Source: Thermococcus cleftensis (lineage in GTDB: Archaea; Methanobacteriota_B; Thermococci; Thermococcales; Thermococcaceae). From it: DNA of 64,000 bases. Of this stretch, positions 1 through 64,000 are shown piece by piece; the stretch's first letter is position 1, and each line of letters opens with the position of its first letter. The DNA lies in assembly GCF_000265525.1 (NCBI RefSeq), contig NC_018015.1:842322-906321 (forward strand), written 5' to 3'. The notes under the pieces were generated by a model. It was not told where the DNA came from. It saw only the letters and a list, made by a program, of their open reading frames with translations, and made no database searches. The translations under genes and the position numbers were made by a program.

Positions 1-430
1 CAAAAGGCGTGTTGATAAGAACCTCGTGCTTGGCGGTCCTTATGACATATTCAGCCCTTTCCACGGTGTTCTCAAAGCCCTGTATGGTCCATATCTCCGG
101 TAAATCCTCACCGTGAACCTCGCGGTAGAGCTCGAGGAAGGCCACCTTGAGGTTCTCGATGTCCTCTATGAAGTCCTCCTTTATCTTCTCCAGAACGACC
201 TCGGGATTGACGGGCTTGTAGAGCCTCGGAGAGCCCTGCATCACATCGACGAAACCCTTTCTGTGGAGCGAGCTGAGGACGTCGTACACCCTAGTGTGGG
301 GAATGCCGCTCTCCTTCGTTATGTCCGTGGCCTTGCTAGGGCCGAGCTTGAGGAGAGTGATGTAGGCTAAGCTCTCATACTTGGTCAGACCGAGCTTCTG
401 GAGCTTCTCAACGATTTCCTCTTCGTGCAT
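1..430 (-). CDS. TrmB-family transcriptional regulator (Tgr/TrmBL1-like), partial
   Basis: The gene reads leftward from an ATG at 430 and runs off the window edge; 143 codons are present without a stop. The visible N-terminal part is a winged helix-turn-helix typical of TrmB regulators (residues about 1-75, with the stretch LGLTKYESLAYITLLKLG and the recognition region TKESGIPHTRVYDVL), followed by a charged coiled segment and the start of the sugar-binding domain. It is divergent from the maltodextrin genes, the same place that Tgr (TrmBL1, the Thermococcales glycolytic regulator) holds in T. kodakarensis. In that species Tgr represses sugar uptake and glycolytic genes and activates gluconeogenic ones through the TGM motif. 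Identification as Tgr is by position plus domain; the C-terminal ligand domain is not visible here. Confidence 0.88.
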   Translation of the reverse strand, partial: MHEEEIVEKLQKLGLTKYESLAYITLLKLGPSKATDITKESGIPHTRVYDVLSSLHRKGFVDVMQGSPRLYKPVNPEVVLEKIKEDFIEDIENLKVAFLELYREVHGEDLPEIWTIQGFENTVERAEYVIRTAKHEVLINTPF

Positions 431-445
431 GCCAAAACCCCCAAC

Positions 446-488
446 CTTTTAAGTTTCACTCGCGCGAGTTTATTCATCAGTAGTGATA
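446..488 (+). promoter_or_regulatory. Divergent regulatory region of regulator and GH13 gene
   Basis: A TATA-like element (CTTTTAAGT, about 446-454) is placed to serve the GH13 gene. It is followed by a perfect 12-bp palindrome ACTCGCGCGAGT at 458-469. A degenerate Tgr-type site follows: a perfect GTGATA half-site at 483-488, with only 3 of 6 matches in the partner half at 472-477. Position downstream of the TATA box would suit repression. The palindrome is directly visible; its role is inferred. Confidence 0.4.
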
Positions 489-501
489 CCTGGTGGTGAA
501 G

Positions 502-2436
502 GTGTATAAAATTTTCGGGTTCGAACCGGACTGGAGGTTCGGAAGGGTTGCCAGGGTGGAGTTCTCGATACCGGCCAGGGGAAAATACGCCTACCTGCTC
601 GGAAACTTCAACGCCTTCAACGAGGGAAGCTTTCGAATGGAGCGGAAGGGGGAGCGGTGGAGAATCACCCTCAGGCTCCCCGAGGGCGTCTGGTACTACG
701 GCTTCTCCGTGGACGGGGAATTTCTCATGGATCCAGAAAACCCCGATGTGGAAACCTACAGGAAACTCTCGTACAAGCTGGAAAAGGAAGCGAGTGTGGC
801 GAGAATAGTAGGGGAAGGTGAGTTCTTCCACAGGCCGAGCGCCACCTACCTCTACTCCATCGCCGGGGGAACCCACGTTCTTCTGAGGGCCCGGAGGGGA
901 AAAACCCGGAAGGTTCGGCTCATTCTCGATGAGAGCGAGGTTCCGATGAAGCGCAAGGCTTTCGACGAGCTCTTCGAGTACTACGAGGCAATCCTGCCGG
1001 GGGAAGGGGTCATAAGATACTCCCTCATCGTGGAATCCGAAGGAAAAACCATCGAACTTGGCCCCTTCGAGGCGAAACCTTACAGATACAATGCCCCAGG
1101 GTGGATTCACGGGAGGGTTTTCTACCAGATAATGCCCGACAGGTTTGAGCGGGGCCTGCCCGGGACCCCGAGGGGGAGGGCATTTGCCGGGGAGGGGTTC
1201 CACGGCGGCGACCTGGCGGGGATAATCAGAAGGCTCGACCACATCGAAAGCCTGGGCGCAAACGCCCTCTACATAACCCCGGTATTCGAGTCCACGACCT
1301 ACCATCGCTACGACGTTACGGACTACTTCCACATCGATAGAAAGCTCGGGGGAGATGGGACTTTCCTCAAGCTGGCGGGAGAACTCAAAAAGAGGGACAT
1401 CAAGCTAGTTCTCGACGGCGTCTTCCACCACACGAGCTTCTTCCACCCCTTCTTCCAGGATTTGATAGCCCGGGGGAATGAGAGCGACTACAAAGACTTT
1501 TACAGGGTGACCGGCTTCCCCGTGGTTTCAGGTGAGTTCCTGGAGGTTCTCAGGTCAAAGATTTCTCCGAGGGAGAAGCACCGGAGGCTGAAGGAGATAG
1601 GGTGGAACTACGAGAGCTTCTACTCCGTCTGGCTGATGCCCAGGTTGAACCACGAGAACCCAGAAGTAAAGAGACTCGTAAAGGACGTCATGATGCATTG
1701 GCTTGAAAAGGGTGCGGACGGCTGGAGGCTCGACGTGGCCCACGGCGTTCCGCCGGAGCTCTGGCGGGAGGTGAGGAAAGCCCTCCCAAAAGATGCATAC
1801 CTCGTCGGGGAGGTCATGGACGACCCGAGGCTCTGGCTCTTTGACAAGTTCCACGGGACGATGAACTACCCCCTCTACGAGCTAATACTGAGGTTCTTCG
1901 TCGAGCGGGAGATTGACGCGGGGGAGTTCCTCAACGGTCTGGAGCTTCTGAGCGCTCATCTTGGTCCCGCGGAGTACGCGATGTACAACTTCATCGACAA
2001 CCACGACACGGAACGCTTCATCGACCTGGTGAACGACGAAAGAAGGTACCTCTGCGCGCTGGCCTTTCTGATGACCTACAAGGGAATCCCCTCGATATTC
2101 TACGGCGACGAGATCGGGCTGAGGGGAAAGCTGGAAGGGGGCCTTGACGCCGGAAGGACCCCGATGGAGTGGAACCCGGAAGGGTGGAACGAGAGGATAC
2201 TCGAGACGACTAGAAAGCTGATAGAGCTAAGGAAGCGCAGCAAAGCCCTCCAGCTCGGAGATTTCATTCCGCTGAGGTTCGAGGGGGACGAAATAATCTA
2301 CGAGAGGGCTCTTGGGAAAGAGAGGGTGAGGGTGGAGATAAGGTACACAAAAAACCCAGAGGAATGCCGTTTCAAGCTGTTCCTTTCCCATCTTAAACGC
2401 AAGTACTGGAAAAATTACTCCCCGAACACCAGCTAG
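502..2436 (+). CDS. GH13 cyclomaltodextrinase / neopullulanase-type glycosidase
   Basis: Intracellular alpha-amylase-family enzyme expected to hydrolyse cyclodextrins, pullulan or imported maltodextrins. The 644-residue protein has an N-terminal beta-sandwich domain (residues about 1-190) typical of the neopullulanase/cyclomaltodextrinase subfamily, then the catalytic barrel. The catalytic set is visible: DGVFHH (region I), GWRLDVAH with nucleophile Asp411, VGEVMDD with acid/base Glu437, and DNHDTE with Asp502. There is no signal peptide. I chose GTG at 502 because GGTGGTG lies at 492-498; in-frame GTGs at 493 and 496 lie inside that ribosome binding site. It opens the maltodextrin cluster, as TK1770 does in T. 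kodakarensis. The last about 20 residues are basic and do not look like a normal GH13 C-terminal domain, so the tail may have been altered by a small indel. Confidence 0.9.
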   Translation: MYKIFGFEPDWRFGRVARVEFSIPARGKYAYLLGNFNAFNEGSFRMERKGERWRITLRLPEGVWYYGFSVDGEFLMDPENPDVETYRKLSYKLEKEASVARIVGEGEFFHRPSATYLYSIAGGTHVLLRARRGKTRKVRLILDESEVPMKRKAFDELFEYYEAILPGEGVIRYSLIVESEGKTIELGPFEAKPYRYNAPGWIHGRVFYQIMPDRFERGLPGTPRGRAFAGEGFHGGDLAGIIRRLDHIESLGANALYITPVFESTTYHRYDVTDYFHIDRKLGGDGTFLKLAGELKKRDIKLVLDGVFHHTSFFHPFFQDLIARGNESDYKDFYRVTGFPVVSGEFLEVLRSKISPREKHRRLKEIGWNYESFYSVWLMPRLNHENPEVKRLVKDVMMHWLEKGADGWRLDVAHGVPPELWREVRKALPKDAYLVGEVMDDPRLWLFDKFHGTMNYPLYELILRFFVEREIDAGEFLNGLELLSAHLGPAEYAMYNFIDNHDTERFIDLVNDERRYLCALAFLMTYKGIPSIFYGDEIGLRGKLEGGLDAGRTPMEWNPEGWNERILETTRKLIELRKRSKALQLGDFIPLRFEGDEIIYERALGKERVRVEIRYTKNPEECRFKLFLSHLKRKYWKNYSPNTS

Positions 2437-2452
2437 GAAGAGTGTTCCCTAA

Positions 2453-3910
<1,458 letters not shown>

Positions 3911-3935
3911 CCGTTCTCTCTTTTTCACACTTTTC
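3911..3935 (+). terminator. T-rich partial terminator between malE and malF
   Basis: A pyrimidine-rich run with TTTTT and TTTT tracts directly follows the malE stop. Thermococcal RNA polymerase terminates at such oligo-T tracts without a hairpin. A leaky site here would give more binding protein than permease, as is common for such operons. Inferred from sequence only. Confidence 0.35.
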
Positions 3936-3949
3936 GGAGGGATTCCGCC

Positions 3950-4849
3950 ATGAAGAAGACTACCACCATCGCCCTGTTCCTCATCCTGCCAGGAATGGCC
4001 GCGTTCCTGTTCTTCAACCTGTGGCCGATAATATACTCCATCTACCTGGCCTTCACCAACGCCCAGCTCGGTAACTTCCCTGTCCAGGCTCCAGATGCGC
4101 CGCCGCTCAAGTTCGTCGGGCTGGAGAACTTCCGCTGGATACTCAACGACGAAACATTCAGGAGCGCCTTCATGTGGACTTGGATATTCGTCGTCACCAG
4201 CGTCACCCTCAAGGTCCTCGCCGGAATCTTCCTCAGCCTGCTCTACAACAGCAAGTACGTCAAGGGCAAAATGATCTACCGTTCCCTCCTGATAATCCCC
4301 TGGGCCCTGCCGCTCCTCTTCTCCGTGACCGTCTGGAAGTTCATGTTCGACCCGATATTCGGGCCGGTAAATCAGGTGCTCAAATCCCTCGGGGTTCAGA
4401 ACCTGCCCAACTGGATCAACGACCCGTTCTGGGCATTCATAGCACTCAACATAATCGAGGTATGGCTGGCTTATCCCTTCATGATAACCGTCATAACCGC
4501 CGCCCTCCAGTCGGTTCCGGACACGCTGGTGGAGGCGGCGATAATAGACGGCGCCAACTACTGGCAGAGGATAAGGCACGTGGTCCTTCCGATAGTCGGG
4601 AAACCGATAGCATTCGCGACGATACTAACCAGCGCGGCGAGCTTCCAGTACTTCATGGTGCCCTACATCTACAACGCCGGCCTCTTCGAGGACAAGTTCA
4701 TACTGCTCTACGGTTTCAGGAAGGCCTTTGGAGCGAGCCCGCACTACGGAAAGGCGGCGGCGATAATGATAGTGGCCACGCTCGTGCTGGCGGTTTACAT
4801 GTACGTCAACGTCAGGATAACCAGGCTCCAGGAGGGTGCTAAGGGATGA
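3950..4849 (+). CDS. malF: Maltodextrin ABC transporter permease MalF
   Basis: Integral membrane subunit of the maltodextrin importer, 299 residues with about six transmembrane helices. The cytoplasmic coupling (EAA) motif reads EAAIIDGANYWQRIRHVVLP at about residues 195-214, which contacts MalK. The protein is short compared with bacterial MalF because it lacks the large periplasmic P2 domain, as in other archaea. A ribosome binding site GGAGG precedes ATG 3950. Its stop overlaps the malG start (ATGA arrangement), indicating coupled translation. Confidence 0.95.
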   Translation: MKKTTTIALFLILPGMAAFLFFNLWPIIYSIYLAFTNAQLGNFPVQAPDAPPLKFVGLENFRWILNDETFRSAFMWTWIFVVTSVTLKVLAGIFLSLLYNSKYVKGKMIYRSLLIIPWALPLLFSVTVWKFMFDPIFGPVNQVLKSLGVQNLPNWINDPFWAFIALNIIEVWLAYPFMITVITAALQSVPDTLVEAAIIDGANYWQRIRHVVLPIVGKPIAFATILTSAASFQYFMVPYIYNAGLFEDKFILLYGFRKAFGASPHYGKAAAIMIVATLVLAVYMYVNVRITRLQEGAKG

Positions 4850-6096
4850 TGGGCAGGAGAAAGGGGGAGGTTATCAAGACCTTCACCCTCACCCTGATAG
4901 CCATCTTCGTGATGTTCATCATACTCTTCCCGGTCTACTACATCTTCACCGTCTCCATAACCCCGGGTTCGACGCTGGCAACGACCGAATTCCACCTGAT
5001 ACCCAGGAACGTCAGCCTCGACTCCTACCGCGAGGTGCTCTTCGGGTTCTCCGGGAGCAAGCTGAGCGAGAACTTCACGGGAACCATAGAGGGAAGCGCC
5101 CACGTCCAGGACGGCAAGCTCTACCTGGTGGACGGCACGCTGAAGGGGAAGGTGAAGTACGGCCCGTTCACGGGGCTGACCTTTGAGATCCCAGTGAAGG
5201 GACTGACCTTCGACGTCTCGACCGCTCAAAACGCCCAGGGCAGGCTGGAAGGGGAGGTAAGCGGACTGTTCGTCCTGACCAGGGTGAACGAGGACGGGAG
5301 CATAGGGTTCGCGATAGTCAGGGACGTAAAGCTAAAGAGCGGGGAGGTCGAGGGAGTGAAGGTCTCGGGCCAGATGGAGAAGTACGTCGTGGCCAGGAAC
5401 ACCGGGACCGTGAGCTTCACCAACATAGGGAAGTTCGTGAACTCCAAGTTCTTCGGCTACCTCAAGAACAGCCTCATAATAGCCACGCTGACCGTCCTGC
5501 TGGCCCTGCTCTTCGTGGTTCCAGCGGCCTACGCGTTCTCGCGCATGAAGTTCTTCGGCAGGGACCACGTGCTCTACTTCTACCTGATGTTCACCCAGGT
5601 CGCTGGAGGACTGGGCATAGCGGGTCTTATAGCGCTCTACGGTATGGTCGTCAAGCTCGGCCTCTACGACAAGCTGCCGGTGCTGTCCTTCATCTACGCC
5701 GCCGGAAGCGTTCCCTTCAACACCTGGCTCCTCAAGGGTTACATAGACTCCATAAGCCCAGACTTTGACGAGGCGGCCCTGGTGGACGGCGCGAGCTACC
5801 TTCAGATAATCCGCCACGTGCTCCTGCCCATGGCCCTCCCGGGAATAGCGACCGTGGCGATATTCGCCTTCATAGGCGGCTGGACGGAGTTCATACTCGC
5901 CAGCCTGCTCCTGACCGAACCCAACCAGCCGCTGTCGGTGTGGATATACCTCCTCCTGGGCGGCATCGGCAGGGGCATAGACTGGAGCTACTTCGCGGCG
6001 GCGGCACTGCTCTTCGCCCTGCCGGTGTTCCTGATGTTCATGCTCGCCCAGAACTACATAAGGAGCGGTCTTACCGTTGGAGGACTCAAGGAATGA
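4846..6096 (+). CDS. malG: Maltodextrin ABC transporter permease MalG with large external insert
   Basis: Second membrane subunit of the maltodextrin importer, 416 residues against about 280-300 in bacteria. The extra length is an extracytoplasmic, beta-strand-rich insert between transmembrane helices 1 and 2 (about residues 60-190), rich in Gly, Lys and Thr and starting near NFTGTIEGSAHVQDG. The coupling motif is EAALVDGASYLQIIRHVLLP. The start ATG at 4846 overlaps the malF stop; a second ATG at 4849 is equally possible. It is followed after 9 bases by the amylopullulanase. Confidence 0.94.
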   Translation: MMGRRKGEVIKTFTLTLIAIFVMFIILFPVYYIFTVSITPGSTLATTEFHLIPRNVSLDSYREVLFGFSGSKLSENFTGTIEGSAHVQDGKLYLVDGTLKGKVKYGPFTGLTFEIPVKGLTFDVSTAQNAQGRLEGEVSGLFVLTRVNEDGSIGFAIVRDVKLKSGEVEGVKVSGQMEKYVVARNTGTVSFTNIGKFVNSKFFGYLKNSLIIATLTVLLALLFVVPAAYAFSRMKFFGRDHVLYFYLMFTQVAGGLGIAGLIALYGMVVKLGLYDKLPVLSFIYAAGSVPFNTWLLKGYIDSISPDFDEAALVDGASYLQIIRHVLLPMALPGIATVAIFAFIGGWTEFILASLLLTEPNQPLSVWIYLLLGGIGRGIDWSYFAAAALLFALPVFLMFMLAQNYIRSGLTVGGLKE

Positions 6097-6105
6097 GGTG
6101 ATAGC

Positions 6106-9100
6106 ATGAGAAGGGTGGTTGCCCTACTCCTGGCAGTTTTGATGGTTGGAAGTCTGATTGGAGCGAACGTAAAGACCGTTGGGGCGGCCGAACCGAAGCC
6201 GCTCAACGTCATAATCGTCTGGCACCAGCACCAGCCCTACTACTACGACCCGATCCAGGACATCTACACGAGGCCCTGGGTCAGGCTCCACGCTGCCAAC
6301 AACTACTGGAAGATGGCCTACTACCTGAGCCAGTACCCGGAGGTTCACGCGACGATCGATTTGTCTGGCTCGCTCATAGCCCAGCTGGCGGACTACATGA
6401 ACGGCAAGAAGGACACATACCAGATAATCACAGAGAAGATAGCAAACGGAGAGCCCCTCACCGTCGAGGAGAAGTGGTTCATGCTCCAGGCACCCGGGGG
6501 GTTCTTCGACCACACCATACCATGGAACGGCGAGCCCATAACAGACCCCAGCGGCAACCCGATAAGGGACTTCTGGGACCGCTACACGGAGCTGAAGGAT
6601 AAAATGATGGCCGCAAAGGCCAAGTACGCCAACCTTCCGCTCGAGGAGCAGAAAGTCGCGGTCACCAACGAGTTCACGGAGCAGGACTACATTGACCTGG
6701 CGGTTCTCTTCAACCTCGCCTGGATAGACTACAACTACATAATGACCCACCCCGAGCTTAAGGCCCTCTACGACAAGGTGGACGAGGGAGGCTACACGAG
6801 GGACGACGTTAAAACCGTCCTCGACGCCCAGCTCTGGCTCCTCAACCACACCTTCGAGGAGCACGAGAAGGTAAACCTCCTCCTCGGGAACGGCAACGTC
6901 GAAGTTACCGTCGTTCCCTACGCCCACCCGATAGGGCCGATACTCAACGACTTCGGCTGGGAGGGCGACTTCAACGACCAGGTGAAGAGGGCGGACGAGC
7001 TTTACAAGCAGTACCTCGGGAACGGGACGGCAGTGCCTGTCGGTGGCTGGGCCGCCGAGAGTGCCCTGAACGACAAGACCCTCGAGATACTCGCCAACAA
7101 CGGCTGGACCTGGGTCATGACCGACCAGCTCGTCCTCGACAGGCTCGGCGTCGAGAACACCGTTGAGAACTACTACAAGCCCTGGGTGGCCGAGTTCAAC
7201 GGAAAGAAGATCTACCTCTTCCCGCGCGACCACGCGCTGAGCGACCGCGTTGGCTTCACCTACGCGGGTATGAACCAGTACCAGGCGGTTGATGACTTCG
7301 TGAACGAGCTCCTCAAGATACAGAAGGAAAACTACGACGGTTCGCTGGTCTACGTGGTCACCCTCGACGGCGAGAACCCGTGGGAGCACTACCCCTACGA
7401 CGGCAAGATCTTCCTGACGGAACTCTACAAGAAGCTGACCGAACTCCAGGAGCAGGGGCTGATAAGAACCCTCACGCCGAGCGAGTACATTCAGCTCTAC
7501 GGGGACCAGGCCAACAAGCTCACCCCCAAGATGATGGAGCGCCTCGACCTCACGGGCGACAACGTCCAGGCCCTCCTCAAAGCCCAGAGCCTCGGCGACC
7601 TCTACGACATGGTCGGCGTCAAGGAGGAGATGCAGTGGCCCGAGAGCAGCTGGATAGACGGAACGCTCTCCACCTGGATAGGCGAGCCTCAAGAGAACTA
7701 CGGCTGGTACTGGCTCTACCTGGCGAGGAAGACCCTGATGGAGAAGAAGGACGAGATGAGCCAGGAGGACTGGGAGAAGGCCCACGAGTACCTGCTCCGC
7801 GCCGAGGCGAGCGACTGGTTCTGGTGGTACGGGAGCGACCAGAACAGCGGGCAGGACTTCACCTTCGACCGCTACCTCAAGACCTACCTCTACGAGATGT
7901 ACAGGCTCGCTGGAGTCGAGCCGCCGAGCTACCTCTTCGGCAACTACTTCCCGGACGGGGAGCCCTACGTCACCAGAGCCCTCGACGGTCTCAAGGAGGG
8001 GGAGATGAAGAATTACTCCAGCATGTCGCCGCTGGCGGAGGGCGTTAGCGTCTACTTCGACGGCGAGGGGCTTCACTTCATCGTCAGGGGTAACCTGAGC
8101 CAGTTCGAGGTCAGCATCTGGGAAAAAGACGAGCGCGTCGGGAACACCTTCACCCTCCTCCAGGGGAGGCCGGGCGAGCTCAGGTACTCCATGTTCCCGT
8201 TCTCAGCGGACAGCGTCGGGCTGATGATAACCAAGCACCTCGTCTACCACGATGGGAAGGCCGAGGTGTACAAGGCCACCGACTACGAGAACAGCGAAAA
8301 GCTCGGTGAGGCGACGGTCAGGGAGACGAGTGAGGGAATAGAGGTTGTTGTGCCCTTCGAGTACATAGAGAACCCTGCCGATTTCTACTTCGCCGTCTCG
8401 ACCGTGAAGGACGGCAGGCTGGAGGTCATAAGCACCCCCGTCGAGCTGAAGCTCCCGACCGAAGTAAAGGGAGTCGTCATAGCCGACATAGCCGACCCCG
8501 AGGGGGACGACCACGGACCGGGAACCTACACCTACCCGACCAACGACGTCTTTAAGCCGGGCGTGTTTGACCTCCTCCGCTTCAGAATGCTTGAGCAGAC
8601 CGACAGCTACGTGATGGAGTTCTACTTCAAGGACCTCGGTGGCAACCCGTGGAACGCTCCCAACGGCTTCAGCCTCCAGATAATCGAGGTCTACCTCGAC
8701 TTCAAGGACGGCGGCAACAGCACGGCGATAAAGATGTTCCCGGACGGGCCCGGGGCCAACGTGAACCTCGACCCGGACCACCCGTGGGACGTCGCCTTCA
8801 GGATTGCCGGCTGGGACTACGGAAACCTGATAGTCCTTCCGAACGGAACCGCCTACCAGGGAGAGATGCAAATCTCGGCAGACCCGGTAAAGAACGCGGT
8901 GATAGTGAAAGTCCCGAAGAAGTACATAGCGATAAACGAGGACTACGGCCTCTGGGGAGCCGTCCTAACCGGGAGCCAGGACGGTTACGGGCCGGACAAG
9001 TGGAGACCGGTAGCGGTTGAGGCCGAGGAGTGGAAAGTCGGTGGAGCAGACCCGAACGCGGTCATAAACGGTGTTGCACCCAGGGTAATCGACCTCCTCG

Positions 9101-10161
9101 CTCCTGCAAACTTCAGGCCAACCCAGGAGGAGCAGCTGAGCAGCTACGACGCCAACGATATGAAACTCGCCACCGTCAAGGCCCTTCCGCTACTCAAGCA
9201 GGGAATAGTCGTGAACGACCCCGAGGGTGACGACCACGGACCGGGAACCTACACCTACCCCACCGACAAGGTCTTCGTTCCGGGGCACCTTGACCTGCTG
9301 AAGTTCAAGATGATCGAGGGAAGCGACGACTGGACGCTCGAGTTCTACTTCAAGGACCTCGGTGGCAACCCGTGGAACGCTCCCAACGGCTTCAGCCTCC
9401 AGATAATCGAGGTCTACCTCGACTACACCGACGGCGGTAACAGCTCGGCGATAAAGATGTTCCCCGATGGCCCGGGAAGCAACGTCCAGCTCGACCCCAG
9501 GCACCCCTGGGACGTGGCCCTGAGGATAGCGGGCTGGGACTACGGTAACCTCATCGTCCTGCCCAACGGAACCGTCTACCAGGGCGAAATGCAGATCTCA
9601 GCCGACCCGGTAAAGAACGCGATAGTCGTCAGGCTACCCAAGAAGTACCTGCCGGCCATAGGGGATTACGGCCTCTACGCCTCCGTGCTCGTTGGCTCCC
9701 AGGACGGCTACGGTCCTGACAAGTGGAGGCCGGTAGCGGTCGATGCGGAGCAGTGGAAGCTCGGCGGGGCGGACCCGAACGCGGTCATAAACGGCGTCGC
9801 ACCGAGGGTGGTCGATGAGCTCGTCCCACCCGGCTTTGAGCCAACCCAGGAAGAGCAGTTAAGCTCCTACGACGCCGAGAACATGAAGCTCGCCACCGTG
9901 CTCATGATACCGCTCGTCGAGGGCACCGGCGGCGAGGAGCCGACCCCGACCGAGACACCGACCGAAACCACCACGACCACGAGCGAAACCTCGACGACCT
10001 CACCGAGCCAGACTACCACTACCACCACTACCACTCCGACCACCAGCAGCCCGAGCACCACCGCACCGACCACTACCACCGAAGGCGGTGGAGGAATCTG
10101 CGGTCCGGCCGCGTTAATAGCACTCGCCACGATACCGCTCCTCCTCAGAAGGAGGCGCTGA
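6106..10161 (+). CDS. Secreted amylopullulanase (GH57) with tandem C-terminal modules and CGP-CTERM anchor
   Basis: Cleaves alpha-1,4 and alpha-1,6 bonds in starch and pullulan outside the cell, feeding maltodextrin to the importer encoded around it. The 1351 residues run as follows: signal peptide (1-28, ending VGAA), GH57 catalytic region from HQHQPYY (40-46) through GGWAAESAL (nucleophile Glu318) and TLDGENPWEHY (Asp421), then two tandem copies of a glucodextranase-C-terminal-like module (about 787-1025 and 1028-1266). A Thr/Ser-rich stalk (about 1283-1325) follows, then the tail GGGICGPAALIALATIPLLL ending in RRRR. That tail matches the CGP-CTERM surface-anchoring signal of Thermococcales. 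The start has the ribosome binding site GAGGTGATA. The gene order matches TK1774 in T. kodakarensis. Confidence 0.96.
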   Translation: MRRVVALLLAVLMVGSLIGANVKTVGAAEPKPLNVIIVWHQHQPYYYDPIQDIYTRPWVRLHAANNYWKMAYYLSQYPEVHATIDLSGSLIAQLADYMNGKKDTYQIITEKIANGEPLTVEEKWFMLQAPGGFFDHTIPWNGEPITDPSGNPIRDFWDRYTELKDKMMAAKAKYANLPLEEQKVAVTNEFTEQDYIDLAVLFNLAWIDYNYIMTHPELKALYDKVDEGGYTRDDVKTVLDAQLWLLNHTFEEHEKVNLLLGNGNVEVTVVPYAHPIGPILNDFGWEGDFNDQVKRADELYKQYLGNGTAVPVGGWAAESALNDKTLEILANNGWTWVMTDQLVLDRLGVENTVENYYKPWVAEFNGKKIYLFPRDHALSDRVGFTYAGMNQYQAVDDFVNELLKIQKENYDGSLVYVVTLDGENPWEHYPYDGKIFLTELYKKLTELQEQGLIRTLTPSEYIQLYGDQANKLTPKMMERLDLTGDNVQALLKAQSLGDLYDMVGVKEEMQWPESSWIDGTLSTWIGEPQENYGWYWLYLARKTLMEKKDEMSQEDWEKAHEYLLRAEASDWFWWYGSDQNSGQDFTFDRYLKTYLYEMYRLAGVEPPSYLFGNYFPDGEPYVTRALDGLKEGEMKNYSSMSPLAEGVSVYFDGEGLHFIVRGNLSQFEVSIWEKDERVGNTFTLLQGRPGELRYSMFPFSADSVGLMITKHLVYHDGKAEVYKATDYENSEKLGEATVRETSEGIEVVVPFEYIENPADFYFAVSTVKDGRLEVISTPVELKLPTEVKGVVIADIADPEGDDHGPGTYTYPTNDVFKPGVFDLLRFRMLEQTDSYVMEFYFKDLGGNPWNAPNGFSLQIIEVYLDFKDGGNSTAIKMFPDGPGANVNLDPDHPWDVAFRIAGWDYGNLIVLPNGTAYQGEMQISADPVKNAVIVKVPKKYIAINEDYGLWGAVLTGSQDGYGPDKWRPVAVEAEEWKVGGADPNAVINGVAPRVIDLLAPANFRPTQEEQLSSYDANDMKLATVKALPLLKQGIVVNDPEGDDHGPGTYTYPTDKVFVPGHLDLLKFKMIEGSDDWTLEFYFKDLGGNPWNAPNGFSLQIIEVYLDYTDGGNSSAIKMFPDGPGSNVQLDPRHPWDVALRIAGWDYGNLIVLPNGTVYQGEMQISADPVKNAIVVRLPKKYLPAIGDYGLYASVLVGSQDGYGPDKWRPVAVDAEQWKLGGADPNAVINGVAPRVVDELVPPGFEPTQEEQLSSYDAENMKLATVLMIPLVEGTGGEEPTPTETPTETTTTTSETSTTSPSQTTTTTTTTPTTSSPSTTAPTTTTEGGGGICGPAALIALATIPLLLRRRR
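8464..9900 (+). repeat. Tandem intragenic duplication in the amylopullulanase gene
   Basis: Two copies of a module with a 723-base (241-codon) period lie in tandem inside the amylopullulanase gene. Eighty-four bases are identical between 8617-8700 and 9340-9423, encoding the segment from EFYFKDLGGNPWNAP to IIEVYLD. Surrounding segments, such as the GDDHGPGTYTYPT and PDGPG regions, are closely similar but not identical. Confidence 0.9.
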
Positions 10162-10187
10162 CCCTTTCAAATTTTTGAGGTGATAAA

Positions 10188-11306
10188 ATGGCCGAGGTAA
10201 AGCTCATCAACGTCTGGAAGCAGTTCGGGGAGTTCACCGCGGTAAGGGAGATGAACCTCGACGTCAAGGACGGGGAGTTCATGATCCTCCTCGGACCTAG
10301 CGGCTGCGGAAAGACCACCACGCTGAGGATGATAGCCGGCCTCGAGGAGCCGACGAGGGGGCAGATATACGTCGGGGACAGGCTCGTGGCCGACCCCGAG
10401 AAGGGAATCTTCGTTCCACCGAAGGACAGGGACATCGCAATGGTCTTCCAGAGCTACGCGCTGTACCCCCACATGACTGTCTACGATAACATAGCCTTCC
10501 CCCTCAAGCTCAGAAAGGTGCCGAAGCAGGAGATAGACCAGCGCGTCAGGGAAGTCGCGGAACTTCTCGGCCTGACGGAGCTCCTCAAGAGGAAGCCGAG
10601 GGAGCTGAGCGGTGGTCAGAGGCAGAGGGTTGCCCTGGGCAGGGCGATAGTGAGGAAGCCCCAGGTCTTCCTCATGGACGAGCCCCTGAGCAACCTGGAC
10701 GCAAAGCTCAGGGTGAAGATGCGCGCCGAACTCAAGAGACTCCAGAGGCAGCTTGGAGTTACCACAATCTACGTCACCCACGATCAAGTTGAGGCCATGA
10801 CCATGGGCGACAGGATAGCGGTCATAAACCAGGGCGTCCTCCAGCAGGTCGGAACGCCGGAGGAGGTCTACGACAGGCCCGCGAACACCTTCGTTGCCGG
10901 CTTCATAGGCTCGCCCCCGATGAACTTCATGGACGCGACGGTGACCGAGGACGGCTTCGCCGACTTCGGCGAGTTCAGGCTCAAGTTCCTCCCCGACCAG
11001 TTCGAGGTTCTCGAGGAGAGGAACCTCGTCGGGAGGGAAGTCATCTTCGGAATTCGCCCTGAGGACCTCTACGACGCGATGTTCGCCCAGGTCAAGATAC
11101 CGGGGGAGAACATGGTTCGGGCCATGGTGGACATCATCGAGAACCTCGGAAGCGAGAAGATAGTCCACCTGAGCGTCGGCGACGTCACATTCCTGGGCTC
11201 CTTCCGCTCGGAGTCCAAAGTGACGGAAGGCCAGGAGATCGATGTCGTCTTCGACATGCGCAAGTCCCACGTCTTCGAGAAGGGGAGTGGGAAGGCAGTT
11301 TTCTGA
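10188..11306 (+). CDS. malK: Maltodextrin ABC transporter ATPase MalK
   Basis: ATP-hydrolysing subunit that drives MalFG, 372 residues. Walker A GPSGCGKTT (about 36-44), signature LSGGQRQRVALGRAI, Walker B VFLMDEPLSNLD and the switch histidine in YVTHDQ are all present. They are followed by the C-terminal OB-type regulatory domain usual in MalK/UgpC proteins (from about residue 240). The preceding 26 bases contain the ribosome binding site GAGGTGATAAA, so it is probably the last gene of the mal operon. One ATPase gene serves both permeases as a homodimer. Confidence 0.96.
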   Translation: MAEVKLINVWKQFGEFTAVREMNLDVKDGEFMILLGPSGCGKTTTLRMIAGLEEPTRGQIYVGDRLVADPEKGIFVPPKDRDIAMVFQSYALYPHMTVYDNIAFPLKLRKVPKQEIDQRVREVAELLGLTELLKRKPRELSGGQRQRVALGRAIVRKPQVFLMDEPLSNLDAKLRVKMRAELKRLQRQLGVTTIYVTHDQVEAMTMGDRIAVINQGVLQQVGTPEEVYDRPANTFVAGFIGSPPMNFMDATVTEDGFADFGEFRLKFLPDQFEVLEERNLVGREVIFGIRPEDLYDAMFAQVKIPGENMVRAMVDIIENLGSEKIVHLSVGDVTFLGSFRSESKVTEGQEIDVVFDMRKSHVFEKGSGKAVF

Positions 11307-11309
11307 AGC

Positions 11310-11318
11310 TTTTTAAAC
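11310..11318 (+). promoter_or_regulatory. TATA box for a leaderless UPF0146 transcript
   Basis: The element TTTTTAAAC is centred about 25 bases before the ATG at 11339. No ribosome binding site is present, so the mRNA is probably leaderless. The T-run may also end the malK transcript. Confidence 0.5.
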
Positions 11319-11338
11319 CTCCCCTCCCATTTTCTCCC

Positions 11339-11749
11339 ATGCCCATAGAGGACTTCGCCGAGTTCCTAGCCAGGGAGATTCCAAGGGGGAAGGTAGTCGA
11401 GCTAGGGATAGGCTTCCAGTTCAAGGTCGCGCTCAAACTGAAAAGCCTGGGGTACGACGTTCTGGCCATCGACTGGAACCCCGAGTCTGTTGAACGGGCA
11501 AGGGAGCTGGGCATAGGGGCGGTGCGAGACGACCTGTTCAGCCCGAGGCTAGGGCTTTACAGAGAGGCCCGCGCGCTCTACTCAGTCAGGCCCACGCCGG
11601 AGATAGTGCGGCCCATTCTAAAGCTCGGCAGGACGCTAAGACTGCCGGTTTACATTTTGCCGCTGGCGGGAGATGCGATGCCCAGGGGAATGAGGCTGGT
11701 AAACCACCGCGGACTGGCGATATACGTTTATAACCCCCGCACCAAATAG
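11339..11749 (+). CDS. UPF0146 family protein
   Basis: Protein of 136 residues in the archaeal UPF0146 family. It resembles a trimmed Rossmann/methyltransferase fold: VVELGIGFQFKVAL (about 18-31) looks like the nucleotide-binding loop and VLAIDWNP the second strand. It lacks the usual downstream catalytic motif, so SAM binding or activity is not certain. It stands between malK and the phosphohexomutase with only 13 bases to the latter, so those two may be co-transcribed. Biochemical function is unknown to me. Confidence 0.85.
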   Translation: MPIEDFAEFLAREIPRGKVVELGIGFQFKVALKLKSLGYDVLAIDWNPESVERARELGIGAVRDDLFSPRLGLYREARALYSVRPTPEIVRPILKLGRTLRLPVYILPLAGDAMPRGMRLVNHRGLAIYVYNPRTK

Positions 11750-11762
11750 TTCCGGTGGTGAC

Positions 11763-13127
11763 ATGAGGCTCTTCGGTACCGCTGGAATTAGGGGCACCCT
11801 CTGGGAAAAGGTCACTCCCGAGCTCGCGATGGACGTAGGAAAGGCGATGGGGACTTACATCGAGGGAGAGAGCATCGTGGTCGCGAGGGACGGGAGAACT
11901 TCAAGCGTGATGCTCAAGAACGCCCTCATCGCGGGGCTCCTCTCGACCGGGAAGGAGGTTCTCGACGCGGATTTAATCCCAACACCGGCCCTGGCCTGGG
12001 CGACGAGAGAGCACGGCGACGGCGGAGTTATGATAACGGCCAGCCACAACCCACCGACCGACAACGGGATAAAGGTCTTCAACGGCGATGGAACCGAGTT
12101 CTACGTCGAGCAGGAGGAGGAGCTTGAGGAGCTCGTTTTCTCAGGAAACTTCAGGAAGGCCAGGTGGGACGAGATAAAGACTGTGAAGCCCCTCGACGTC
12201 ATAGATGACTACATCGGGGCCGTTCTCGACTTCGTGAACCACGGGACGGGCTTAAAGGTCCTCTACGACGGCGCCAACGGTGCCGGGAGCGTTCTGGCCC
12301 CTTACCTCCTGCGCGAGATGGGGGCGAAGGTCATAAGCGTGAACGCCCACGTGGACGGCCACTTCCCGGGAAGGAAGCCCGAGCCTCGCTACGAGAACAT
12401 AGCCTACCTCGGAGAGCTCGTGAGGGAGCTGGGCGTTGATATTGCCATAGCGCAGGACGGCGACGCCGACAGGATAGCGGTGTTCGACGAGAGGGGCAAC
12501 TACCTCAACGAGGACACCGTCATAGCGCTCTTCGCCAAGCTCTACACCGAGGAACACGGCGGCGGAACGGTTGTCGTTTCGATAGACACAGGCTCGAGGA
12601 TAGACCACGTCGTCGAAAGGGCCGGCGGAAGGGTGGTGAGGATTCCCCTCGGCCAGCCCCACGACGGAATAAAGAAATACGGGGCCATCTTTGCCGCCGA
12701 ACCCTGGAAGCTCGTCCACCCGAGGTTCGGCAACTGGATAGACAGCTTCGTGACAATGGGGCTTCTGCTCAAACTCATAGACGAGGAAGGGAAACCCCTG
12801 TCAGAGATAGTGAGGGAGAACGTTCCTGAGTTCTACCTCACCAAGAGGAACGTCCCCTGCCCGGACGAGCACAAGGGGGCAGTCATGGAGAGGGCGTACA
12901 GGGTTCTTGAGGAGAAGCTGGGAAGCGAGACCAGGGAAGTTCTGACTATTTCCGGCTTCCGCTTCAACCTGAGGGACGGCTCGTGGGTCCTAGTGAGGCC
13001 GAGCGGAACGGAGCCCAAGATTCGTGTTGTTGTCGAAGCTCCCAGTGAGAAGAGACGCGACGAGCTCTTTGAGCTGGCCTACGGAACCGTCAGAAAGGCC
13101 GTTGAAGATGTCATGAAGAAGGGCTGA
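11763..13127 (+). CDS. Phosphohexomutase (phosphoglucosamine/phosphomannomutase family)
   Basis: Alpha-D-phosphohexomutase of 454 residues that interconverts hexose 6- and 1-phosphates (GlcN, Man or Glc). The serine loop TASHNPPTDNGIKVF (about 96-110) carries the phosphoserine Ser98. The metal loop DGDADRIAV follows (about 238-246), then the sugar loop region EPWKL and the phosphate-binding loop RPSGTEPKIRV near the C-terminus (about 419-429). The start ATG at 11763 is preceded by GGTGGTG. Archaeal members of this family are often bifunctional, so glucosamine, mannose or glucose specificity cannot be assigned from sequence. Proximity to the mal genes suggests feeding of glucose units to glycogen or glycan synthesis. 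Confidence 0.9.
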   Translation: MRLFGTAGIRGTLWEKVTPELAMDVGKAMGTYIEGESIVVARDGRTSSVMLKNALIAGLLSTGKEVLDADLIPTPALAWATREHGDGGVMITASHNPPTDNGIKVFNGDGTEFYVEQEEELEELVFSGNFRKARWDEIKTVKPLDVIDDYIGAVLDFVNHGTGLKVLYDGANGAGSVLAPYLLREMGAKVISVNAHVDGHFPGRKPEPRYENIAYLGELVRELGVDIAIAQDGDADRIAVFDERGNYLNEDTVIALFAKLYTEEHGGGTVVVSIDTGSRIDHVVERAGGRVVRIPLGQPHDGIKKYGAIFAAEPWKLVHPRFGNWIDSFVTMGLLLKLIDEEGKPLSEIVRENVPEFYLTKRNVPCPDEHKGAVMERAYRVLEEKLGSETREVLTISGFRFNLRDGSWVLVRPSGTEPKIRVVVEAPSEKRRDELFELAYGTVRKAVEDVMKKG

Positions 13128-13143
13128 GCCCCATTTTCCACTT

Positions 13144-13365
13144 TTAGACCATAACTCCGAGCAACCAGCCGGCCGTTCCAGCGAGGAATATTAATCCCAA
13201 ATCCCGGACGAGAACCCAAGGTCCGGGCCTCTTTCCGGTTCCCATCAGGTAGAGCCAGTAGACAAGCAGAGGAACCAGGAGATCGAGTGACAGGCGGGAT
13301 TCTCCAAAGAACAGATTGAGCATAAAGGAGAAAGCCGAAACGGAGGCGAGGGCCTTTCCGCCCAT
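13144..13365 (-). CDS. Small membrane protein, unknown function
   Basis: Predicted 73-residue protein with two or three hydrophobic segments (about residues 7-18, 26-42 and 53-73) and a short basic loop GTGKRPGPW between them. The start ATG at 13365 has the ribosome binding site GGTGGTTCC. It lies 9 bases downstream of the metallo-beta-lactamase-fold gene and is probably co-transcribed with it. It is convergent with the phosphohexomutase gene, 16 bases away. I do not recognise a family. Confidence 0.6.
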   Translation of the reverse strand: MGGKALASVSAFSFMLNLFFGESRLSLDLLVPLLVYWLYLMGTGKRPGPWVLVRDLGLIFLAGTAGWLLGVMV

Positions 13366-13374
13366 GGAACCACC

Positions 13375-14190
13375 TCAGATGAACCTCGCAGGCCTGAGAG
13401 TTCTAACCGCTATCTCGTTCTTCTCCACCATGACCCTGAATCCCTCCTTGGCCACGTAGGTCTTGACGCCGGTGACGGTTTCGATGTACTTGGCCTCCTT
13501 GTAGGGGTTGGCGAAGTGCATCTTCATTCCGATGTGGCTCATCACGAGGGCATCAGGTTTGTGCTCCATATTCTTGAGCATCTCAACCGCGTCGTCGGTA
13601 CTGAGGTGGTACGGAATGCCCATGTCCCTTGGCCTGGTTATTGCCGCTATTATGAGCCTCGCGCCGTCGTGCCACTCCAGGAGTTCATCGAAGTACGCCG
13701 TGTCGGGGATATAGGATATGTCGCCGTACCTCGTCTTCATGCGAAAGCCGATGGTGGTAGGGTCCGAGTGCTGGGTCGGGGTTATGAGGAACTCCTCCTC
13801 ACCTATCGCTATCCTGCTCCCCGGCTCGGGAATGTGTATGCTCTCGAGCACGTCCAGGTGGTACTTGCTCACCGCAGGCGTGTGGGTTTCATCGCCATGG
13901 ATAACGCTCTTCGAGGCTATCAAAACACCCCTCTTCTTAAGCGCTCCGCCGGTCATGGCTTCTATCATTACCTCCACGTCGTTGCAGTGGTCCACGTGCC
14001 TGTGGGAGACGAAGATGACGTCGAGCTTCCTGGGGTCGAGCTTGTAGCGCCAGCTCCTCACCAGCGCGCCTGGCCCTGGATCAACGTAGACGTTCCTGCT
14101 CGCCCTTATGTGGAATCCCCCGGTGGAGCGGAACTGGGTTATCGTGATGAACCTCCCGCCCCCGCTCCCGAGGAACGTTATCTCTATCAA
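13375..14190 (-). CDS. Metallo-beta-lactamase-fold hydrolase
   Basis: Metal-dependent hydrolase of 271 residues. Visible motifs are the first strand IEITFLGSGGGR, DPGPGAL, the zinc motif SHRHVDHCND (HxHxDH, about residues 59-64) and later histidines in THTPAVSKYH, PTQHSDP and MSHIGMKMHF. A TTG start at 14190 is chosen because GGTGGAGAA precedes it directly and the encoded MIEITFLGSG is the natural start of the fold. An upstream extension to 14307 has no such signal and runs through the promoter. Substrate is unknown; RNase Z-like, phosphodiesterase or cyclic nucleotide hydrolase roles are all possible. Confidence 0.82.
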   Translation of the reverse strand: MIEITFLGSGGGRFITITQFRSTGGFHIRASRNVYVDPGPGALVRSWRYKLDPRKLDVIFVSHRHVDHCNDVEVMIEAMTGGALKKRGVLIASKSVIHGDETHTPAVSKYHLDVLESIHIPEPGSRIAIGEEEFLITPTQHSDPTTIGFRMKTRYGDISYIPDTAYFDELLEWHDGARLIIAAITRPRDMGIPYHLSTDDAVEMLKNMEHKPDALVMSHIGMKMHFANPYKEAKYIETVTGVKTYVAKEGFRVMVEKNEIAVRTLRPARFI

Positions 14191-14234
14191 TTCTCCACCC
14201 CCGGTTTCTTTTGCAGACGTAGAAGTGTCACCGC

Positions 14235-14283
14235 TTGGGTATATAAGGCATTGCCCACCGAGCCTGTGGACGTTTATATACAT
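14235..14283 (-). promoter_or_regulatory. Two tandem TATA boxes upstream of the hydrolase gene
   Basis: On the minus strand, CTTATATACC (about 14239-14248) and TGTATATAAACG (about 14272-14283) are both good TATA elements. They predict start sites near 14217 and 14251. Two promoters may serve the hydrolase and small membrane protein. Confidence 0.5.
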
Positions 14284-14418
14284 GACTGCCGTTTCATAGG
14301 ACATCAATGTAACATGGGGTTAAGCAAGACCCTTCTAGGCAGAGATTGGTTGGAACATGTAGTAACATAATAGAGGGAAACCCAATATTTAATTCAAAAA
14401 AATCGGCAGTTACAAAAC

Positions 14419-14427
14419 ATTTTTAAC
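14419..14427 (+). promoter_or_regulatory. TATA box of the OPT transporter gene
   Basis: ATTTTTAAC lies about 50 bases before the ATG at 14473, giving a short leader that contains GGAGGTG (14460-14466). The rest of the 282-base interval 14191-14472 is AT-rich and shows no gene. Confidence 0.5.
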
Positions 14428-14472
14428 GAACAATAACATCAATTACTACGCCCCCCATTGGAGGTGCAATCC

Positions 14473-16347
14473 ATGGAGATGAAACCATACATACCACCTG
14501 AGAAGTCCCTGCCAGAGTACACGGTCAAGGCCTTTGTTTTGGGTGTTATTTTGTCGATAGTGATGGGCGCCGCCAACGCCTACCTAGGAATGTACGCCGG
14601 CATGACAGTCAGCGCCAGCATTCCGGCGGCGGTCATATCGATGGCAATACTCTTCGCCTTCAAGGACAGAAACATCTTGGAAAACAACATGGTGCAGACA
14701 GCAGCGTCCGCCGGTGAGTCGCTAGCGGCGGGAGTTATATTTACGTTTCCCGCCCTCGTCGTCCTGGGCTACTACACAACCTTCCCGTATTACATCGTTA
14801 CTATAATAGCAGCGCTCGGCGGTTCCCTCGGTGCGCTCTTCACAATTGTGCTGAGGAGGGCGTTCATCGTCGAGGAAAAGCTCCCCTATCCAGAAGGAAC
14901 GGCCTGTGCCGAGGTTCTCATAGCAGGGGACAAGGGCGGAAGCCACGCCAAGCCGATACTCTACGGTGGAATCTTCGGCGGTCTCTTCAAACTCTTCGGA
15001 AGCTCCGGCCTCTGGTCCGGAACCGTCGAAACCGCAAAGATGGTCGGTTCCCGCGTCTACTACTTCGGAAGCGACCTCTCTGCGGCACTCATAGCGGTTG
15101 GCTACATCGTTGGCCTCAACATAGCGTTCCTCGTCTTCCTCGGAGGCGCGATAGCCTGGTTCATAGCAATACCACTCTACGCCGGCCAGATGAACCACGG
15201 CGACATGAGCGCCCTCGACCTCGCCTGGACCATATGGAGCACCAAGATTCGCTACATGGGTGTCGGTGCAATGGTCGTCGGTGGCCTCTGGAGCCTCATC
15301 AAGCTCAGGAAACCGATAAAGAGGGGAATCAAGGCCGGCCTTGAGGTGGCAAAGAGGAAGCAGTCCGGAGAGGCCATACTCAGAACCGAGGAGGATCTCC
15401 CGCTCAACTACGTGCTGGTGCTCATAGCAGCCTTCGTGATACCGCTGTTCCTGCTGTACTTCCATATCATAGGCTCTATAGGAATCGCGGCAATAATGGC
15501 GGTGATACTCCTCATCGTCGGCTTCCTTGGAAGCTCAATAGCCGGCTACCTCGCGGGTGTCGTTGGTTCCTCCAACAACCCGGTCTCGGGAATCACCATC
15601 ATGAGCCTGCTCTTCACAGCCTTTGTGCTCAAGGGCCTGGGCCTCAGCGGAATGGAGGGTATGGCGGCAACCATACTCGTGGCGGCGGTTATCTGCACGG
15701 CAGCTGCCATAGCCGGTGACACCATGCAGGATCTGGCCACGGGTTACATCGTTGGTGCAACTCCAAAGAGGCAGCAGATCTTTGAGATAGTCGGGACCTT
15801 CTTTGCCGCCCTCGTCATGGCACCTGTGCTCAACCTCCTCATACAGGCCTACGGTATAGCCGGAACGCCAACCGCCAAGGAGAACGCTCTGGCCGCCCCG
15901 CAGGCCTTCCTCATGGCCAAGGTCACCGAGGGTGTCTTCACCGGAAACCTTGAGTGGAACATGATATACATCGGCGCTGGGATAGCTGTGGCCCTCATAA
16001 TTCTTGACGAGATCCTGGCAAGGAGGGGATCCAGGTTCAGAACTCCCGTTATGCCCGTTGCAGTCGGTATCTATCTGCCGCTCAGCCTTGGCGTTCCAAT
16101 CTTCATCGGAGGTCTTGTCAGGCATTTCGTTGGTAAGGCTAGGGGCAGTAACGAGGAGAGCCCAACCGATCCAGGAGTCCTTGGTGCGGCCGGACTCATC
16201 GCCGGTGAAGCCCTCATGGGCATATTCTTTGCCGCCCTTATAGTAGCAGGTGTGGCGCCGAGCACTGGCTTCAGCAGCAACCTTCTCGGTATGATCCTCC
16301 TGGCAGGAATAGCGGTCTGGCTCTACATGACCGGCAGGAAGAAGTGA
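14473..16347 (+). CDS. OPT family oligopeptide transporter
   Basis: Polytopic membrane protein of 624 residues, about 14-16 transmembrane helices. It belongs to the oligopeptide transporter (OPT) family of secondary, ion-coupled importers of small peptides or metal-peptide chelates. Family features include the N-terminal GAANAYLGMYAGMTVSAS segment, QTAASAGESLAAG, LPYPEGTACAEVL and NNPVSGITIMSL. The ATG at 14473 is chosen because GGAGGTG ends 6 bases upstream; the upstream TTG at 14458 precedes that site. It is followed by a PqqD-like gene and an M20 peptidase on the same strand, a context that suits peptide uptake and hydrolysis. Confidence 0.92.
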   Translation: MEMKPYIPPEKSLPEYTVKAFVLGVILSIVMGAANAYLGMYAGMTVSASIPAAVISMAILFAFKDRNILENNMVQTAASAGESLAAGVIFTFPALVVLGYYTTFPYYIVTIIAALGGSLGALFTIVLRRAFIVEEKLPYPEGTACAEVLIAGDKGGSHAKPILYGGIFGGLFKLFGSSGLWSGTVETAKMVGSRVYYFGSDLSAALIAVGYIVGLNIAFLVFLGGAIAWFIAIPLYAGQMNHGDMSALDLAWTIWSTKIRYMGVGAMVVGGLWSLIKLRKPIKRGIKAGLEVAKRKQSGEAILRTEEDLPLNYVLVLIAAFVIPLFLLYFHIIGSIGIAAIMAVILLIVGFLGSSIAGYLAGVVGSSNNPVSGITIMSLLFTAFVLKGLGLSGMEGMAATILVAAVICTAAAIAGDTMQDLATGYIVGATPKRQQIFEIVGTFFAALVMAPVLNLLIQAYGIAGTPTAKENALAAPQAFLMAKVTEGVFTGNLEWNMIYIGAGIAVALIILDEILARRGSRFRTPVMPVAVGIYLPLSLGVPIFIGGLVRHFVGKARGSNEESPTDPGVLGAAGLIAGEALMGIFFAALIVAGVAPSTGFSSNLLGMILLAGIAVWLYMTGRKK

Positions 16348-16395
16348 TTTTCCTCTTTTCCCAGCCTTTAAATTTTGACAGCCGGAGGAATGGGC

Positions 16396-16758
16396 ATGGA
16401 AGAGTACATGAACCTCGTGCCAGTGCGCAATGAGAAGGTCGAGCTCAGGAAGGTCGAAGGAAAGTACTATCTGATGGTACCAATGGAGTCCAAGCTGGAC
16501 TTTCTGGCGAGGAAGCTCCACGGAGAGTACAGGAGGATAGAACTTGACGAGATGGGAGCCTATACGTGGGAGCTGTGCGATGGGAGGAGAACTGTCAAGG
16601 AAATAGGAAAGGCCCTGAAGGCGCGCTTTGGGGAGGAAGTTGAGCCCCTTTACGAGCGTCTGATGACGTTTCTTTTCGAGCTGAGGAAGAGGTACCTGAT
16701 TGAGTTTAAAAACGGAAGTGAGCTAGTCAACGGTGGTGATCCAAATGGCCGAGCTTGA
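16396..16758 (+). CDS. PqqD-like (RiPP recognition element fold) protein
   Basis: Protein of 120 residues whose C-terminal two thirds match the PqqD pattern: ELDEMGAYTWELCDGRRTVK, then EIGKALKARFG, then a final helix ending FLFELRKRYLIEF. PqqD proteins are winged-helix peptide chaperones that present a substrate peptide to a radical SAM or other modifying enzyme. Start ATG 16396 is chosen because GGAGG sits seven bases before it; ATG 16390 is too close. A TATA-like TTTAAATTTT lies at about 16368-16377. The end overlaps the M20 peptidase start by 14 bases, so the two are translationally coupled. No modifying enzyme is next to it. Confidence 0.75.
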   Translation: MEEYMNLVPVRNEKVELRKVEGKYYLMVPMESKLDFLARKLHGEYRRIELDEMGAYTWELCDGRRTVKEIGKALKARFGEEVEPLYERLMTFLFELRKRYLIEFKNGSELVNGGDPNGRA

Positions 16759-18010
16759 AAGAATCTCGGAGGAGATTGAAAAGCTCCAGGACGAGATGGT
16801 CGAGACGCTCGTCGAACTGATTAAGATCCCGGCCATAAGCCCGGACTACGGCTACGAGGGTGAATACGACAAGGCCCAGAAGCTTTTGGAGATAATCAAG
16901 GACTGGCCCTTCGACAAAGTTGAAGTCTACAACGCGCCGGACGAGAGGGCCAAGAACGGTGTCAGGCCGAGCATTTTAGCGTACTACTACGGTGAGAAGG
17001 GCGAGGAAGGCCCGAGGCTCTGGATCCTCACCCACATCGACGTTGTCCCGCCCGGAGATTTAAGCAAGTGGACGGTCACGGAGCCGTTCAAGCCGGTCGT
17101 CAAGGACGGCAAGGTCTACGGCAGGGGAAGCGAGGACAACGGGCAGAGCCTCGTGGCTTCACTTTACGCGGTCAGGGCCATGATGAACCTCGGGATAAGA
17201 CCGAAGAGAACCGTCATTCTGGCCTTCGTCAGCGATGAAGAGACCGGAAGCAAGTACGGCGTCGAGTGGCTGATGAGGGAGCACCCGGAGCTGTTCCGCA
17301 AGGACGACCTCGTTCTCGTTCCGGACGGCGGGAACGAGGAGGGCACCTTCATCGAGGTGGCCGAGAAGAGCATTCTCTGGCTCAGGGTCAAGGTCAGGGG
17401 CAAGCAGGTTCACGCGAGCATGCCGGACAAAGGCCTGAACGCCCACCGCGTCGCCCTTGACTTCGCCTACCACCTCGACAGACTGCTCCACGAGAAGTAC
17501 GGTGAGAGGGACGAACTCTTCGACCCTCCGGAGAGCACCTTCGAGCCGACGATGGTTCGCGGCCCGGCCGACAGCCCGAACATAGTGCCCGGCGAGCACG
17601 AGGTCGTCTTCGACTGCAGGATTCTGCCGAGGTACAGCATAGACGATATCCTTGCCGACGCCGAGAGGCTTGCCGGAGAGGTCAGGGAGAAGTACAGGCG
17701 GGAGTTCGATGGAAAAGTCCTGCCGGAGATAGAGTTCGAGGTTCTCCAGCGCATGGACGCCCCGGAGCCGACGGATCCGAACAGCGAGATAGTTCTCCTG
17801 CTCAAGGAGGCCATCAGGAGGCTCCGCGGAAAGGAGGCGAAGGTCGGCGGAATAGGTGGCGGAACCTTCGCGGCCTACTTCAGGAAGCTCGGAATCCCGG
17901 CGGTTGTGTGGGCAACGCTCGACGAGACCGCCCACCAGCCCAACGAGTACGCCCGGATAAAGAACATGGTCGAAGATGCGAAGGTCATGGCGGCTTTAGC
18001 ACTCCTGTGA
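16745..18010 (+). CDS. M20 family metallopeptidase
   Basis: Zinc-dependent peptidase or deacylase of 421 residues, of the carboxypeptidase G2/ArgE/DapE group. The metal-binding and catalytic residues are visible in LTHIDVVPPGD, GRGSEDNGQS, SDEETGSKYG (catalytic Glu followed by metal Glu) and the last histidine in DETAHQPNEY. The dimerisation domain lies between them, starting near VKVRGKQVHASMP. Start ATG 16745 follows GGTGGTGATCC. Without a signal peptide it acts in the cytoplasm, most simply as a peptidase acting on peptides brought in by the neighbouring OPT transporter. DapE or ArgE activity is not excluded. Confidence 0.9.
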   Translation: MAELERISEEIEKLQDEMVETLVELIKIPAISPDYGYEGEYDKAQKLLEIIKDWPFDKVEVYNAPDERAKNGVRPSILAYYYGEKGEEGPRLWILTHIDVVPPGDLSKWTVTEPFKPVVKDGKVYGRGSEDNGQSLVASLYAVRAMMNLGIRPKRTVILAFVSDEETGSKYGVEWLMREHPELFRKDDLVLVPDGGNEEGTFIEVAEKSILWLRVKVRGKQVHASMPDKGLNAHRVALDFAYHLDRLLHEKYGERDELFDPPESTFEPTMVRGPADSPNIVPGEHEVVFDCRILPRYSIDDILADAERLAGEVREKYRREFDGKVLPEIEFEVLQRMDAPEPTDPNSEIVLLLKEAIRRLRGKEAKVGGIGGGTFAAYFRKLGIPAVVWATLDETAHQPNEYARIKNMVEDAKVMAALALL

Positions 18011-18018
18011 GCGAAAGC

Positions 18019-18026
18019 CTTTTTTT
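18019..18026 (+). terminator. Oligo-T tract after the M20 peptidase gene
   Basis: A run of seven T residues shortly after the stop at 18010 should terminate transcription. It also sits about 25 bases before ATG 18047, where a TATA element of a leaderless transcript would be, so the two signals may coincide. Confidence 0.4.
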
Positions 18027-18046
18027 CCTCACCCCCATCTTTCACC

Positions 18047-18790
18047 ATGCCAACCTGGAAGGACGGAAAGCTCGGATTGCCGATAAAAGATGCCCTGAAG
18101 CTCTTTCCGGAGCTGGGAAAGTACATTGACGAGCGCGGAAGGCTCGACTTCTCAAACAGAAAAGCCAGAATACTTTACAACCAAGCGATAGCGAAGGCCC
18201 TTTTCGGGCTGGACATAGAGTACCACCCGCACGGGCTGGTAACTACTCCCGTTTCGCGCTACCTCTTCCTGAAGACCTTCCTCGGGGGCGGTGAGAGGGT
18301 TCTGGAGATAGGGACGGGGCATACTGCACTGATGGCACTCATGTCGGCGAAGCTCTTCAACTGCGACGTCACAGCGACTGAGATTGATGAGGAGTTCTTC
18401 GAGTACGCGAGGAGGAACATCAAGCGGAACAGAGCTAGAGTTAAGCTCATCAGGAGCAACAGCGGGATAATTCGAGGTGTGATCCCGGAGGGAGAGCTTT
18501 TCGAAGTCATCTTTTCTGCACCTCCCTACTACGAGGGGCCGACAAAGGGCGTTCTGACCGAGCTTGAAGGCGTCGGTGGAGGGAAACACGGCGAGGGCTT
18601 TTCAGTGAGGCTCATCGAGGAGGCGCTGGACTATTTGAAGCCGGGCGGAAGGGTAGCCCTCTTCCTTCCCGACAAGGGGCCGCTGATAGAGGCCGTGGAA
18701 GAAAAGGGAAAGGAACTGGGCTACTCCGTCAGGGACGTACGCTTTAAGGCCGGAACGAGGTGGAGGCACAGCCTGATCCTCAAGGCTTAG
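18047..18790 (+). CDS. RlmF/METTL16-type SAM-dependent RNA methyltransferase
   Basis: Class I methyltransferase of 247 residues. The arrangement matches the RlmF/METTL16 (DUF890) family: an N-terminal region with DFSNRKARILYNQAIAKALF, the HPHGLVTTPVSR segment, SAM motif VLEIGTGHTALMAL (about 86-99) and ATEIDEEFFEYARRN. The catalytic tetrad, NPPF or NPPY in N6-adenine methyltransferases, is SAPPYY here (about 155-160), with Ser-Ala before the PP. The likely target is an adenosine in rRNA or U6-like RNA, but substrate is not predictable. No ribosome binding site is seen, so the mRNA may be leaderless. It is convergent with another methyltransferase gene. Confidence 0.8.
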   Translation: MPTWKDGKLGLPIKDALKLFPELGKYIDERGRLDFSNRKARILYNQAIAKALFGLDIEYHPHGLVTTPVSRYLFLKTFLGGGERVLEIGTGHTALMALMSAKLFNCDVTATEIDEEFFEYARRNIKRNRARVKLIRSNSGIIRGVIPEGELFEVIFSAPPYYEGPTKGVLTELEGVGGGKHGEGFSVRLIEEALDYLKPGGRVALFLPDKGPLIEAVEEKGKELGYSVRDVRFKAGTRWRHSLILKA

Positions 18791-18860
18791 GGACTCGGAC
18801 CGTGGGCGTCTCATCACTCACGCCGGAATCAGAGGAGGTGCTTTCTCCTCATCGTCCCTA
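18788..18860 (-). ncRNA. Candidate C/D box small RNA
   Basis: On the minus strand the whole gap between two convergent genes can be read as a C/D box guide RNA. Elements in order are: terminal stem TAGGGAC (18860-18854), C box ATGAGGA (18852-18846), 13-base guide, D' box CTGA (18832-18829), C' box GTGATGA (18817-18811), 12-base guide, D box CCGA (18798-18795), and closing stem GTCCCTA (18794-18788). The C and D boxes each deviate at the position that normally forms the U-U pair of the kink-turn (U to G and U to C). This would replace it with a G-C pair. Both stems overlap the stop codons of the flanking genes. A bidirectional terminator is the alternative reading. The methylation targets are not known to me. 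Confidence 0.5.
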
Positions 18861-20048
18861 CTTCATATCCTCCACGTAGAGGAAGAGCGCCTTGAGGTAC
18901 TCCGTGTCCTTCGAGGCCATGAGTATCGGGTGGTCCGGCGCCTGAGTCCTGTAGGGCTCGAGGAGCTTGAGGAACTTCCCGGCCTTGGCAGCGGCCGCAA
19001 TGACCATGTCCTTGAAGGCCTGCATGTCCACGTGCTGGGAGCAGGAGGCCGTAACGAGGATTCCACCCTCCTTCACCAGCTGTAAGCCGGCGTAGTTCAC
19101 GTTGAAGTAAGCGCGAAGACCACGCTTTAGGTCCTTCTCGTGCTGGACGAATGCGGGCGGGTCGAGGATAACGATGTCAAACTTCTCGCCCCTCTTTATC
19201 ATCTCCTCCATTACCGGGAAGGCCGAACCCACTATGTACTTCATCTTGTCCTCAACACCGTTGAGCTTGGCGTTCTCCTTCACCATGTTGATTGCCCAGG
19301 GGGATTTGTCTACAGCCACCACCTCGTCGGCTCCAGCGACGGCGGCATGTATCGCGAAGCCGCCGGTGTAGGTGAAGACATCGAGAACCCTCATTCCCGG
19401 CTTGACGTACTTCTCAAGGGCTATTCTGTTCTCCCTCTGGTCGAGGAAGAAGCCCGTCTTCTGTCCCCGCATATCCACGATGAACTTGGCCTTTCCTTCC
19501 TCGATTACCGTCCGGTACTTCTCCTTACCGAGGAGGACGCGCTCTATCTCTGGCAAACCTTCCCTCCTCCTCGAGCGCCCGGTGTTCTTCTCGAAGACTG
19601 TCTCTATCTCCGGCTCTGCCTCCATTATAGCCTCGGCCAAATCGAGCTTGAAGCGCTCCATTCCAACGCTCGAAATCTGAATCGAGGCAATCTCATTGAA
19701 GCGATCCACTATGAGACCCGGCAGGTAGTCGGCCTCGCCGTAGACCATGCGGTAGGCTTTGTCGTAGCCGAGAACCTTCTTGCGGTACTCGTTGGCCTTC
19801 CTAATCCTCTCGCGAAAGAGCTCCTTGTTTATCTCCGTCCCGCGGTCCTTGGTTACTAGGCGAACCATTATGTTGGAGTTGGGATTGACAAAGCCCTTTC
19901 CTAGAAACTTCCCACCCCTAGTGTAGACTTCGACTACATCTCCGGGCTCGAAGTTACCTTCCGTTCTCACGACGCCCTTTTTGAATACGATCATCGCACC
20001 CTTTCCTATGGCTCTCGCGGCCTGAGCATCTACTATCACCCTCGCCAT
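18858..20048 (-). CDS. PUA-domain class I rRNA methyltransferase (RlmI-like)
   Basis: SAM-dependent RNA (cytosine-5) methyltransferase family protein of 396 residues. It has an N-terminal PUA RNA-binding domain (about 1-75, beginning ARVIVDAQAARAIGKGAMIV), a central EEHEA-like domain and a C-terminal Rossmann domain with VLDVFTYTGGFAIHAAVAGA (about 218-237), VVAVDKSPWAI and the motif IVILDPPAF. The Cys in VTASCSQHVD is placed like the catalytic cysteine of this family. The ATG at 20048 is chosen because GGTGGTGA ends two bases before it; codons upstream lack such a signal. It is divergent from the gene at 20118 and convergent with the other methyltransferase. Confidence 0.9.
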   Translation of the reverse strand: MARVIVDAQAARAIGKGAMIVFKKGVVRTEGNFEPGDVVEVYTRGGKFLGKGFVNPNSNIMVRLVTKDRGTEINKELFRERIRKANEYRKKVLGYDKAYRMVYGEADYLPGLIVDRFNEIASIQISSVGMERFKLDLAEAIMEAEPEIETVFEKNTGRSRRREGLPEIERVLLGKEKYRTVIEEGKAKFIVDMRGQKTGFFLDQRENRIALEKYVKPGMRVLDVFTYTGGFAIHAAVAGADEVVAVDKSPWAINMVKENAKLNGVEDKMKYIVGSAFPVMEEMIKRGEKFDIVILDPPAFVQHEKDLKRGLRAYFNVNYAGLQLVKEGGILVTASCSQHVDMQAFKDMVIAAAAKAGKFLKLLEPYRTQAPDHPILMASKDTEYLKALFLYVEDMK

Positions 20049-20075
20049 TCTCACCACCGGTGGAAGTTCGGCGAT

Positions 20076-20104
20076 AGGTATATAACCCTTAGCGTCCTAT
20101 ATTA
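20076..20104. promoter_or_regulatory. Divergent TATA boxes
   Basis: GGTATATAAC at about 20076-20085 fits a start near 20107 for the plus-strand gene at 20118. AATATAGGA on the minus strand (about 20096-20104) fits a start near 20073 for the methyltransferase. The two promoters overlap in 30 bases. Confidence 0.45.
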
Positions 20105-20117
20105 TGCCGGTGATTCT

Positions 20118-20426
20118 ATGCACTTCGAGGTAGTGAAGGAGTTTCTTGAGGATATAGGGGCGGACTGGATAGAGATTGACGGCGAAATCCACCTGGAGCC
20201 GGAGGTCTTCTATGAGGTCTGGAAGTACGTCGGACAGCCGGAGCTTGAAACATACACCGTCGAGGACGAGGTCGTCGAGCCTGGTTCTTACGATCCGCCC
20301 GAGATGAAGTACACTGAAATGAAGACGATGAAGGTCAAGAAGGCGTACTTCACCACGCTTGACGGCAAGAGGATCGTCACCGACTACGCGGAGCTCCAGA
20401 AGATCATGAAGGAGAGGTTCGTCTGA
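20118..20426 (+). CDS. Conserved acidic protein of unknown function
   Basis: Acidic 102-residue protein, probably a small alpha/beta domain (predicted helix at the start, LEPEVFYEVWKYVG, then a strand-rich end KVKKAYFTTLDGKRIVTDYA). The start ATG 20118 has the ribosome binding site GGTGATT. It looks like a real gene by codon use and signals and resembles proteins conserved in Thermococcales, but I cannot name a function. It is convergent with the permease gene that ends at 20437. Confidence 0.7.
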   Translation: MHFEVVKEFLEDIGADWIEIDGEIHLEPEVFYEVWKYVGQPELETYTVEDEVVEPGSYDPPEMKYTEMKTMKVKKAYFTTLDGKRIVTDYAELQKIMKERFV

Positions 20427-20436
20427 TCTCCCCTTC

Positions 20437-21567
20437 TTATCCGATTATTATCTGAAGCATGAGAACCCCCATGCAGTTGGTTCTCTTCACGCCCAGGGCT
20501 GACGCCAGGAGGCCGACCATGGAAGCCCCCAGAAGCACCAAAAGGCCCAGCGGACCATCAAATACCAACGAGAGCACCAAAAGGAAAGCCAGAACCCCAA
20601 TGTTCAAACCCCTGTAGGGAATCCTCCCAATAACCCTCATCACCAGGCCAGCCAGGAACTCACCGTAGAGCAGAACGGCTATGGAGACGAAGAGGGCGGT
20701 AAGGAGGTAGAAGATTATGGCTTCTTGCGGTAAGGGGGACATCAGCGCCACAATGCCGTTTCTCCTCCTTCCCGTGGCAAGGAAGTTGGTGAAGGAGAAG
20801 AGAAAGTTGGCCGTGTTCACCGAGAAGACCACCGTCAGGAAGGAGCGCTCGTCCTTCGAAAGGAGAGAACCGATGAGGGCCGCCTGGGAGGCTGTGAAGG
20901 CAGGAACCAGCGAGGCTACCATGCCCAGCGCCGTTCCCAGGGCAGAAAACCCCAGGAAGTGGCCTTTATCCAGGTGAACCTCCCCGTCTCCGGCCTCTAT
21001 CTGGCGCGTCCTTCCCTCCAAAGCCGAAAGCAGGATAACGGGAACTCCAAACAGCCCCGTGAAGAGGTGGTAGAGGGGCTGAGAGAGACCGAGCCGGAAG
21101 GTCAGCATTCCAAGAATCCCGGAGAGAAAGAACACGAGAAGGGCGGAAAGCTTCTTCAGTCCGGGCTCCGTCATCACCAGAAAAACCACGAGCAGAAAAA
21201 CGAGGAAGCGGCCGGCGTCCGGGCGATACAGCGGCGCGAGATGGAGGTACAGGGGCATCGCGGGAATCGTCATCATAACTGCCAGAAAGCTCGCCCAGAG
21301 GGCTATCCTCACCACCTCCATCGCCCTCCCGCCGAGCACGAGCCTGTGGGCAGGCAACACAGCCAGCGAGGTCCCCTCATCAGGAACCCCAAGAAAGGCC
21401 GAGGGAACCACATCGAGGAAGGTGTGGGTCAGGCCCATGACGAAGAGGACGAGGTTGTCGCGGATCCCGGCGTTCGAAAGGAATGCCGCCAGGGTATTGA
21501 CGTGGATTCCGGGCGAAATCCCGCTGAGCGTTCCACCAGCCATACCAGTCAGCAGTTCCCGGAGCAC
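20437..21567 (-). CDS. TctA/DUF112-like multispanning membrane protein
   Basis: Membrane protein of 376 residues with about ten hydrophobic segments. Its N-terminal GMAGGTLSGISPGIHVNTLA and the later internal LGTALGMVASLVPAFTASQA are two similar Gly/Pro-rich hairpins. This inverted-repeat style fits the archaeal DUF112/TctA permease group (the large membrane subunit of tripartite tricarboxylate transporters). No TctB or TctC partners are adjacent. The GTG start at 21567 has GGGTGATGA just before it. It overlaps the upstream gene by 19 bases, so the two are translationally coupled. The substrate is unknown. Confidence 0.7.
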   Translation of the reverse strand: MLRELLTGMAGGTLSGISPGIHVNTLAAFLSNAGIRDNLVLFVMGLTHTFLDVVPSAFLGVPDEGTSLAVLPAHRLVLGGRAMEVVRIALWASFLAVMMTIPAMPLYLHLAPLYRPDAGRFLVFLLVVFLVMTEPGLKKLSALLVFFLSGILGMLTFRLGLSQPLYHLFTGLFGVPVILLSALEGRTRQIEAGDGEVHLDKGHFLGFSALGTALGMVASLVPAFTASQAALIGSLLSKDERSFLTVVFSVNTANFLFSFTNFLATGRRRNGIVALMSPLPQEAIIFYLLTALFVSIAVLLYGEFLAGLVMRVIGRIPYRGLNIGVLAFLLVLSLVFDGPLGLLVLLGASMVGLLASALGVKRTNCMGVLMLQIIIG

Positions 21568-22715
21568 ACGTCATCACCCGACTCGATCTCAAAGGCCGGC
21601 ATGCCGCGATATGTCGTGAAGAAGCCGTAGGCAGTGACTGTTTCGTTTTCTTGAAGGGTTATCCCCAGAGACTTCCTCAGCTTGAGAAGCACCCAGCAAT
21701 TGCCGTCCGTCACGTTGGCCAGGCCGAAGCCGTTTCTGTAAACCTTAACCCATGAGACGTTTCCACTTATTCTGGCGAAGCTTCCCTCGGAGAAGTTACA
21801 GATGGAGTTCGGAAGCAGTTCTCTCGGCCTTATCACCGTGCAGTTGAGGCAGAGCAGTGAGGAGGGCCTCCTCAAGGCCTCGACGCGGAGCGAATCTCCA
21901 ACCCTCGCGGAGAAACCGTAGAGTCTCAGGTCGGCGCAGTCGAGTTTGAGAGAGCGGCCGGTTCCGAGGACTGTACAATTCCCGACGACAATCTGACCAA
22001 CCCCAGCGCTGGAGACGGGCGCTCTGTCTGCCAGACCAAGAATCTCAACGTCCTCCCTGGAGTCCACGAGGAGGGTAAGCCTGGAGTAGAACCTCGCCAC
22101 TCCGAGAACCCGGACTCTCTGGCCCGGCTCAAGCTCCAGGCCGTAGGGAGGGTAAACGACTATCTCCTCACTCCCGTTCCAGAGGATCGTATTCCTCCCG
22201 GAGTAGAGAATCACTCCCTCCACCAGCCAGGGCACTCCGTCCAAGGGCTTCTTAGGCATTCCCAGACGGCGATGCCTCACGGGATAGAATCGGCCCCCAT
22301 AGAACAGCCCCTCCACCTCCACGAGCTCGCCCTTGGAAACGTTGAGGGTGAAGGCAAGCCTGATCCTCTCGGGCGTCAGGAGGTAGTAACCGCGGGAGGG
22401 CCAGTACGCGCCAGTTATAGATTCGAGGGGAAAGTCAGGCTCGGCCGGTTCAATCCGCTCCGGACGAATCCTCTCACCGCCGGTTGTGTTGAAGGGTACA
22501 CCAGTAATCCGATAGACTTTGCCCACTTCCAGGGAGGCGTAAACACCGATGGCCCTCTCACCGTTGGTGAGGAGAGAAAAGCCAGCCCCGGAGCGGACGC
22601 ACAGTCCAGTAAATGCGCGAGATTCAATCCGGTCGTTACCAATGAAGTCCAGTAACATAAAAACTAGGATCAATCCCAAAGATAGAACCATCACAAATTT
22701 TTTGCTTCGAACCAT
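21549..22715 (-). CDS. Membrane-anchored protein with repeated beta-barrel (OB-like) segments
   Basis: Protein of 388 residues with one N-terminal hydrophobic segment (about 8-25), so it is a signal-anchored extracytoplasmic protein. The rest contains at least four similar beta-rich segments with the OB-fold cadence. Examples are VYRITGVPFNTTG, LVEVEGLFYGGRFYPV, RVRVLGVARFYSRLTLLVD and SFARISGNVSWVKVYRNGFG. Several Cys (eight in the external part) could form disulfides. The ATG at 22715 lies about 27 bases from a TATA box, predicting a leaderless mRNA. It is coupled to the TctA-like gene. The domain reading is mine; no catalytic motif is visible and the function is unknown. Confidence 0.65.
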   Translation of the reverse strand: MVRSKKFVMVLSLGLILVFMLLDFIGNDRIESRAFTGLCVRSGAGFSLLTNGERAIGVYASLEVGKVYRITGVPFNTTGGERIRPERIEPAEPDFPLESITGAYWPSRGYYLLTPERIRLAFTLNVSKGELVEVEGLFYGGRFYPVRHRRLGMPKKPLDGVPWLVEGVILYSGRNTILWNGSEEIVVYPPYGLELEPGQRVRVLGVARFYSRLTLLVDSREDVEILGLADRAPVSSAGVGQIVVGNCTVLGTGRSLKLDCADLRLYGFSARVGDSLRVEALRRPSSLLCLNCTVIRPRELLPNSICNFSEGSFARISGNVSWVKVYRNGFGLANVTDGNCWVLLKLRKSLGITLQENETVTAYGFFTTYRGMPAFEIESGDDVCSGNC

Positions 22716-22718
22716 GTT

Positions 22719-22755
22719 AATAAGTAAGACCGGATCCTTAAAAACTTTACTTATT
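22719..22755 (-). promoter_or_regulatory. Promoter flanked by a 9-bp inverted repeat
   Basis: AATAAGTAA (22719-22727) and TTACTTATT (22747-22755) are perfect inverted copies. They enclose the TATA element (minus strand AGTTTTTAA, about 22738-22746) and reach the start site of the gene at 22715. This placement would let a dimeric protein block the promoter. Between 22756 and 22899 I see only the terminator of the next gene. Confidence 0.5.
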
Positions 22756-22882
22756 TGGAGAGTGACGTGCCCCCAGCACCATTAGAAAGAGAAGACTTCC
22801 ACCCCCAAACCGTTCCCTTCAGGGCCAACAGACCCCAAAGGTTATCCTTCTGAGAACACCTAAAACTTGCCTGCCAATGGCG

Positions 22883-22899
22883 AGGAGGTCAAAAAAGAA
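22883..22899 (-). terminator. Oligo-T terminator after the KaiC-like gene
   Basis: On the minus strand the stop of the KaiC-like gene is followed by GATTC and a run of six T residues, a normal thermococcal terminator. Confidence 0.5.
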
Positions 22900-23649
22900 T
22901 CAGTAAACTTCCCCGCTTGGATAGACCACCACGCCCTCCTCGTTTATCTCGAAGGGGTACTTCTTCATTGAGTGCTTCGTCTCCCTCATCTTCCTTATCA
23001 GGAGGTAGCGCTTCAGCTCGACTTCTTTCTCAATGAAGTCAAGGAGAATGACTCCCCTGGCGATGTATTCCTCTATGCCATACCTGCTTATCCTGCCCCT
23101 GCCGGGCTCCGGGGCCTCGGTGGTGAGTATCGAGGTGACGCCCATCTCGAGGAGGATAGTGTTGAGCTGAAGGAGAACCTCCCTTATCTCGTTCTCCTTC
23201 CTGAGCCTGAAGGCTATCGACGGTATCGAATCGATGACCAGCCTCTTCGCGTCTATGGCCTTGACAACACGGTAGATGTAGCGGAGGAAGTCCTCGGCGT
23301 TGAGGTTGCCCTCTAGGACGTACTGTTCCTCGGAGGGGAGACCGACCACGGCACTAACTCCATCGATGATGGCGAGCTTCCCCTCCTTCTCGTACTTTTC
23401 GAGATCCCAGCCGAAGGCGAGCATCTCCCTCCTGAGGTCCTGGGCCCTCTCTTCAAGGGTGACTATCACACCAGGTTCACCGTACAGCTCGGCACCTTTG
23501 TAGACGAACTGAACGCCAAAAGTAGTCTTTCCACTTCCCGTGGGGCCGGTAACAAGAACCGTTGTACCGCTGGGAAAGCCACCCTCGATTAAATCGTCAA
23601 AGCCAGGAATGCCACTTTTCACTCTCTTAACGGTGTATTTCGTGATCAT
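22900..23649 (-). CDS. Single-domain KaiC/RadA-like ATPase
   Basis: RecA-fold ATPase of the archaeal KaiC-like (RAD55-type) group, 249 residues with one domain only. Walker A is GPTGSGKTTFG (about residues 35-45) and the catalytic Glu pair lies in VTLEERA. Walker B is RLVIDSIPSIAF, and RYGIEEYIARGVILL is characteristic of KaiC-like proteins. The C-terminus has KYPFEINEEGVVVYP. The ATG at 23649 is chosen for the ribosome binding site GGGTGGT just upstream. Proteins of this group take part in signalling or regulation of motility and stress in archaea, but no partner is encoded next to it. It is divergent from the primase genes. It lacks the N-terminal domain of the recombinase RadA. Confidence 0.88.
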   Translation of the reverse strand: MITKYTVKRVKSGIPGFDDLIEGGFPSGTTVLVTGPTGSGKTTFGVQFVYKGAELYGEPGVIVTLEERAQDLRREMLAFGWDLEKYEKEGKLAIIDGVSAVVGLPSEEQYVLEGNLNAEDFLRYIYRVVKAIDAKRLVIDSIPSIAFRLRKENEIREVLLQLNTILLEMGVTSILTTEAPEPGRGRISRYGIEEYIARGVILLDFIEKEVELKRYLLIRKMRETKHSMKKYPFEINEEGVVVYPSGEVY

Positions 23650-23718
23650 ACGGACCACCCTTTGGAGTTCGTCACGAACCCGCTGTCTTTCCTGGTATAA
23701 CCTGTGGCGTCAATGAGA

Positions 23719-23850
23719 TATAAAACTTTTGGGAAATCTCGTGCTTTCGAACCGGAATTAAAATGTACCCGGGAGAGGGGCGCGAAAGTTCAAGGGACAA
23801 CCAGATCTTTGAAACATCAAGCAACACCAAACGGGGAAAATCGTTTTATG
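23719..23850. promoter_or_regulatory. Divergent promoters of the KaiC-like and primase genes
   Basis: On the minus strand, GTTTTATATCTC (about 23719-23730) is the TATA box for the KaiC-like gene. On the plus strand, GTTTTATG (23843-23850) is placed for priL, with the ribosome binding site GAGAGGTGA before ATG 23885. The 235-base gap has no other feature that I see. Confidence 0.45.
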
Positions 23851-23884
23851 CCCAAAGCCTTACCCATATCCGAGAGGTGAACCC

Positions 23885-25102
23885 ATGCTTGATCCTTTCG
23901 GGCCAGAGGCGAGGAGGCTCATCGAAGACGAGTTTGATGGAGTGGAGGAACTGCTGGCGGTTATCCCCTCCTATGTGTCCATTGAAGCCGTGCTAGAGAG
24001 AGTAATGTGGATAAAGTCCAGGGAGATACCCAGGGAAGTTCTGGAGCTTGAAGGGATAAGGGACCTCTTCACCTTCTACGCCCTCTTGGGTGCACTTGCC
24101 TTCTCCCCCTACGGCCTGGAGATGGAGCTGGTCAAGGAAGCGAGCATAAGGCTCTACATGGAGAGGATACGAAAGGCCGGGAGGTTGGAGGGCACGGCCC
24201 TCCCCCTCAGCACCGTCGAAAGAGATGAGATTCCGGGGAGGGACCGGACGATACTCGAGAAGACTCACCACACCGAGCTGGGCCCGGAGGAGAGAAAACG
24301 ACTGAAGCTGGAATACAAGATTCACCTATCGAAGTTCCTTGAACTGTGGGACGGCTCGCTGAGGGAGGTCTACATCAGGGGAGGCAACGCCTACCTTACC
24401 AGGGATCAGGCGATTGAGCTGTGGAGACGCTCCTTCGAGAGGAACTTTGAGAGAGCCGTGAACCTGCTCTACGAGATCAGGGACGAACTTCCGGATTATT
24501 ACCTGCGGATCTACGAGAGGCTCGGCGAGTTGGCCCGAGAGCACTTCAAGGAGAGGCTCGAGAAGATGGGCCGTGCCGAGGCCCAGCCCCTGCGCTTCGA
24601 CCTCTTCCCACCATGCGTTAAGATTGCGCTCGGAGGCGTGCCCGCGGGACTTAGAAACTACGCGATAACAGTCCTCCTGACCAGCTTCCTGAGCTACGCG
24701 CGCCTCTGCCCCAATCCGCCACGGAGGGACGTCAGGATAAGGGACTGCGTGAGCGACCTGAGCGTGCTGGAAAAGGAGATACTGCCAGTCATCATCGAGG
24801 CCGGCAACCGCTGCAAGCCGCCGCTCTTCGAGGACCAGCCTCACGAGATAAAGAACATCTGGTACCACCTGGGCTTCGGCTTGACCGACAGGCCGAGTCT
24901 CGAGGACAGCGGCAACTCCCCCTGGTACTTCCCCCCGAACTGCTCCAAGATAAAAGCCAACGCCCCGGAGCTGTGCCGGCCGGACAGGGACTGCAGGAAC
25001 GTGAAGAACCCCCTGACCTACTACCTGAGGAAGCTCTACCTCGAGAGCAGGAAGAAGGGCAAAGGTGAAAGTGGAGAGACGGACGGTGAGAAAAATGGCT
25101 GA
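23885..25102 (+). CDS. priL: DNA primase large subunit PriL
   Basis: Regulatory subunit of the archaeal-eukaryotic primase, which binds template and initiating nucleotides and supports PriS in primer synthesis at replication forks. It has 405 residues. The C-terminal iron-sulfur domain has four conserved Cys regions: FPPCVKIALGG, NRCKPPLFED, PPNCSKIKANAPELC. The fourth Cys (PELCRPDRDC) completes the [4Fe-4S] ligand set. The N-terminal two thirds is helical. It overlaps priS by 8 bases. The tail after residue 390 is hydrophilic and low in complexity. Confidence 0.96.
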   Translation: MLDPFGPEARRLIEDEFDGVEELLAVIPSYVSIEAVLERVMWIKSREIPREVLELEGIRDLFTFYALLGALAFSPYGLEMELVKEASIRLYMERIRKAGRLEGTALPLSTVERDEIPGRDRTILEKTHHTELGPEERKRLKLEYKIHLSKFLELWDGSLREVYIRGGNAYLTRDQAIELWRRSFERNFERAVNLLYEIRDELPDYYLRIYERLGELAREHFKERLEKMGRAEAQPLRFDLFPPCVKIALGGVPAGLRNYAITVLLTSFLSYARLCPNPPRRDVRIRDCVSDLSVLEKEILPVIIEAGNRCKPPLFEDQPHEIKNIWYHLGFGLTDRPSLEDSGNSPWYFPPNCSKIKANAPELCRPDRDCRNVKNPLTYYLRKLYLESRKKGKGESGETDGEKNG

Positions 25103-26126
25103 GCTCCTCAGAGAGGTCACCAGAGAGGAGAGAACACTCTATTACCGGAAGGAGTGGAGCGCGGAGAAACTGCCGGAGTTCATCGTGGAAAGCCTGGAAA
25201 AGAGAGAGTTTGGCTTCGACCACACGGGGGAGGGGCCGAGCGACAGGAAGAACGTCTTCCTCGACGTCCGCGACCTGGAGGACTACATCAGAACAACGGC
25301 GCCGTACGCAATCTATTCCTCCGTCGCCCTCTACAATGAGCCCGCGGAGATGGAGGGCTGGCTCGGAGCGGAGCTGGTCTTTGACATAGATGCCAAGGAC
25401 CTGCCCCTGCGGAGGTGCAACCACGAGCACGGGAAGGTCTGCCCGATATGCCTGGAGGACGCGAAGGAGCTCGCCAGGGACACGCTGATTGTTCTGAAGG
25501 AGGACTTCGGGTTCGAGAAGGTCCACGTGGTTTACTCGGGGAGGGGTTACCACATTCGCGTCCTCGATGAGTGGGCCATGAAGCTTGACGGAAGGGCAAG
25601 GGAGAAGGTTCTGGCCTACGTGAGCGCGGCGGAGGAGGTAAGCTTTGACGACATAGGGAGTAGAAGGATAATGCTCTCATCGGGCTACTACAGGGTGTTC
25701 CGGCTGAGGTTCGGCTATTTCCTTAAGAGAATGAACGAGAACCACCTCCTCAACCTCGGCCTGAGAAAGGGGCAAGTGGAGAGGCTGATCCAGGCCCGGG
25801 AGGATATATACGAGGGCTTCGTCAGGAAAGGATTGCTAACGGCGTTCCCCCCGGGAGTAGGTTACAAAACGCTGACCAGGCTCTTCGCGCTCTCCAGCAC
25901 CTTCTCCAAGGCCTACTTCGACGGGCGCGTTACGGTGGACGTTAAGAGAATCCTCCGCCTCCCATCAAGCCTCCACTCAAAGGTCGGACTGGTGGCGACC
26001 TACATAGGGGCCGACGAGAAGAAGCTGGAGCGCTTCAACCCCTTCAGAGACGCCGTCCCGGAGTTCAGGCGGAGTGAGGTCAAGGAAGCCTACGAGGAAT
26101 GGGTAGAGGAGCATGGTGAGCCGTGA
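25095..26126 (+). CDS. priS: DNA primase catalytic subunit PriS
   Basis: Catalytic subunit that synthesises primers, 343 residues. The metal-binding aspartates are Asp97 and Asp99 in VFDIDAKD, with a third in FDGRVTVDVKRIL. The zinc-binding segment RRCNHEHGKVCPICLEDAKE and the nucleotide-binding YSGRGYHIRVLD are in their usual places. The start ATG 25095 is chosen because it gives the N-terminus found in Pyrococcus PriS (LLREVTREER) and has GGTGAG upstream; a longer reading from 25065 would lie inside priL. Its end overlaps the next gene start by 3 bases, making a priL-priS-EamA transcription unit. Confidence 0.96.
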   Translation: MAELLREVTREERTLYYRKEWSAEKLPEFIVESLEKREFGFDHTGEGPSDRKNVFLDVRDLEDYIRTTAPYAIYSSVALYNEPAEMEGWLGAELVFDIDAKDLPLRRCNHEHGKVCPICLEDAKELARDTLIVLKEDFGFEKVHVVYSGRGYHIRVLDEWAMKLDGRAREKVLAYVSAAEEVSFDDIGSRRIMLSSGYYRVFRLRFGYFLKRMNENHLLNLGLRKGQVERLIQAREDIYEGFVRKGLLTAFPPGVGYKTLTRLFALSSTFSKAYFDGRVTVDVKRILRLPSSLHSKVGLVATYIGADEKKLERFNPFRDAVPEFRRSEVKEAYEEWVEEHGEP

Positions 26127-26971
26127 GGGGCAAGCTTAAAATCACCGCGGCGATGCTGATATGGGGAAGCGTCGGCATATTCGGCCGCTTTTCGGGGCTG
26201 TCGGGATTAGGTGTGGCTTTTGCTAGGGTCTCCCTCGGCGCGCTCCTTCTCCTTGCAGTGCTGGCAGGGAAGGGGACACCAGCTTCCATCGCGTACCTCC
26301 TGCGAACTCGCTGGAAGCCCCTCCTCGCACTCGGCTCTGCCCTTGCCCTCAACTGGACGTTCCTCTTCACTGCCTTTAACTACACGACGATAGCCAACGC
26401 GGTCCTCGTTTACTATGCTGCTCCAATCCTGGCAACGCTGATCTCCTGGCGCTTCCTCTGAGAGAAGATGAGCGCGAAAAGGTGGGGGCTCATCGGGCTG
26501 GCCTTCCTAGGGTTGGGACTCATAATGAGCGGCCAGAGAATCGACCTTGGTGACAGGGATTTCGTCGGGATTTTACTCGCCCTGACGGCGGCGTTCTTCT
26601 ACGCCCTGATACCGAATCTGGGAAGGTTCCTCAGAGAAATCGATGGGAAAACCCTGACATTCCTTCAGCTTGCCGTGGCATCTCTCGTCCTAGCCCCCAT
26701 CGTGGCCATCTCGGACGTTGGAGAACCTGTCTGGTGGGCGGTTCTGGTTCTCGTGGCCGTTCACACAGTTTTTGCCCTCTACCTCTACATGGACGGGCTA
26801 AAGGAGGTGGAGGTTAGCGAGGCGGCCTTGCTGAGCTACCTCGACCCGCTAAGCGCGGTTGTTTACGCCCTTCTTATCTTTGGGGAAGTTCCAGGGATAA
26901 AAACGATTGCCGGAGGGACGCTCATACTTCTCGCATCGGCGCTGGACTTGATTTGGGCGAGGGGGTCGTAG
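26123..26971 (+). pseudogene. EamA/DMT family transporter interrupted by an in-frame TGA
   Basis: Drug/metabolite transporter family protein with ten predicted helices in two EamA halves. Reading from GTG 26123, the first half (113 residues, to LATLISWRFL) ends at TGA 26459-26461. The same reading frame continues without shift from the next codon as EKMSAKRWGLIGLAFLG to the stop at 26969-26971. Intact relatives have a Gly before the EK dipeptide, so a single GGA to TGA change explains it. Thermococcales are not known to insert selenocysteine, so it is read as a nonsense-mutated gene or a sequencing error. An ATG at 26468 could start a separate second half. An intact paralogue lies at 31223-32080. 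Confidence 0.85.
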
Positions 26972-27279
26972 CCCGCCTTCTGTATCAAGGGGGCATTCGA
27001 CTGAGCGGCCTACCACGGGGCTCGCACCGGGAACTCATCGCCCCTCCCTCGGCCTTGCACCCCGCGGGACGGCCGTTTCACCGCATCCCCCGGGATCGTC
27101 TGCGGGTTATCTCGGGCACCGTCGCCGGGCCCTTCGCGCGCGTCATTCACATCTCCCGGGGGCCGTGTCGTTTCTGCGCCGTTGCCCTCCCTCTCGGGAG
27201 GTGCCTTGCGGCACCGCGGCCCCGGTGCGGTGGGCGGAACTTCCTCGGGAGAACCCCGAGAGCCCCCGACCCCCTCGCC
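26956..27279 (-). ncRNA. rnpB: RNase P RNA (archaeal type A)
   Basis: Catalytic RNA of ribonuclease P, which trims tRNA 5' ends. On the minus strand the conserved elements appear in order: GAGGAAGTTCCGCC (CR-I), GCAGAAACGACAC (CR-II/III region), GGTGAAACGGCC (CR-IV region), and GTAGGCCGCT followed by CAGAAGGCGGGCTA (CR-V/3' end). The P1 helix is a perfect 13-bp pairing of GGCGAGGGGGTCG (27279-27267) with CGACCCCCTCGCC (26968-26956), which fixes both ends. A TATA element (TTTTTAT on the minus strand, about 27302-27308) lies 26 bases upstream. The 3' strand of P1 lies inside the last codons of the EamA pseudogene on the opposite strand. High GC content is normal for a hyperthermophile structural RNA. 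Confidence 0.96.
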
Positions 27280-27319
27280 AAGAAGGGCTATGAAAAAAGG
27301 GGATAAAAAGGTTTGGCGT

Positions 27320-28954
27320 TCACTTCCTCTTCGGAAGCTCCCGGTTCTCCCGGAACTTGGGGGGCTTCGGCGGCTTGAACCTTCCGAGCGGGGAGCGACG
27401 CTTTGGCTTTGGTCTGACGCGTCGTCTCTTTCTTTTGTCCTCCTTTCTCGTGTAGTAGAACGCGCCCCCTGCCATCAAAAGGAACGCGAGCACCACCAGA
27501 ATCACCCAGGTGGCGTTCGAGTCCCCTTCCACGATGGTGGTCGTGTTAGAGGGGGTCGTAGAGGGTGTGGAAGAGGGGGACGACGTTGTGGTGTAGGGAT
27601 TCGTGGTAGTGGCAGGAGGCTCAATGTAGAGCCGTCCCCGCACCGTGCTGGACTCGCCGCCGGCAGTGAGCGTGAACTCGTAATAGACGGTCTTTCCTAT
27701 GGGGACTTCAAACCTCACCGCCATCTCACTCGAACCGGGCGGTATGGACTGCTCTATCGTGTCCTTGTAGAGAACCCCATCGTCCGAGTATATACGGTAG
27801 GCCAGAATGCCGTCCACTTCTCTGTCACCGGGATTATCAACAACCAGCCGAAAGAGCACCTCACCCCCGGAGATCCTTTCATAGGAAACGTTTTTGATTA
27901 CAGGGGGCGCGAGAACACGGTACGTGACATCGCCCTGCCCCAGCAGCCTGTCCCCAAACCTAAGCTTGATAATCGACTTCATGGCTCCGGAAACGTTTGT
28001 CGGGAGCGGAACCTCAAGGACGGTGGTGCCCTCACCGAGACCGATGGGCTTCTCAGACCTCGACACCAGAACCCCGTCCAGGTAGGTCTCGACGGTCAGG
28101 TTGAGCGTGATGGTTCTCTCCGAAAGAACCGTGACGTAAGCGCTGTTGCCCTCGTTCAACCGAACCTCGCCGGATTTAACTGAGATCCCCACCAGCTTGA
28201 CGCCGAACCTGACCGAGAAATCTTTGGAGTACCTGTACGTGCCCCCCTCATATCTAATGGTGTAATGGAGGGTGTACGTTCCCGGAGGAAGGTCGTAATC
28301 CACTGGAACCTCAAACCTTATCAGATTGTCTCCGGGTAGAAGGGTCAGCGACCTGTTGCTGGAGAAGTAAACCCTACCGTCCTTGACGAGAGAAACCTCT
28401 CCAATGGCAGAGACATTCCGATGCCCCATGTTGGTGACGTGGGAGAACACGACTATCGTTTCCCCGTTGAGGGCGTACGAAGCGCCGGGCCTACCTTGAA
28501 CGTAGGCCTCGGCCACGCCAAAGTCAAGGGGCTCCTGGATAATGTGAAGGGGTATCCTGGCGTACAGAATGTACATCGAACCATCGGGGGTAAAAGCCAA
28601 GAACCTCATCACCAGGGTGTACGTGCCGCCCGAGACGTTGGAGGGGCACTCTATGGTGTACGAGAAAGACTTGCGGGCCTTGGGCGCCCAGTCGGTGAAA
28701 ACGTGCGGAGATATGTTAAAGGTGAACCCCTCAATATGACTCCCGGAGGAGTCCTCGACCCAAAAGCGCTGGTAGCTGACGACCTTGTAGGTGAATCCTC
28801 CAGCGTTTGTCAGCCACACCGTTCCCGAGCCGTAGTCGCCTCTCAGAACGGTTATCTCATCGCTCGTCTCGAGCTGGGCAAACTGGGCGAACGCGACAGG
28901 AAGGAGGGAAACCAGGACAATGAGCACCGTGAGCGCCAGCAATACTTTCCTCAT
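27320..28954 (-). CDS. Secreted/cell-surface protein with Ig-like domains and C-terminal membrane anchor
   Basis: Protein of 544 residues. It has a signal peptide (about 1-23, ending LPVAFA), several beta-sandwich segments of the CARDB/NEW3 type (for example SYTIECPSNVSGGTYTLVMR and VDNPGDREVDGILAYRIYSD), and a Thr/Ser/Pro stalk (about 435-463). A single transmembrane helix near WVILVVLAFLLMAGGAFYY is followed by a strongly basic cytoplasmic tail of about 50 residues rich in Lys, Arg and Pro. The start at 28954 has GGTGGAAGTG just before it. It follows a small membrane protein and a UPF0216 gene on the same strand, but with a 41-base gap. The function is unknown. Confidence 0.8.
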   Translation of the reverse strand: MRKVLLALTVLIVLVSLLPVAFAQFAQLETSDEITVLRGDYGSGTVWLTNAGGFTYKVVSYQRFWVEDSSGSHIEGFTFNISPHVFTDWAPKARKSFSYTIECPSNVSGGTYTLVMRFLAFTPDGSMYILYARIPLHIIQEPLDFGVAEAYVQGRPGASYALNGETIVVFSHVTNMGHRNVSAIGEVSLVKDGRVYFSSNRSLTLLPGDNLIRFEVPVDYDLPPGTYTLHYTIRYEGGTYRYSKDFSVRFGVKLVGISVKSGEVRLNEGNSAYVTVLSERTITLNLTVETYLDGVLVSRSEKPIGLGEGTTVLEVPLPTNVSGAMKSIIKLRFGDRLLGQGDVTYRVLAPPVIKNVSYERISGGEVLFRLVVDNPGDREVDGILAYRIYSDDGVLYKDTIEQSIPPGSSEMAVRFEVPIGKTVYYEFTLTAGGESSTVRGRLYIEPPATTTNPYTTTSSPSSTPSTTPSNTTTIVEGDSNATWVILVVLAFLLMAGGAFYYTRKEDKRKRRRVRPKPKRRSPLGRFKPPKPPKFRENRELPKRK

Positions 28955-28995
28955 CACTTCCACCACAGGTAATTGTACCTTCTTCAATATAAACC

Positions 28996-29277
28996 CTACC
29001 CCCCACGGAGCAGGAGGAACGCACCCACGGCGACCAGACCGACGAAGAAAGCCATAGTCAGGCGATACAGGAGATTCCCCGAGACGTGGGGGCGTATGAT
29101 GAGTCCGAGTACAGTGAGCATCAAGCCGTATGCGATGGCAAATATTCCGAGGGCCGTCCTGACGGGAACGCCGATTATCATCAGAATCCCCAGAATGGCG
29201 CCCGCTAGAACGGTGATATGGGGAACAGTGAAGGTCAGGTAGTCCCTCAGAACTCTGGCTTCCTCGTCCATATCCAT
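28996..29277 (-). CDS. Small membrane protein, unknown function
   Basis: Protein of about 93 residues with an acidic N-terminus (MDMDEEARVLRDYL) and three hydrophobic segments. ATG at 29277 overlaps the stop of the upstream gene (TGATG). ATG at 29271 is equally likely because GGAGTG then lies six bases before it. It stands between a UPF0216 gene and a gene for a surface protein. I do not recognise the family. Confidence 0.65.
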   Translation of the reverse strand: MDMDEEARVLRDYLTFTVPHITVLAGAILGILMIIGVPVRTALGIFAIAYGLMLTVLGLIIRPHVSGNLLYRLTMAFFVGLVAVGAFLLLRGG

Positions 29278-29684
29278 CACTCCGCGATGAACGCATAGGT
29301 GGTCGTTGTTGGGAGGACGCGCCTCACGCGGGGCAGGAGGTACCGATGATAAAGCCTCTCCGCCTGCTCATCGAGAGGGTCATAGCTCTCCAGCACTTTG
29401 TCGATGACCTTCACCTCTACCCTGCCGCGAACCCGGAAGTAGCCCCGGTGGACGGTGCTTATCTCCAAGACTATGGGAACCTTGAGGAGTTCGACCTCGT
29501 TTTCATCGAGCAGGGAGTTCAGGTACTCGAGCTCCGAGCGCCGGAAGTAATGCCAGCTACCGTCCCTGAGCTTGACCCTCGGTTCCTCCTCCGCCAGCAG
29601 TTTGGAGAGCGTGGGGCGGAAGGCTGGAAGGTGGAGGTTCACCCTCACTATCTCGCGGTTCAGTATGTCCTCCGCCGTTGGCAT
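29277..29684 (-). CDS. UPF0216 (DUF61) family protein
   Basis: Archaeal protein of 135 residues. The opening LNREIVRVNLHLPAFRPTLS, then EEPRVKLRDGSWHYFRRSEL, and a strand-rich C-terminal half match the DUF61/UPF0216 family. The start at 29684 (MPTAEDILNREI) is chosen because AGGTG lies upstream and it matches the family N-terminus. A longer reading to 29726 runs into the promoter (ATTTAAATG on the minus strand, about 29725-29733). The function is not known; the family is confined to archaea. Confidence 0.85.
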   Translation of the reverse strand: MPTAEDILNREIVRVNLHLPAFRPTLSKLLAEEEPRVKLRDGSWHYFRRSELEYLNSLLDENEVELLKVPIVLEISTVHRGYFRVRGRVEVKVIDKVLESYDPLDEQAERLYHRYLLPRVRRVLPTTTTYAFIAE

Positions 29685-29770
29685 GTTCCCTGCTACACCT
29701 AGGAAACAAAAAGCTTTGTTTGCCATTTAAATGCCCATTTTAATCGTTCTCAACGACATAATAACCACTA

Positions 29771-29846
29771 TTTTGTCAAACACCTCAAATGCCGCTATGC
29801 CCCTCGTCACAATGACAAAAATCCTGTGAAAAGGCTTTTATTCTCA
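29771..29846 (+). promoter_or_regulatory. glnA promoter region with inverted repeat
   Basis: TTTTGTCA (29771-29778) and TGACAAAA (29813-29820) are perfect inverted arms whose centres are 42 bases apart. That is four helical turns, so both face the same side of the DNA. The TATA element CTTTTATTC follows at about 29838-29846, and the ribosome binding site GGTGATAA precedes ATG 29904. The arrangement suggests an upstream regulator site, possibly looping. The regulator is unknown. Confidence 0.45.
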
Positions 29847-29903
29847 TAATCGTTCAACATTTCGCCGTAAAAATGAACAATAGAACATTAAATGGTGATA
29901 AAA

Positions 29904-31226
29904 ATGAACGAAATCTCCGGCATAAGGGCTTCAAGCGGTGGGAGGCCTCAATTCGTCCAGCTCATATTCGTGGACATGAACGGAGTTCCAAAGGGCATGG
30001 AAATTCCCATAGGGAGGTATGAAGAGGCCGTAGAGGGCGGCATAGCATTCGACGGCTCTTCAATTCCGGGCTTTCAGGGAATAGAGGACAGCGACCTGAT
30101 CTTCAAGGCCGACCCGAGCACCTACGCGGAAGTTCCCTGGGAGGGCATAGCCAGGGTCTACGGCTACATCTACAAGGACGGAAAGCCCTACAAGGCTGAC
30201 CCGAGGGGGGTTCTGAAGAGGGCTCTCGAGGGGCTAGAAAAGGAGGGCTTCAAAGCCTACATAGGGCCCGAACCCGAGTTCTACCTTTTCAGGAAGAACG
30301 GAACGTGGGAGCTACAGGTTCCCGACGGAGGCGGCTACTTCGACCTGGTTACCCTCGATAAGGCCCGGGAACTCAGGAGGGAGATAGCGCTCTACATGCA
30401 AGCGTTTGGCCTCGTTCCCGAGGTGCTCCACCACGAGGTAGGTAAGGCCCAGCACGAGATAGACTTCCGCTACGACGAGGCCCTCAAGACGGCCGACAAC
30501 ATAGTGAGCTTCAAGTACCTAGTCAAGGCCATGGCCGAGATGCGCGGCCTTTACGCGACCTTCATGCCAAAGCCAATCTACGGCTTTCCGGGCAACGGAA
30601 TGCACCTCCACATCAGCCTGTGGAGGGACGGAGAGAACGCCTTCGTCGGCGAGGAGGGGCTGAGAGAGACGGCACTGCACTTCATAGCAGGCATACTCAA
30701 GCACGCAAAGGCGTTAGCCGCCGTTACAAACCCGACGGTGAACAGCTACAAGCGCCTCGTTCCGGGTTACGAGGCGCCGGTTTACATAAGCTGGGGATAC
30801 AGGAACAGGAGTGCGCTCATCAGAGTTCCCGCGTTCTGGGGCAACGGGGCGAGGATAGAGTACCGCTGTCCCGACCCGAGCGCCAACCCCTATCTGGCGT
30901 TCTCGGCGATACTAATGGCCGGGCTAGACGGGATAAAGAGGAAGCTCGAGCCGGAGGCCTACGTGGAGACGAACGTCTACGAGATGAGCGATGAGGAGAG
31001 GAGCAAAGCCGGCATCGAAACCCTTCCCGGAAGCCTTGGAGAGGCGCTGGAGGAACTGAAGAAAGACAAGGTAGTCAGGGAGGCGCTGGGAGGGGCATAC
31101 AAGAACTTCATCGCCTACAAGGAGCGCGAGTGGGAGGAGTACGTTACTTACCTCAAGGCCAAAGAGCTTCCCCTGGAGACCAAGAAGGTCACCGAGTGGG
31201 AGCTCGAACGGTACTTCCACGTTTAG
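29904..31226 (+). CDS. glnA: Glutamine synthetase type I
   Basis: Makes glutamine from glutamate, ammonia and ATP in the cytoplasm. The protein has 440 residues. Family motifs include FDGSSIPGFQGIEDSDL, GPEPEFYLF, the ammonia and ATP sites in VGKAQHEIDFRYDEAL, NGMHLHIS and NPTVNSYKRLVPGYEAP. The catalytic arginines lie in RNRSALIRVP and RIEYRCPDPSANPY. It has the length of the I-alpha type without the 25-residue insertion, and no adenylylation-tyrosine context is seen. Start ATG 29904 is chosen because GGTGATAA ends just before it; ATG 29892 lies upstream of that site. Its stop codon overlaps the stop of the convergent EamA gene by 4 bases. Confidence 0.96.
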   Translation: MNEISGIRASSGGRPQFVQLIFVDMNGVPKGMEIPIGRYEEAVEGGIAFDGSSIPGFQGIEDSDLIFKADPSTYAEVPWEGIARVYGYIYKDGKPYKADPRGVLKRALEGLEKEGFKAYIGPEPEFYLFRKNGTWELQVPDGGGYFDLVTLDKARELRREIALYMQAFGLVPEVLHHEVGKAQHEIDFRYDEALKTADNIVSFKYLVKAMAEMRGLYATFMPKPIYGFPGNGMHLHISLWRDGENAFVGEEGLRETALHFIAGILKHAKALAAVTNPTVNSYKRLVPGYEAPVYISWGYRNRSALIRVPAFWGNGARIEYRCPDPSANPYLAFSAILMAGLDGIKRKLEPEAYVETNVYEMSDEERSKAGIETLPGSLGEALEELKKDKVVREALGGAYKNFIAYKEREWEEYVTYLKAKELPLETKKVTEWELERYFHV

Positions 31227-32080
31227 CTCGCTTTCCCGGACTTTTCTCCTTCCTTAACGTGAACGAGGACCGAACCGCCTATTATGAGGGCCGCACCTAT
31301 CAACTGCTCCGCGCTGAGCCTTTCACCAAAGAGCAGGAATGCCAATGCTATGGCCACGACCGGTTCGATGGTCGCCACTATGCTCGCCCTGCTAACCTCG
31401 ACCTCCCTTAGCGCGTGGTTGTAGAGTATGTAGCCGAGGAACGTCGGGAAAAGAGCCAGGGCGAAGAGGTAGGGAATCGCCCCAACGGGAACGTCGAAAT
31501 CCGTAAATGGAAGCAGGAAGACAAGACCAAAGAGGAGGGTGTAGAAGAGGGCCTTCTCGGGCTCTTCCTTTCGAACGGCGAACTTTGCCAGGACGCCGTA
31601 GAGGGCGTAGGTAAAGCCTGTCAGAAGGCCAAAGAGGAGTGCCTTGGCCGAGAACTCCGTTCCGGAGCCATTGACGAGGAGAACGCCCAGGATAACCATT
31701 GCCAGAGCGATGAGCTTCTCCCCCCTCAGCGGTTCCCCAAAGATCAGTCTTCCCATTATCATCGAGTAAATCGGAGCCGTGTAAAGGAGAAGAACCGCGA
31801 AGGAAACTGAGGAAATCGTCACCGTGTAGAAGTAGAGCGTGTAGAAGAGGAATATGCTGAAGAAGCCGTAGAGGGCGTAGAACTTGAGCCTAGAACGCTC
31901 AAGGGAGAAGCCAATCCCTCGGAGCCTGAGATAGGTTCCCAGCAGAAGGATCGCGAAGAGAACACGATAGAAGACCATCGTGAAGGGGCTGAGTCCAAAG
32001 CCGTCCAGGTATTTGGCGAATATTCCAAGGGTTCCCCAAGTGGAAGCGGCGAGAAAAACGAGAAGATAACCACGCTTCAT
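31223..32080 (-). CDS. EamA/DMT family transporter (intact)
   Basis: Ten-helix membrane protein of 285 residues with two EamA halves: the N-terminal half begins AASTWGTLGIFAKYL and the second begins LLFGLLTGFTYALYGVLAKF. It ends with the conserved PVVAIALAFLLFGERLS region. It is probably an exporter of a metabolite or amino acid, but the substrate is not predictable. The start ATG 32080 has GGTGAGCCG before it. It follows nadE by 9 bases and is likely part of that unit. It is related to the broken EamA gene at 26123, but the two are clearly diverged. Confidence 0.9.
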   Translation of the reverse strand: MKRGYLLVFLAASTWGTLGIFAKYLDGFGLSPFTMVFYRVLFAILLLGTYLRLRGIGFSLERSRLKFYALYGFFSIFLFYTLYFYTVTISSVSFAVLLLYTAPIYSMIMGRLIFGEPLRGEKLIALAMVILGVLLVNGSGTEFSAKALLFGLLTGFTYALYGVLAKFAVRKEEPEKALFYTLLFGLVFLLPFTDFDVPVGAIPYLFALALFPTFLGYILYNHALREVEVSRASIVATIEPVVAIALAFLLFGERLSAEQLIGAALIIGGSVLVHVKEGEKSGKAS

Positions 32081-32089
32081 CGGCTCACC

Positions 32090-32854
32090 TCAGAACGCTG
32101 GACCGAGGGGTAAACGGCGCTTGTGCTCGCTTCTTCTCACGAGGTTCTCGACGTATTCGACCCTCTCGATTGGAATTTCAAGCTCCTCAGCTATTCTCTC
32201 CTTCTCCATTTTCTGGTCTACGAGGCGCCAGAGGATTTCGTCGAGCAGGTGGTAGCTTATTCCGAGCTCGTCCTCGTCGGTCTGGCCCTCCCAAAGGCCC
32301 GCCGTCGGCTTCTTCTCGATTATCCTTTCCGGAACGCCGAGGAGCCTCGCCACCTCCCAGACCTCCGTCTTGTAGAGGTTTATGAGAGGTGCGTAGTCAC
32401 TCGCGCCGTCGCCCCACTTGGTGAAGTAGCCCGTCAGGAACTCGCTCCTGTTGCTGGTTCCGAGAACAAGGTAGTTCCTCGCGTTGGCGTGGGCGTACAA
32501 AAGGACCATTCTCGTCCTGGCCATTATGTTCCCGAGGGAGCGCTTGTCCGGCTGGAAGCCGAGCTGGGCAACGAAGGAATCGACTATGGGTCTGATGTCT
32601 ATCAGCTTGCACTCGATTCCGAGTGAGGAGCAGACAAGTTTTGCATCTTCAACGTCCTGGTTGTGATAGTAGGGCATTATGAGGCCGAGGACGCGCTCCT
32701 TTCCAAGGGCCTTAACCGCCAGATAGGTGGTCGTGGTGCTGTCTATACCCCCGCTTATCCCGATGACAACGCCCTCAGCACCGGCGTTTTCAACATTTTC
32801 CCTTATGAAATCGATCACCCGTTCAATGGCGGCCCCGTAGTCGAGCATTCTCAT
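32090..32854 (-). CDS. nadE: NH3-dependent NAD synthetase
   Basis: Last step of NAD synthesis, amidation of nicotinic acid adenine dinucleotide using ammonia and ATP. It is 254 residues long with no glutaminase domain. The PP-loop SGGIDSTTT is at about 34-42. [20 protein letters not shown] and [20 protein letters not shown] are the characteristic NadE segments. The start ATG 32854 overlaps the upstream stop by 4 bases and has GGAGGG upstream. Confidence 0.95.
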
Positions 32855-33327
32855 TTCTTACCCTCCTTGACGTCCCTCAGGAACTGGGTATAACCCATAA
32901 AGGAAAACACTACTCCCACGAGCATCAGCACGAAGGCGACCAGCGAGTAGATGGCGTAGGGATAATCCTGCGCCGTGACCGTGTAGTTGTACTCCACTCT
33001 CCCCTTAAAAACGTATATCACCGGCCTCTGGGCGGGGTAAAGGGTCAGGGAATCGTTCACCAGGGTGTAGTTGTACATTTCGTCCCCCTGAAGGAGGGAG
33101 AAAGTGGCGTTTTCAGATTGAACCACCAGCGTCCGGTTAGGATAAACGTAATCCGTCTCGAACTTGTCGTCGCCGAGATAATGCATTCCCTCCCCGAGGG
33201 TTCCGCTCGAGGAATAGCTCTTAGTCACGCGGTAAAAGCCGGCCGCGGAGATTAAGAGGGCGAGCACAAGGAGAAGTATCCCAGCCCGCAGAAGGGGGTA
33301 GCCCATAGCTTCACGGAGTGTTCCCAT
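32851..33327 (-). CDS. Two-helix membrane protein, unknown function
   Basis: Protein of 158 residues with transmembrane helices at about 15-32 and 123-147. An external domain of about 90 residues between them contains several N-glycosylation sequons (NRT, NAT, NYT, NDS). The start at 33327 is chosen because GGGTGATG precedes it; a start at 33333 lies inside that site. It lies 31 bases downstream of the OppF-like gene and is coupled to nadE. It may be an accessory protein of the transporter, but this rests on position only. Confidence 0.7.
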
Positions 33328-33358
33328 CGGCATCACCCAGAGAAAGAAAAGAAGGGGG

Positions 33359-34366
33359 TCAGTACTTGCCGACGAGGTGGCACTCGGCAAAGTGGTTGTG
33401 CTCGTACTCGACGAGCTGCGGGTGCTTGGTGTCGCAGAGTCCCTTCTGGGCGTAGATGCATCTCGGGTGGAACCTACAGCCGGACGGTATGTCAACGGCG
33501 TTGGGCACCTCACCCTTGATGGGCAGCTCCTTGATGACGTTCCTGCGCTCGGGCTTCGGCTCCGGAACGGCCGCTAAGAGGGCCCTGGTGTACGGGTGGA
33601 GCGGGTTGTCGATGACCTTCTCGACAGGTCCCATCTCGACTATTCTTCCGAGGTACATGACCGCCATCCAGTCGGCGAAGTACCTGGCGGTGGACATGTC
33701 GTGGGTGATGTATAGGTAGGTGACGCCCATCTTCTCCTTGAGCTCCTTCATCAGCTCAAGAACCTCTGCACGGATCGAGACGTCGAGCATCGAGACCGGC
33801 TCATCGGCCACTATGAAGGTCGGATTGAGGATCAGCGCACGGGCTATTGCCACACGCTGCCTCTGACCGCCGGAGAGCATGTGCGGGAACCTGCCGACGT
33901 AGTCCTCAGGTGGGGTTATCTTGACCATCTCTAGGGCCTTGTAGATGAGCTCCTCGCGCTCGGCCTTGGTCTCACCTATGCCGTGTATGAGCAGCGGCTC
34001 CTCGAGGATATCGAATATCCTGAACCTCGGGTTCATAGAGCTGAACGGGTCCTGGAATATCATCTGCACGTGTCTGCGGTAGTTGAGTATCTCCTCCTTG
34101 GTCTTGATGTGGGTAACGTCCTTGCCCTCGAGGTATATCCTTCCGTCCGTTGGTTCGAGGAGCTTGACGATGAGCTTTCCAGTGGTGGACTTACCACAGC
34201 CGCTCTCACCGACAAGGGCAAAGACCTGCTGCTTGTATATCTCAAAGCTGATGCCGTCCACCGCGTGTACCTTCTTCTGGGGAGCGCCCTTGATGGTGTC
34301 GAGGAAGCCCCTCTTGATCGGGAAGTACTTCTTGAGGTTTTCAACCTTAAGTATCGGCTCGGCCAT
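33359..34366 (-). CDS. Oligopeptide/dipeptide-type ABC transporter ATPase (OppF/DppF-like)
   Basis: Second ATPase of the Opp-type importer, 335 residues. Walker A is GESGCGKSTTGK, the signature LSGGQRQRVAIARALI, Walker B TFIVADEPVSMLDVS, and the switch His lies in YITHDMST. The C-terminal OppF/DppF extension carries three Cys in CRFHPRCIYAQKGLC (about 298-312). Similar Cys-rich tails in DppD-type ATPases can hold an iron-sulfur cluster. Ribosome binding site GAGGTGTGAGAA precedes ATG 34366. It is last of the five transporter genes. Confidence 0.94.
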   Translation of the reverse strand: MAEPILKVENLKKYFPIKRGFLDTIKGAPQKKVHAVDGISFEIYKQQVFALVGESGCGKSTTGKLIVKLLEPTDGRIYLEGKDVTHIKTKEEILNYRRHVQMIFQDPFSSMNPRFRIFDILEEPLLIHGIGETKAEREELIYKALEMVKITPPEDYVGRFPHMLSGGQRQRVAIARALILNPTFIVADEPVSMLDVSIRAEVLELMKELKEKMGVTYLYITHDMSTARYFADWMAVMYLGRIVEMGPVEKVIDNPLHPYTRALLAAVPEPKPERRNVIKELPIKGEVPNAVDIPSGCRFHPRCIYAQKGLCDTKHPQLVEYEHNHFAECHLVGKY

Positions 34367-34376
34367 TTCTCACACC

Positions 34377-35336
34377 TCACAGCAGCCAGCATGCAGCGTA
34401 GTGATCCTTATCAACTTCCTTCATCTCGGGCTCCTGCTCCTTACAAACCTGCATGACGTACGGGCACCTCGGGTTGAAGCGGCAGCCCTTCGGCGGATTG
34501 ATGAGGTTGGGCGGCTGTCCAGGAATGAACTCCAGTTTCTCAACGTCCTCGTGGAGCCTGGGTATTGCCGCGAGAAGCTTCTGGGTGTACGGGTGAGCCG
34601 GCTCGTAGTAGATCTTCTCGCTGTCTCCAATCTCGACGATCTTGCCCGCGTACATGATGGCAACGCGGTCACTGATCTCCGCAAGAATGCTGAGGTCGTG
34701 GGTGATGAATATCATGGAAAGGCCGAGCTCCTTCTTGAGCTTCTTCAAGAGGTTGATGATCTGGGCCTGGACAACGACGTCAAGTGCCGTCGTTGGCTCG
34801 TCGGCTATGACCACATCGGGCTCAAGGAGGAGAGCGGAGGCTATGATAACACGCTGCTTCATACCACCGCTCAGCTCGTGAGGATAGCGGTAGACTATCT
34901 CCGGGTCAAGGCCGACGAGTTCGAGATACTTCTGGGCCCTGTCGAGGGCGTCGCTCTTGCTCATTCCCTTGTGGAGGAGAAGCGGCTCGATCATCTGGTG
35001 GCCGACGGTGTAGACAGGGTTGAGGGCGTTCATAGCTCCTTGGAAGATCATCGAAATCTTCTGCCAGCGTATCTCCTTCCTGAGAACGTCCTCCGGAAGG
35101 CCGACTATCTCCCTGCCGTCAATCTTGATGCTTCCGCTGACTATCTTGCCCGGAGGAGTTGGCATGCCCATAAGGGTAAAACCGAGGGAGGACTTGCCGC
35201 ATCCGCTCTCTCCGGCAAGTCCCAGCACCTCACCCTTCCTGAGGTTGAAGGAAATGTTATCGACGGCCTTGACGACACCCTTGTTGGTGAAGTAATACAT
35301 CTTGAGGTCTTTAACTTCGAGTACGTTCTTGACCAT
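34377..35336 (-). CDS. Oligopeptide/dipeptide-type ABC transporter ATPase (OppD/DppD-like)
   Basis: First ATPase of the Opp-type importer, 319 residues. Walker A GESGCGKSSLG, signature LSGGMKQRVIIASALLLEPD, Walker B VVIADEPTTALD and FITHDLS are present. The C-terminal tail has the Cys pattern CRFNPRCPYVMQVC. It pairs with the OppF-like protein to form a heterodimeric motor for the two permeases encoded just upstream. Gaps to both neighbours are 10 bases, indicating one operon. Confidence 0.95.
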   Translation of the reverse strand: MVKNVLEVKDLKMYYFTNKGVVKAVDNISFNLRKGEVLGLAGESGCGKSSLGFTLMGMPTPPGKIVSGSIKIDGREIVGLPEDVLRKEIRWQKISMIFQGAMNALNPVYTVGHQMIEPLLLHKGMSKSDALDRAQKYLELVGLDPEIVYRYPHELSGGMKQRVIIASALLLEPDVVIADEPTTALDVVVQAQIINLLKKLKKELGLSMIFITHDLSILAEISDRVAIMYAGKIVEIGDSEKIYYEPAHPYTQKLLAAIPRLHEDVEKLEFIPGQPPNLINPPKGCRFNPRCPYVMQVCKEQEPEMKEVDKDHYAACWLL

Positions 35337-35346
35337 TCATACCACC

Positions 35347-36816
35347 TCACAGCTTCCTGAGCCTCGGGTTGAGTATCTTATCGAGGGCCGTACCTATGAG
35401 GACGAAGGTAAGGCCGACGACGGCTATACCAAGCCCGGGCGGGAGGACCCACCACCAGTAACCCTTGGTCGTGGCCGACTGAGTCTGAGCCGCGTTGAGT
35501 ATCTGTCCCCAGGTAACGGCCGTCGGATCACCGATACCGAGGAAGCTCAGGGAAGCCTCAGCTATAACTGCACCCGGAACGCTGAGGGCTATGACGGCAA
35601 ACGCGTAGGGCAGGAGCTGTGGCAGTATGTGCTTGAAGATTATCCTTCCGTTGCCGGCACCAAGGGCTTTGGCGGCCTCGACGTAGGTCTGCTCCTTGAT
35701 CTGGAGGGCCATACTTCTCGAAATCCTCGCTATTCCCATCCAGCCGAATATGACAAGCAGGAGCACTATGAACATTAGGGTCACATGTCCGACGGTGGCA
35801 CCTATGAGGATAAGTATTGGCAGGCTTGGAATTGAGGCGAATATCTCGTTGATACGCATCATGAACTCATCGACGTTTCCGCCGAGGTAGGCGCTGGTAA
35901 CTCCGTAGACGAGGCCTATAAGGGTGCTGAGGACTGAGACGAGTATACCAATGGTAAGCGAGACCCTGCTACCCCAGATGATGCCAGCCCACAGGTCCCT
36001 GCCGAGGTAGTCGGTACCCATGGTTCCGTAGCTCCTACCGAGGAAGGTGACCTTTATGTCATCGATGATGACCTTGTTCTGGTCGGGGGCAGGGTTGTCG
36101 ATCTTGAGGACGAGCTTGTAGTCGCCCCAGAGGGGCTCGGGGTTGTTTATAATGTCCTCAGCCTTCATTCCAGGCTCGACCTTGGCGAAGGCCGTTGAGA
36201 TAAGAGTGTTTATGTTCATGATGACTATCGGATCCATCTGGGCCTGGAACGGGTCGAGTTCCCTTCCCTCGGTGACGTTCACGAGCCAGACGTAGATGTT
36301 GGCAGAGATTGCGGCATCTCTACCGACGGCTATCGTGGTGGAGCCGGTGAGGGGCTTGTTCTCGACGAGCGGAACGGTCTTTCCGTCAGGCCTCTCAAGG
36401 TACAGGCTGTAGGTCGGGGCATTCGCGGGCTGATTTACGGTCACGTTGATGTTCCTAATTATGATACCCTGCGGGCCAAGGTAGTAGCCGTCCGGGAAGT
36501 TATAAGTGGCCTCGATTACGGTTTCGGTGTTGCTCGGGTGAGCTATGGAGAGATCGTCCTTGTAGTACACCACCTGGGGAACGAGCTTCTGGGAGGTGAA
36601 CATGTTGTACCAAGTGGGCGGGACATTCTTGGGGTTGTCCTCCCAGTAAGCCGAGCTCCTCCACTTCTCCGGCAGGTCAGGTATGGTCGTGTACGGAGCG
36701 GTAAGGGCGACGAGGATAAGGAGGACGAGGAGAACCACACCGGCTATGCCGGTCTTCTCCCTCTTGAACTCATCAAGGAACTCCTTCAATCCCTCTTTGA
36801 AATCGACCCATCTCAT
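35347..36816 (-). CDS. Opp/Dpp-type ABC transporter permease (OppC-like) with external domain
   Basis: Membrane subunit of 489 residues, longer than the usual 290-300. The extra part is an external domain between helix 1 and the permease core (about residues 45-220). It starts with the segment YWEDNPKNVPPTWYNMF and ends before the core motif GTDYLGRDLWAGIIWGSR. The EAA coupling motif is VEAAKALGAGNGRIIFKHIL. The same extra domain is found in the two orphan OppC-like proteins at 44874 and 48833. Ribosome binding site GAGGTGATT precedes ATG 36816. Confidence 0.93.
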   Translation of the reverse strand: MRWVDFKEGLKEFLDEFKREKTGIAGVVLLVLLILVALTAPYTTIPDLPEKWRSSAYWEDNPKNVPPTWYNMFTSQKLVPQVVYYKDDLSIAHPSNTETVIEATYNFPDGYYLGPQGIIIRNINVTVNQPANAPTYSLYLERPDGKTVPLVENKPLTGSTTIAVGRDAAISANIYVWLVNVTEGRELDPFQAQMDPIVIMNINTLISTAFAKVEPGMKAEDIINNPEPLWGDYKLVLKIDNPAPDQNKVIIDDIKVTFLGRSYGTMGTDYLGRDLWAGIIWGSRVSLTIGILVSVLSTLIGLVYGVTSAYLGGNVDEFMMRINEIFASIPSLPILILIGATVGHVTLMFIVLLLVIFGWMGIARISRSMALQIKEQTYVEAAKALGAGNGRIIFKHILPQLLPYAFAVIALSVPGAVIAEASLSFLGIGDPTAVTWGQILNAAQTQSATTKGYWWWVLPPGLGIAVVGLTFVLIGTALDKILNPRLRKL

Positions 36817-36827
36817 CGTGAATCACC

Positions 36828-37883
36828 TCACATCTTGGAGGAAGCACCGACCTTGACACGCGGGTCAAGGAATCCGTAGATCATATCAGCGAGGACGACT
36901 CCAGCCAGGTAGAGCACCGTGAAGAAGTACGTCAGTCCTATGAGGAGATTGGTCTCGTTCTGCTGGAGGGCGACCCAGTAGAGCCTGCCCATTCCAGGGT
37001 AGTTGAAGACGAGCTCACTGATGATCGCACCACCAAGTGAACCGAGGAGGGCGAAGATGATCATGGTCACTATCGGCGGCGCTGCCGCGCGGAGGGCATG
37101 GCCGTAGATGATCTTGTGCTCGGGGATACCTTTGGCCCTAGCGGCCATGATAAAGTCCTCCTGGAGGGTGCCTATCATGATGTTCCTGGTCGTCCAAGCC
37201 CAGCCGCCGAAGGCAACGAAGACGTAGGTCAGAACTGGAAGGGTGAGCTTGTATATAACGTCCTTAACGTGTGCCCAGCCCGTGAGCTGTGGGTCGAACA
37301 TCGAACTGAGCGGGAACCAGCCGAGCTTGTAGGCGAATATCAGGAGGAACATCATTCCCGTCCACCACATCGGAAGACTGTAGGTGATAAGGGCGAACAC
37401 GGAAAGCCCCCTGTCGAAGACACTGCCGGCGTGTCTCGCCGCCCTGACACCGAGGAATATACCGAGTATGATGACGATTATCGTGGCGGTCGTGAAGAGC
37501 AGAACACTCCTCGGAACGGCAACCTTGATGATTTCAGCCACGTCGTTGGTTCCAAAAATTGGGGTCGTGGTTGTTCCAAAATCCAGCTTGAGAGTGCGGA
37601 TTGCTTTGTTATACACCTTCTGCCAGTAGGGGAGATTGAGTTCGTACTTCTCCCTCAAGAACTCCTCATACTCTGCCTTGGCCTTCTCATAAGCGTCCTG
37701 ACCCTGGGTTCTCAGGATATTCTGACCGGTGGTTCTGTCCCATTGCATCATCTCATCGTTCATCTTTGCTAGGTTGCTCTGCTCCGCGACCTTCACGAAG
37801 AGGGCCGCGATGATAAACGTCACTATCAACAGAACGAGGATTGCGTTTGCAATTCTAAACAGCAGGTACTTGAGATACCCCAT
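36828..37883 (-). CDS. Opp/Dpp-type ABC transporter permease (OppB-like)
   Basis: Membrane subunit of 351 residues with about six helices. After helix 1 an external segment (about 30-95) includes a long charged helix rich in Glu and Lys. The coupling motif is DFIMAARAKGIPEHKIIYGH. It is followed after 11 bases by the OppC-like gene. A TATA box on the minus strand (AAGATATATAAAG, about 37953-37965) gives it its own promoter apart from that of the binding protein. The 200-base gap 37884-38084 has no gene that I can support. Confidence 0.94.
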   Translation of the reverse strand: MGYLKYLLFRIANAILVLLIVTFIIAALFVKVAEQSNLAKMNDEMMQWDRTTGQNILRTQGQDAYEKAKAEYEEFLREKYELNLPYWQKVYNKAIRTLKLDFGTTTTPIFGTNDVAEIIKVAVPRSVLLFTTATIIVIILGIFLGVRAARHAGSVFDRGLSVFALITYSLPMWWTGMMFLLIFAYKLGWFPLSSMFDPQLTGWAHVKDVIYKLTLPVLTYVFVAFGGWAWTTRNIMIGTLQEDFIMAARAKGIPEHKIIYGHALRAAAPPIVTMIIFALLGSLGGAIISELVFNYPGMGRLYWVALQQNETNLLIGLTYFFTVLYLAGVVLADMIYGFLDPRVKVGASSKM

Positions 37884-38084
37884 CTTTTCACCCCCAAACA
37901 GCAGGTTGGTCGTGTTTTAGAGCATCTTTTTCAGCATTGTAAAACCGGCTTTATATATCTTACTGCATCAATGTACACATTTTCCCAAAATGGCCACAAA
38001 AGCGCATTTGAAGGGCACGGGGCATTAGGGGTTCCAAAGGATATTCTGGAGAAAAGCAAACAAAAAGGTAGGAAAAGAACGAAA

Positions 38085-40502
38085 TCACTTCTTCTTGGTG
38101 AAGTACCAGGCGGCCGCGGCGATGATGATTATCACCAGGCCGACGACGACGTAGGTGGTGGTGTTGTCGCCACCGGTTGGGGTCTCAGTCGGAGTGGTCG
38201 GGGTGGTGACGCTCGGGCCGGTCTCAGTGGTGGTCGTGGTGCTGGTTATCTCGTCCCAGGTGAGGCCAGAGATCTTGAGGATAACCTTGGCGAGGTCATC
38301 GACGTGCTGCTTGGTGAGGAGGTCGAGCTGGAGGAGGCCCTCACCGCTGCTGCTGAAGGAGTACTTGCTGCTGGCGTCGTAGGCGTCGCTGTTGGCGACG
38401 AGCTCACCCATGGCCCAGTAGAGCTCCCACGGCATGTCTGGATAGATTATGTAGTTGCTAGCGGTCAGGTCGTCGGCGAACGGGTGCACGTAGTTTCCGT
38501 AGACCACGTAGCCGTTGTCGTTGAACTGGAAGCCAAGGTAGGTCTGGTAGGTAGCGGCGGTCGAGCTGAGGGAGCTGTCGTAGTACGGGTCGTCCGGGGT
38601 GTCCTTGTAAGCCCAGGTGTAAACGAAGGCGATGTAGTACTTGATATCGTCAATAGTCATCTTCACGCCGTTCTGCCACTCGCCCATGTCACAGGTGACG
38701 GTAACCTTGACGTTGGCCGTCTCGCCGGCGTGGGCGGTGATCCAGCCCTGGGTCTGGTTGTAGATGACGGCATCGTCCGGAACCTTGAACTCACCCTTCT
38801 CAAGGGTCCACTTGCACCTGTACGGGACGTAGATACCGTCGAAGTTGATGGTTCCACCGGTGTCGTGGATGAGGTTCCAGAGCCTGGTGCTGTAAACGTC
38901 GGTGATACCACCGACCGGGTTGAAGGCGCTCATGAAGAGGGCACCGGTCGAGGCAAACTGGGCGACCTTAAGGTGCTTGTCCGGGGTCTTGGCGCTCATT
39001 ATGCTCCACCTGCTGGCGATACCAACGCTCGGGTCGCTGATGATGTCGGTGACCCTCTCCTTGTTCACCGGGTAGAACTCCCAGTTCTCAACGAGGAAGA
39101 TCCTGACGCTGTCCATGATACCGATGGTAAGGCCTATCTTCTGGAGGTCCCAGTACTGGTCGGCGTTGTTGAGGACTATGGTGGTGTTGGTGGCCGGGTC
39201 AGTGTACTGGGTCATGAGCAGGAGGTAACCGATCTCCTTGGTGGTCCAGTTAATTATCGGGCCGAGGCTCTCCTCGCTGGTGTAGTACTTGGTCTGGAGC
39301 TTCTGCAGGCCGGCGGTAACGCTACCGTCACCTATGAACTTGAGAGCGTCCTCGACGGTGACGTCAGGCTGGTGCCTCGGGTCCTGGAAGTTCGGGTAGT
39401 AGCCAAGCGGGGAGTACCAGTAGTAAATCTGCCAGTCCGGGTACATGCTTCCAAGACCACCGGCACCCCAACCACCAGTGTAAAGGTTCCACTCGTAAGT
39501 GCTGATCGGCTTCCTGAAGACTATCTCGCTGGCCTTCTGCCTGTCAAGGAGCATCCTATCAACCTTGAATCCGACCTTCTTCTCGAGGAGGTCGGAGATG
39601 TAAAGGCCTATGTCCTTCCTCTCGTCCTCGGTACGGATAACAAACTTAACCTCAACCGGCTGACCCTCGAAGTACCAGTAGCCATCGTCCCTCTTCTCAA
39701 GGGTGTAGCCCTCGGCCTTGAGCTTGTCGGCAGCCTCCTGGAGGGCGTCGCTTATCATCTTAAGGGCGAGGTCCTCGTTTCCGTCGGCGGTGAGGTGAAG
39801 AGCCTCATAGACCGGGGTGAAGTACTTGGCGGCCGGGTCGCTCGGGGTGATACCGCTGAGGGCCGGGGCACCGCTACCCTGGTAGATGTTCTGGATTATG
39901 TAGTTCCTGCTGATGAGCCAGTTCATGGCGAACCTGACTTCCCTGATGGCGAACGGGTTGAAGTAAACACTGTCACCGACGGTAACGATCGGTATGTCCT
40001 TGTCGGGGTCCTTGTACGGGTTGATGCTCAGCTCAACGGAGGAGCTGGCGCTCTTGTAGAGGTTGAGGTTGGCGAGAACGTCACTTCCGAGGCCCTGGTA
40101 CTTGTTGGCGCCGAAGGCGAAGAGTCCAATGTCGAACTCACCCTTGGCAACCTGGAGGATTATGGTCTCCTCGTTCTGAACACCCTGGTACTCGATAACA
40201 TCAGCGTAACCGTCCTTCGGGAGCTTGGGGTCGTCATTGAAAGTGTTCCTCTGACCGTTGAACTTGACGAGCTTAAGGTAAAGGTTCTCAGGAGCATACA
40301 TGTCAAGAATGTACGGACCGTTGCTGATCACAAAGTGACCGTACTTGAGGTACCACTGGAGGTCTGCCTTAAACCTGGCCTTGGCCTCATCGCTGTCCAG
40401 CGGTATGTCCTTCGGCGTGTAGTCCGCCGCACTGACGGAGTGGACGGCAAACAAACTAAACAACATCAAACCCATAACAAACAATCCCAAAGCCTTCTTC
40501 AT
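38085..40502 (-). CDS. Opp/Dpp-type extracellular solute-binding protein
   Basis: Substrate-binding protein (SBP family 5) of 805 residues. It is anchored by a C-terminal helix rather than as a lipoprotein: signal peptide (1-26, ending SVSA), large binding domain, Thr/Pro-rich linker (about 742-775), then YVVVGLVIIIIAAAAWYF and KKK. Related archaeal proteins bind peptides or beta-linked oligosaccharides such as cellobiose, so the substrate remains open. It is the first gene of the transporter cluster, and its ribosome binding site GGAGGCAGTGG precedes ATG 40502. Confidence 0.93.
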   Translation of the reverse strand: MKKALGLFVMGLMLFSLFAVHSVSAADYTPKDIPLDSDEAKARFKADLQWYLKYGHFVISNGPYILDMYAPENLYLKLVKFNGQRNTFNDDPKLPKDGYADVIEYQGVQNEETIILQVAKGEFDIGLFAFGANKYQGLGSDVLANLNLYKSASSSVELSINPYKDPDKDIPIVTVGDSVYFNPFAIREVRFAMNWLISRNYIIQNIYQGSGAPALSGITPSDPAAKYFTPVYEALHLTADGNEDLALKMISDALQEAADKLKAEGYTLEKRDDGYWYFEGQPVEVKFVIRTEDERKDIGLYISDLLEKKVGFKVDRMLLDRQKASEIVFRKPISTYEWNLYTGGWGAGGLGSMYPDWQIYYWYSPLGYYPNFQDPRHQPDVTVEDALKFIGDGSVTAGLQKLQTKYYTSEESLGPIINWTTKEIGYLLLMTQYTDPATNTTIVLNNADQYWDLQKIGLTIGIMDSVRIFLVENWEFYPVNKERVTDIISDPSVGIASRWSIMSAKTPDKHLKVAQFASTGALFMSAFNPVGGITDVYSTRLWNLIHDTGGTINFDGIYVPYRCKWTLEKGEFKVPDDAVIYNQTQGWITAHAGETANVKVTVTCDMGEWQNGVKMTIDDIKYYIAFVYTWAYKDTPDDPYYDSSLSSTAATYQTYLGFQFNDNGYVVYGNYVHPFADDLTASNYIIYPDMPWELYWAMGELVANSDAYDASSKYSFSSSGEGLLQLDLLTKQHVDDLAKVILKISGLTWDEITSTTTTTETGPSVTTPTTPTETPTGGDNTTTYVVVGLVIIIIAAAAWYFTKKK

Positions 40503-40525
40503 ACTCCACTGCCTCCTTCACTTTT

Positions 40526-40587
40526 TGGCAATGTTGCCATATGTGGTGTATAATGGCATGAGGATATACATTGAAAGCCTATTTAAG
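40526..40587 (-). promoter_or_regulatory. Promoter and leader of the binding-protein gene
   Basis: The TATA element (minus strand CTTAAATAGG, about 40578-40587) predicts a start near 40558. The leader contains the inverted repeat TGGCAA-TG-TTGCCA (40526-40539). A second pair, TGCCAT (40535-40540) and ATGGCA (40553-40558), reaches the start site. These could be operators or form mRNA hairpins. The rest of the gap, 40588-40860, has no supported gene. Confidence 0.4.
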
Positions 40588-40821
40588 GGTTACGTTCTTG
40601 TAAAAGTAACGTCGATGAAAACAAGAGGACATGCAGCCGATTCGAGGGATCAAAGGTTAGAATGCCCAAAACCAGAAATGCGACAGCCCATTCCCAGATT
40701 TACCAGCTAACCAAATTGACAAGTGGCTAAAAGCCCTATTAAGGACGATTAGGTTTGTAGAAAGCCCGAAAAATCATTAGGGGGCTTTTCAACATCAGCT
40801 TCCAATCCCATGGAGGCAAAA

Positions 40822-40831
40822 AACTTAAAAT
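40822..40831 (+). promoter_or_regulatory. TATA box for pyrC
   Basis: AACTTAAAAT is centred about 34 bases before ATG 40861. The mRNA would have at most a very short leader, consistent with the absence of a ribosome binding site. Confidence 0.4.
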
Positions 40832-40860
40832 GCCAACCCATCAAAACGCGTGCGGGCATT

Positions 40861-42093
40861 ATGTACGACCTGGTTCTGAAAGGGCGATTCCTGACGGGTG
40901 GGAAACTGATAGAAGGAAGCATAGGGGTTTCTGGCGGCAGGATTCTGCGCGTCTCAAGGGGCGATCTGAAGGGAGAAGAAATAATTCAAATTGGCCGTGG
41001 AAAGGTCGTACTCCCGGGTTTGATAGACGTCCACGTCCACCTGAGGGACTTCGAGCATAGGGAGAAGGAAACGGTGGAAACAGGGACGATGGCAGCCCTA
41101 CACGGAGGAATAACAGTTGTCTTCGACATGCCCAACACGAAACCTCCGGTAACCGATTCCGAGACGTTTCAAAGGCGGGCAGAGCTTTTCGCCAGAAAAT
41201 CCTACGCCGACTACGCCCTGGGCTTCCTCCTAAACGGCAACTGCGTCGAGGCGAGAAAAGCCGAGGCAGACTTCTACAAAATCTTCATGGGGGCCTCAAC
41301 TGGCGGAATCTTTTCAGAAGATTTTAAGTCGGACTACTCCTGCGCTCCAAGCATCGTTAGCGTCCACGCCGAGGACGCGGAGGTAATAGCAGGGAACCCC
41401 GAGAGGCCACCAGAGGCGGAGGTTCTGGCGATAGAACGGGCACTTCAAGCGGCAGAAAATCTGGAAAAGCCCCTCAACGTCTGCCACGTATCAACCGCCG
41501 GTGGAATCGAAGCGATACTGCGGAGAAACCTACCCTGGGTGAGCTTCGAGGTCACCCCTCACCATCTCTTTCTCACGAGAAAGGACTTCGAGGGGAACCC
41601 TCTCCTCAAGGTTTATCCTCCGCTGAGGGACGAGGGACATAGGAATGCACTCTGGAGGAACTTTTCCCACATTCCACTCATAGCCAGCGATCACGCACCC
41701 CACACGCCGGAGGACAAGGAAGCCGGAGCGGCCGGGATACCGGGGCTGGAAACGGAGGTGGCGCTTCTCCTCGACGCCGTGAACAGGGGAATGCTCGAGC
41801 TTTCAGACATCGTTGAAAAGATGCACACGAATCCAATTAGAATATTTGGAATAAGGAACAAGGGGTTTGGGGTGGGAAAGGACGCGGACTTCACCGTGGT
41901 GGACCTCAAGCGGGAATGGACGGTTAAACCGGAGGACTTCTACACGAAGGCAAAATGGAGCCCGTGGGAGGGAAGAAAGCTGAAGGGAAAGGTATTGATG
42001 ACCCTTCTCAGGGGAAGGGTTGTTATGGAGGAAGATGAAATCGTGGGAAAGCCGGAGGGGGTCAGGATAAATGCTGGAAAGGGTAACCCTTAG
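40861..42093 (+). CDS. pyrC: Dihydroorotase
   Basis: Converts carbamoyl aspartate to dihydroorotate in pyrimidine synthesis. The 410-residue amidohydrolase shows the metal motif DVHVHLRDFEH, the lysine-containing YKIFMGASTGG, metal histidines in SVHAEDAE and CHVSTAGG, and the catalytic Asp in ASDHAPHTPEDK. ATG 40861 (MYDLVLKG) is chosen because it is the normal start of the amidohydrolase fold and lies close to a predicted start site; an ATG at 40810 lies upstream of the TATA box. It overlaps pyrK by 23 bases. Confidence 0.95.
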   Translation: MYDLVLKGRFLTGGKLIEGSIGVSGGRILRVSRGDLKGEEIIQIGRGKVVLPGLIDVHVHLRDFEHREKETVETGTMAALHGGITVVFDMPNTKPPVTDSETFQRRAELFARKSYADYALGFLLNGNCVEARKAEADFYKIFMGASTGGIFSEDFKSDYSCAPSIVSVHAEDAEVIAGNPERPPEAEVLAIERALQAAENLEKPLNVCHVSTAGGIEAILRRNLPWVSFEVTPHHLFLTRKDFEGNPLLKVYPPLRDEGHRNALWRNFSHIPLIASDHAPHTPEDKEAGAAGIPGLETEVALLLDAVNRGMLELSDIVEKMHTNPIRIFGIRNKGFGVGKDADFTVVDLKREWTVKPEDFYTKAKWSPWEGRKLKGKVLMTLLRGRVVMEEDEIVGKPEGVRINAGKGNP

Positions 42094-42772
42094 GGAAGTC
42101 TGGGACGTTGCCAGGGACGTCAAGGCCTTCCGCTTCGATAAGAAGCTCAAATTTACCGCCGGACAGTTCATAATGACATGGCTTCCAGGGGTCGGGGAAA
42201 AGCCCTTCAGCCTGGCCTGGAGGGACTTGATAGTCGTCAAGCGCGTTGGTCCCTTCACGTCGAGGCTCTTCGAGCTGGCTGAGGGAGACCACCTCTGGAT
42301 CCGCGGGCCCTACGGCAGGGGTTTCAAGCCAGAGGGGGAAAAGGTAGCGCTCGTCGGCGGTGGCATAGGAATCCCACCCCTCTACGCGTTCGTGAGGCAG
42401 AACAGTGGGAGGTTCAAGAGCATAACCCTAATCTACGGCGCCAGAAGCAGGGAAGAACTGGCTCTGATGGACATTGAAGAGTACGTGGACGAGGTGATAA
42501 TCACCACCGACGACGGCTCCGCTGGCAGAAAGGGCTTCCCAACGGACGTGCTGGCGGAGAGAAAGAACGAGTTTGACCAGGTCTACGCCTGCGGCCCGGA
42601 GCCGATGCTCAAAGCGGTGCTGGAGGTTATGAACTACGAGAACGTCCAGGTTTCGGCGGAGCGCTACATGAAGTGCGGAATCGGCGTCTGCGGCTCCTGC
42701 AACCTCGGAAAGTACCTCGTCTGCCGCGACGGGCCGGTCTTCGACGGCTTCCAGCTCAGGGGACTGCTCTGA
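42071..42772 (+). CDS. pyrK: Dihydroorotate dehydrogenase electron transfer subunit
   Basis: Iron-sulfur flavoprotein that passes electrons from PyrD1B to NAD, 233 residues. It has an FAD-binding barrel with KPFSLA, an NAD-binding domain beginning VALVGGGIGIPPLYA, and a C-terminal [2Fe-2S] site with Cys202, Cys207, Cys210 and Cys218 (CGIGVCGSC, then C). The catalytic partner pyrD is not in this window. Translation is coupled to pyrC. Confidence 0.94.
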   Translation: MLERVTLREVWDVARDVKAFRFDKKLKFTAGQFIMTWLPGVGEKPFSLAWRDLIVVKRVGPFTSRLFELAEGDHLWIRGPYGRGFKPEGEKVALVGGGIGIPPLYAFVRQNSGRFKSITLIYGARSREELALMDIEEYVDEVIITTDDGSAGRKGFPTDVLAERKNEFDQVYACGPEPMLKAVLEVMNYENVQVSAERYMKCGIGVCGSCNLGKYLVCRDGPVFDGFQLRGLL

Positions 42773-42819
42773 CCAATCAGGTTTTTAAACCCCTTTTTTC
42801 TGTTTCGGCCGGTGAGAGA

Positions 42820-43722
42820 ATGAAGAAGATGAGCTGGGAGGAGTTCGCGAGGAGCATGGGCGTGGAACCGCAAATCCTCGAGAACGAGGAGGCGAGGCTT
42901 CTAAAGAGGTTCGTGATGGATCTGAAGTTCCCCACCCACTGTCAGGGCTGTCAGGGTCTCGACCTTAGCAATCCCAACCCCGTTCACCACCCGAGCTACG
43001 AGCTCACGCCGGCGTGCAACCACGACTGCATATTCTGCTACTCAAACGTCGCGGTGAAGCTCGGAAAGGCCCCAAAGCCCGGCTACTACGGCTGGGAGAG
43101 GCCGTACGCCATAACCGTTTCACAGTACGGCGAGCCGCTCATAAGCCCGCGCATAGTGGAGGTCAACAGAATGCTCAGGGAGAGGTTTCCGGAGGCGAGG
43201 CTCGATCTTCAGACGAACGGTTCCCTTCTCACCGAGGAGCTGTGGGAGAAGCTCGACTTCGACCTCGTGATGATAAGCCTCGATGCATCAACGAGGGAAA
43301 AGCACCTCAAAATTACCAACGCCGACACCTTCGATGCGGTTGTAAACGCCCTCAGGATAGTGGGAGGCGACAAGAGAGTCCGCTCGGCTGTGAGGACCAT
43401 CTTCATGCCGGGCATAAACGACGAGGACATACCGAGGATAGCGGAGCTTGCAGCTTCCCTTGGAATAGACGAGATGATGCTCCAGCCCCTCACGATTCAC
43501 GAGCTGAACGTCGAGCGGTTGAAAAAGGCCGGCCTCGACTTCGAGCGGGCCGAGAGCGTAAGGGACTACCTGAAGGCCGCAATGGAGGCGAAGAAGTACA
43601 TAGACGTCCGCATAAGCGGCTGTCAGCTCGCAATCTACAGGACGATGGACCCGCTGACACTGTTCAGCGCGAGGCGCGTTGCGAGGGACGTCGCACCGGC
43701 GATGAAGAGGGAGAGAGCGTAA
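42820..43722 (+). CDS. Radical SAM protein
   Basis: Radical SAM enzyme of 300 residues. The [4Fe-4S] motif is CNHDCIFC (Cys66, Cys70, Cys73), followed by the YGEPLISPRI and LQTNGSLL segments of the barrel. Two more Cys in HCQGCQGL (about 40-43) lie before the motif, and one in SGCQL near the end. No SPASM domain is visible. Start ATG 42820 has GGTGAGAG upstream and a TATA box (TTTTTAAAC, about 42782-42790) before that. The substrate is unknown. It resembles stand-alone MoaA-like radical SAM proteins of Thermococcales. Confidence 0.88.
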   Translation: MKKMSWEEFARSMGVEPQILENEEARLLKRFVMDLKFPTHCQGCQGLDLSNPNPVHHPSYELTPACNHDCIFCYSNVAVKLGKAPKPGYYGWERPYAITVSQYGEPLISPRIVEVNRMLRERFPEARLDLQTNGSLLTEELWEKLDFDLVMISLDASTREKHLKITNADTFDAVVNALRIVGGDKRVRSAVRTIFMPGINDEDIPRIAELAASLGIDEMMLQPLTIHELNVERLKKAGLDFERAESVRDYLKAAMEAKKYIDVRISGCQLAIYRTMDPLTLFSARRVARDVAPAMKRERA

Positions 43723-43834
43723 CCTCAATCACCATTTTTACATCAAAATGTCCAAACACACCCAAATTTTTCGGTTTATTCACAGATGGAAAGCTTTTTA
43801 AGCGAGGTGAGTATTTTACCACGGTGCTCCAGGA

Positions 43835-44881
43835 ATGAGATTCATTGGTAAAGTCCTGGAGAACGTAACACTGCTGATAATTGTTCTCGTCATCACGGGT
43901 GTCCTAATCGCCCAGGCCGAGCACAAGATAAACTCGATCGAGATGAACAAGCTCGGCGTTCCCGTGGAAGGGAAGATGGGGATAAGAGAAAGCCTGGAAA
44001 AAACCTACGAGTACGCCAACTTTTCGTTCGCACTCTTCAGCAGGAAGAACGGAACGGTCATCGTCGCGAAGCAGGGCGACATGGAGGCCAGGATATACAA
44101 CCCCAGCCCCAGGGAGAGTTTCGAGGAGGTCTTCATGACGACGCCGGAAAAGGCTATCCTGACGACCTTCATCGTTCTCCTCCTGACTATGGCCATGGTG
44201 TTCCTGCTGGGCCTCTACTGGGGCTTGAAGGCTGGCTATCGGGGAGGCCGGTGGGACAAGGTTCTTTCCACACTGGCACCGATATTCTCCGCAATTCCCG
44301 GCTGGTTCTGGGCAATATTTCTCCTGTGGACGCTCTGGTGGCGGCTGGATCTTTCCACGATAGACTACATGAACTACATCGCCCGCGCCAAGGCGACCGG
44401 GGAGATAAGCGTTTTCACCTATCTGAACGCCCTTCTCCTCCCGGTCCTGACGCTGACCTTCGCCAACGTCGTCATATACGCTTTCAACGTGAGAACCCTG
44501 GTGAAGAGGGAAACCCACGAGGAGCACTTCTTCGCGGACGTGCTCAAGGGCCTTCCCGACAAAAGGATCATGAAAAAACTCCTCAGAACAGTCCTTCCAT
44601 CTTTCCTAACCTTTACAAGCTACAACTTCCTCAGCCTCCTGATAAACGCGATGGCCGTCGAGAAGCTCTTCAACGTGAACGGCATAGGCTACGTCTTCGC
44701 CTGCTCCGCTGGAAAGAACTACCACCTGTCACCCGGCGGCGAGATAACACAGACGTTCACCTTCAACGGCAGGTACATATTCTTCGTCGCCCTCGTCATG
44801 GTTCTGCTATACTTCATCAACTCGACGGTTATGGAGGCCCTCTACCTGAAGCTCGACCCCAGGGTGAGGCGGAATGTTTGA
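43835..44881 (+). CDS. Orphan DppB-like ABC permease (pair 1)
   Basis: Membrane protein of 348 residues with six predicted helices, the DppB/OppB fold, and an external segment after helix 1 (about 27-100). The coupling region reads DVLKGLPDKRIMKKLLRTVL. The invariant Gly is kept but the EAA start is lost. A TATA-like TTTTTAAGCG lies at about 43796-43805. It overlaps the next permease gene by 8 bases. No binding protein or ATPase gene is adjacent. Confidence 0.88.
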   Translation: MRFIGKVLENVTLLIIVLVITGVLIAQAEHKINSIEMNKLGVPVEGKMGIRESLEKTYEYANFSFALFSRKNGTVIVAKQGDMEARIYNPSPRESFEEVFMTTPEKAILTTFIVLLLTMAMVFLLGLYWGLKAGYRGGRWDKVLSTLAPIFSAIPGWFWAIFLLWTLWWRLDLSTIDYMNYIARAKATGEISVFTYLNALLLPVLTLTFANVVIYAFNVRTLVKRETHEEHFFADVLKGLPDKRIMKKLLRTVLPSFLTFTSYNFLSLLINAMAVEKLFNVNGIGYVFACSAGKNYHLSPGGEITQTFTFNGRYIFFVALVMVLLYFINSTVMEALYLKLDPRVRRNV

Positions 44882-46151
44882 GAGAAACATCTCGACCCCG
44901 GCGGCAGTGGCGATAATCGTCTCCTTCCTCATCGTCTCCATCATCGGCCCCCTCACCCTGAACCGCGAGGACGTTGAGAACTGGGACAACCTGGGCTACT
45001 GGCGTCTTAACCCGATAGGCGTTCCCCCGGAATGGTACGGCGAGCTTGCAGGATTGCCGAGGACGGAGTGGCTCCAGGGGGAGCGTCAGGCCGGAGAGTT
45101 CGTCTTCACCTACGACTTCCACTACTCCTCCGCACCCTCGGACATAATCTTCATTCCGAACTCGACGGGAGTGATGAGGATAAAGATCATCGGACCAGAC
45201 GGGCGGGAATACGTCCTCTGGGACGGCTACGTTTTCGGTGAGATACACTTCTCCAAGAACCCCAGCGTGTTCGTCAGAATAGCCGAGGAGAAGTGCAACG
45301 TGACGCCCGAAGGCGGGAACCTGCTGTTCCACGACGCCTTTAACATAATATTCTCGAAGCCCACCGAAGACTGCCTAGATCACCCGGAATTCCTGAAGGG
45401 GCGGTACCTGATAGTGGTCGAAGGTCCGGAGAAAGAGCCGAAGATAAGGGTGCTCGGAAAGAGCTACGGTCTCCTGGGAACCGACACCGTCGGGAGAGAC
45501 GTCTGGACCGGCTTCATATGGGGAATGAGAGAAACCATAACCATAGCTATCCTCGGCTCCCTCGCAACGGTTGGTCTGGCCCTGATTCTGGGAACGCTGA
45601 GCGTCCTCTCCAGCTGGGTGGGTAGGATAGCGGATTTCATCTCACGGCTCGTGACGGTAACCCCGGTTCTTCCGGTGGCGGTGTCCGCGGTGGTCCTGGC
45701 GGCGGCGATAGACGAGAACTACGTCATCAAGGCCAGCCCCCTCGCAATAGCCCTTATCGTAGGAGTTCTCATGATGGGAAACGTCTCGCGGAACGTCCGC
45801 TCGATGGTCGAGGAGGAGCTCAGAAAGGAGTACGTCGAATCGGCCAAGGCGCTCGGCGGGAGTTCCCTCTGGATTCTCCGGAAGCACGTCTCAAGGGTTC
45901 TGGTGCCCTACGCCATCTACCAGTTCGCCCTGGCCGTCCCCGGGACGATAGCGTTCATAACTCTCCTAGGCTTCTTCAACATCGTGCCGGGCTTCAACTG
46001 GGGCACCATAATGAGCCAGACGATAAGGGAGGGAGCAACCTACAGGCTGGCGTGGTGGCAGGTGGTTCCGGTGGGCGTTTCCATAGGCCTTCTGGCGCTC
46101 TCCTTCGTGTCGCTGAGCAGGAAGATAGAGGAGGAGTTCCTGAAGCGCTGA
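44874..46151 (+). CDS. Orphan DppC-like ABC permease with external domain (pair 1)
   Basis: Membrane protein of 425 residues with helix 1, an external domain (about 30-195) and the permease core starting GLLGTDTVGRDVWTGFIWGM. The external domain has the segment YWRLNPIGVPPEWYGEL, shared with the permeases at 35347 and 48833. The coupling motif VESAKALGGSSLWILRKHV is intact, so it should engage an ATPase. It forms a pair with the gene at 43835. Confidence 0.9.
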   Translation: MFERNISTPAAVAIIVSFLIVSIIGPLTLNREDVENWDNLGYWRLNPIGVPPEWYGELAGLPRTEWLQGERQAGEFVFTYDFHYSSAPSDIIFIPNSTGVMRIKIIGPDGREYVLWDGYVFGEIHFSKNPSVFVRIAEEKCNVTPEGGNLLFHDAFNIIFSKPTEDCLDHPEFLKGRYLIVVEGPEKEPKIRVLGKSYGLLGTDTVGRDVWTGFIWGMRETITIAILGSLATVGLALILGTLSVLSSWVGRIADFISRLVTVTPVLPVAVSAVVLAAAIDENYVIKASPLAIALIVGVLMMGNVSRNVRSMVEEELRKEYVESAKALGGSSLWILRKHVSRVLVPYAIYQFALAVPGTIAFITLLGFFNIVPGFNWGTIMSQTIREGATYRLAWWQVVPVGVSIGLLALSFVSLSRKIEEEFLKR

Positions 46152-46210
46152 GGGGAAGCGTTAAATAAGTGCTGAGCAAAATAAAACCAGAGGGACAGGG
46201 GGGATACCCC

Positions 46211-46894
46211 GTGCTGCGGGAGCTCTTTGCATTCCTCTTCCTGACGGCGTTTCTCTTCATCAACCTATCCCTGATGCTGATGAGGGCCTTTGGAAGCCTG
46301 ACGGGAATGGCCTGGAGGAAGGTTCTCCGCCTCGAGGTTCCTGAGAACGAGAAGAAGGGCATCGAGAGGCTCTACACCCTTGTCTGGATAGCCGTTGGAG
46401 CCCGGGCGTTATGGAAGCTCTGGGGAGTCAGCTGGAGCGCGGCCATCTTCGGTTTCCTCGCCTTCAGGAGCGGGGCAAACATCACGAGAACCCTCGTCTA
46501 CGGCCTCCACGACCAGAGAATCATAGAGGAGTACACCGAGGACAGCACGGTTCTGGGAATAATCGGAATGGCGACCAAGCTGTCGATACTGCTCGAAACG
46601 ATCTTCGTCGTCGCCTTCGCCCTCGCCTACAAGGCCCTCTCGGTAACGCTCAGCCCAAACGGTATGAGCGCCAACACCTTCATTCTCTCCCTCTGGCTGG
46701 CGGGTCTAGCGTTTGGCCTGCTCTTTGGCTGGTTCATAGCCAGGAACAACCGCGGGATACTCCTGAGGAACGCCATAGCGACGGTCGGCTTCTTCGCCAC
46801 CCGGAAGGGCAAGAGGAAGACCGATGAGACGGTGAAGAGGGCGAAGGACACCACGGGGAAGCTCAAGTCCAAGGTGCCAAAACTGCCCAGATAA
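46211..46894 (+). CDS. Membrane protein, unknown function
   Basis: Protein of 227 residues with about five hydrophobic segments and a basic C-terminal tail (KGKRKTDETVKRAKDTTGKL). GTG 46211 is chosen because a GGGGGGAT ribosome binding site stands just before it and a TATA box (GTTAAATAAG, about 46160-46169) lies upstream; a GTG at 46169 is within the promoter. It lies between two permease pairs but has its own promoter. I do not recognise the family. Confidence 0.65.
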   Translation: MLRELFAFLFLTAFLFINLSLMLMRAFGSLTGMAWRKVLRLEVPENEKKGIERLYTLVWIAVGARALWKLWGVSWSAAIFGFLAFRSGANITRTLVYGLHDQRIIEEYTEDSTVLGIIGMATKLSILLETIFVVAFALAYKALSVTLSPNGMSANTFILSLWLAGLAFGLLFGWFIARNNRGILLRNAIATVGFFATRKGKRKTDETVKRAKDTTGKLKSKVPKLPR

Positions 46895-46910
46895 AGCTTT
46901 TAAGAGCTTT
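46893..46910 (+). promoter_or_regulatory. TATA box within a short inverted repeat
   Basis: AAAGCT (46893-46898) and AGCTTT (46905-46910) flank TTTTAAG. The site begins at the stop of the preceding gene and lies 25 bases before ATG 46927, so the mRNA of the PP-loop gene should be leaderless. Confidence 0.4.
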
Positions 46911-46926
46911 CTTCTCCCTCCCCACC

Positions 46927-47757
46927 ATGCTAAGGTGTTCACTCTGCGTTCACGACGAGAGGACGGCGAAGATAGACATCATCGACGGAAGGCCGATATG
47001 CAGGGAGTGCCAGGTCTATCTGAGACACCCGGTGGACAGGGAAAGGATCCGCGCCGAGCTGGAGGAGCTTATGAAGGACGTGGACAGGGCAATAGTTGCC
47101 TACTCCGGCGGAAAGGACAGCGTTGTGGCTCTCTATCTGGCAAAGGAGGTTTTCAAGGTCCCGGAGCTGGAGGCGGTGATGATAGACCACGGGCTGATGG
47201 CGAGGGAGGCCATAGAGAACGCCGGGAGGATAGCCAGGGCGCTGGGCGTTCCGTTCAAGGTTCTTCGCCACGATTACTCCGACATCTTCCGCGATGCCCT
47301 TCTCAAGGCGGAATCCCCCTGCAGGCGCTGCTCCAAGAGAACGATGGAGAAGCTGAGGAAGTACGCCCTGAGGAACGGGTACAGGTACATAATCACCGGC
47401 CACGAGCTTCCCTTCGGCCACCACCCCTACAGGCTCATGAGCGGGGGAGTGGTTCAGATACGGCTCCTCTCCATGATGACCGAGAAGGAGAGGCTTGAAA
47501 TCCTGGAGAGGCTCCCCTTCGAGTTCCCCGAGCTGCCTGGCTACACCACCAACTGCCTCGTCCTCGGGCCGGCCCTTGAGCGCTACTGGGAGAAGCACGG
47601 CCACAGCTTCGAGCACCGCAGGATAGCCGCCCTGGTTCGCTACGGCCTCATGGACAGGGAGAAGGCGGAGAAGGAAACCTCAAGGCCCGCAGTACCTGCG
47701 GAGCAAAAAAAGTTCGTATACCGGAAATTGGGGCTTGATACGCTCCTCCAGGAGTGA
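46927..47757 (+). CDS. PP-loop ATPase, TtuA/TIGR00269-like tRNA-thiolation family
   Basis: Adenylating enzyme of 276 residues. The N-terminal zinc-binding pairs are Cys4/Cys7 and Cys25/Cys28. The PP-loop AYSGGKDSVVAL is at about 58-69, and a CRRC pair appears near residue 130 (ESPCRRCSKR). C-terminal Cys are fewer than in canonical TtuA. The domain order fits the archaeal tRNA 2-thiouridine/2-thiocytidine family, so tRNA sulfur transfer is the best guess. Other PP-loop reactions are possible. Confidence 0.75.
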   Translation: MLRCSLCVHDERTAKIDIIDGRPICRECQVYLRHPVDRERIRAELEELMKDVDRAIVAYSGGKDSVVALYLAKEVFKVPELEAVMIDHGLMAREAIENAGRIARALGVPFKVLRHDYSDIFRDALLKAESPCRRCSKRTMEKLRKYALRNGYRYIITGHELPFGHHPYRLMSGGVVQIRLLSMMTEKERLEILERLPFEFPELPGYTTNCLVLGPALERYWEKHGHSFEHRRIAALVRYGLMDREKAEKETSRPAVPAEQKKFVYRKLGLDTLLQE

Positions 47758-47870
47758 TGCTTTAATTTTCCGAAAACCGTTGATTTATATTTCCTTCTTC
47801 TACCGGGCAAAAATTACTCAGGTTCGTAAATGTTTTAAAGAGTACACCGATGCCACTTATGGGTGGAAAC

Positions 47871-48836
47871 ATGGCTAAAGCCGGAGCCGCTGCCAGGATA
47901 ATCACTAGAAACCTTCTAATCCTGTTCCTCGCCCTTCTCGTGGTCGGAACCATTATAGCGGGTGGAGAACTGCGGATTGAACGGAACGACCTCGGAAAGG
48001 TCTACAAGTTCTACCCGAAAAACGACAGTAGCCTGCTGGACACTATAGGCGGCTACTTCTCCGCCACATGGAAGTTCCTGAGGAACCCGCCGGAGGTGAG
48101 GGGGGAGAGCCTGGAGACCTTCGTCGTCAAGAGCTTCGCCCTCCTCGTGCTGACCGAGGTCTTCCTCCTCGCGGTAGGGCTTTTCCTGGGGCTGAGGGCA
48201 GGCTACTACCGGGGGTGGATCGATAAGGTGGTCTCCGTCCTGGCCCCAACCCTCTCGGCCATGCCCTCCTGGTTCATAGGCGTGGTGTTCCTGTTCCTCT
48301 TCTACTGGAAGCTCTCCCTGTTCCCCATCAACTTCGAGGGCACCATCAACTGGGCGGAGGTGCACGGAACCCTATCCACGAGCACCTACCTCAGGGCCCT
48401 GGCCCTTCCGGTGCTCACGCTGGTGTTCTCGAGCCTGTGGGAGTACGCGTTCAACGTCAGGAACATGATAGTGAACGAGCGCAACGGCGACCACGTGCTC
48501 TATGACGTCGCGAGGGGACTGCCGGAGGGGAGGATAATGCGCAAACTCCTCAGAACCGCTTTACCGGCGTTCCTGACATTCACGACGTACAACTTCCTGG
48601 AGATACTGACAGGAATGATGCTCATCGAGGTTATATTCAACATACACGGCCTCGGCTATCTGATGGCGATTTCATTCGGGCTGACCCGCATTGGGGACGG
48701 GTTCGGTTTTGCCTATGCACCCGAGATCCTGTTCTTCGCGACGGCGGTTATGATGCTGTTCTACTTCATCAACGCCGTGGTGATGGAGGGCCTGTACCTC
48801 TACCTGGACCCGCGCTCGGGAGGGGAGAGGCAATGA
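47871..48836 (+). CDS. Orphan DppB-like ABC permease (pair 2)
   Basis: Membrane protein of 321 residues similar in plan to that at 43835: helix 1, an external segment (about 22-75), then the permease core. The coupling region DVARGLPEGRIMRKLLRTAL resembles that of pair 1, as does the following LPAFLTFTTYNFLE. The ATG at 47871 has GGGTGG upstream; a TATA box (TGTTTTAAAG, about 47830-47839) gives it its own promoter. It overlaps the partner gene by 4 bases. Confidence 0.88.
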   Translation: MAKAGAAARIITRNLLILFLALLVVGTIIAGGELRIERNDLGKVYKFYPKNDSSLLDTIGGYFSATWKFLRNPPEVRGESLETFVVKSFALLVLTEVFLLAVGLFLGLRAGYYRGWIDKVVSVLAPTLSAMPSWFIGVVFLFLFYWKLSLFPINFEGTINWAEVHGTLSTSTYLRALALPVLTLVFSSLWEYAFNVRNMIVNERNGDHVLYDVARGLPEGRIMRKLLRTALPAFLTFTTYNFLEILTGMMLIEVIFNIHGLGYLMAISFGLTRIGDGFGFAYAPEILFFATAVMMLFYFINAVVMEGLYLYLDPRSGGERQ

Positions 48837-50101
48837 GAACCAGCAAGCTCAGGCTGGGAGCGGCCATCATCGTGATATACACCATCGCAGCGTTCATCGC
48901 CCCCTACTTCGTGAACGAGGAGAAGATAGAGAACTGGTACAACGGCCTCTACTGGAAGGACAACCCCAAGCTCGTTCCGCCCTCGTGGGTGAACCTCTTC
49001 GGAAAGAGCCTGCCTCCAACGGAGGAACTGGCCCCTGTAAAGAGTCAGCCGGGCCTTCAGGCCTTCGAGTACGACTTCAGGTACTCAAAGCCACCCCAGG
49101 ACATAATAGTGAAGTTCAACAGAACCGAGGGAAGGCCCGTGACGGTAACGGTGACGACACCCTCAGGGAAGAGCTACCAGTTCTACAGGGGAACCTCCGA
49201 TGAAGTCTCCCTCGCCTATCAGTGGCAGGTGCTGATGGAGATAGCTGAAGACAGGGGAGTGGAGTTCAGAATGGAGGACACGGCCTTTAGAATGGGCCTG
49301 AAGCCGCTGTTCTTCGTGAACCTGAGCGGAGATGTCGTTCCGGAACACGGGGTTTACACGATAACCGTCGAGGGGGCGCTGAACTCAACGGTCAAAATAG
49401 TAGGCGCCACCTACGGTATCCTGGGAACCGACACCTACGGCAGGGACGTCGGTGCGGCATTCCTGTGGGGGGCGAGGCAGACGGTAATCCTCGTCTACCT
49501 CACGGCGGTGGTGGCTGTGGCCCTTGGAACGCTCGCCGGCCTCGCCGCCTCACTTAGGGGAAAGGCCGGAACGGCCGTGGATTCCATATCGAAGCTCTCC
49601 ACAATAATCCCCGTCATACCCTTCATGATAGCCCTCATACCCCTGACCGGGAGCGTGTCCTACAACGCCAGGATAACGATACCCATGTGGGCCTTCGTGC
49701 CGGCGCTGGCGTTTCTGCTCTTCGGGAAGATAGCAAGGAACGTGGGGGCTATAGTCAGGACAGAGCTCAACAAGGAGTACGTGGCCGCGGCTGAGAGCCT
49801 GGGCGCCGACAGGAAGTGGATACTCCGGAGGCACATACTGAGGATAGTGGGGCCGTACTCAATCTACCAGCTCTCGCTCTTCGCACCCAAGGTCATCGCG
49901 CTGATATCGATACTGGGCTTCTTCAGGGTCGCGCCCGGATTCAACTGGGGAACGATGCTGGGAATGGTGCTCAGCCAGAACGCGATATACAGCATGGCCT
50001 GGTGGATGATAGTGCCCATCGGCCTCGCCCTCGTGGTCTTCGCCCTCGCCTTCGTCCTGATAAACCGCGAGCTGGAGGAGAGGTTCCTGTCAAGGGGGTA
50101 G
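48833..50101 (+). CDS. Orphan DppC-like ABC permease with external domain (pair 2)
   Basis: Membrane protein of 422 residues with the same layout as the gene at 44874: helix 1, an external domain containing YWKDNPKLVPPSWVNLFG, then the core from GILGTDTYGRDVGAAFLWGA. The coupling motif is VAAAESLGADRKWILRRHIL. It is convergent with the AlaX-like gene, with only 3 bases between the stop codons. No binding protein or ATPase gene is next to this pair. Confidence 0.9.
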   Translation: MRTSKLRLGAAIIVIYTIAAFIAPYFVNEEKIENWYNGLYWKDNPKLVPPSWVNLFGKSLPPTEELAPVKSQPGLQAFEYDFRYSKPPQDIIVKFNRTEGRPVTVTVTTPSGKSYQFYRGTSDEVSLAYQWQVLMEIAEDRGVEFRMEDTAFRMGLKPLFFVNLSGDVVPEHGVYTITVEGALNSTVKIVGATYGILGTDTYGRDVGAAFLWGARQTVILVYLTAVVAVALGTLAGLAASLRGKAGTAVDSISKLSTIIPVIPFMIALIPLTGSVSYNARITIPMWAFVPALAFLLFGKIARNVGAIVRTELNKEYVAAAESLGADRKWILRRHILRIVGPYSIYQLSLFAPKVIALISILGFFRVAPGFNWGTMLGMVLSQNAIYSMAWWMIVPIGLALVVFALAFVLINRELEERFLSRG

Positions 50102-50104
50102 AGT

Positions 50105-51331
50105 TCAGGGGGAAAGCTTCCCCCTCAATTTTTCAAGGGCCAGCTCCAGAACCTCCCCCGGCGATGCTGCAAAGCCGCCTCCCCTCGCGAGCACTTCACT
50201 GCCGCCCCCGCCGCCACCGGCCTCTGACAGAACCTCCCTGAGCAGTTCCTTCATTGAGACCGCCCCAACGTTCTCGTTCTTGGCAAATATCACGTAGTTC
50301 TCCCCGGCCACCAGGGCCACCGTGTTCGGGTTCTTGTCCACGAGGTACACCACGAAGGCCTGGGCATCCTTCATCGGAGCCTCCTCAACGTACGAGACCA
50401 CCCTCACCCCACCGATTTCCCTGGCCTCTTCCAGGAGTGCCTTAGCCTTCCACCTCCAGAGTTCCCGCCTCAGGTCGTCCTTTTCCTCCTCCAGGCGCTT
50501 TACCTCTGCCTTTAGGTCCCTCACCCGCTCGAGCAGGGGGCGGTTCTTGTTGGGCATCTCGTCCAGGGATTCCCAGTAGTCGCCCAGGAGTTCATCGAGG
50601 TACTTCAGCGCCCTGCCGCCGCAGACGAACTCTATCCTCCAGAGCTTCCTGCTCTTGCGGTAGAACCTGACAACCTTGATGAAACCTACCTCACCAGTAT
50701 TCCTCACGTGGGTCCCGCCACAGGGGGTCACATCGACACCGGGGATCGAGACTATCCTTATGGGCGGCTTCACCTTATCAGACAGTCCCTTCCGGAGTTC
50801 CTTCCGGAGCTCTTCGGGGAGCTCCCGGTAAACCTCGATCCGAACCGGGACGTTGCGCCATACTACCTCGTTCGCCCTCCTCTCGGCTTCGAGAACCATC
50901 TCCCAGGTGAGCTCGCCGGAATAGTCGATCTCTATCTTGTTGTGGGTCTCGAATATCTGGAAGCCGGTCGTGTTGGCGTCGTAAAGCTCCTTGAAAACCG
51001 CGGAGAGTATGTGCTGGCCGGTGTGCTGGCGCATGTTTTCGTAGCGCCACTTCCAGTCGAGGAGCAGTCTCACGGATTCCCCTGGTTCGGGAGGGCGGCC
51101 TTCAAGCTTTCCCTCGTGCCATACCTCCTCCTTGCCCCTGACGCTGTTCACGAGAATCCTGAAGCCCTCACCCACTATTGTCCCCCCGTCAGAGGGCTGG
51201 CCGCCGCCCTCGGGGTAGAATACTGTCCTGTCGAGGAGAACCCTGACCCTCTCCCTCTCAACTTCAACGTCCCTGATTACCGCCTCGGTCTCCCTGAGGT
51301 AAGCGTCGGCATAGAACAGCTTCTCCGTCAT
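50105..51331 (-). CDS. Alanyl-tRNA editing protein (AlaX-L type)
   Basis: Trans-editing enzyme that hydrolyses mischarged Ser- or Gly-tRNA(Ala). It has 408 residues. The editing domain has FYPEGGGQPSD, the zinc motifs HTGQHILSA (about 102-110) and CGGTH (about 205-209). A coiled coil (about 265-300, rich in Glu, Lys, Arg) follows, then a C-terminal DHHA1-like domain with AGGGGGGSEVLARGGG. This matches the long AlaX-L type, which lacks the aminoacylation domain of AlaRS. The protein is cytoplasmic. ATG 51331 is preceded by GGTGGTG. Confidence 0.92.
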   Translation of the reverse strand: MTEKLFYADAYLRETEAVIRDVEVERERVRVLLDRTVFYPEGGGQPSDGGTIVGEGFRILVNSVRGKEEVWHEGKLEGRPPEPGESVRLLLDWKWRYENMRQHTGQHILSAVFKELYDANTTGFQIFETHNKIEIDYSGELTWEMVLEAERRANEVVWRNVPVRIEVYRELPEELRKELRKGLSDKVKPPIRIVSIPGVDVTPCGGTHVRNTGEVGFIKVVRFYRKSRKLWRIEFVCGGRALKYLDELLGDYWESLDEMPNKNRPLLERVRDLKAEVKRLEEEKDDLRRELWRWKAKALLEEAREIGGVRVVSYVEEAPMKDAQAFVVYLVDKNPNTVALVAGENYVIFAKNENVGAVSMKELLREVLSEAGGGGGGSEVLARGGGFAASPGEVLELALEKLRGKLSP

Positions 51332-51378
51332 GCCACCACCGGAGAGAAATGGAGGAGAGGAATAAAAGGGTTGCCCCG

Positions 51379-52032
51379 TCAGGAGCCCTCGGCCTGGGTT
51401 CTGGCCTCGATGAGGGCCTTGACCCTCTTCAGCCTGAAGAAGTTCTCGCGCTCCATCTCGTCGAGGCGCTGCTTGATGAACTTCACCGTCGCCTCCATGC
51501 GCGGGATTATGATGTACTCAAGGGCATTGACGCGCCTCTTGGTGACCTCTATCTCCCTCGCGAGCCTCTTGAGGGTCTCCTCGACCTCGGCCAGGCGGAC
51601 GGCTAAGTCAAGAACCTCCTCGAACTTCTCGGCCGCAGCATCTACCCTGGCCGAACTGGAGACGAAGGCGTAGCCGCGTTCGCTCGTGCTCCTCCGGAAG
51701 GATTCTGCCTCTATGAGCGGAACAGGAACGCCCATGACGTTCCTCTTCCTTATCTCGACCTCCCTGTTGGGCTTCACCGAGAGGCCTATCTCCCTGAGGC
51801 GGAGCGTTCCGACGTCCATCTCCGCCGCCTGGAGCGCCCTGAACGCCTCCTCCATCTTCCTGCCGAGCTCTTCCCTAAGCTGGAGGGCCTCGTCGTAGAT
51901 CGTGAAGAACTCCATTATCAGGGCGTCCTGCTTGTCCTTGAGGAGCTTGTGACCCTTCTTGGCCAGCTTAATGCGCCTCTTGAGGTTCAGGAGCTCCATA
52001 CGGGTGGGCTTGACGTTGAGCAGCTCTGCCAT
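51379..52032 (-). CDS. atpD: A-type ATP synthase subunit D
   Basis: Central-shaft subunit linking the A3B3 head to the membrane rotor, 217 residues. It is mostly two long helices, with the typical start [18 protein letters not shown] and the C-terminal helix starting [18 protein letters not shown] 52032 is chosen because AGGTGGTCGAG precedes it directly; a GTG nine bases upstream lies inside that site. It is the last gene of the ATP synthase operon. Confidence 0.95.
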
Positions 52033-52059
52033 CTCGACCACCTAGAGGTTGAAGGGAGG

Positions 52060-53451
52060 TCAGCCCTCCCTCTTCCTGTACTTGGGGTGGTACTTGAGGA
52101 TGTACTCCTTCCTGACACGCTTGAGCTCGCTCTCCGGAAGCTCTGCCAAGAGCTCCCAGCCTAGGTCGAGGGTCTCGAAGATGCTCCTGTCCTCGTCGTA
52201 GCGCTGGGCGACGAACTCCCTCTCAAACCTGTCCGCGAACTTGAGATACTTCCTGTCGGTCTCGCTTAATGCCTCTTCACCGACGACGGCGACGAGATCC
52301 CTGAGGCTCCTTCCCTCGGCGTAGGCGGCGTAGAGCTGCTGGCTGAGCTGCGGGTGGTCTTCTCTCGTCATTCCCTTACCGATACCGTCCTTCATCAGAC
52401 GGCTGAGCGACGGAAGGACATCAATGGGCGGGTAGATACCCTTCCTGTGGAGGTCCCTGCTGAGGACTATCTGGCCCTCGGTGATGTATCCGGTCAGGTC
52501 GGGAATGGGGTGGGTTATGTCGTCGTCCGGCATCGTCAGAATGGGCACCTGGGTTATGCTTCCCTTCCTGCCCTTGACCCTTCCAGCGCGCTCGTAGATG
52601 GTGGCCAGGTCGGTGTACATGTAACCCGGATAACCGCGCCTGCCCGGAACCTCTTCTCTCGCCGCTGAAATCTCACGCAGAGCTTCCGCGTAGTTGGTCA
52701 TGTCGGTGAGTATAACCAGCACCTGCATGTCGTAGTCGAAGGCGAGGTACTCCGCAACCGTCAGCGCCATACGCGGGGTAATGATACGCTCGATTGCCGG
52801 GTCGTCGGCGAGGTTGAGGAACAGGACGGCCCTTTCGATGGCACCGGTCTCCTCGAAGCTCTTCTTGAAGAAGTTGGCCTCTTCGTAGGTGATACCCATT
52901 GCCGCGAAGACGACAGCGAACTGCTCCTCGTCGCCGAGAACCTTGGCCTGCCTCGCTATCTGTGCAGCGAGCATGTTGTGTGGCAGACCCGAACCGCTGA
53001 ATATCGGAAGCTTCTGGCCGCGAATGAGGGTGTTCATTCCATCTATGGCCGAGACACCGGTCTGTATGAAGTCCCTCGGGTAGGCTCTCGCGACCGGGTT
53101 GAGGGGAGCGCCGTGGACGTCGCGCCTGTCCTCCGGGATAATCTCCGGTCCGCCATCGATGGGCTTCCCGATACCGTTGAATATCCTGCCGAGCATGTCC
53201 ATTGAAACCGGAACCTTGAGGGTCTCGCCGGTGAAGCGGACGCGGGTGCTCTTGATGTCCAAATCACGGGTCCCCTCGAAGACCTGGACGATGGCCATGT
53301 CCTGCCTGGCCTCAAGCACCTGCCCCTTCCTCTTCTCGCCGCTCTCGGTCTCTATCTCGACGACCTCACCGTAGGCAACGCCCTTGACGCCCTGGACTAT
53401 CATCAGCGGGCCGTAAATCTTGCTAACGGTGGAGTACTCCATTCCCGGCAT
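52060..53451 (-). CDS. atpB: A-type ATP synthase subunit B
   Basis: Non-catalytic nucleotide-binding subunit of the A3B3 head, 463 residues. The normal P-loop is degenerate ([10 protein letters not shown]), as expected for this subunit. [21 protein letters not shown]-like [15 protein letters not shown] and the [14 protein letters not shown] segment are typical. The start at 53451 ([14 protein letters not shown]) is chosen because GGGGCGTGATG lies just before it; the start codon at 53457 overlaps the atpA stop and is an alternative. Confidence 0.95.
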
Positions 53452-53456
53452 CAGCA

Positions 53457-55214
53457 TCACGCCCCGTACCTCTTGAAGAGCTCCTCAAACTGAGCGTTTG
53501 TCTCGTCTATGAGGGCCCTGACCTTCTCAAGGTCGGGCTCGTACTTCATACGTCCTATCTTCTCCCTGACCGGGAGCTTGGCTATTTCATCAACGGGAAC
53601 TCCCCTATCGACGGCCTGCATGGTCTTCTCGTAGAAGTTGAGGATAACCCTCATCATGGTGACCTGCTTCTTGGGCGGGCAGTAGGTGTCCACCTCATCG
53701 AAAGCGTCCTGCTGGAGGTAGTCCTCACGGAGCATTCTGGTGACGATAAGCACCGCTTTTTCCCTGTCCGGCAGTGCATCGGGACCGACGATCCTGACTA
53801 TCTCCTGGAGCTCGGCCTCCTTCTGGAGAAGCTCCATCGCCTTGTCCCTCATGGCCTTCCACTCGGGATCGACGTTCTTGTGCCACCAGTCCTTGATGGA
53901 GTCCACGTAGAGCGAGTAGCTCCTGAGCCAGTTTATTGCCGGGAAGTGCCTCCTACGAGCAAGGTCTGCATCGAGGGCCCAGAAGACCTTGACGACACGC
54001 AGGGTGTTCTGGACGACCGGCTCGCTGAAGTCACCGCCAGGCGGCGAGACTGCACCGATGACGGAGACACTGCCTATCCTCTCGTCGCTTCCGAGGGTGA
54101 CGACGCGACCGGCACGCTCGTAGAACTCGGCGATCTTGCTCGCGAGGTATGCCGGGTAACCCTCCTCACCGGGCATCTCCTCAAGCCTTCCAGAAATCTC
54201 ACGCAAAGCTTCGGCCCATCTCGAGGTGGAGTCGGCCATAAGAGCCACGTCGTAGCCCTGGTCGCGGAAGTACTCGGCTATGGTGATTCCGGTGTAGATG
54301 GAAGCCTCACGCGCCGCGACCGGCATGTTGGAGGTGTTGGCTATGAGAACCGTCCTCTCCATGAGCGGCTTTCCGGTCTTCGGGTCCTTGAGCTTCGGGA
54401 ACTCCTCAAGCACGTCGGTCATCTCGTTTCCGCGCTCACCGCAACCTATGTAAACGACGACCTGGGCGTCACTCCACTTGGCCAGCTGGTGCTGGGTAAC
54501 GGTCTTTCCGGAACCGAATGGGCCAGGAATAGCGGCCGTTCCACCCTTGGCCTGGCTGAAGAAGGTGTCTATAGTCCTCTGTCCGGTGATGAGCGGAACC
54601 TCGGGCGGGAGCTTCCTCTTGTAGGGCCTCTTGACACGGACGGGCCACTTGTGGTACATCTTAAGCTCCTCGATGCTTCCGTCAGGCTTCTTGACCCTGG
54701 CTATGACCTCCTCGACGGTGTAGTCACCCTCCTCGGCGATCTCGACGATCTCACCCTCGACCCAGGGCGGAACGAGTATCTTGTGCTCGATGATGCTGGT
54801 CTCGGGAACGACACCGAGTATATCGCCGCCAACGACCTTGTCCCCGACCTTAACCTTCGGGGTGAAGTGCCACTTCTTGTCCCTCGGCAGGGCCGGGGCG
54901 GTGAGACCTCTCGCTATGAAGTCGCCGCTCAGCTCCCTGAGGGCCTCAAGTGGCCTCTGAATTCCATCGTACATCGCGGTGAGCAGTCCGGGACCGAGCT
55001 CAACGCTCAGCGAAGCGCCAGTTCCCTCGACCGGCTCCCCGGGCTTTATACCGGCGGTTTCCTCGTAGACCTGGATAACAGCCCTGTCGCCCTCGAGGCG
55101 TATGATTTCTCCTATGAGCCCCATTTCGCCGACGCGAACGACCTCGTACATCTTCGATCCTTTCATTCCGTCGGCAACGACGAGCGGACCGGTAACGCGA
55201 ATTATCCTTCCCAT
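53457..55214 (-). CDS. atpA: A-type ATP synthase subunit A (catalytic), without intein
   Basis: Catalytic subunit of the A3B3 head, 585 residues. It has the N-terminal barrel, the non-homologous insert characteristic of A/V-type A subunits (about 110-200), the P-loop [17 protein letters not shown], the catalytic [11 protein letters not shown] and the [18 protein letters not shown] region. The P-loop, where inteins sit in some Thermococcales, is uninterrupted. The ATG at 55214 follows a GAGGTGAAGGG site. It overlaps atpB signals by a few bases. Confidence 0.97.
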
Positions 55215-55220
55215 TTCCCT

Positions 55221-56626
<1,406 letters not shown>

Positions 56627-56631
56627 CGCCC

Positions 56632-57243
56632 TCACCCGAAGAGAGCCTTGGCTATCTCGGCCCTCAGCTCGCCCTCGAACCTCTCTATCCTGGCCTCAAA
56701 CGTGTTATCAACCCTGACGGAGCCATCGGGGGTCTCAACGATGAGGCCTCCGATAGTCTGCACCGGCTCGCCGAGGGCGACCTCAACATCCTTCCCGAGC
56801 CTCTCGGCGAGGGCCTTCCTGAACTCGTCGAGTCTGTTGGAAAGCAGTTCCAGGGTCTTCTCGTTGGAGCGAAGGACAAAGCTCTCAGAGCCGAGTTCCT
56901 TAACGGCTCCAACCGCCAGGTCGATGAGCATCGGGAAGTACTCCTCCTCGGGAAGCTCGGCCAGCCTCTCGCGGAGAGCTGAGATGACCTCCTGAATCAG
57001 CTCCTCCTGAACCTGGAGGCGCTTCTTCCTGACCTCGAGCCTGGCGTTGGCTATTATTCTCTGCCTCTCTATCTCGGCCTGGGTCTGGGCCTTTCGCATT
57101 ATCCACTCGGCCCTGGCCTCGGCCCTCTTCCTGGCCTCCTCCTTAATCTGCTCCGCCTCCTCCCTGGCCTCGCTGAGTATGTACTGTATCTTCTGCTCCG
57201 CTTCCCTGTTTATCTCCTGAATGATCAGCTCTGCCCCTTCCAT
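56632..57243 (-). CDS. atpE: A-type ATP synthase subunit E
   Basis: Peripheral stalk subunit of 203 residues. The N-terminal half is a long charged helix (about 1-100) that pairs with subunit H as a right-handed coiled coil. The C-terminal globular part binds the head. GGAGGAAGGAAG precedes ATG 57243. Confidence 0.94.
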   Translation of the reverse strand: MEGAELIIQEINREAEQKIQYILSEAREEAEQIKEEARKRAEARAEWIMRKAQTQAEIERQRIIANARLEVRKKRLQVQEELIQEVISALRERLAELPEEEYFPMLIDLAVGAVKELGSESFVLRSNEKTLELLSNRLDEFRKALAERLGKDVEVALGEPVQTIGGLIVETPDGSVRVDNTFEARIERFEGELRAEIAKALFG

Positions 57244-57282
57244 CTTCCTTCCTCCCCTGGCTGTAAAGAAAGTTGGACGGAG

Positions 57283-57786
<504 letters not shown>

Positions 57787-59766
57787 TCAAGCTTCAAACT
57801 CCAACTCGGAAACTTCTCTTTTTGCCCTGAAGGGCTCGAAAGGTTTACCTTCACCTGAGTAAAACGTCCCGAAAAATTCAACGTACTGGAGACGGAGCGA
57901 GTGGACGAACGCTCCGAGGGCGTTGATGGCGACCGAAAACAGCTGGCCGCCGGCAAAGAGTATGAGACCTATGACTATTCCTATTGGAACGGGGCCTATG
58001 CTTATGCCCCAGACCATCTGGACGAGTATGTTGATGACCATGGCTATTCCAGCCGTTGCCAGGGCAAGCGCCATAAGCCTTGCGTAGCTGAGCCAGCTGC
58101 CGACGAAGCCGAAGAAGTCCGAGATTATCAGCAACGCCGCCAGGCCACCGTTGTTCACCACCTCGCCTATGGCGAAGAGCACTAGACCTATTCCAAAGAG
58201 CGCCTTGCCGGCGGTTCCAGCGCTCGGGCTGTTGGTTCCGAGGACGAGGGTAACGATTCCAAGGATTATGAGCATCCATGACAGCTGGTCGAGTATAGCG
58301 CCCTTCCTGTCGCCGTTCTTGAACTTGACCACGAAGCCCAGGGTGTAGCCGAGGAACAGGTGGGCTATGCCTATCGCCAGGGCCAGCTGGAGCACCACGA
58401 GGGCGTCCTGGAAGGTGTCCCAGACGCGCGGGACGGTGAAGCCGGCCAGGTCGAGGGCGTTGCCGAAGTAGCTGCCGAAGAGGGCACCCATTATCATGGT
58501 GAAGAACGAACTGATGAGCAGGGTGTAGGAGAACTTGTAGGTGCCGTCGTTGAATTTCCTGTGCCCCTTGACGAGGAGGGCCGCGATTATGGCTATGATG
58601 AGACCGTACATGAAGTCGGTGAGCATGAATCCGAAGAAGAACGAGTACGTGAAGGTTATTATCGGAGTCGGGTCTATCTCGTCGTACTTGGGAACGCCGT
58701 ACATCTCCGTGAGCATTTCAAATGGCCTGGCCCAGCCGGGGTTCCTGAGCTTTATCGGAATCTCATCGAGCTCCTCTGCACCCGGCTCGCGGACGTTGAT
58801 GTAGGCCTTGTTTTCGGTAACCCTCTTTATTCCCTCGAGAACCCTGGGGACATCGGTCCTGGGGAGCCAGCCGGTCAAAGCGAAGGTCATGTTGGTTCTC
58901 GCGAGCATCGGTAAAACGCTCGCCTTGTCGCGCTCGTTCTCCATCAGCTCCTGGTAGAAGACGACGTCATTGTAGTACTTCTCGGCCAGCATCTCGGCAT
59001 CTCTCTTGGCGCTCTCGAGCTCTTTCTCCTTGGCGCGGAGCTTCTCCTCGTAGACCGCTATGAGCTCCCTCGGTGTTCCCTTACCCTCAGGGACCTCGAG
59101 CCTCTCGAGGGAGTACTTCGCCAAGATCGGGTTGGCCTTCTCGTAGTCGCGCTTGAGGAAGGCGAAAACGGCTAAAACCTTGTCCTTAAGCTCCCTGGAG
59201 ACGACGACAGCCCTTCCGTCGGTGGCCTTCTTAACCTCCTCGACGAGGGGCCTGAACCTGTTCCTGTCCACGGTGCCGACTACGATTTCAAGCATATCGG
59301 TCGATTTGAGGTAGGACACGTCGAGGTTAATTGCCGATAGGAGCTCGAGAATCGCGATGTCATTCTTTATCCTCTCAATCTCGGTCTGGGTGGAGGTTAT
59401 CTTGCCCTCCACCGCCTTTATCTCAGGCTCAACGGTGGAGAGGAAGGCCTCAACGTCCTTTATGAGCTTCTCTATCCCCTCGTACCTGTACTTCTTCCGC
59501 TCCCTCTCGGGCGGGAAGATGAACTCCTTTATTCCACCGCCGCCCTTCTTCCTGTGGGCTTTTAGGAAATCGACGAGCCTCGAGATGGTTATGCTGTACG
59601 AAGCGGCTTTCCTGTGGTACTCGTTAGGGGAATCCTTCTGGGCCACCCTGACGTCGAGCTCCCTTATCTCGACCACTCCGTTCTCGTGGAGGTAGGTGAG
59701 CAGCTTGTCCTTATAGCGGTTGAGCGTTATGACCTCGATCTTGACCATCTCTTCCGGCCTGAACAT
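57787..59766 (-). CDS. atpI: A-type ATP synthase subunit I (stator a subunit)
   Basis: Membrane stator subunit of 659 residues. A large cytoplasmic N-terminal half contains coiled coils (about 80-130 and 235-275). The C-terminal half has seven or eight membrane helices, beginning ITFTYSFFFGFMLTDFMYG. The essential Arg lies in SWLSYARLMALALATAGIA. It follows atpH immediately. Confidence 0.95.
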   Translation of the reverse strand: MFRPEEMVKIEVITLNRYKDKLLTYLHENGVVEIRELDVRVAQKDSPNEYHRKAASYSITISRLVDFLKAHRKKGGGGIKEFIFPPERERKKYRYEGIEKLIKDVEAFLSTVEPEIKAVEGKITSTQTEIERIKNDIAILELLSAINLDVSYLKSTDMLEIVVGTVDRNRFRPLVEEVKKATDGRAVVVSRELKDKVLAVFAFLKRDYEKANPILAKYSLERLEVPEGKGTPRELIAVYEEKLRAKEKELESAKRDAEMLAEKYYNDVVFYQELMENERDKASVLPMLARTNMTFALTGWLPRTDVPRVLEGIKRVTENKAYINVREPGAEELDEIPIKLRNPGWARPFEMLTEMYGVPKYDEIDPTPIITFTYSFFFGFMLTDFMYGLIIAIIAALLVKGHRKFNDGTYKFSYTLLISSFFTMIMGALFGSYFGNALDLAGFTVPRVWDTFQDALVVLQLALAIGIAHLFLGYTLGFVVKFKNGDRKGAILDQLSWMLIILGIVTLVLGTNSPSAGTAGKALFGIGLVLFAIGEVVNNGGLAALLIISDFFGFVGSWLSYARLMALALATAGIAMVINILVQMVWGISIGPVPIGIVIGLILFAGGQLFSVAINALGAFVHSLRLQYVEFFGTFYSGEGKPFEPFRAKREVSELEFEA

Positions 59767-59767
59767 C

Positions 59768-60079
59768 TCAGCCCCCTCTCACAAGCGCTATACCGGCCGA
59801 GATGGCCCTCTCGAGATTGTTCGTGGCCTTGACCTTTAGCTCCTCTATCTCGGCCTCACCCTCCTCGAGGATTTTCTTTGCCTCCTCCTCGCCCTCGAGA
59901 CGGGCCTTCTCAATGAGGGCTTCGGCCTGCTTCTCGGCCCTTTCGATGATTTCCTGCTCGATGAGCCTGGCCTCCTCGCGGGCCTTGAGGACTATCTCCC
60001 TTGCCTCCTCCTTGGCCCGCTCAATCCTCTCCTCCGCCCGCTTCTCTGCATCAACAATCTGTTTGATGACGTCCTCCAT
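59768..60079 (-). CDS. atpH: A-type ATP synthase subunit H
   Basis: Peripheral stalk subunit of 103 residues, one long charged coiled-coil helix rich in Glu, Ala, Lys and Arg. ATG 60079 (MEDVIKQIVDAEKRAEERIE) is chosen because GGGGGGC stands just before it. The longer reading to 60118 lies between the start and the promoter. It is the first gene of the operon, order H-I-K-E-C-F-A-B-D. Confidence 0.93.
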   Translation of the reverse strand: MEDVIKQIVDAEKRAEERIERAKEEAREIVLKAREEARLIEQEIIERAEKQAEALIEKARLEGEEEAKKILEEGEAEIEELKVKATNNLERAISAGIALVRGG

Positions 60080-60144
60080 GATTAGCCCCCCAATGACCCT
60101 GAAAACAGGTTTCCTCACACGTCGCTTTTGGCTTCCCTAACCGG

Positions 60145-60153
60145 TTTAAATAG
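60145..60153 (-). promoter_or_regulatory. Promoter of the ATP synthase operon
   Basis: The minus-strand TATA element CTATTTAAA predicts a start near 60123 and a leader of about 44 bases before atpH. No other promoter is evident until the end of the operon at 51379. Confidence 0.5.
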
Positions 60154-60218
60154 TTTTTGGCACGATGGCCCGAGGTTCGGAGAGAGAAGTGGACATAAAA
60201 GATTAAAAGGTAACCATA

Positions 60219-60911
60219 TTAACCTTCGCCGCTCTGCTTTTTCCTCTCGAGGAGCTCCTTCAAGCCCTCAAGCGCGCTGTTCTTGGCGAAGACGATGACC
60301 TGACCCTTCTCAGGAAGCTTTGTATCGCCAGAGGGGATAATTAGGTTGCCCTTCTCGTCGTAGACCGCTATCATGAGCGCGTCCTTGGGCAGCTGAAGAT
60401 CACGGACGTACTTGCCCGCTATCTCGCTGTTTTCGTCGATGGTGAAGCGGACTATCTCAGCCCCCTCCTTGGGAAAGAGCACCCTGTCGAAGCCTGGCGT
60501 GACGATGTTCCGGCTTATGTACTCCGCCGCTATCTCCTCTGGCGAAATCACGAAGTCGAAGTAGCGCTTGAGGTCCGTTACCTCCTCGAATATCTTCCTG
60601 TTCTTCGGGTTGCCTATCCTGAGAGACGTCTTGATCTTCGGGTTGAGGTGCTTCGCCAGTATACAGGCGAGCAAATTCGCATCGTCCTTACCCGTTAAGG
60701 CAGCGAACGCGTCTGCCTGCTTTATGTTGGCCTCCTCCAGCGTCCTCGGGTCGGTGGCATCGCCCTCGATAACGAGGCCGTTGATGAGGAGGGAGAGCTC
60801 CTTGGCCCTCGCCTTGTCCATCTCGATTATGGTGACGTCGTGGCCGTCCTCCTCGAGCATCTTGGCGACGAGGAAGCCGACCCTCCCGGCACCCATTATG
60901 ACGACGAACAT
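60219..60911 (-). CDS. TrkA-type potassium-channel regulatory protein (RCK domain)
   Basis: Cytoplasmic NAD-binding regulator of potassium uptake, 230 residues. The RCK_N Rossmann domain starts with VVIMGAGRVGFLVAKMLEED (GxGxxG) and has the acidic residue in VTIIEMDKARAKEL. The RCK_C domain is at about 140-220. No membrane subunit (TrkH or channel) is adjacent. Its start overlaps the secD stop by one base (TGATG), so it is part of the secF-secD unit. Confidence 0.92.
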   Translation of the reverse strand: MFVVIMGAGRVGFLVAKMLEEDGHDVTIIEMDKARAKELSLLINGLVIEGDATDPRTLEEANIKQADAFAALTGKDDANLLACILAKHLNPKIKTSLRIGNPKNRKIFEEVTDLKRYFDFVISPEEIAAEYISRNIVTPGFDRVLFPKEGAEIVRFTIDENSEIAGKYVRDLQLPKDALMIAVYDEKGNLIIPSGDTKLPEKGQVIVFAKNSALEGLKELLERKKQSGEG

Positions 60912-62434
60912 CAGTCCTCACCGAGCAGGTACTTCGCTATCTCGGCGTAGGCGGGCCTGGTGATCAGTATTCCGATGAGGACGCCGAGTATGGTGGTGAA
61001 GGCGAAGCCCTTGAGCGTTCCGACGAAGTACACCAGCAGGAAGCTCATGGCCGCTATAGTGGTTGCCGCCGAGGCGAATATGACGAAGAACGCCCTACCC
61101 ATTCTCTTGATTACGCTCGAGCGCCTGCTTATCTTCGTGCTCCTCTCACCGCTAAGGAGCTCGTCTGTTATAACTATCTGCTGATCGACGCCGGTACCTA
61201 TGGCCGCTATTATACCTGCAATGCTCGGCAGGTCGAGGTTCCAGTTTATCAGAGCGGCGAAGCCAAGGATTATGAGGACCTCGAAGAAGCTCGTGCTGGC
61301 GACCGGTATGGCTATCTTCCAGTTCCTGTAGTGGAAGTAGACGATAAGAAGAACCGCTATGAGCGCCGCTATTCCGGCGTAGAGCGCCTGGGTCTTGAAG
61401 TTTTCGCCGAGCCTAGGGGAGATGAACTCCATTCCAACAACGTTGAGCTTGACCGGAAGCGAACCGCTCTTGAGGACGGTGTATATCGTGCTCGCCTCCT
61501 GCTCGGCCGTGAGCCTGTCGGGGGCGGTTCCGGTTATCTGGACGTCTTGCTGGGGTTCGCCTATTGTGAGGCCCTCACCAAGGGAGTACGGGCCGTAGAG
61601 GCCAAGAACGCGGACTATGAGCTGGTGGTCGCTCTCGCCAGGGTTCCTCGGGACGTATCTGACCGTGAGGTTCATTCCCTCAAGCCCGCTCTGGAGTTCC
61701 TGCGGAACATCGACCAGGACTATCTTGTCCTTGCCCTCGGCCAGCCCGGCTATCTCGTCCGCGCTCTGGTTGGCGTAGGCTACAACCGTTATGTTGAAGG
61801 CCTTGGAGATTCTCTCCATGAGGGTGGGCGCTTCCGGGGCCTCGGCGTTGAACTCGGTGCTGTTCATTAGTCTGTAAACGGAATCTGGAACCACCATGAG
61901 GGAATTGACCGGCGGGTCGAGGAACATATCAACGGGCCAGCCGACCTTGCCCTTGGCCAGCTCGGCGAACTTCTCGGCGGCGCTCTTTGAAATCCTGAAC
62001 GGGACGCTCCAGCTGTTGTCAGGTTTTATCTGATAGATGCCAACGTACTCCACATCGCTTCCGGTTCCAAAGATCACGCCGTTGAATTCCATGTAGAAAA
62101 CACCCTGGCTCTCGATAACCGCCTTTATCTGGTTGGCCTGCTCGGCGGTGCTGACGTTGGCTACCTTTATGAGGACTATCTGATCACCCTGGGCTTCCAC
62201 CGTTATGTCCCTTAGTCCGAGGGTGTTCAGCCTCTTCTGGAGCGAATCAACGACGAGCTGCATCGTGTCGCTGTCCACGGGGTGCTCGGTCTGGGCTACC
62301 AGGGCCACACCACCGGATATGTCTATTCCAAAGGTCAGAGGCTTTACCGCGAGCGTGGCAATCGAGCCCGCAAGGAAGAGAATGAGCAGGATAATTCTCC
62401 AGTTAAGGAGGAGCCTCTTGGTTTTTCTCCTCAT
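60911..62434 (-). CDS. secD: Protein-export membrane protein SecD
   Basis: Protein translocation accessory subunit of 507 residues that uses the ion gradient to help substrate movement through SecYEG. It has the N-terminal helix, large external P1 domain (about 35-330, [15 protein letters not shown] at its start) and C-terminal transmembrane bundle with [16 protein letters not shown]. It overlaps secF by 4 bases. In archaea SecD and SecF are separate genes as here. Confidence 0.95.
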
Positions 62435-63345
62435 TCGCTACCACCCCTGGCGGAATTTGAGAGGTACCACTTCAGCACGCCGGCGTTGAGGAGCCAGGTG
62501 TTCATGAAGTCGGCCAGAAGACCGAAGATCAGGACTATGGCGATGTTGTCTATGGTCTGGCTCGTGGAGATGAGCCACAGTATGAGGAGCGCGCCCAGGG
62601 TCGTAGTACTCATTGTAAAGCCCGTCGATACCGCGTTCAGGTAGGCCTCGTCTATGCTGTCCTCCTTCCTCTTGAGGAGCTTGGTGGTGAGGAGAATGTT
62701 GCTGTCCACGGTGTAACCGATGAGCATCAGCAGGGCCGCTATGGTCGCGGTCGTGAGCTCTATTCCGAAGAGGCCCATCAGGGCGACGGCTATGGTCATA
62801 TCCGAGAGGGCCGAGAAGATTATCGTCATGGACGGCACGATATTCCTGAAGAACAGGAACACCACCACGGCCATGGCCAGGAAGGCGAAGACGAGCGCCC
62901 TTATTCCCTGCTGCTGGGCGATTTCACCGAACGTGGGCTGAACCTCGCTGTGGGTGTACTCTGCATCAGGGTACTTCTGCTGCATGATTTTGATTATCTC
63001 GGTCGGGTCTGTCCCAACGGGTGCGTAAACCCTAACTCCGTTTGTATCGACACCGGTGAAGCTCTCAACCCTGACATCGACTCCAAGCTGGTCGCTTATG
63101 AACTTGGCCAGCTCGTCGGGGTTGGCGCTGACCCCGTAGGCAGTAACGACGACGCCTCCCTGCAGGTCGATTCCCAGGGTCGGGAAATTGACCGCGAGCA
63201 GAATCAGAGCAACGAGGAACACAGCGAGGGGATACGTAATCATCTTCTTGTACCCCATCTTGGCCAAAAAGCCGAGCTTTTTCCTTTTCTTCGCCCTCAC
63301 GGCATCGCCAGCCGTGGGCCTTGCCTTGGTTTTAGGCTTCGACAT
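62431..63345 (-). CDS. secF: Protein-export membrane protein SecF
   Basis: Membrane partner of SecD, 304 residues with six helices. A basic N-terminal tail ([20 protein letters not shown]), [14 protein letters not shown] after helix 1, an external domain to about residue 145, then [20 protein letters not shown] and the final helix are typical. It is the first gene of secF-secD-trkA. The promoter is described at 63357-63408. Confidence 0.94.
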
Positions 63346-63356
63346 ACCTTCACCCC

Positions 63357-63408
63357 GTCGTTAGTTTTTGCAAAACTTGTCGTTAGTTGGAGGGACGAGT
63401 TTTAAAAT
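63357..63408 (-). promoter_or_regulatory. secF promoter with two 10-bp direct repeats
   Basis: The sequence GTCGTTAGTT occurs at 63357-63366 and again at 63379-63388, 22 bases apart (two helical turns). A palindrome TTTTGCAAAA lies between them (63366-63375). The minus-strand TATA element (ATTTTAAAAC, about 63399-63408) is just upstream, so the repeats cover the predicted start site near 63378. This resembles a repressor site. Between 63409 and 63634 I see no gene; one 65-codon reading frame there lacks any support. Confidence 0.5.
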
Positions 63409-63634
63409 TAGTGGTTCACGCATAAAAATGGCCAGCGATGAGCAGGGACAAACGGGGACGGAGAGAGCGCTTAATCCATGAAAGAGCCTTCAAATCGGGA
63501 CTAGGCCGAATCCCCCAGGAGCTTTTGGAAAATTTCGATAACAGCCAGAACCCAACAGTTCAATGCATTCCAGGCCAATTCAGAGCAGTTCAACGGCAAA
63601 ACGGCCCGCCCATAGTTCCCCGCTCAAGGGCTTA

Positions 63635-63645
63635 ACTTTAAAAAG
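63635..63645 (+). promoter_or_regulatory. TATA box of speD
   Basis: ACTTTAAAAAG is centred about 40 bases before ATG 63680. A ribosome binding site (GAGGTGAG) lies in the short leader. Confidence 0.5.
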
Positions 63646-63679
63646 GGTACGTAATAGGAGCAACAAGAGGTGAGAGGCC

Positions 63680-64000
63680 ATGAGCGAGATAGAGACCATC
63701 GGGTTCCACTACGTTGTGGAGGCTGCCGGTTGCGATCCTGAGGTTCTCAGTGACGCTGACAGGATAAGACAGATATTCCTCGACGCGGCAAAGGTCAGCA
63801 ACATGGAGGTCAAGTCAAGCTACTTCTTCAAGTTCTCCCCCACCGGCGTCAGCGGCGTCGTCATAGTCGCCGAAAGCCACATCTCGGTCCACACCTGGCC
63901 GGAGAGGGGCTACGCTGCGCTCGACGTCTACACCTGCGGCACCAAGGCCGACCCGGAGAAGGCCGTCGATTACATACTCGAGCAGTTCAAGGCCAAGTAC
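63680..64000 (+). CDS. speD: S-adenosylmethionine decarboxylase proenzyme, partial
   Basis: Pyruvoyl-dependent enzyme that makes decarboxylated SAM for polyamine synthesis. The first 107 codons are present and the gene continues beyond the window. The self-cleavage site is AESHISVHTWPE (Glu65-Ser66), where Ser66 becomes the pyruvoyl group. The following GYAALDVYTCG segment contains the catalytic Cys. The family is about 130-145 residues, so most of the protein is seen. The organism's polyamines, important for hyperthermophile nucleic acids, depend on it in part. Confidence 0.95.
   Translation, partial: MSEIETIGFHYVVEAAGCDPEVLSDADRIRQIFLDAAKVSNMEVKSSYFFKFSPTGVSGVVIVAESHISVHTWPERGYAALDVYTCGTKADPEKAVDYILEQFKAKY

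Follow-up and report, generated by a model that had tools for sequence, protein, structure and literature searches.

It is established for box C/D guide RNAs that L7Ae folds the kink-turns and that Nop5 and fibrillarin are recruited. Archaeal members show a strong bias for U:U at the kink-turn position 3b:3n (PMC5689011), and for a Watson-Crick pair in that place the prediction is that Mg by itself gives no folding and that L7Ae is needed (PMC4382518). C/D genes are well known to overlap the 3' ends of adjacent genes, sometimes with a stop codon within the sRNA, and archaeal C/D sRNAs that methylate tRNA include sR50 of the tRNA-Trp intron and guides directed to tRNA-Leu and tRNA-Met; the tRNA-targeting sRNAs of Pyrobaculum are described with one guide lacking a target (PMC7994747). 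In yeast, Trm44 makes Um44, a modification known there so far only in tRNA-Ser (PMC7018073).

The closest catalogued family to the RNA considered here is Rfam RF01128 (sR43, described as 'Small nucleolar RNA sR42'), for which no published target was found in the accessible literature. In Thermococcus kodakarensis, a 71-nt transcript named ncRNA03 (1593064-1593134) was sequenced with 7,565 reads, and its circular reads fell from 403 in the wild type to 1 in an RNA-ligase deletion; its authors gave it no C/D sRNA number (PMC9014305).

Here we describe an RNA of this family within a 64,000-nucleotide stretch of Thermococcus cleftensis DNA, referred to below as the window, together with its orthologues in other Thermococcaceae. 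The RNA itself is already catalogued; the new part is a pair of proposed targets.

Results

A box C/D sRNA of family RF01128

An Rfam search matched RF01128 to the minus strand of the window at 18793-18857 with 71.4 bits, passing the gathering threshold (cut-off 45; E = 6e-15 in 64 kb). The model was matched over its full length (1-56), with both guides and all four boxes aligned, and itself carries no base pairs. RF01128 is present in 89 of 94 Thermococcaceae genomes, with one match in each, and gave 0 matches in 14 control genomes. The segment is therefore a box C/D guide RNA of family RF01128, a result far beyond chance and an RNA of a catalogued kind. Its C, D', C' and D boxes stand in order, with spacers of 13 and 12 nt where approximately 10-13 are expected (Table 1); the register of the C box was fixed by genomes G027 and G083, which have GUGAUGA at the equivalent place. 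An earlier note, made from the window sequence, had placed a double-guide box C/D sRNA with these boxes, 13- and 12-nt guides and a 7-bp stem in a convergent gap, and this description was borne out in every particular by the sequence, the RF01128 match and the boxes conserved in 88 parsed relatives. The comparison among relatives that it had proposed further showed boxes and guides to be better conserved than the outer stem.

Table 1. Features of the sRNA locus in the window (minus-strand elements are written as RNA).
Feature	Position	Strand	Remarks
Predicted mature 71-nt sRNA, RF01128 orthologue	18787..18857	-	Ends +/-5 nt, transferred from the T. kodakarensis circular junction
Terminal stem, 5' strand UAGGGAC	18854..18860	-	From sequence; the PUA methyltransferase gene stops at this UAG
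C box AUGAGGA	18846..18852	-	Consensus RUGAUGA; fifth base G, not U
D' guide GAAAGCACCUCCU, 13 nt	18833..18845	-	Best target 16S rRNA AGGAGGUGC, 988-996
D' box CUGA	18829..18832	-	From sequence and relatives
D'-C' spacer UUCCGGCGUGA	18818-18828	-	Longer than the Pyrococcus spacer
C' box GUGAUGA	18811..18817	-	GUGCUGA in many Thermococcus relatives
D guide GACGCCCACGGU, 12 nt	18799..18810	-	Best target tRNA-Ser(GGA), L171, index 42-52
D box CCGA	18795..18798	-	Consensus CUGA; C18797 lies opposite G18848
Terminal stem, 3' strand GUCCCUA	18788..18794	-	CUA is the antisense of the stop of the convergent methyltransferase gene
Upstream gene, PUA-domain class I RNA methyltransferase, RlmI-like	18858..20057	-	Orthologue of PH1915 (PDB 2as0)
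Convergent gene, Methyltransf_10 (RlmF/METTL16-like) methyltransferase	18047..18790	+	Close to PDB 3evz

Boxes and guides are common to the window RNA and the RF01128 model, from which the window RNA differs by a D'-C' spacer 7 bases longer, an A to G change in the C box and a U to C change in the D box. Within this spacer (18818-18828), ACGCC is able to pair with GGCGU of the D guide. A scan for the D' guide in named genomes outside Thermococcales returned scattered bacterial records only, which were taken as chance.

Expression of the T. kodakarensis orthologue

The RF01128 match in T. kodakarensis (G023:C1:1593071-1593134) lies inside ncRNA03. The two coordinate systems agree, since the 16S gene of G023 (2022864-2024352) falls within the published circular 16S intermediate at 2022801-2024382 (PMC9014305). 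Hence the orthologue is expressed in T. kodakarensis and, on the published reads, is a stable small RNA there (PMC9014305). Like the window RNA, ncRNA03 has the same guides, is 71 nt long and adjoins the same PUA methyltransferase gene; it differs in having G:U rather than G:C at 3b:3n and GUGCUGA as its C' box, and it begins 25 nt beyond the upstream gene match. Tko-sR42 (1226948-1227017, PMC9014305), despite its name, is a separate locus whose coordinates differ from those of the orthologue.

Evolution of the terminal stem and kink-turn

Stem and boxes were compared in 88 genomes, which hold 71 distinct versions of the sRNA. The sheared G.A and A.G pairs of the kink-turn core are invariant (71/71), and the G-C pair at 4b:4n is kept in 70 of the 71. 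For the inner five stem pairs, pairing is seen in 69, 69, 67, 70 and 63 versions, where shuffling gives means of 45.8, 45.0, 55.8, 56.6 and 45.8, and complete exchanges of the stem are seen (GGGAC/GUCCC, GGCA/UGCC, CCGC/GCGG). The terminal stem is thus a helix of five covarying pairs.

In the window, seven perfect pairs join UAGGGAC to GUCCCUA, and the TAG stops of both genes lie inside the outer stem (upstream gene, 18860-18858 on the minus strand; convergent gene, 18788-18790 on the plus strand). The overlap with both stop codons to which the earlier note had drawn attention is real in this sequence. Pairs six and seven, which include most of both stop codons, form in 46 and 32 of the 71 versions, little above shuffled, so the overlap is confined to this species and its closest relatives. 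Moreover, wherever two convergent genes both end in TAG, the resulting UAG...CUA is bound to pair, and the outer stem is best seen as incidental.

The same features could be taken to mean that the element acts chiefly as a structured 3' end for both convergent genes and that its boxes have no function: it fills the convergent gap, its predicted fold is strong (z = -3.0) and the stem reaches both stops. Such an element would not be expected to conserve boxes and guides above its outer stem, to yield a stable circular product, as the T. kodakarensis orthologue does, or to persist away from the methyltransferase genes, as it does in two genomes (G008, G009). Furthermore, no U-tract, terminator-like or promoter-like element was found at the locus, in a scan that did not cover archaeal promoters. 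This reading is in large part refuted, and we consider it extremely improbable.

The usual place of the U:U is occupied in the window by G18848:C18797. Among the 88 genomes, 3b:3n is GU in 23, GC in 20, AU in 12, CC in 9, CG in 6 and AA in 5; the rarer combinations are AG (4), UU (4), AC (2) and UA, UG and CU (1 each). The family therefore holds 12 combinations, with U:U in only 4 of 71 versions and C:C tolerated. Canonical or GU combinations make up 50 of the 71 versions against 38.9 in shuffles, a comparison in which relatedness is left in. The earlier note had proposed a coupled, compensatory change from U:U to G:C; G:C is true of the sequence but not of its history, for a coupled event is ruled out by the looseness of 3b:3n across the family and by the G:U of the near relatives G037 and G047. 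The window pair is best read as a single later U to C step in the D box. Avoidance of combinations that fold with ions, following the rule of PMC4382518, is not strict either, as 11 of 57 distinct versions have one. U:U at 3b:3n is usual with exceptions, and is neither a requirement nor a defining feature on its own; one sRNA family can largely lack this canonical element of the kink-turn.

Gene neighbours and genomic context

Both flanking genes encode methyltransferases that match at family level only: the PUA-domain, RlmI-like protein reached 308 bits where the cut-off is 575, and the Methyltransf_10/METTL16-like protein scored 33 against the RlmF cut-off of 302. The sRNA could conceivably be tied to them in function, as a modification module or through mRNA regulation, and it does lie directly between the two genes in 36 of 89 genomes. 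These comprise 28 in which it is on the strand of the PUA gene and 8 in which it is on the other, however, and its orientation changes at least 8 times on the methyltransferase gene tree; even the close sister genes of G016 and G039 have sRNAs of opposite orientation with different stems. The PUA gene is hundreds of kb from the sRNA in G004, G005 and G007, as are both genes in G008 and G009, and in some Pyrococcus the sRNA stands apart from the two genes. In the complete genome G034 the sRNA is gone, while the two genes remain, overlapping at their 3' ends, and the tRNA-Ser site is unchanged. With varied orientation, separation and deletion, the neighbours are no conserved partner set, and a functional tie is very unlikely. 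The earlier note had described both flanking genes as RNA methyltransferases, one being RlmF-like, which holds at family level; a meaning in the pairing is not supported.

The position of the sRNA downstream of a co-directional gene in either orientation fits release from read-through transcription, and origin from the 3' end of the upstream mRNA, as the earlier note had suggested, is plausible given the results of the promoter and terminator scan above.

Several further features were observed. In the loci L005, L006, L018, L030, L034, L035, L038 and L049 the sRNA occupies the opposite strand of the same convergent gap with different stems; this arrangement is that of most g4 genomes, and a reversal with respect to the PUA gene is likewise seen in the g1 genomes G016, G030, G033, G042, G046 and G063. 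One g4 genome (G080, locus L014) has boxes, guides and spacer identical to the common g1 version, in the g1 orientation, and its PUA methyltransferase gene groups with g4, a possible case of sRNA cassette transfer. In G034 (C1, L271:1260-1300) the frame of the second gene continues antisense to the first, which looks as though the sRNA and the last codons had been deleted. The PUA methyltransferase match at G028:C1:575634-576826 is in two overlapping pieces, suggesting a frameshift. Elsewhere in the window are an archaeal RNase P RNA (26957-27278, minus strand; RF00373, 196.7 bits) and a 102-aa ORF (20118-20426, plus strand) that matches nothing in NCBIfam and is transcribed divergently from the PUA methyltransferase gene.

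The D guide and tRNA-Ser(GGA)

Complements to both guides, which the earlier note had advised seeking, were searched for in the 16S and 23S rRNA and 44 tRNAs of the same genome, and each guide returned a candidate. By a wide margin, the best site for the D guide is the junction of anticodon stem and variable arm in tRNA-Ser(GGA), with which guide positions 2-12 form 11 contiguous pairs (10 Watson-Crick and one GU); guide position 5 (N+5) falls on index 45, which is U44, the first base after the anticodon stem. Matches of the D guide to 16S U569 (8 pairs) and 23S U1464 are weaker. Shuffled guides reached the observed score against rRNA and tRNA in 63 of 1500 trials for the D guide and 225 of 1500 for the D' guide, so that pairing in a single genome is weak evidence, especially for D', where it is not significant by itself.

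For tRNA-Ser(GGA), gene sequences were read from 83 genomes and, where both RNAs were parsed, the run containing position 5 spans 9-13 pairs in 60 of 79. Of the 69 genomes with the canonical tRNA site, 64 keep the canonical D guide, compared with 4 of the 11 with a changed site; loss of the guide thus goes with change of the site (Fisher p 6e-5), an association that amounts to 3.1 against 0.1 independent pairs on the gene tree and is not significant once relatedness is counted. The site is kept alongside a different D guide in five genomes, and in G034 it is kept although the sRNA is absent.

It may be that this is a genuine RF01128 sRNA whose D guide is an orphan or has some other target, the tRNA-Ser match being chance between two conserved sequences. 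A 4% rate of equally good shuffles on the same target set is compatible with this, as is the frequency of archaeal guides without a recognised target (28% in Pyrobaculum; PMC7994747), and the predicted tRNA targets of P. furiosus C/D sRNAs in the available part of PMC7668247 do not include tRNA-Ser. A chance match would hardly be expected, however, to put its N+5 base on the very residue known as Um44 in yeast, or to recur as runs of 9-13 pairs across six genus groups, and the D guide is conserved whereas its flanks and the spacer drift. We therefore regard the orphan reading as rather unlikely, and the D guide probably directs 2'-O-methylation of U44 in tRNA-Ser(GGA). Against this, the mass-spectrometry study of PMC7668247 analysed P. 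furiosus tRNA-Ser(GGA), and its available text makes no mention of Um44.

Other departures from the common guide were noted. In one clade (G025, G028, G038 and G040) the D guide is separated from the D box by an additional base, as is seen in loci L056, L057, L058 and L070, and the predicted methyl site would accordingly shift to G43 of tRNA-Ser(GGA). Targets for replacement D guides, for example AAACGGGU on 23S G2948, were not clearly above shuffles. The replacement guides CGGGU and GGGU of L077-L082 and L084-L089 (G059, G031 and similar genomes) complement ACCCG in their own D'-C' spacer and may have become part of an internal hairpin.

The D' guide and 16S helix 34

The D' guide forms 9 pairs with 16S rRNA at 988-996, placing N+5 at G992, which by alignment corresponds to E. 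coli G1050, a helix 34 residue four bases ahead of C1054. Every one of the 89 parsed loci contains its GCACCUCC portion. Most species have A at guide position 10, where it mispairs with A997; 13 genomes have U there instead, which pairs. Eleven of these 13 have lost the D guide to tRNA-Ser (11 of the 16 genomes lacking that guide against 2 of the 73 others). The A to U change and loss of the tRNA guide occur together in approximately 6.2 independent pairs, with 0 in the opposite sense (median sign-test p 0.03), a count that is approximate because the tree beneath it is that of a single gene, the neighbouring methyltransferase. This suggests that the sRNA has a real task on rRNA, tightened when the task on tRNA was dropped. 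That the D' guide directs 2'-O-methylation at G992 (E. coli G1050) is a weaker proposal than that for the D guide, its chances being a little better than even; the available text of the P. abyssi 30S paper contains no 2'-O-methyl data.

Discussion

Taken as a whole, the explanation that we favour, and consider quite likely, is a double-guide C/D sRNA orthologous to RF01128 that guides methylation of tRNA-Ser(GGA) U44 and 16S G992. The sRNA would be released from transcription running past the end of the upstream gene; the terminal stem would join its ends and RNA ligase circularise part of the pool, as has been shown for the T. kodakarensis orthologue (PMC9014305). L7Ae would fold the C/D and C'/D' kink-turns and recruit Nop5 and fibrillarin, whereupon the D guide would pair at the anticodon-stem/variable-arm junction of tRNA-Ser(GGA) to set Um44 and the D' guide at helix 34 to methylate G992. 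In several Thermococcus lineages the tRNA guide would then have been lost and the rRNA guide have gained one base pair.

The window RNA resembles archaeal C/D sRNAs that methylate tRNA (PMC7994747) in having a guide predicted to act on a tRNA, but differs from them in its target, tRNA-Ser 44, and in that its other guide has a candidate rRNA target. The predicted residue is the same as that modified by eukaryotic Trm44 (PMC7018073), yet Trm44 is a stand-alone protein enzyme, whereas here a guide RNA acting with fibrillarin would specify the site. It is reasonably probable that an archaeal C/D sRNA makes Um44 of tRNA-Ser, such that RNA-guided and protein-only machineries reached the same site, and that some Thermococcus dropped the guide and tightened that for helix 34. 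If so, family RF01128 would gain a function and Um44 would be predicted in archaeal tRNA-Ser, while the guide that is lost, kept or shifted by one base among relatives would offer a natural case for testing how guides and targets evolve.
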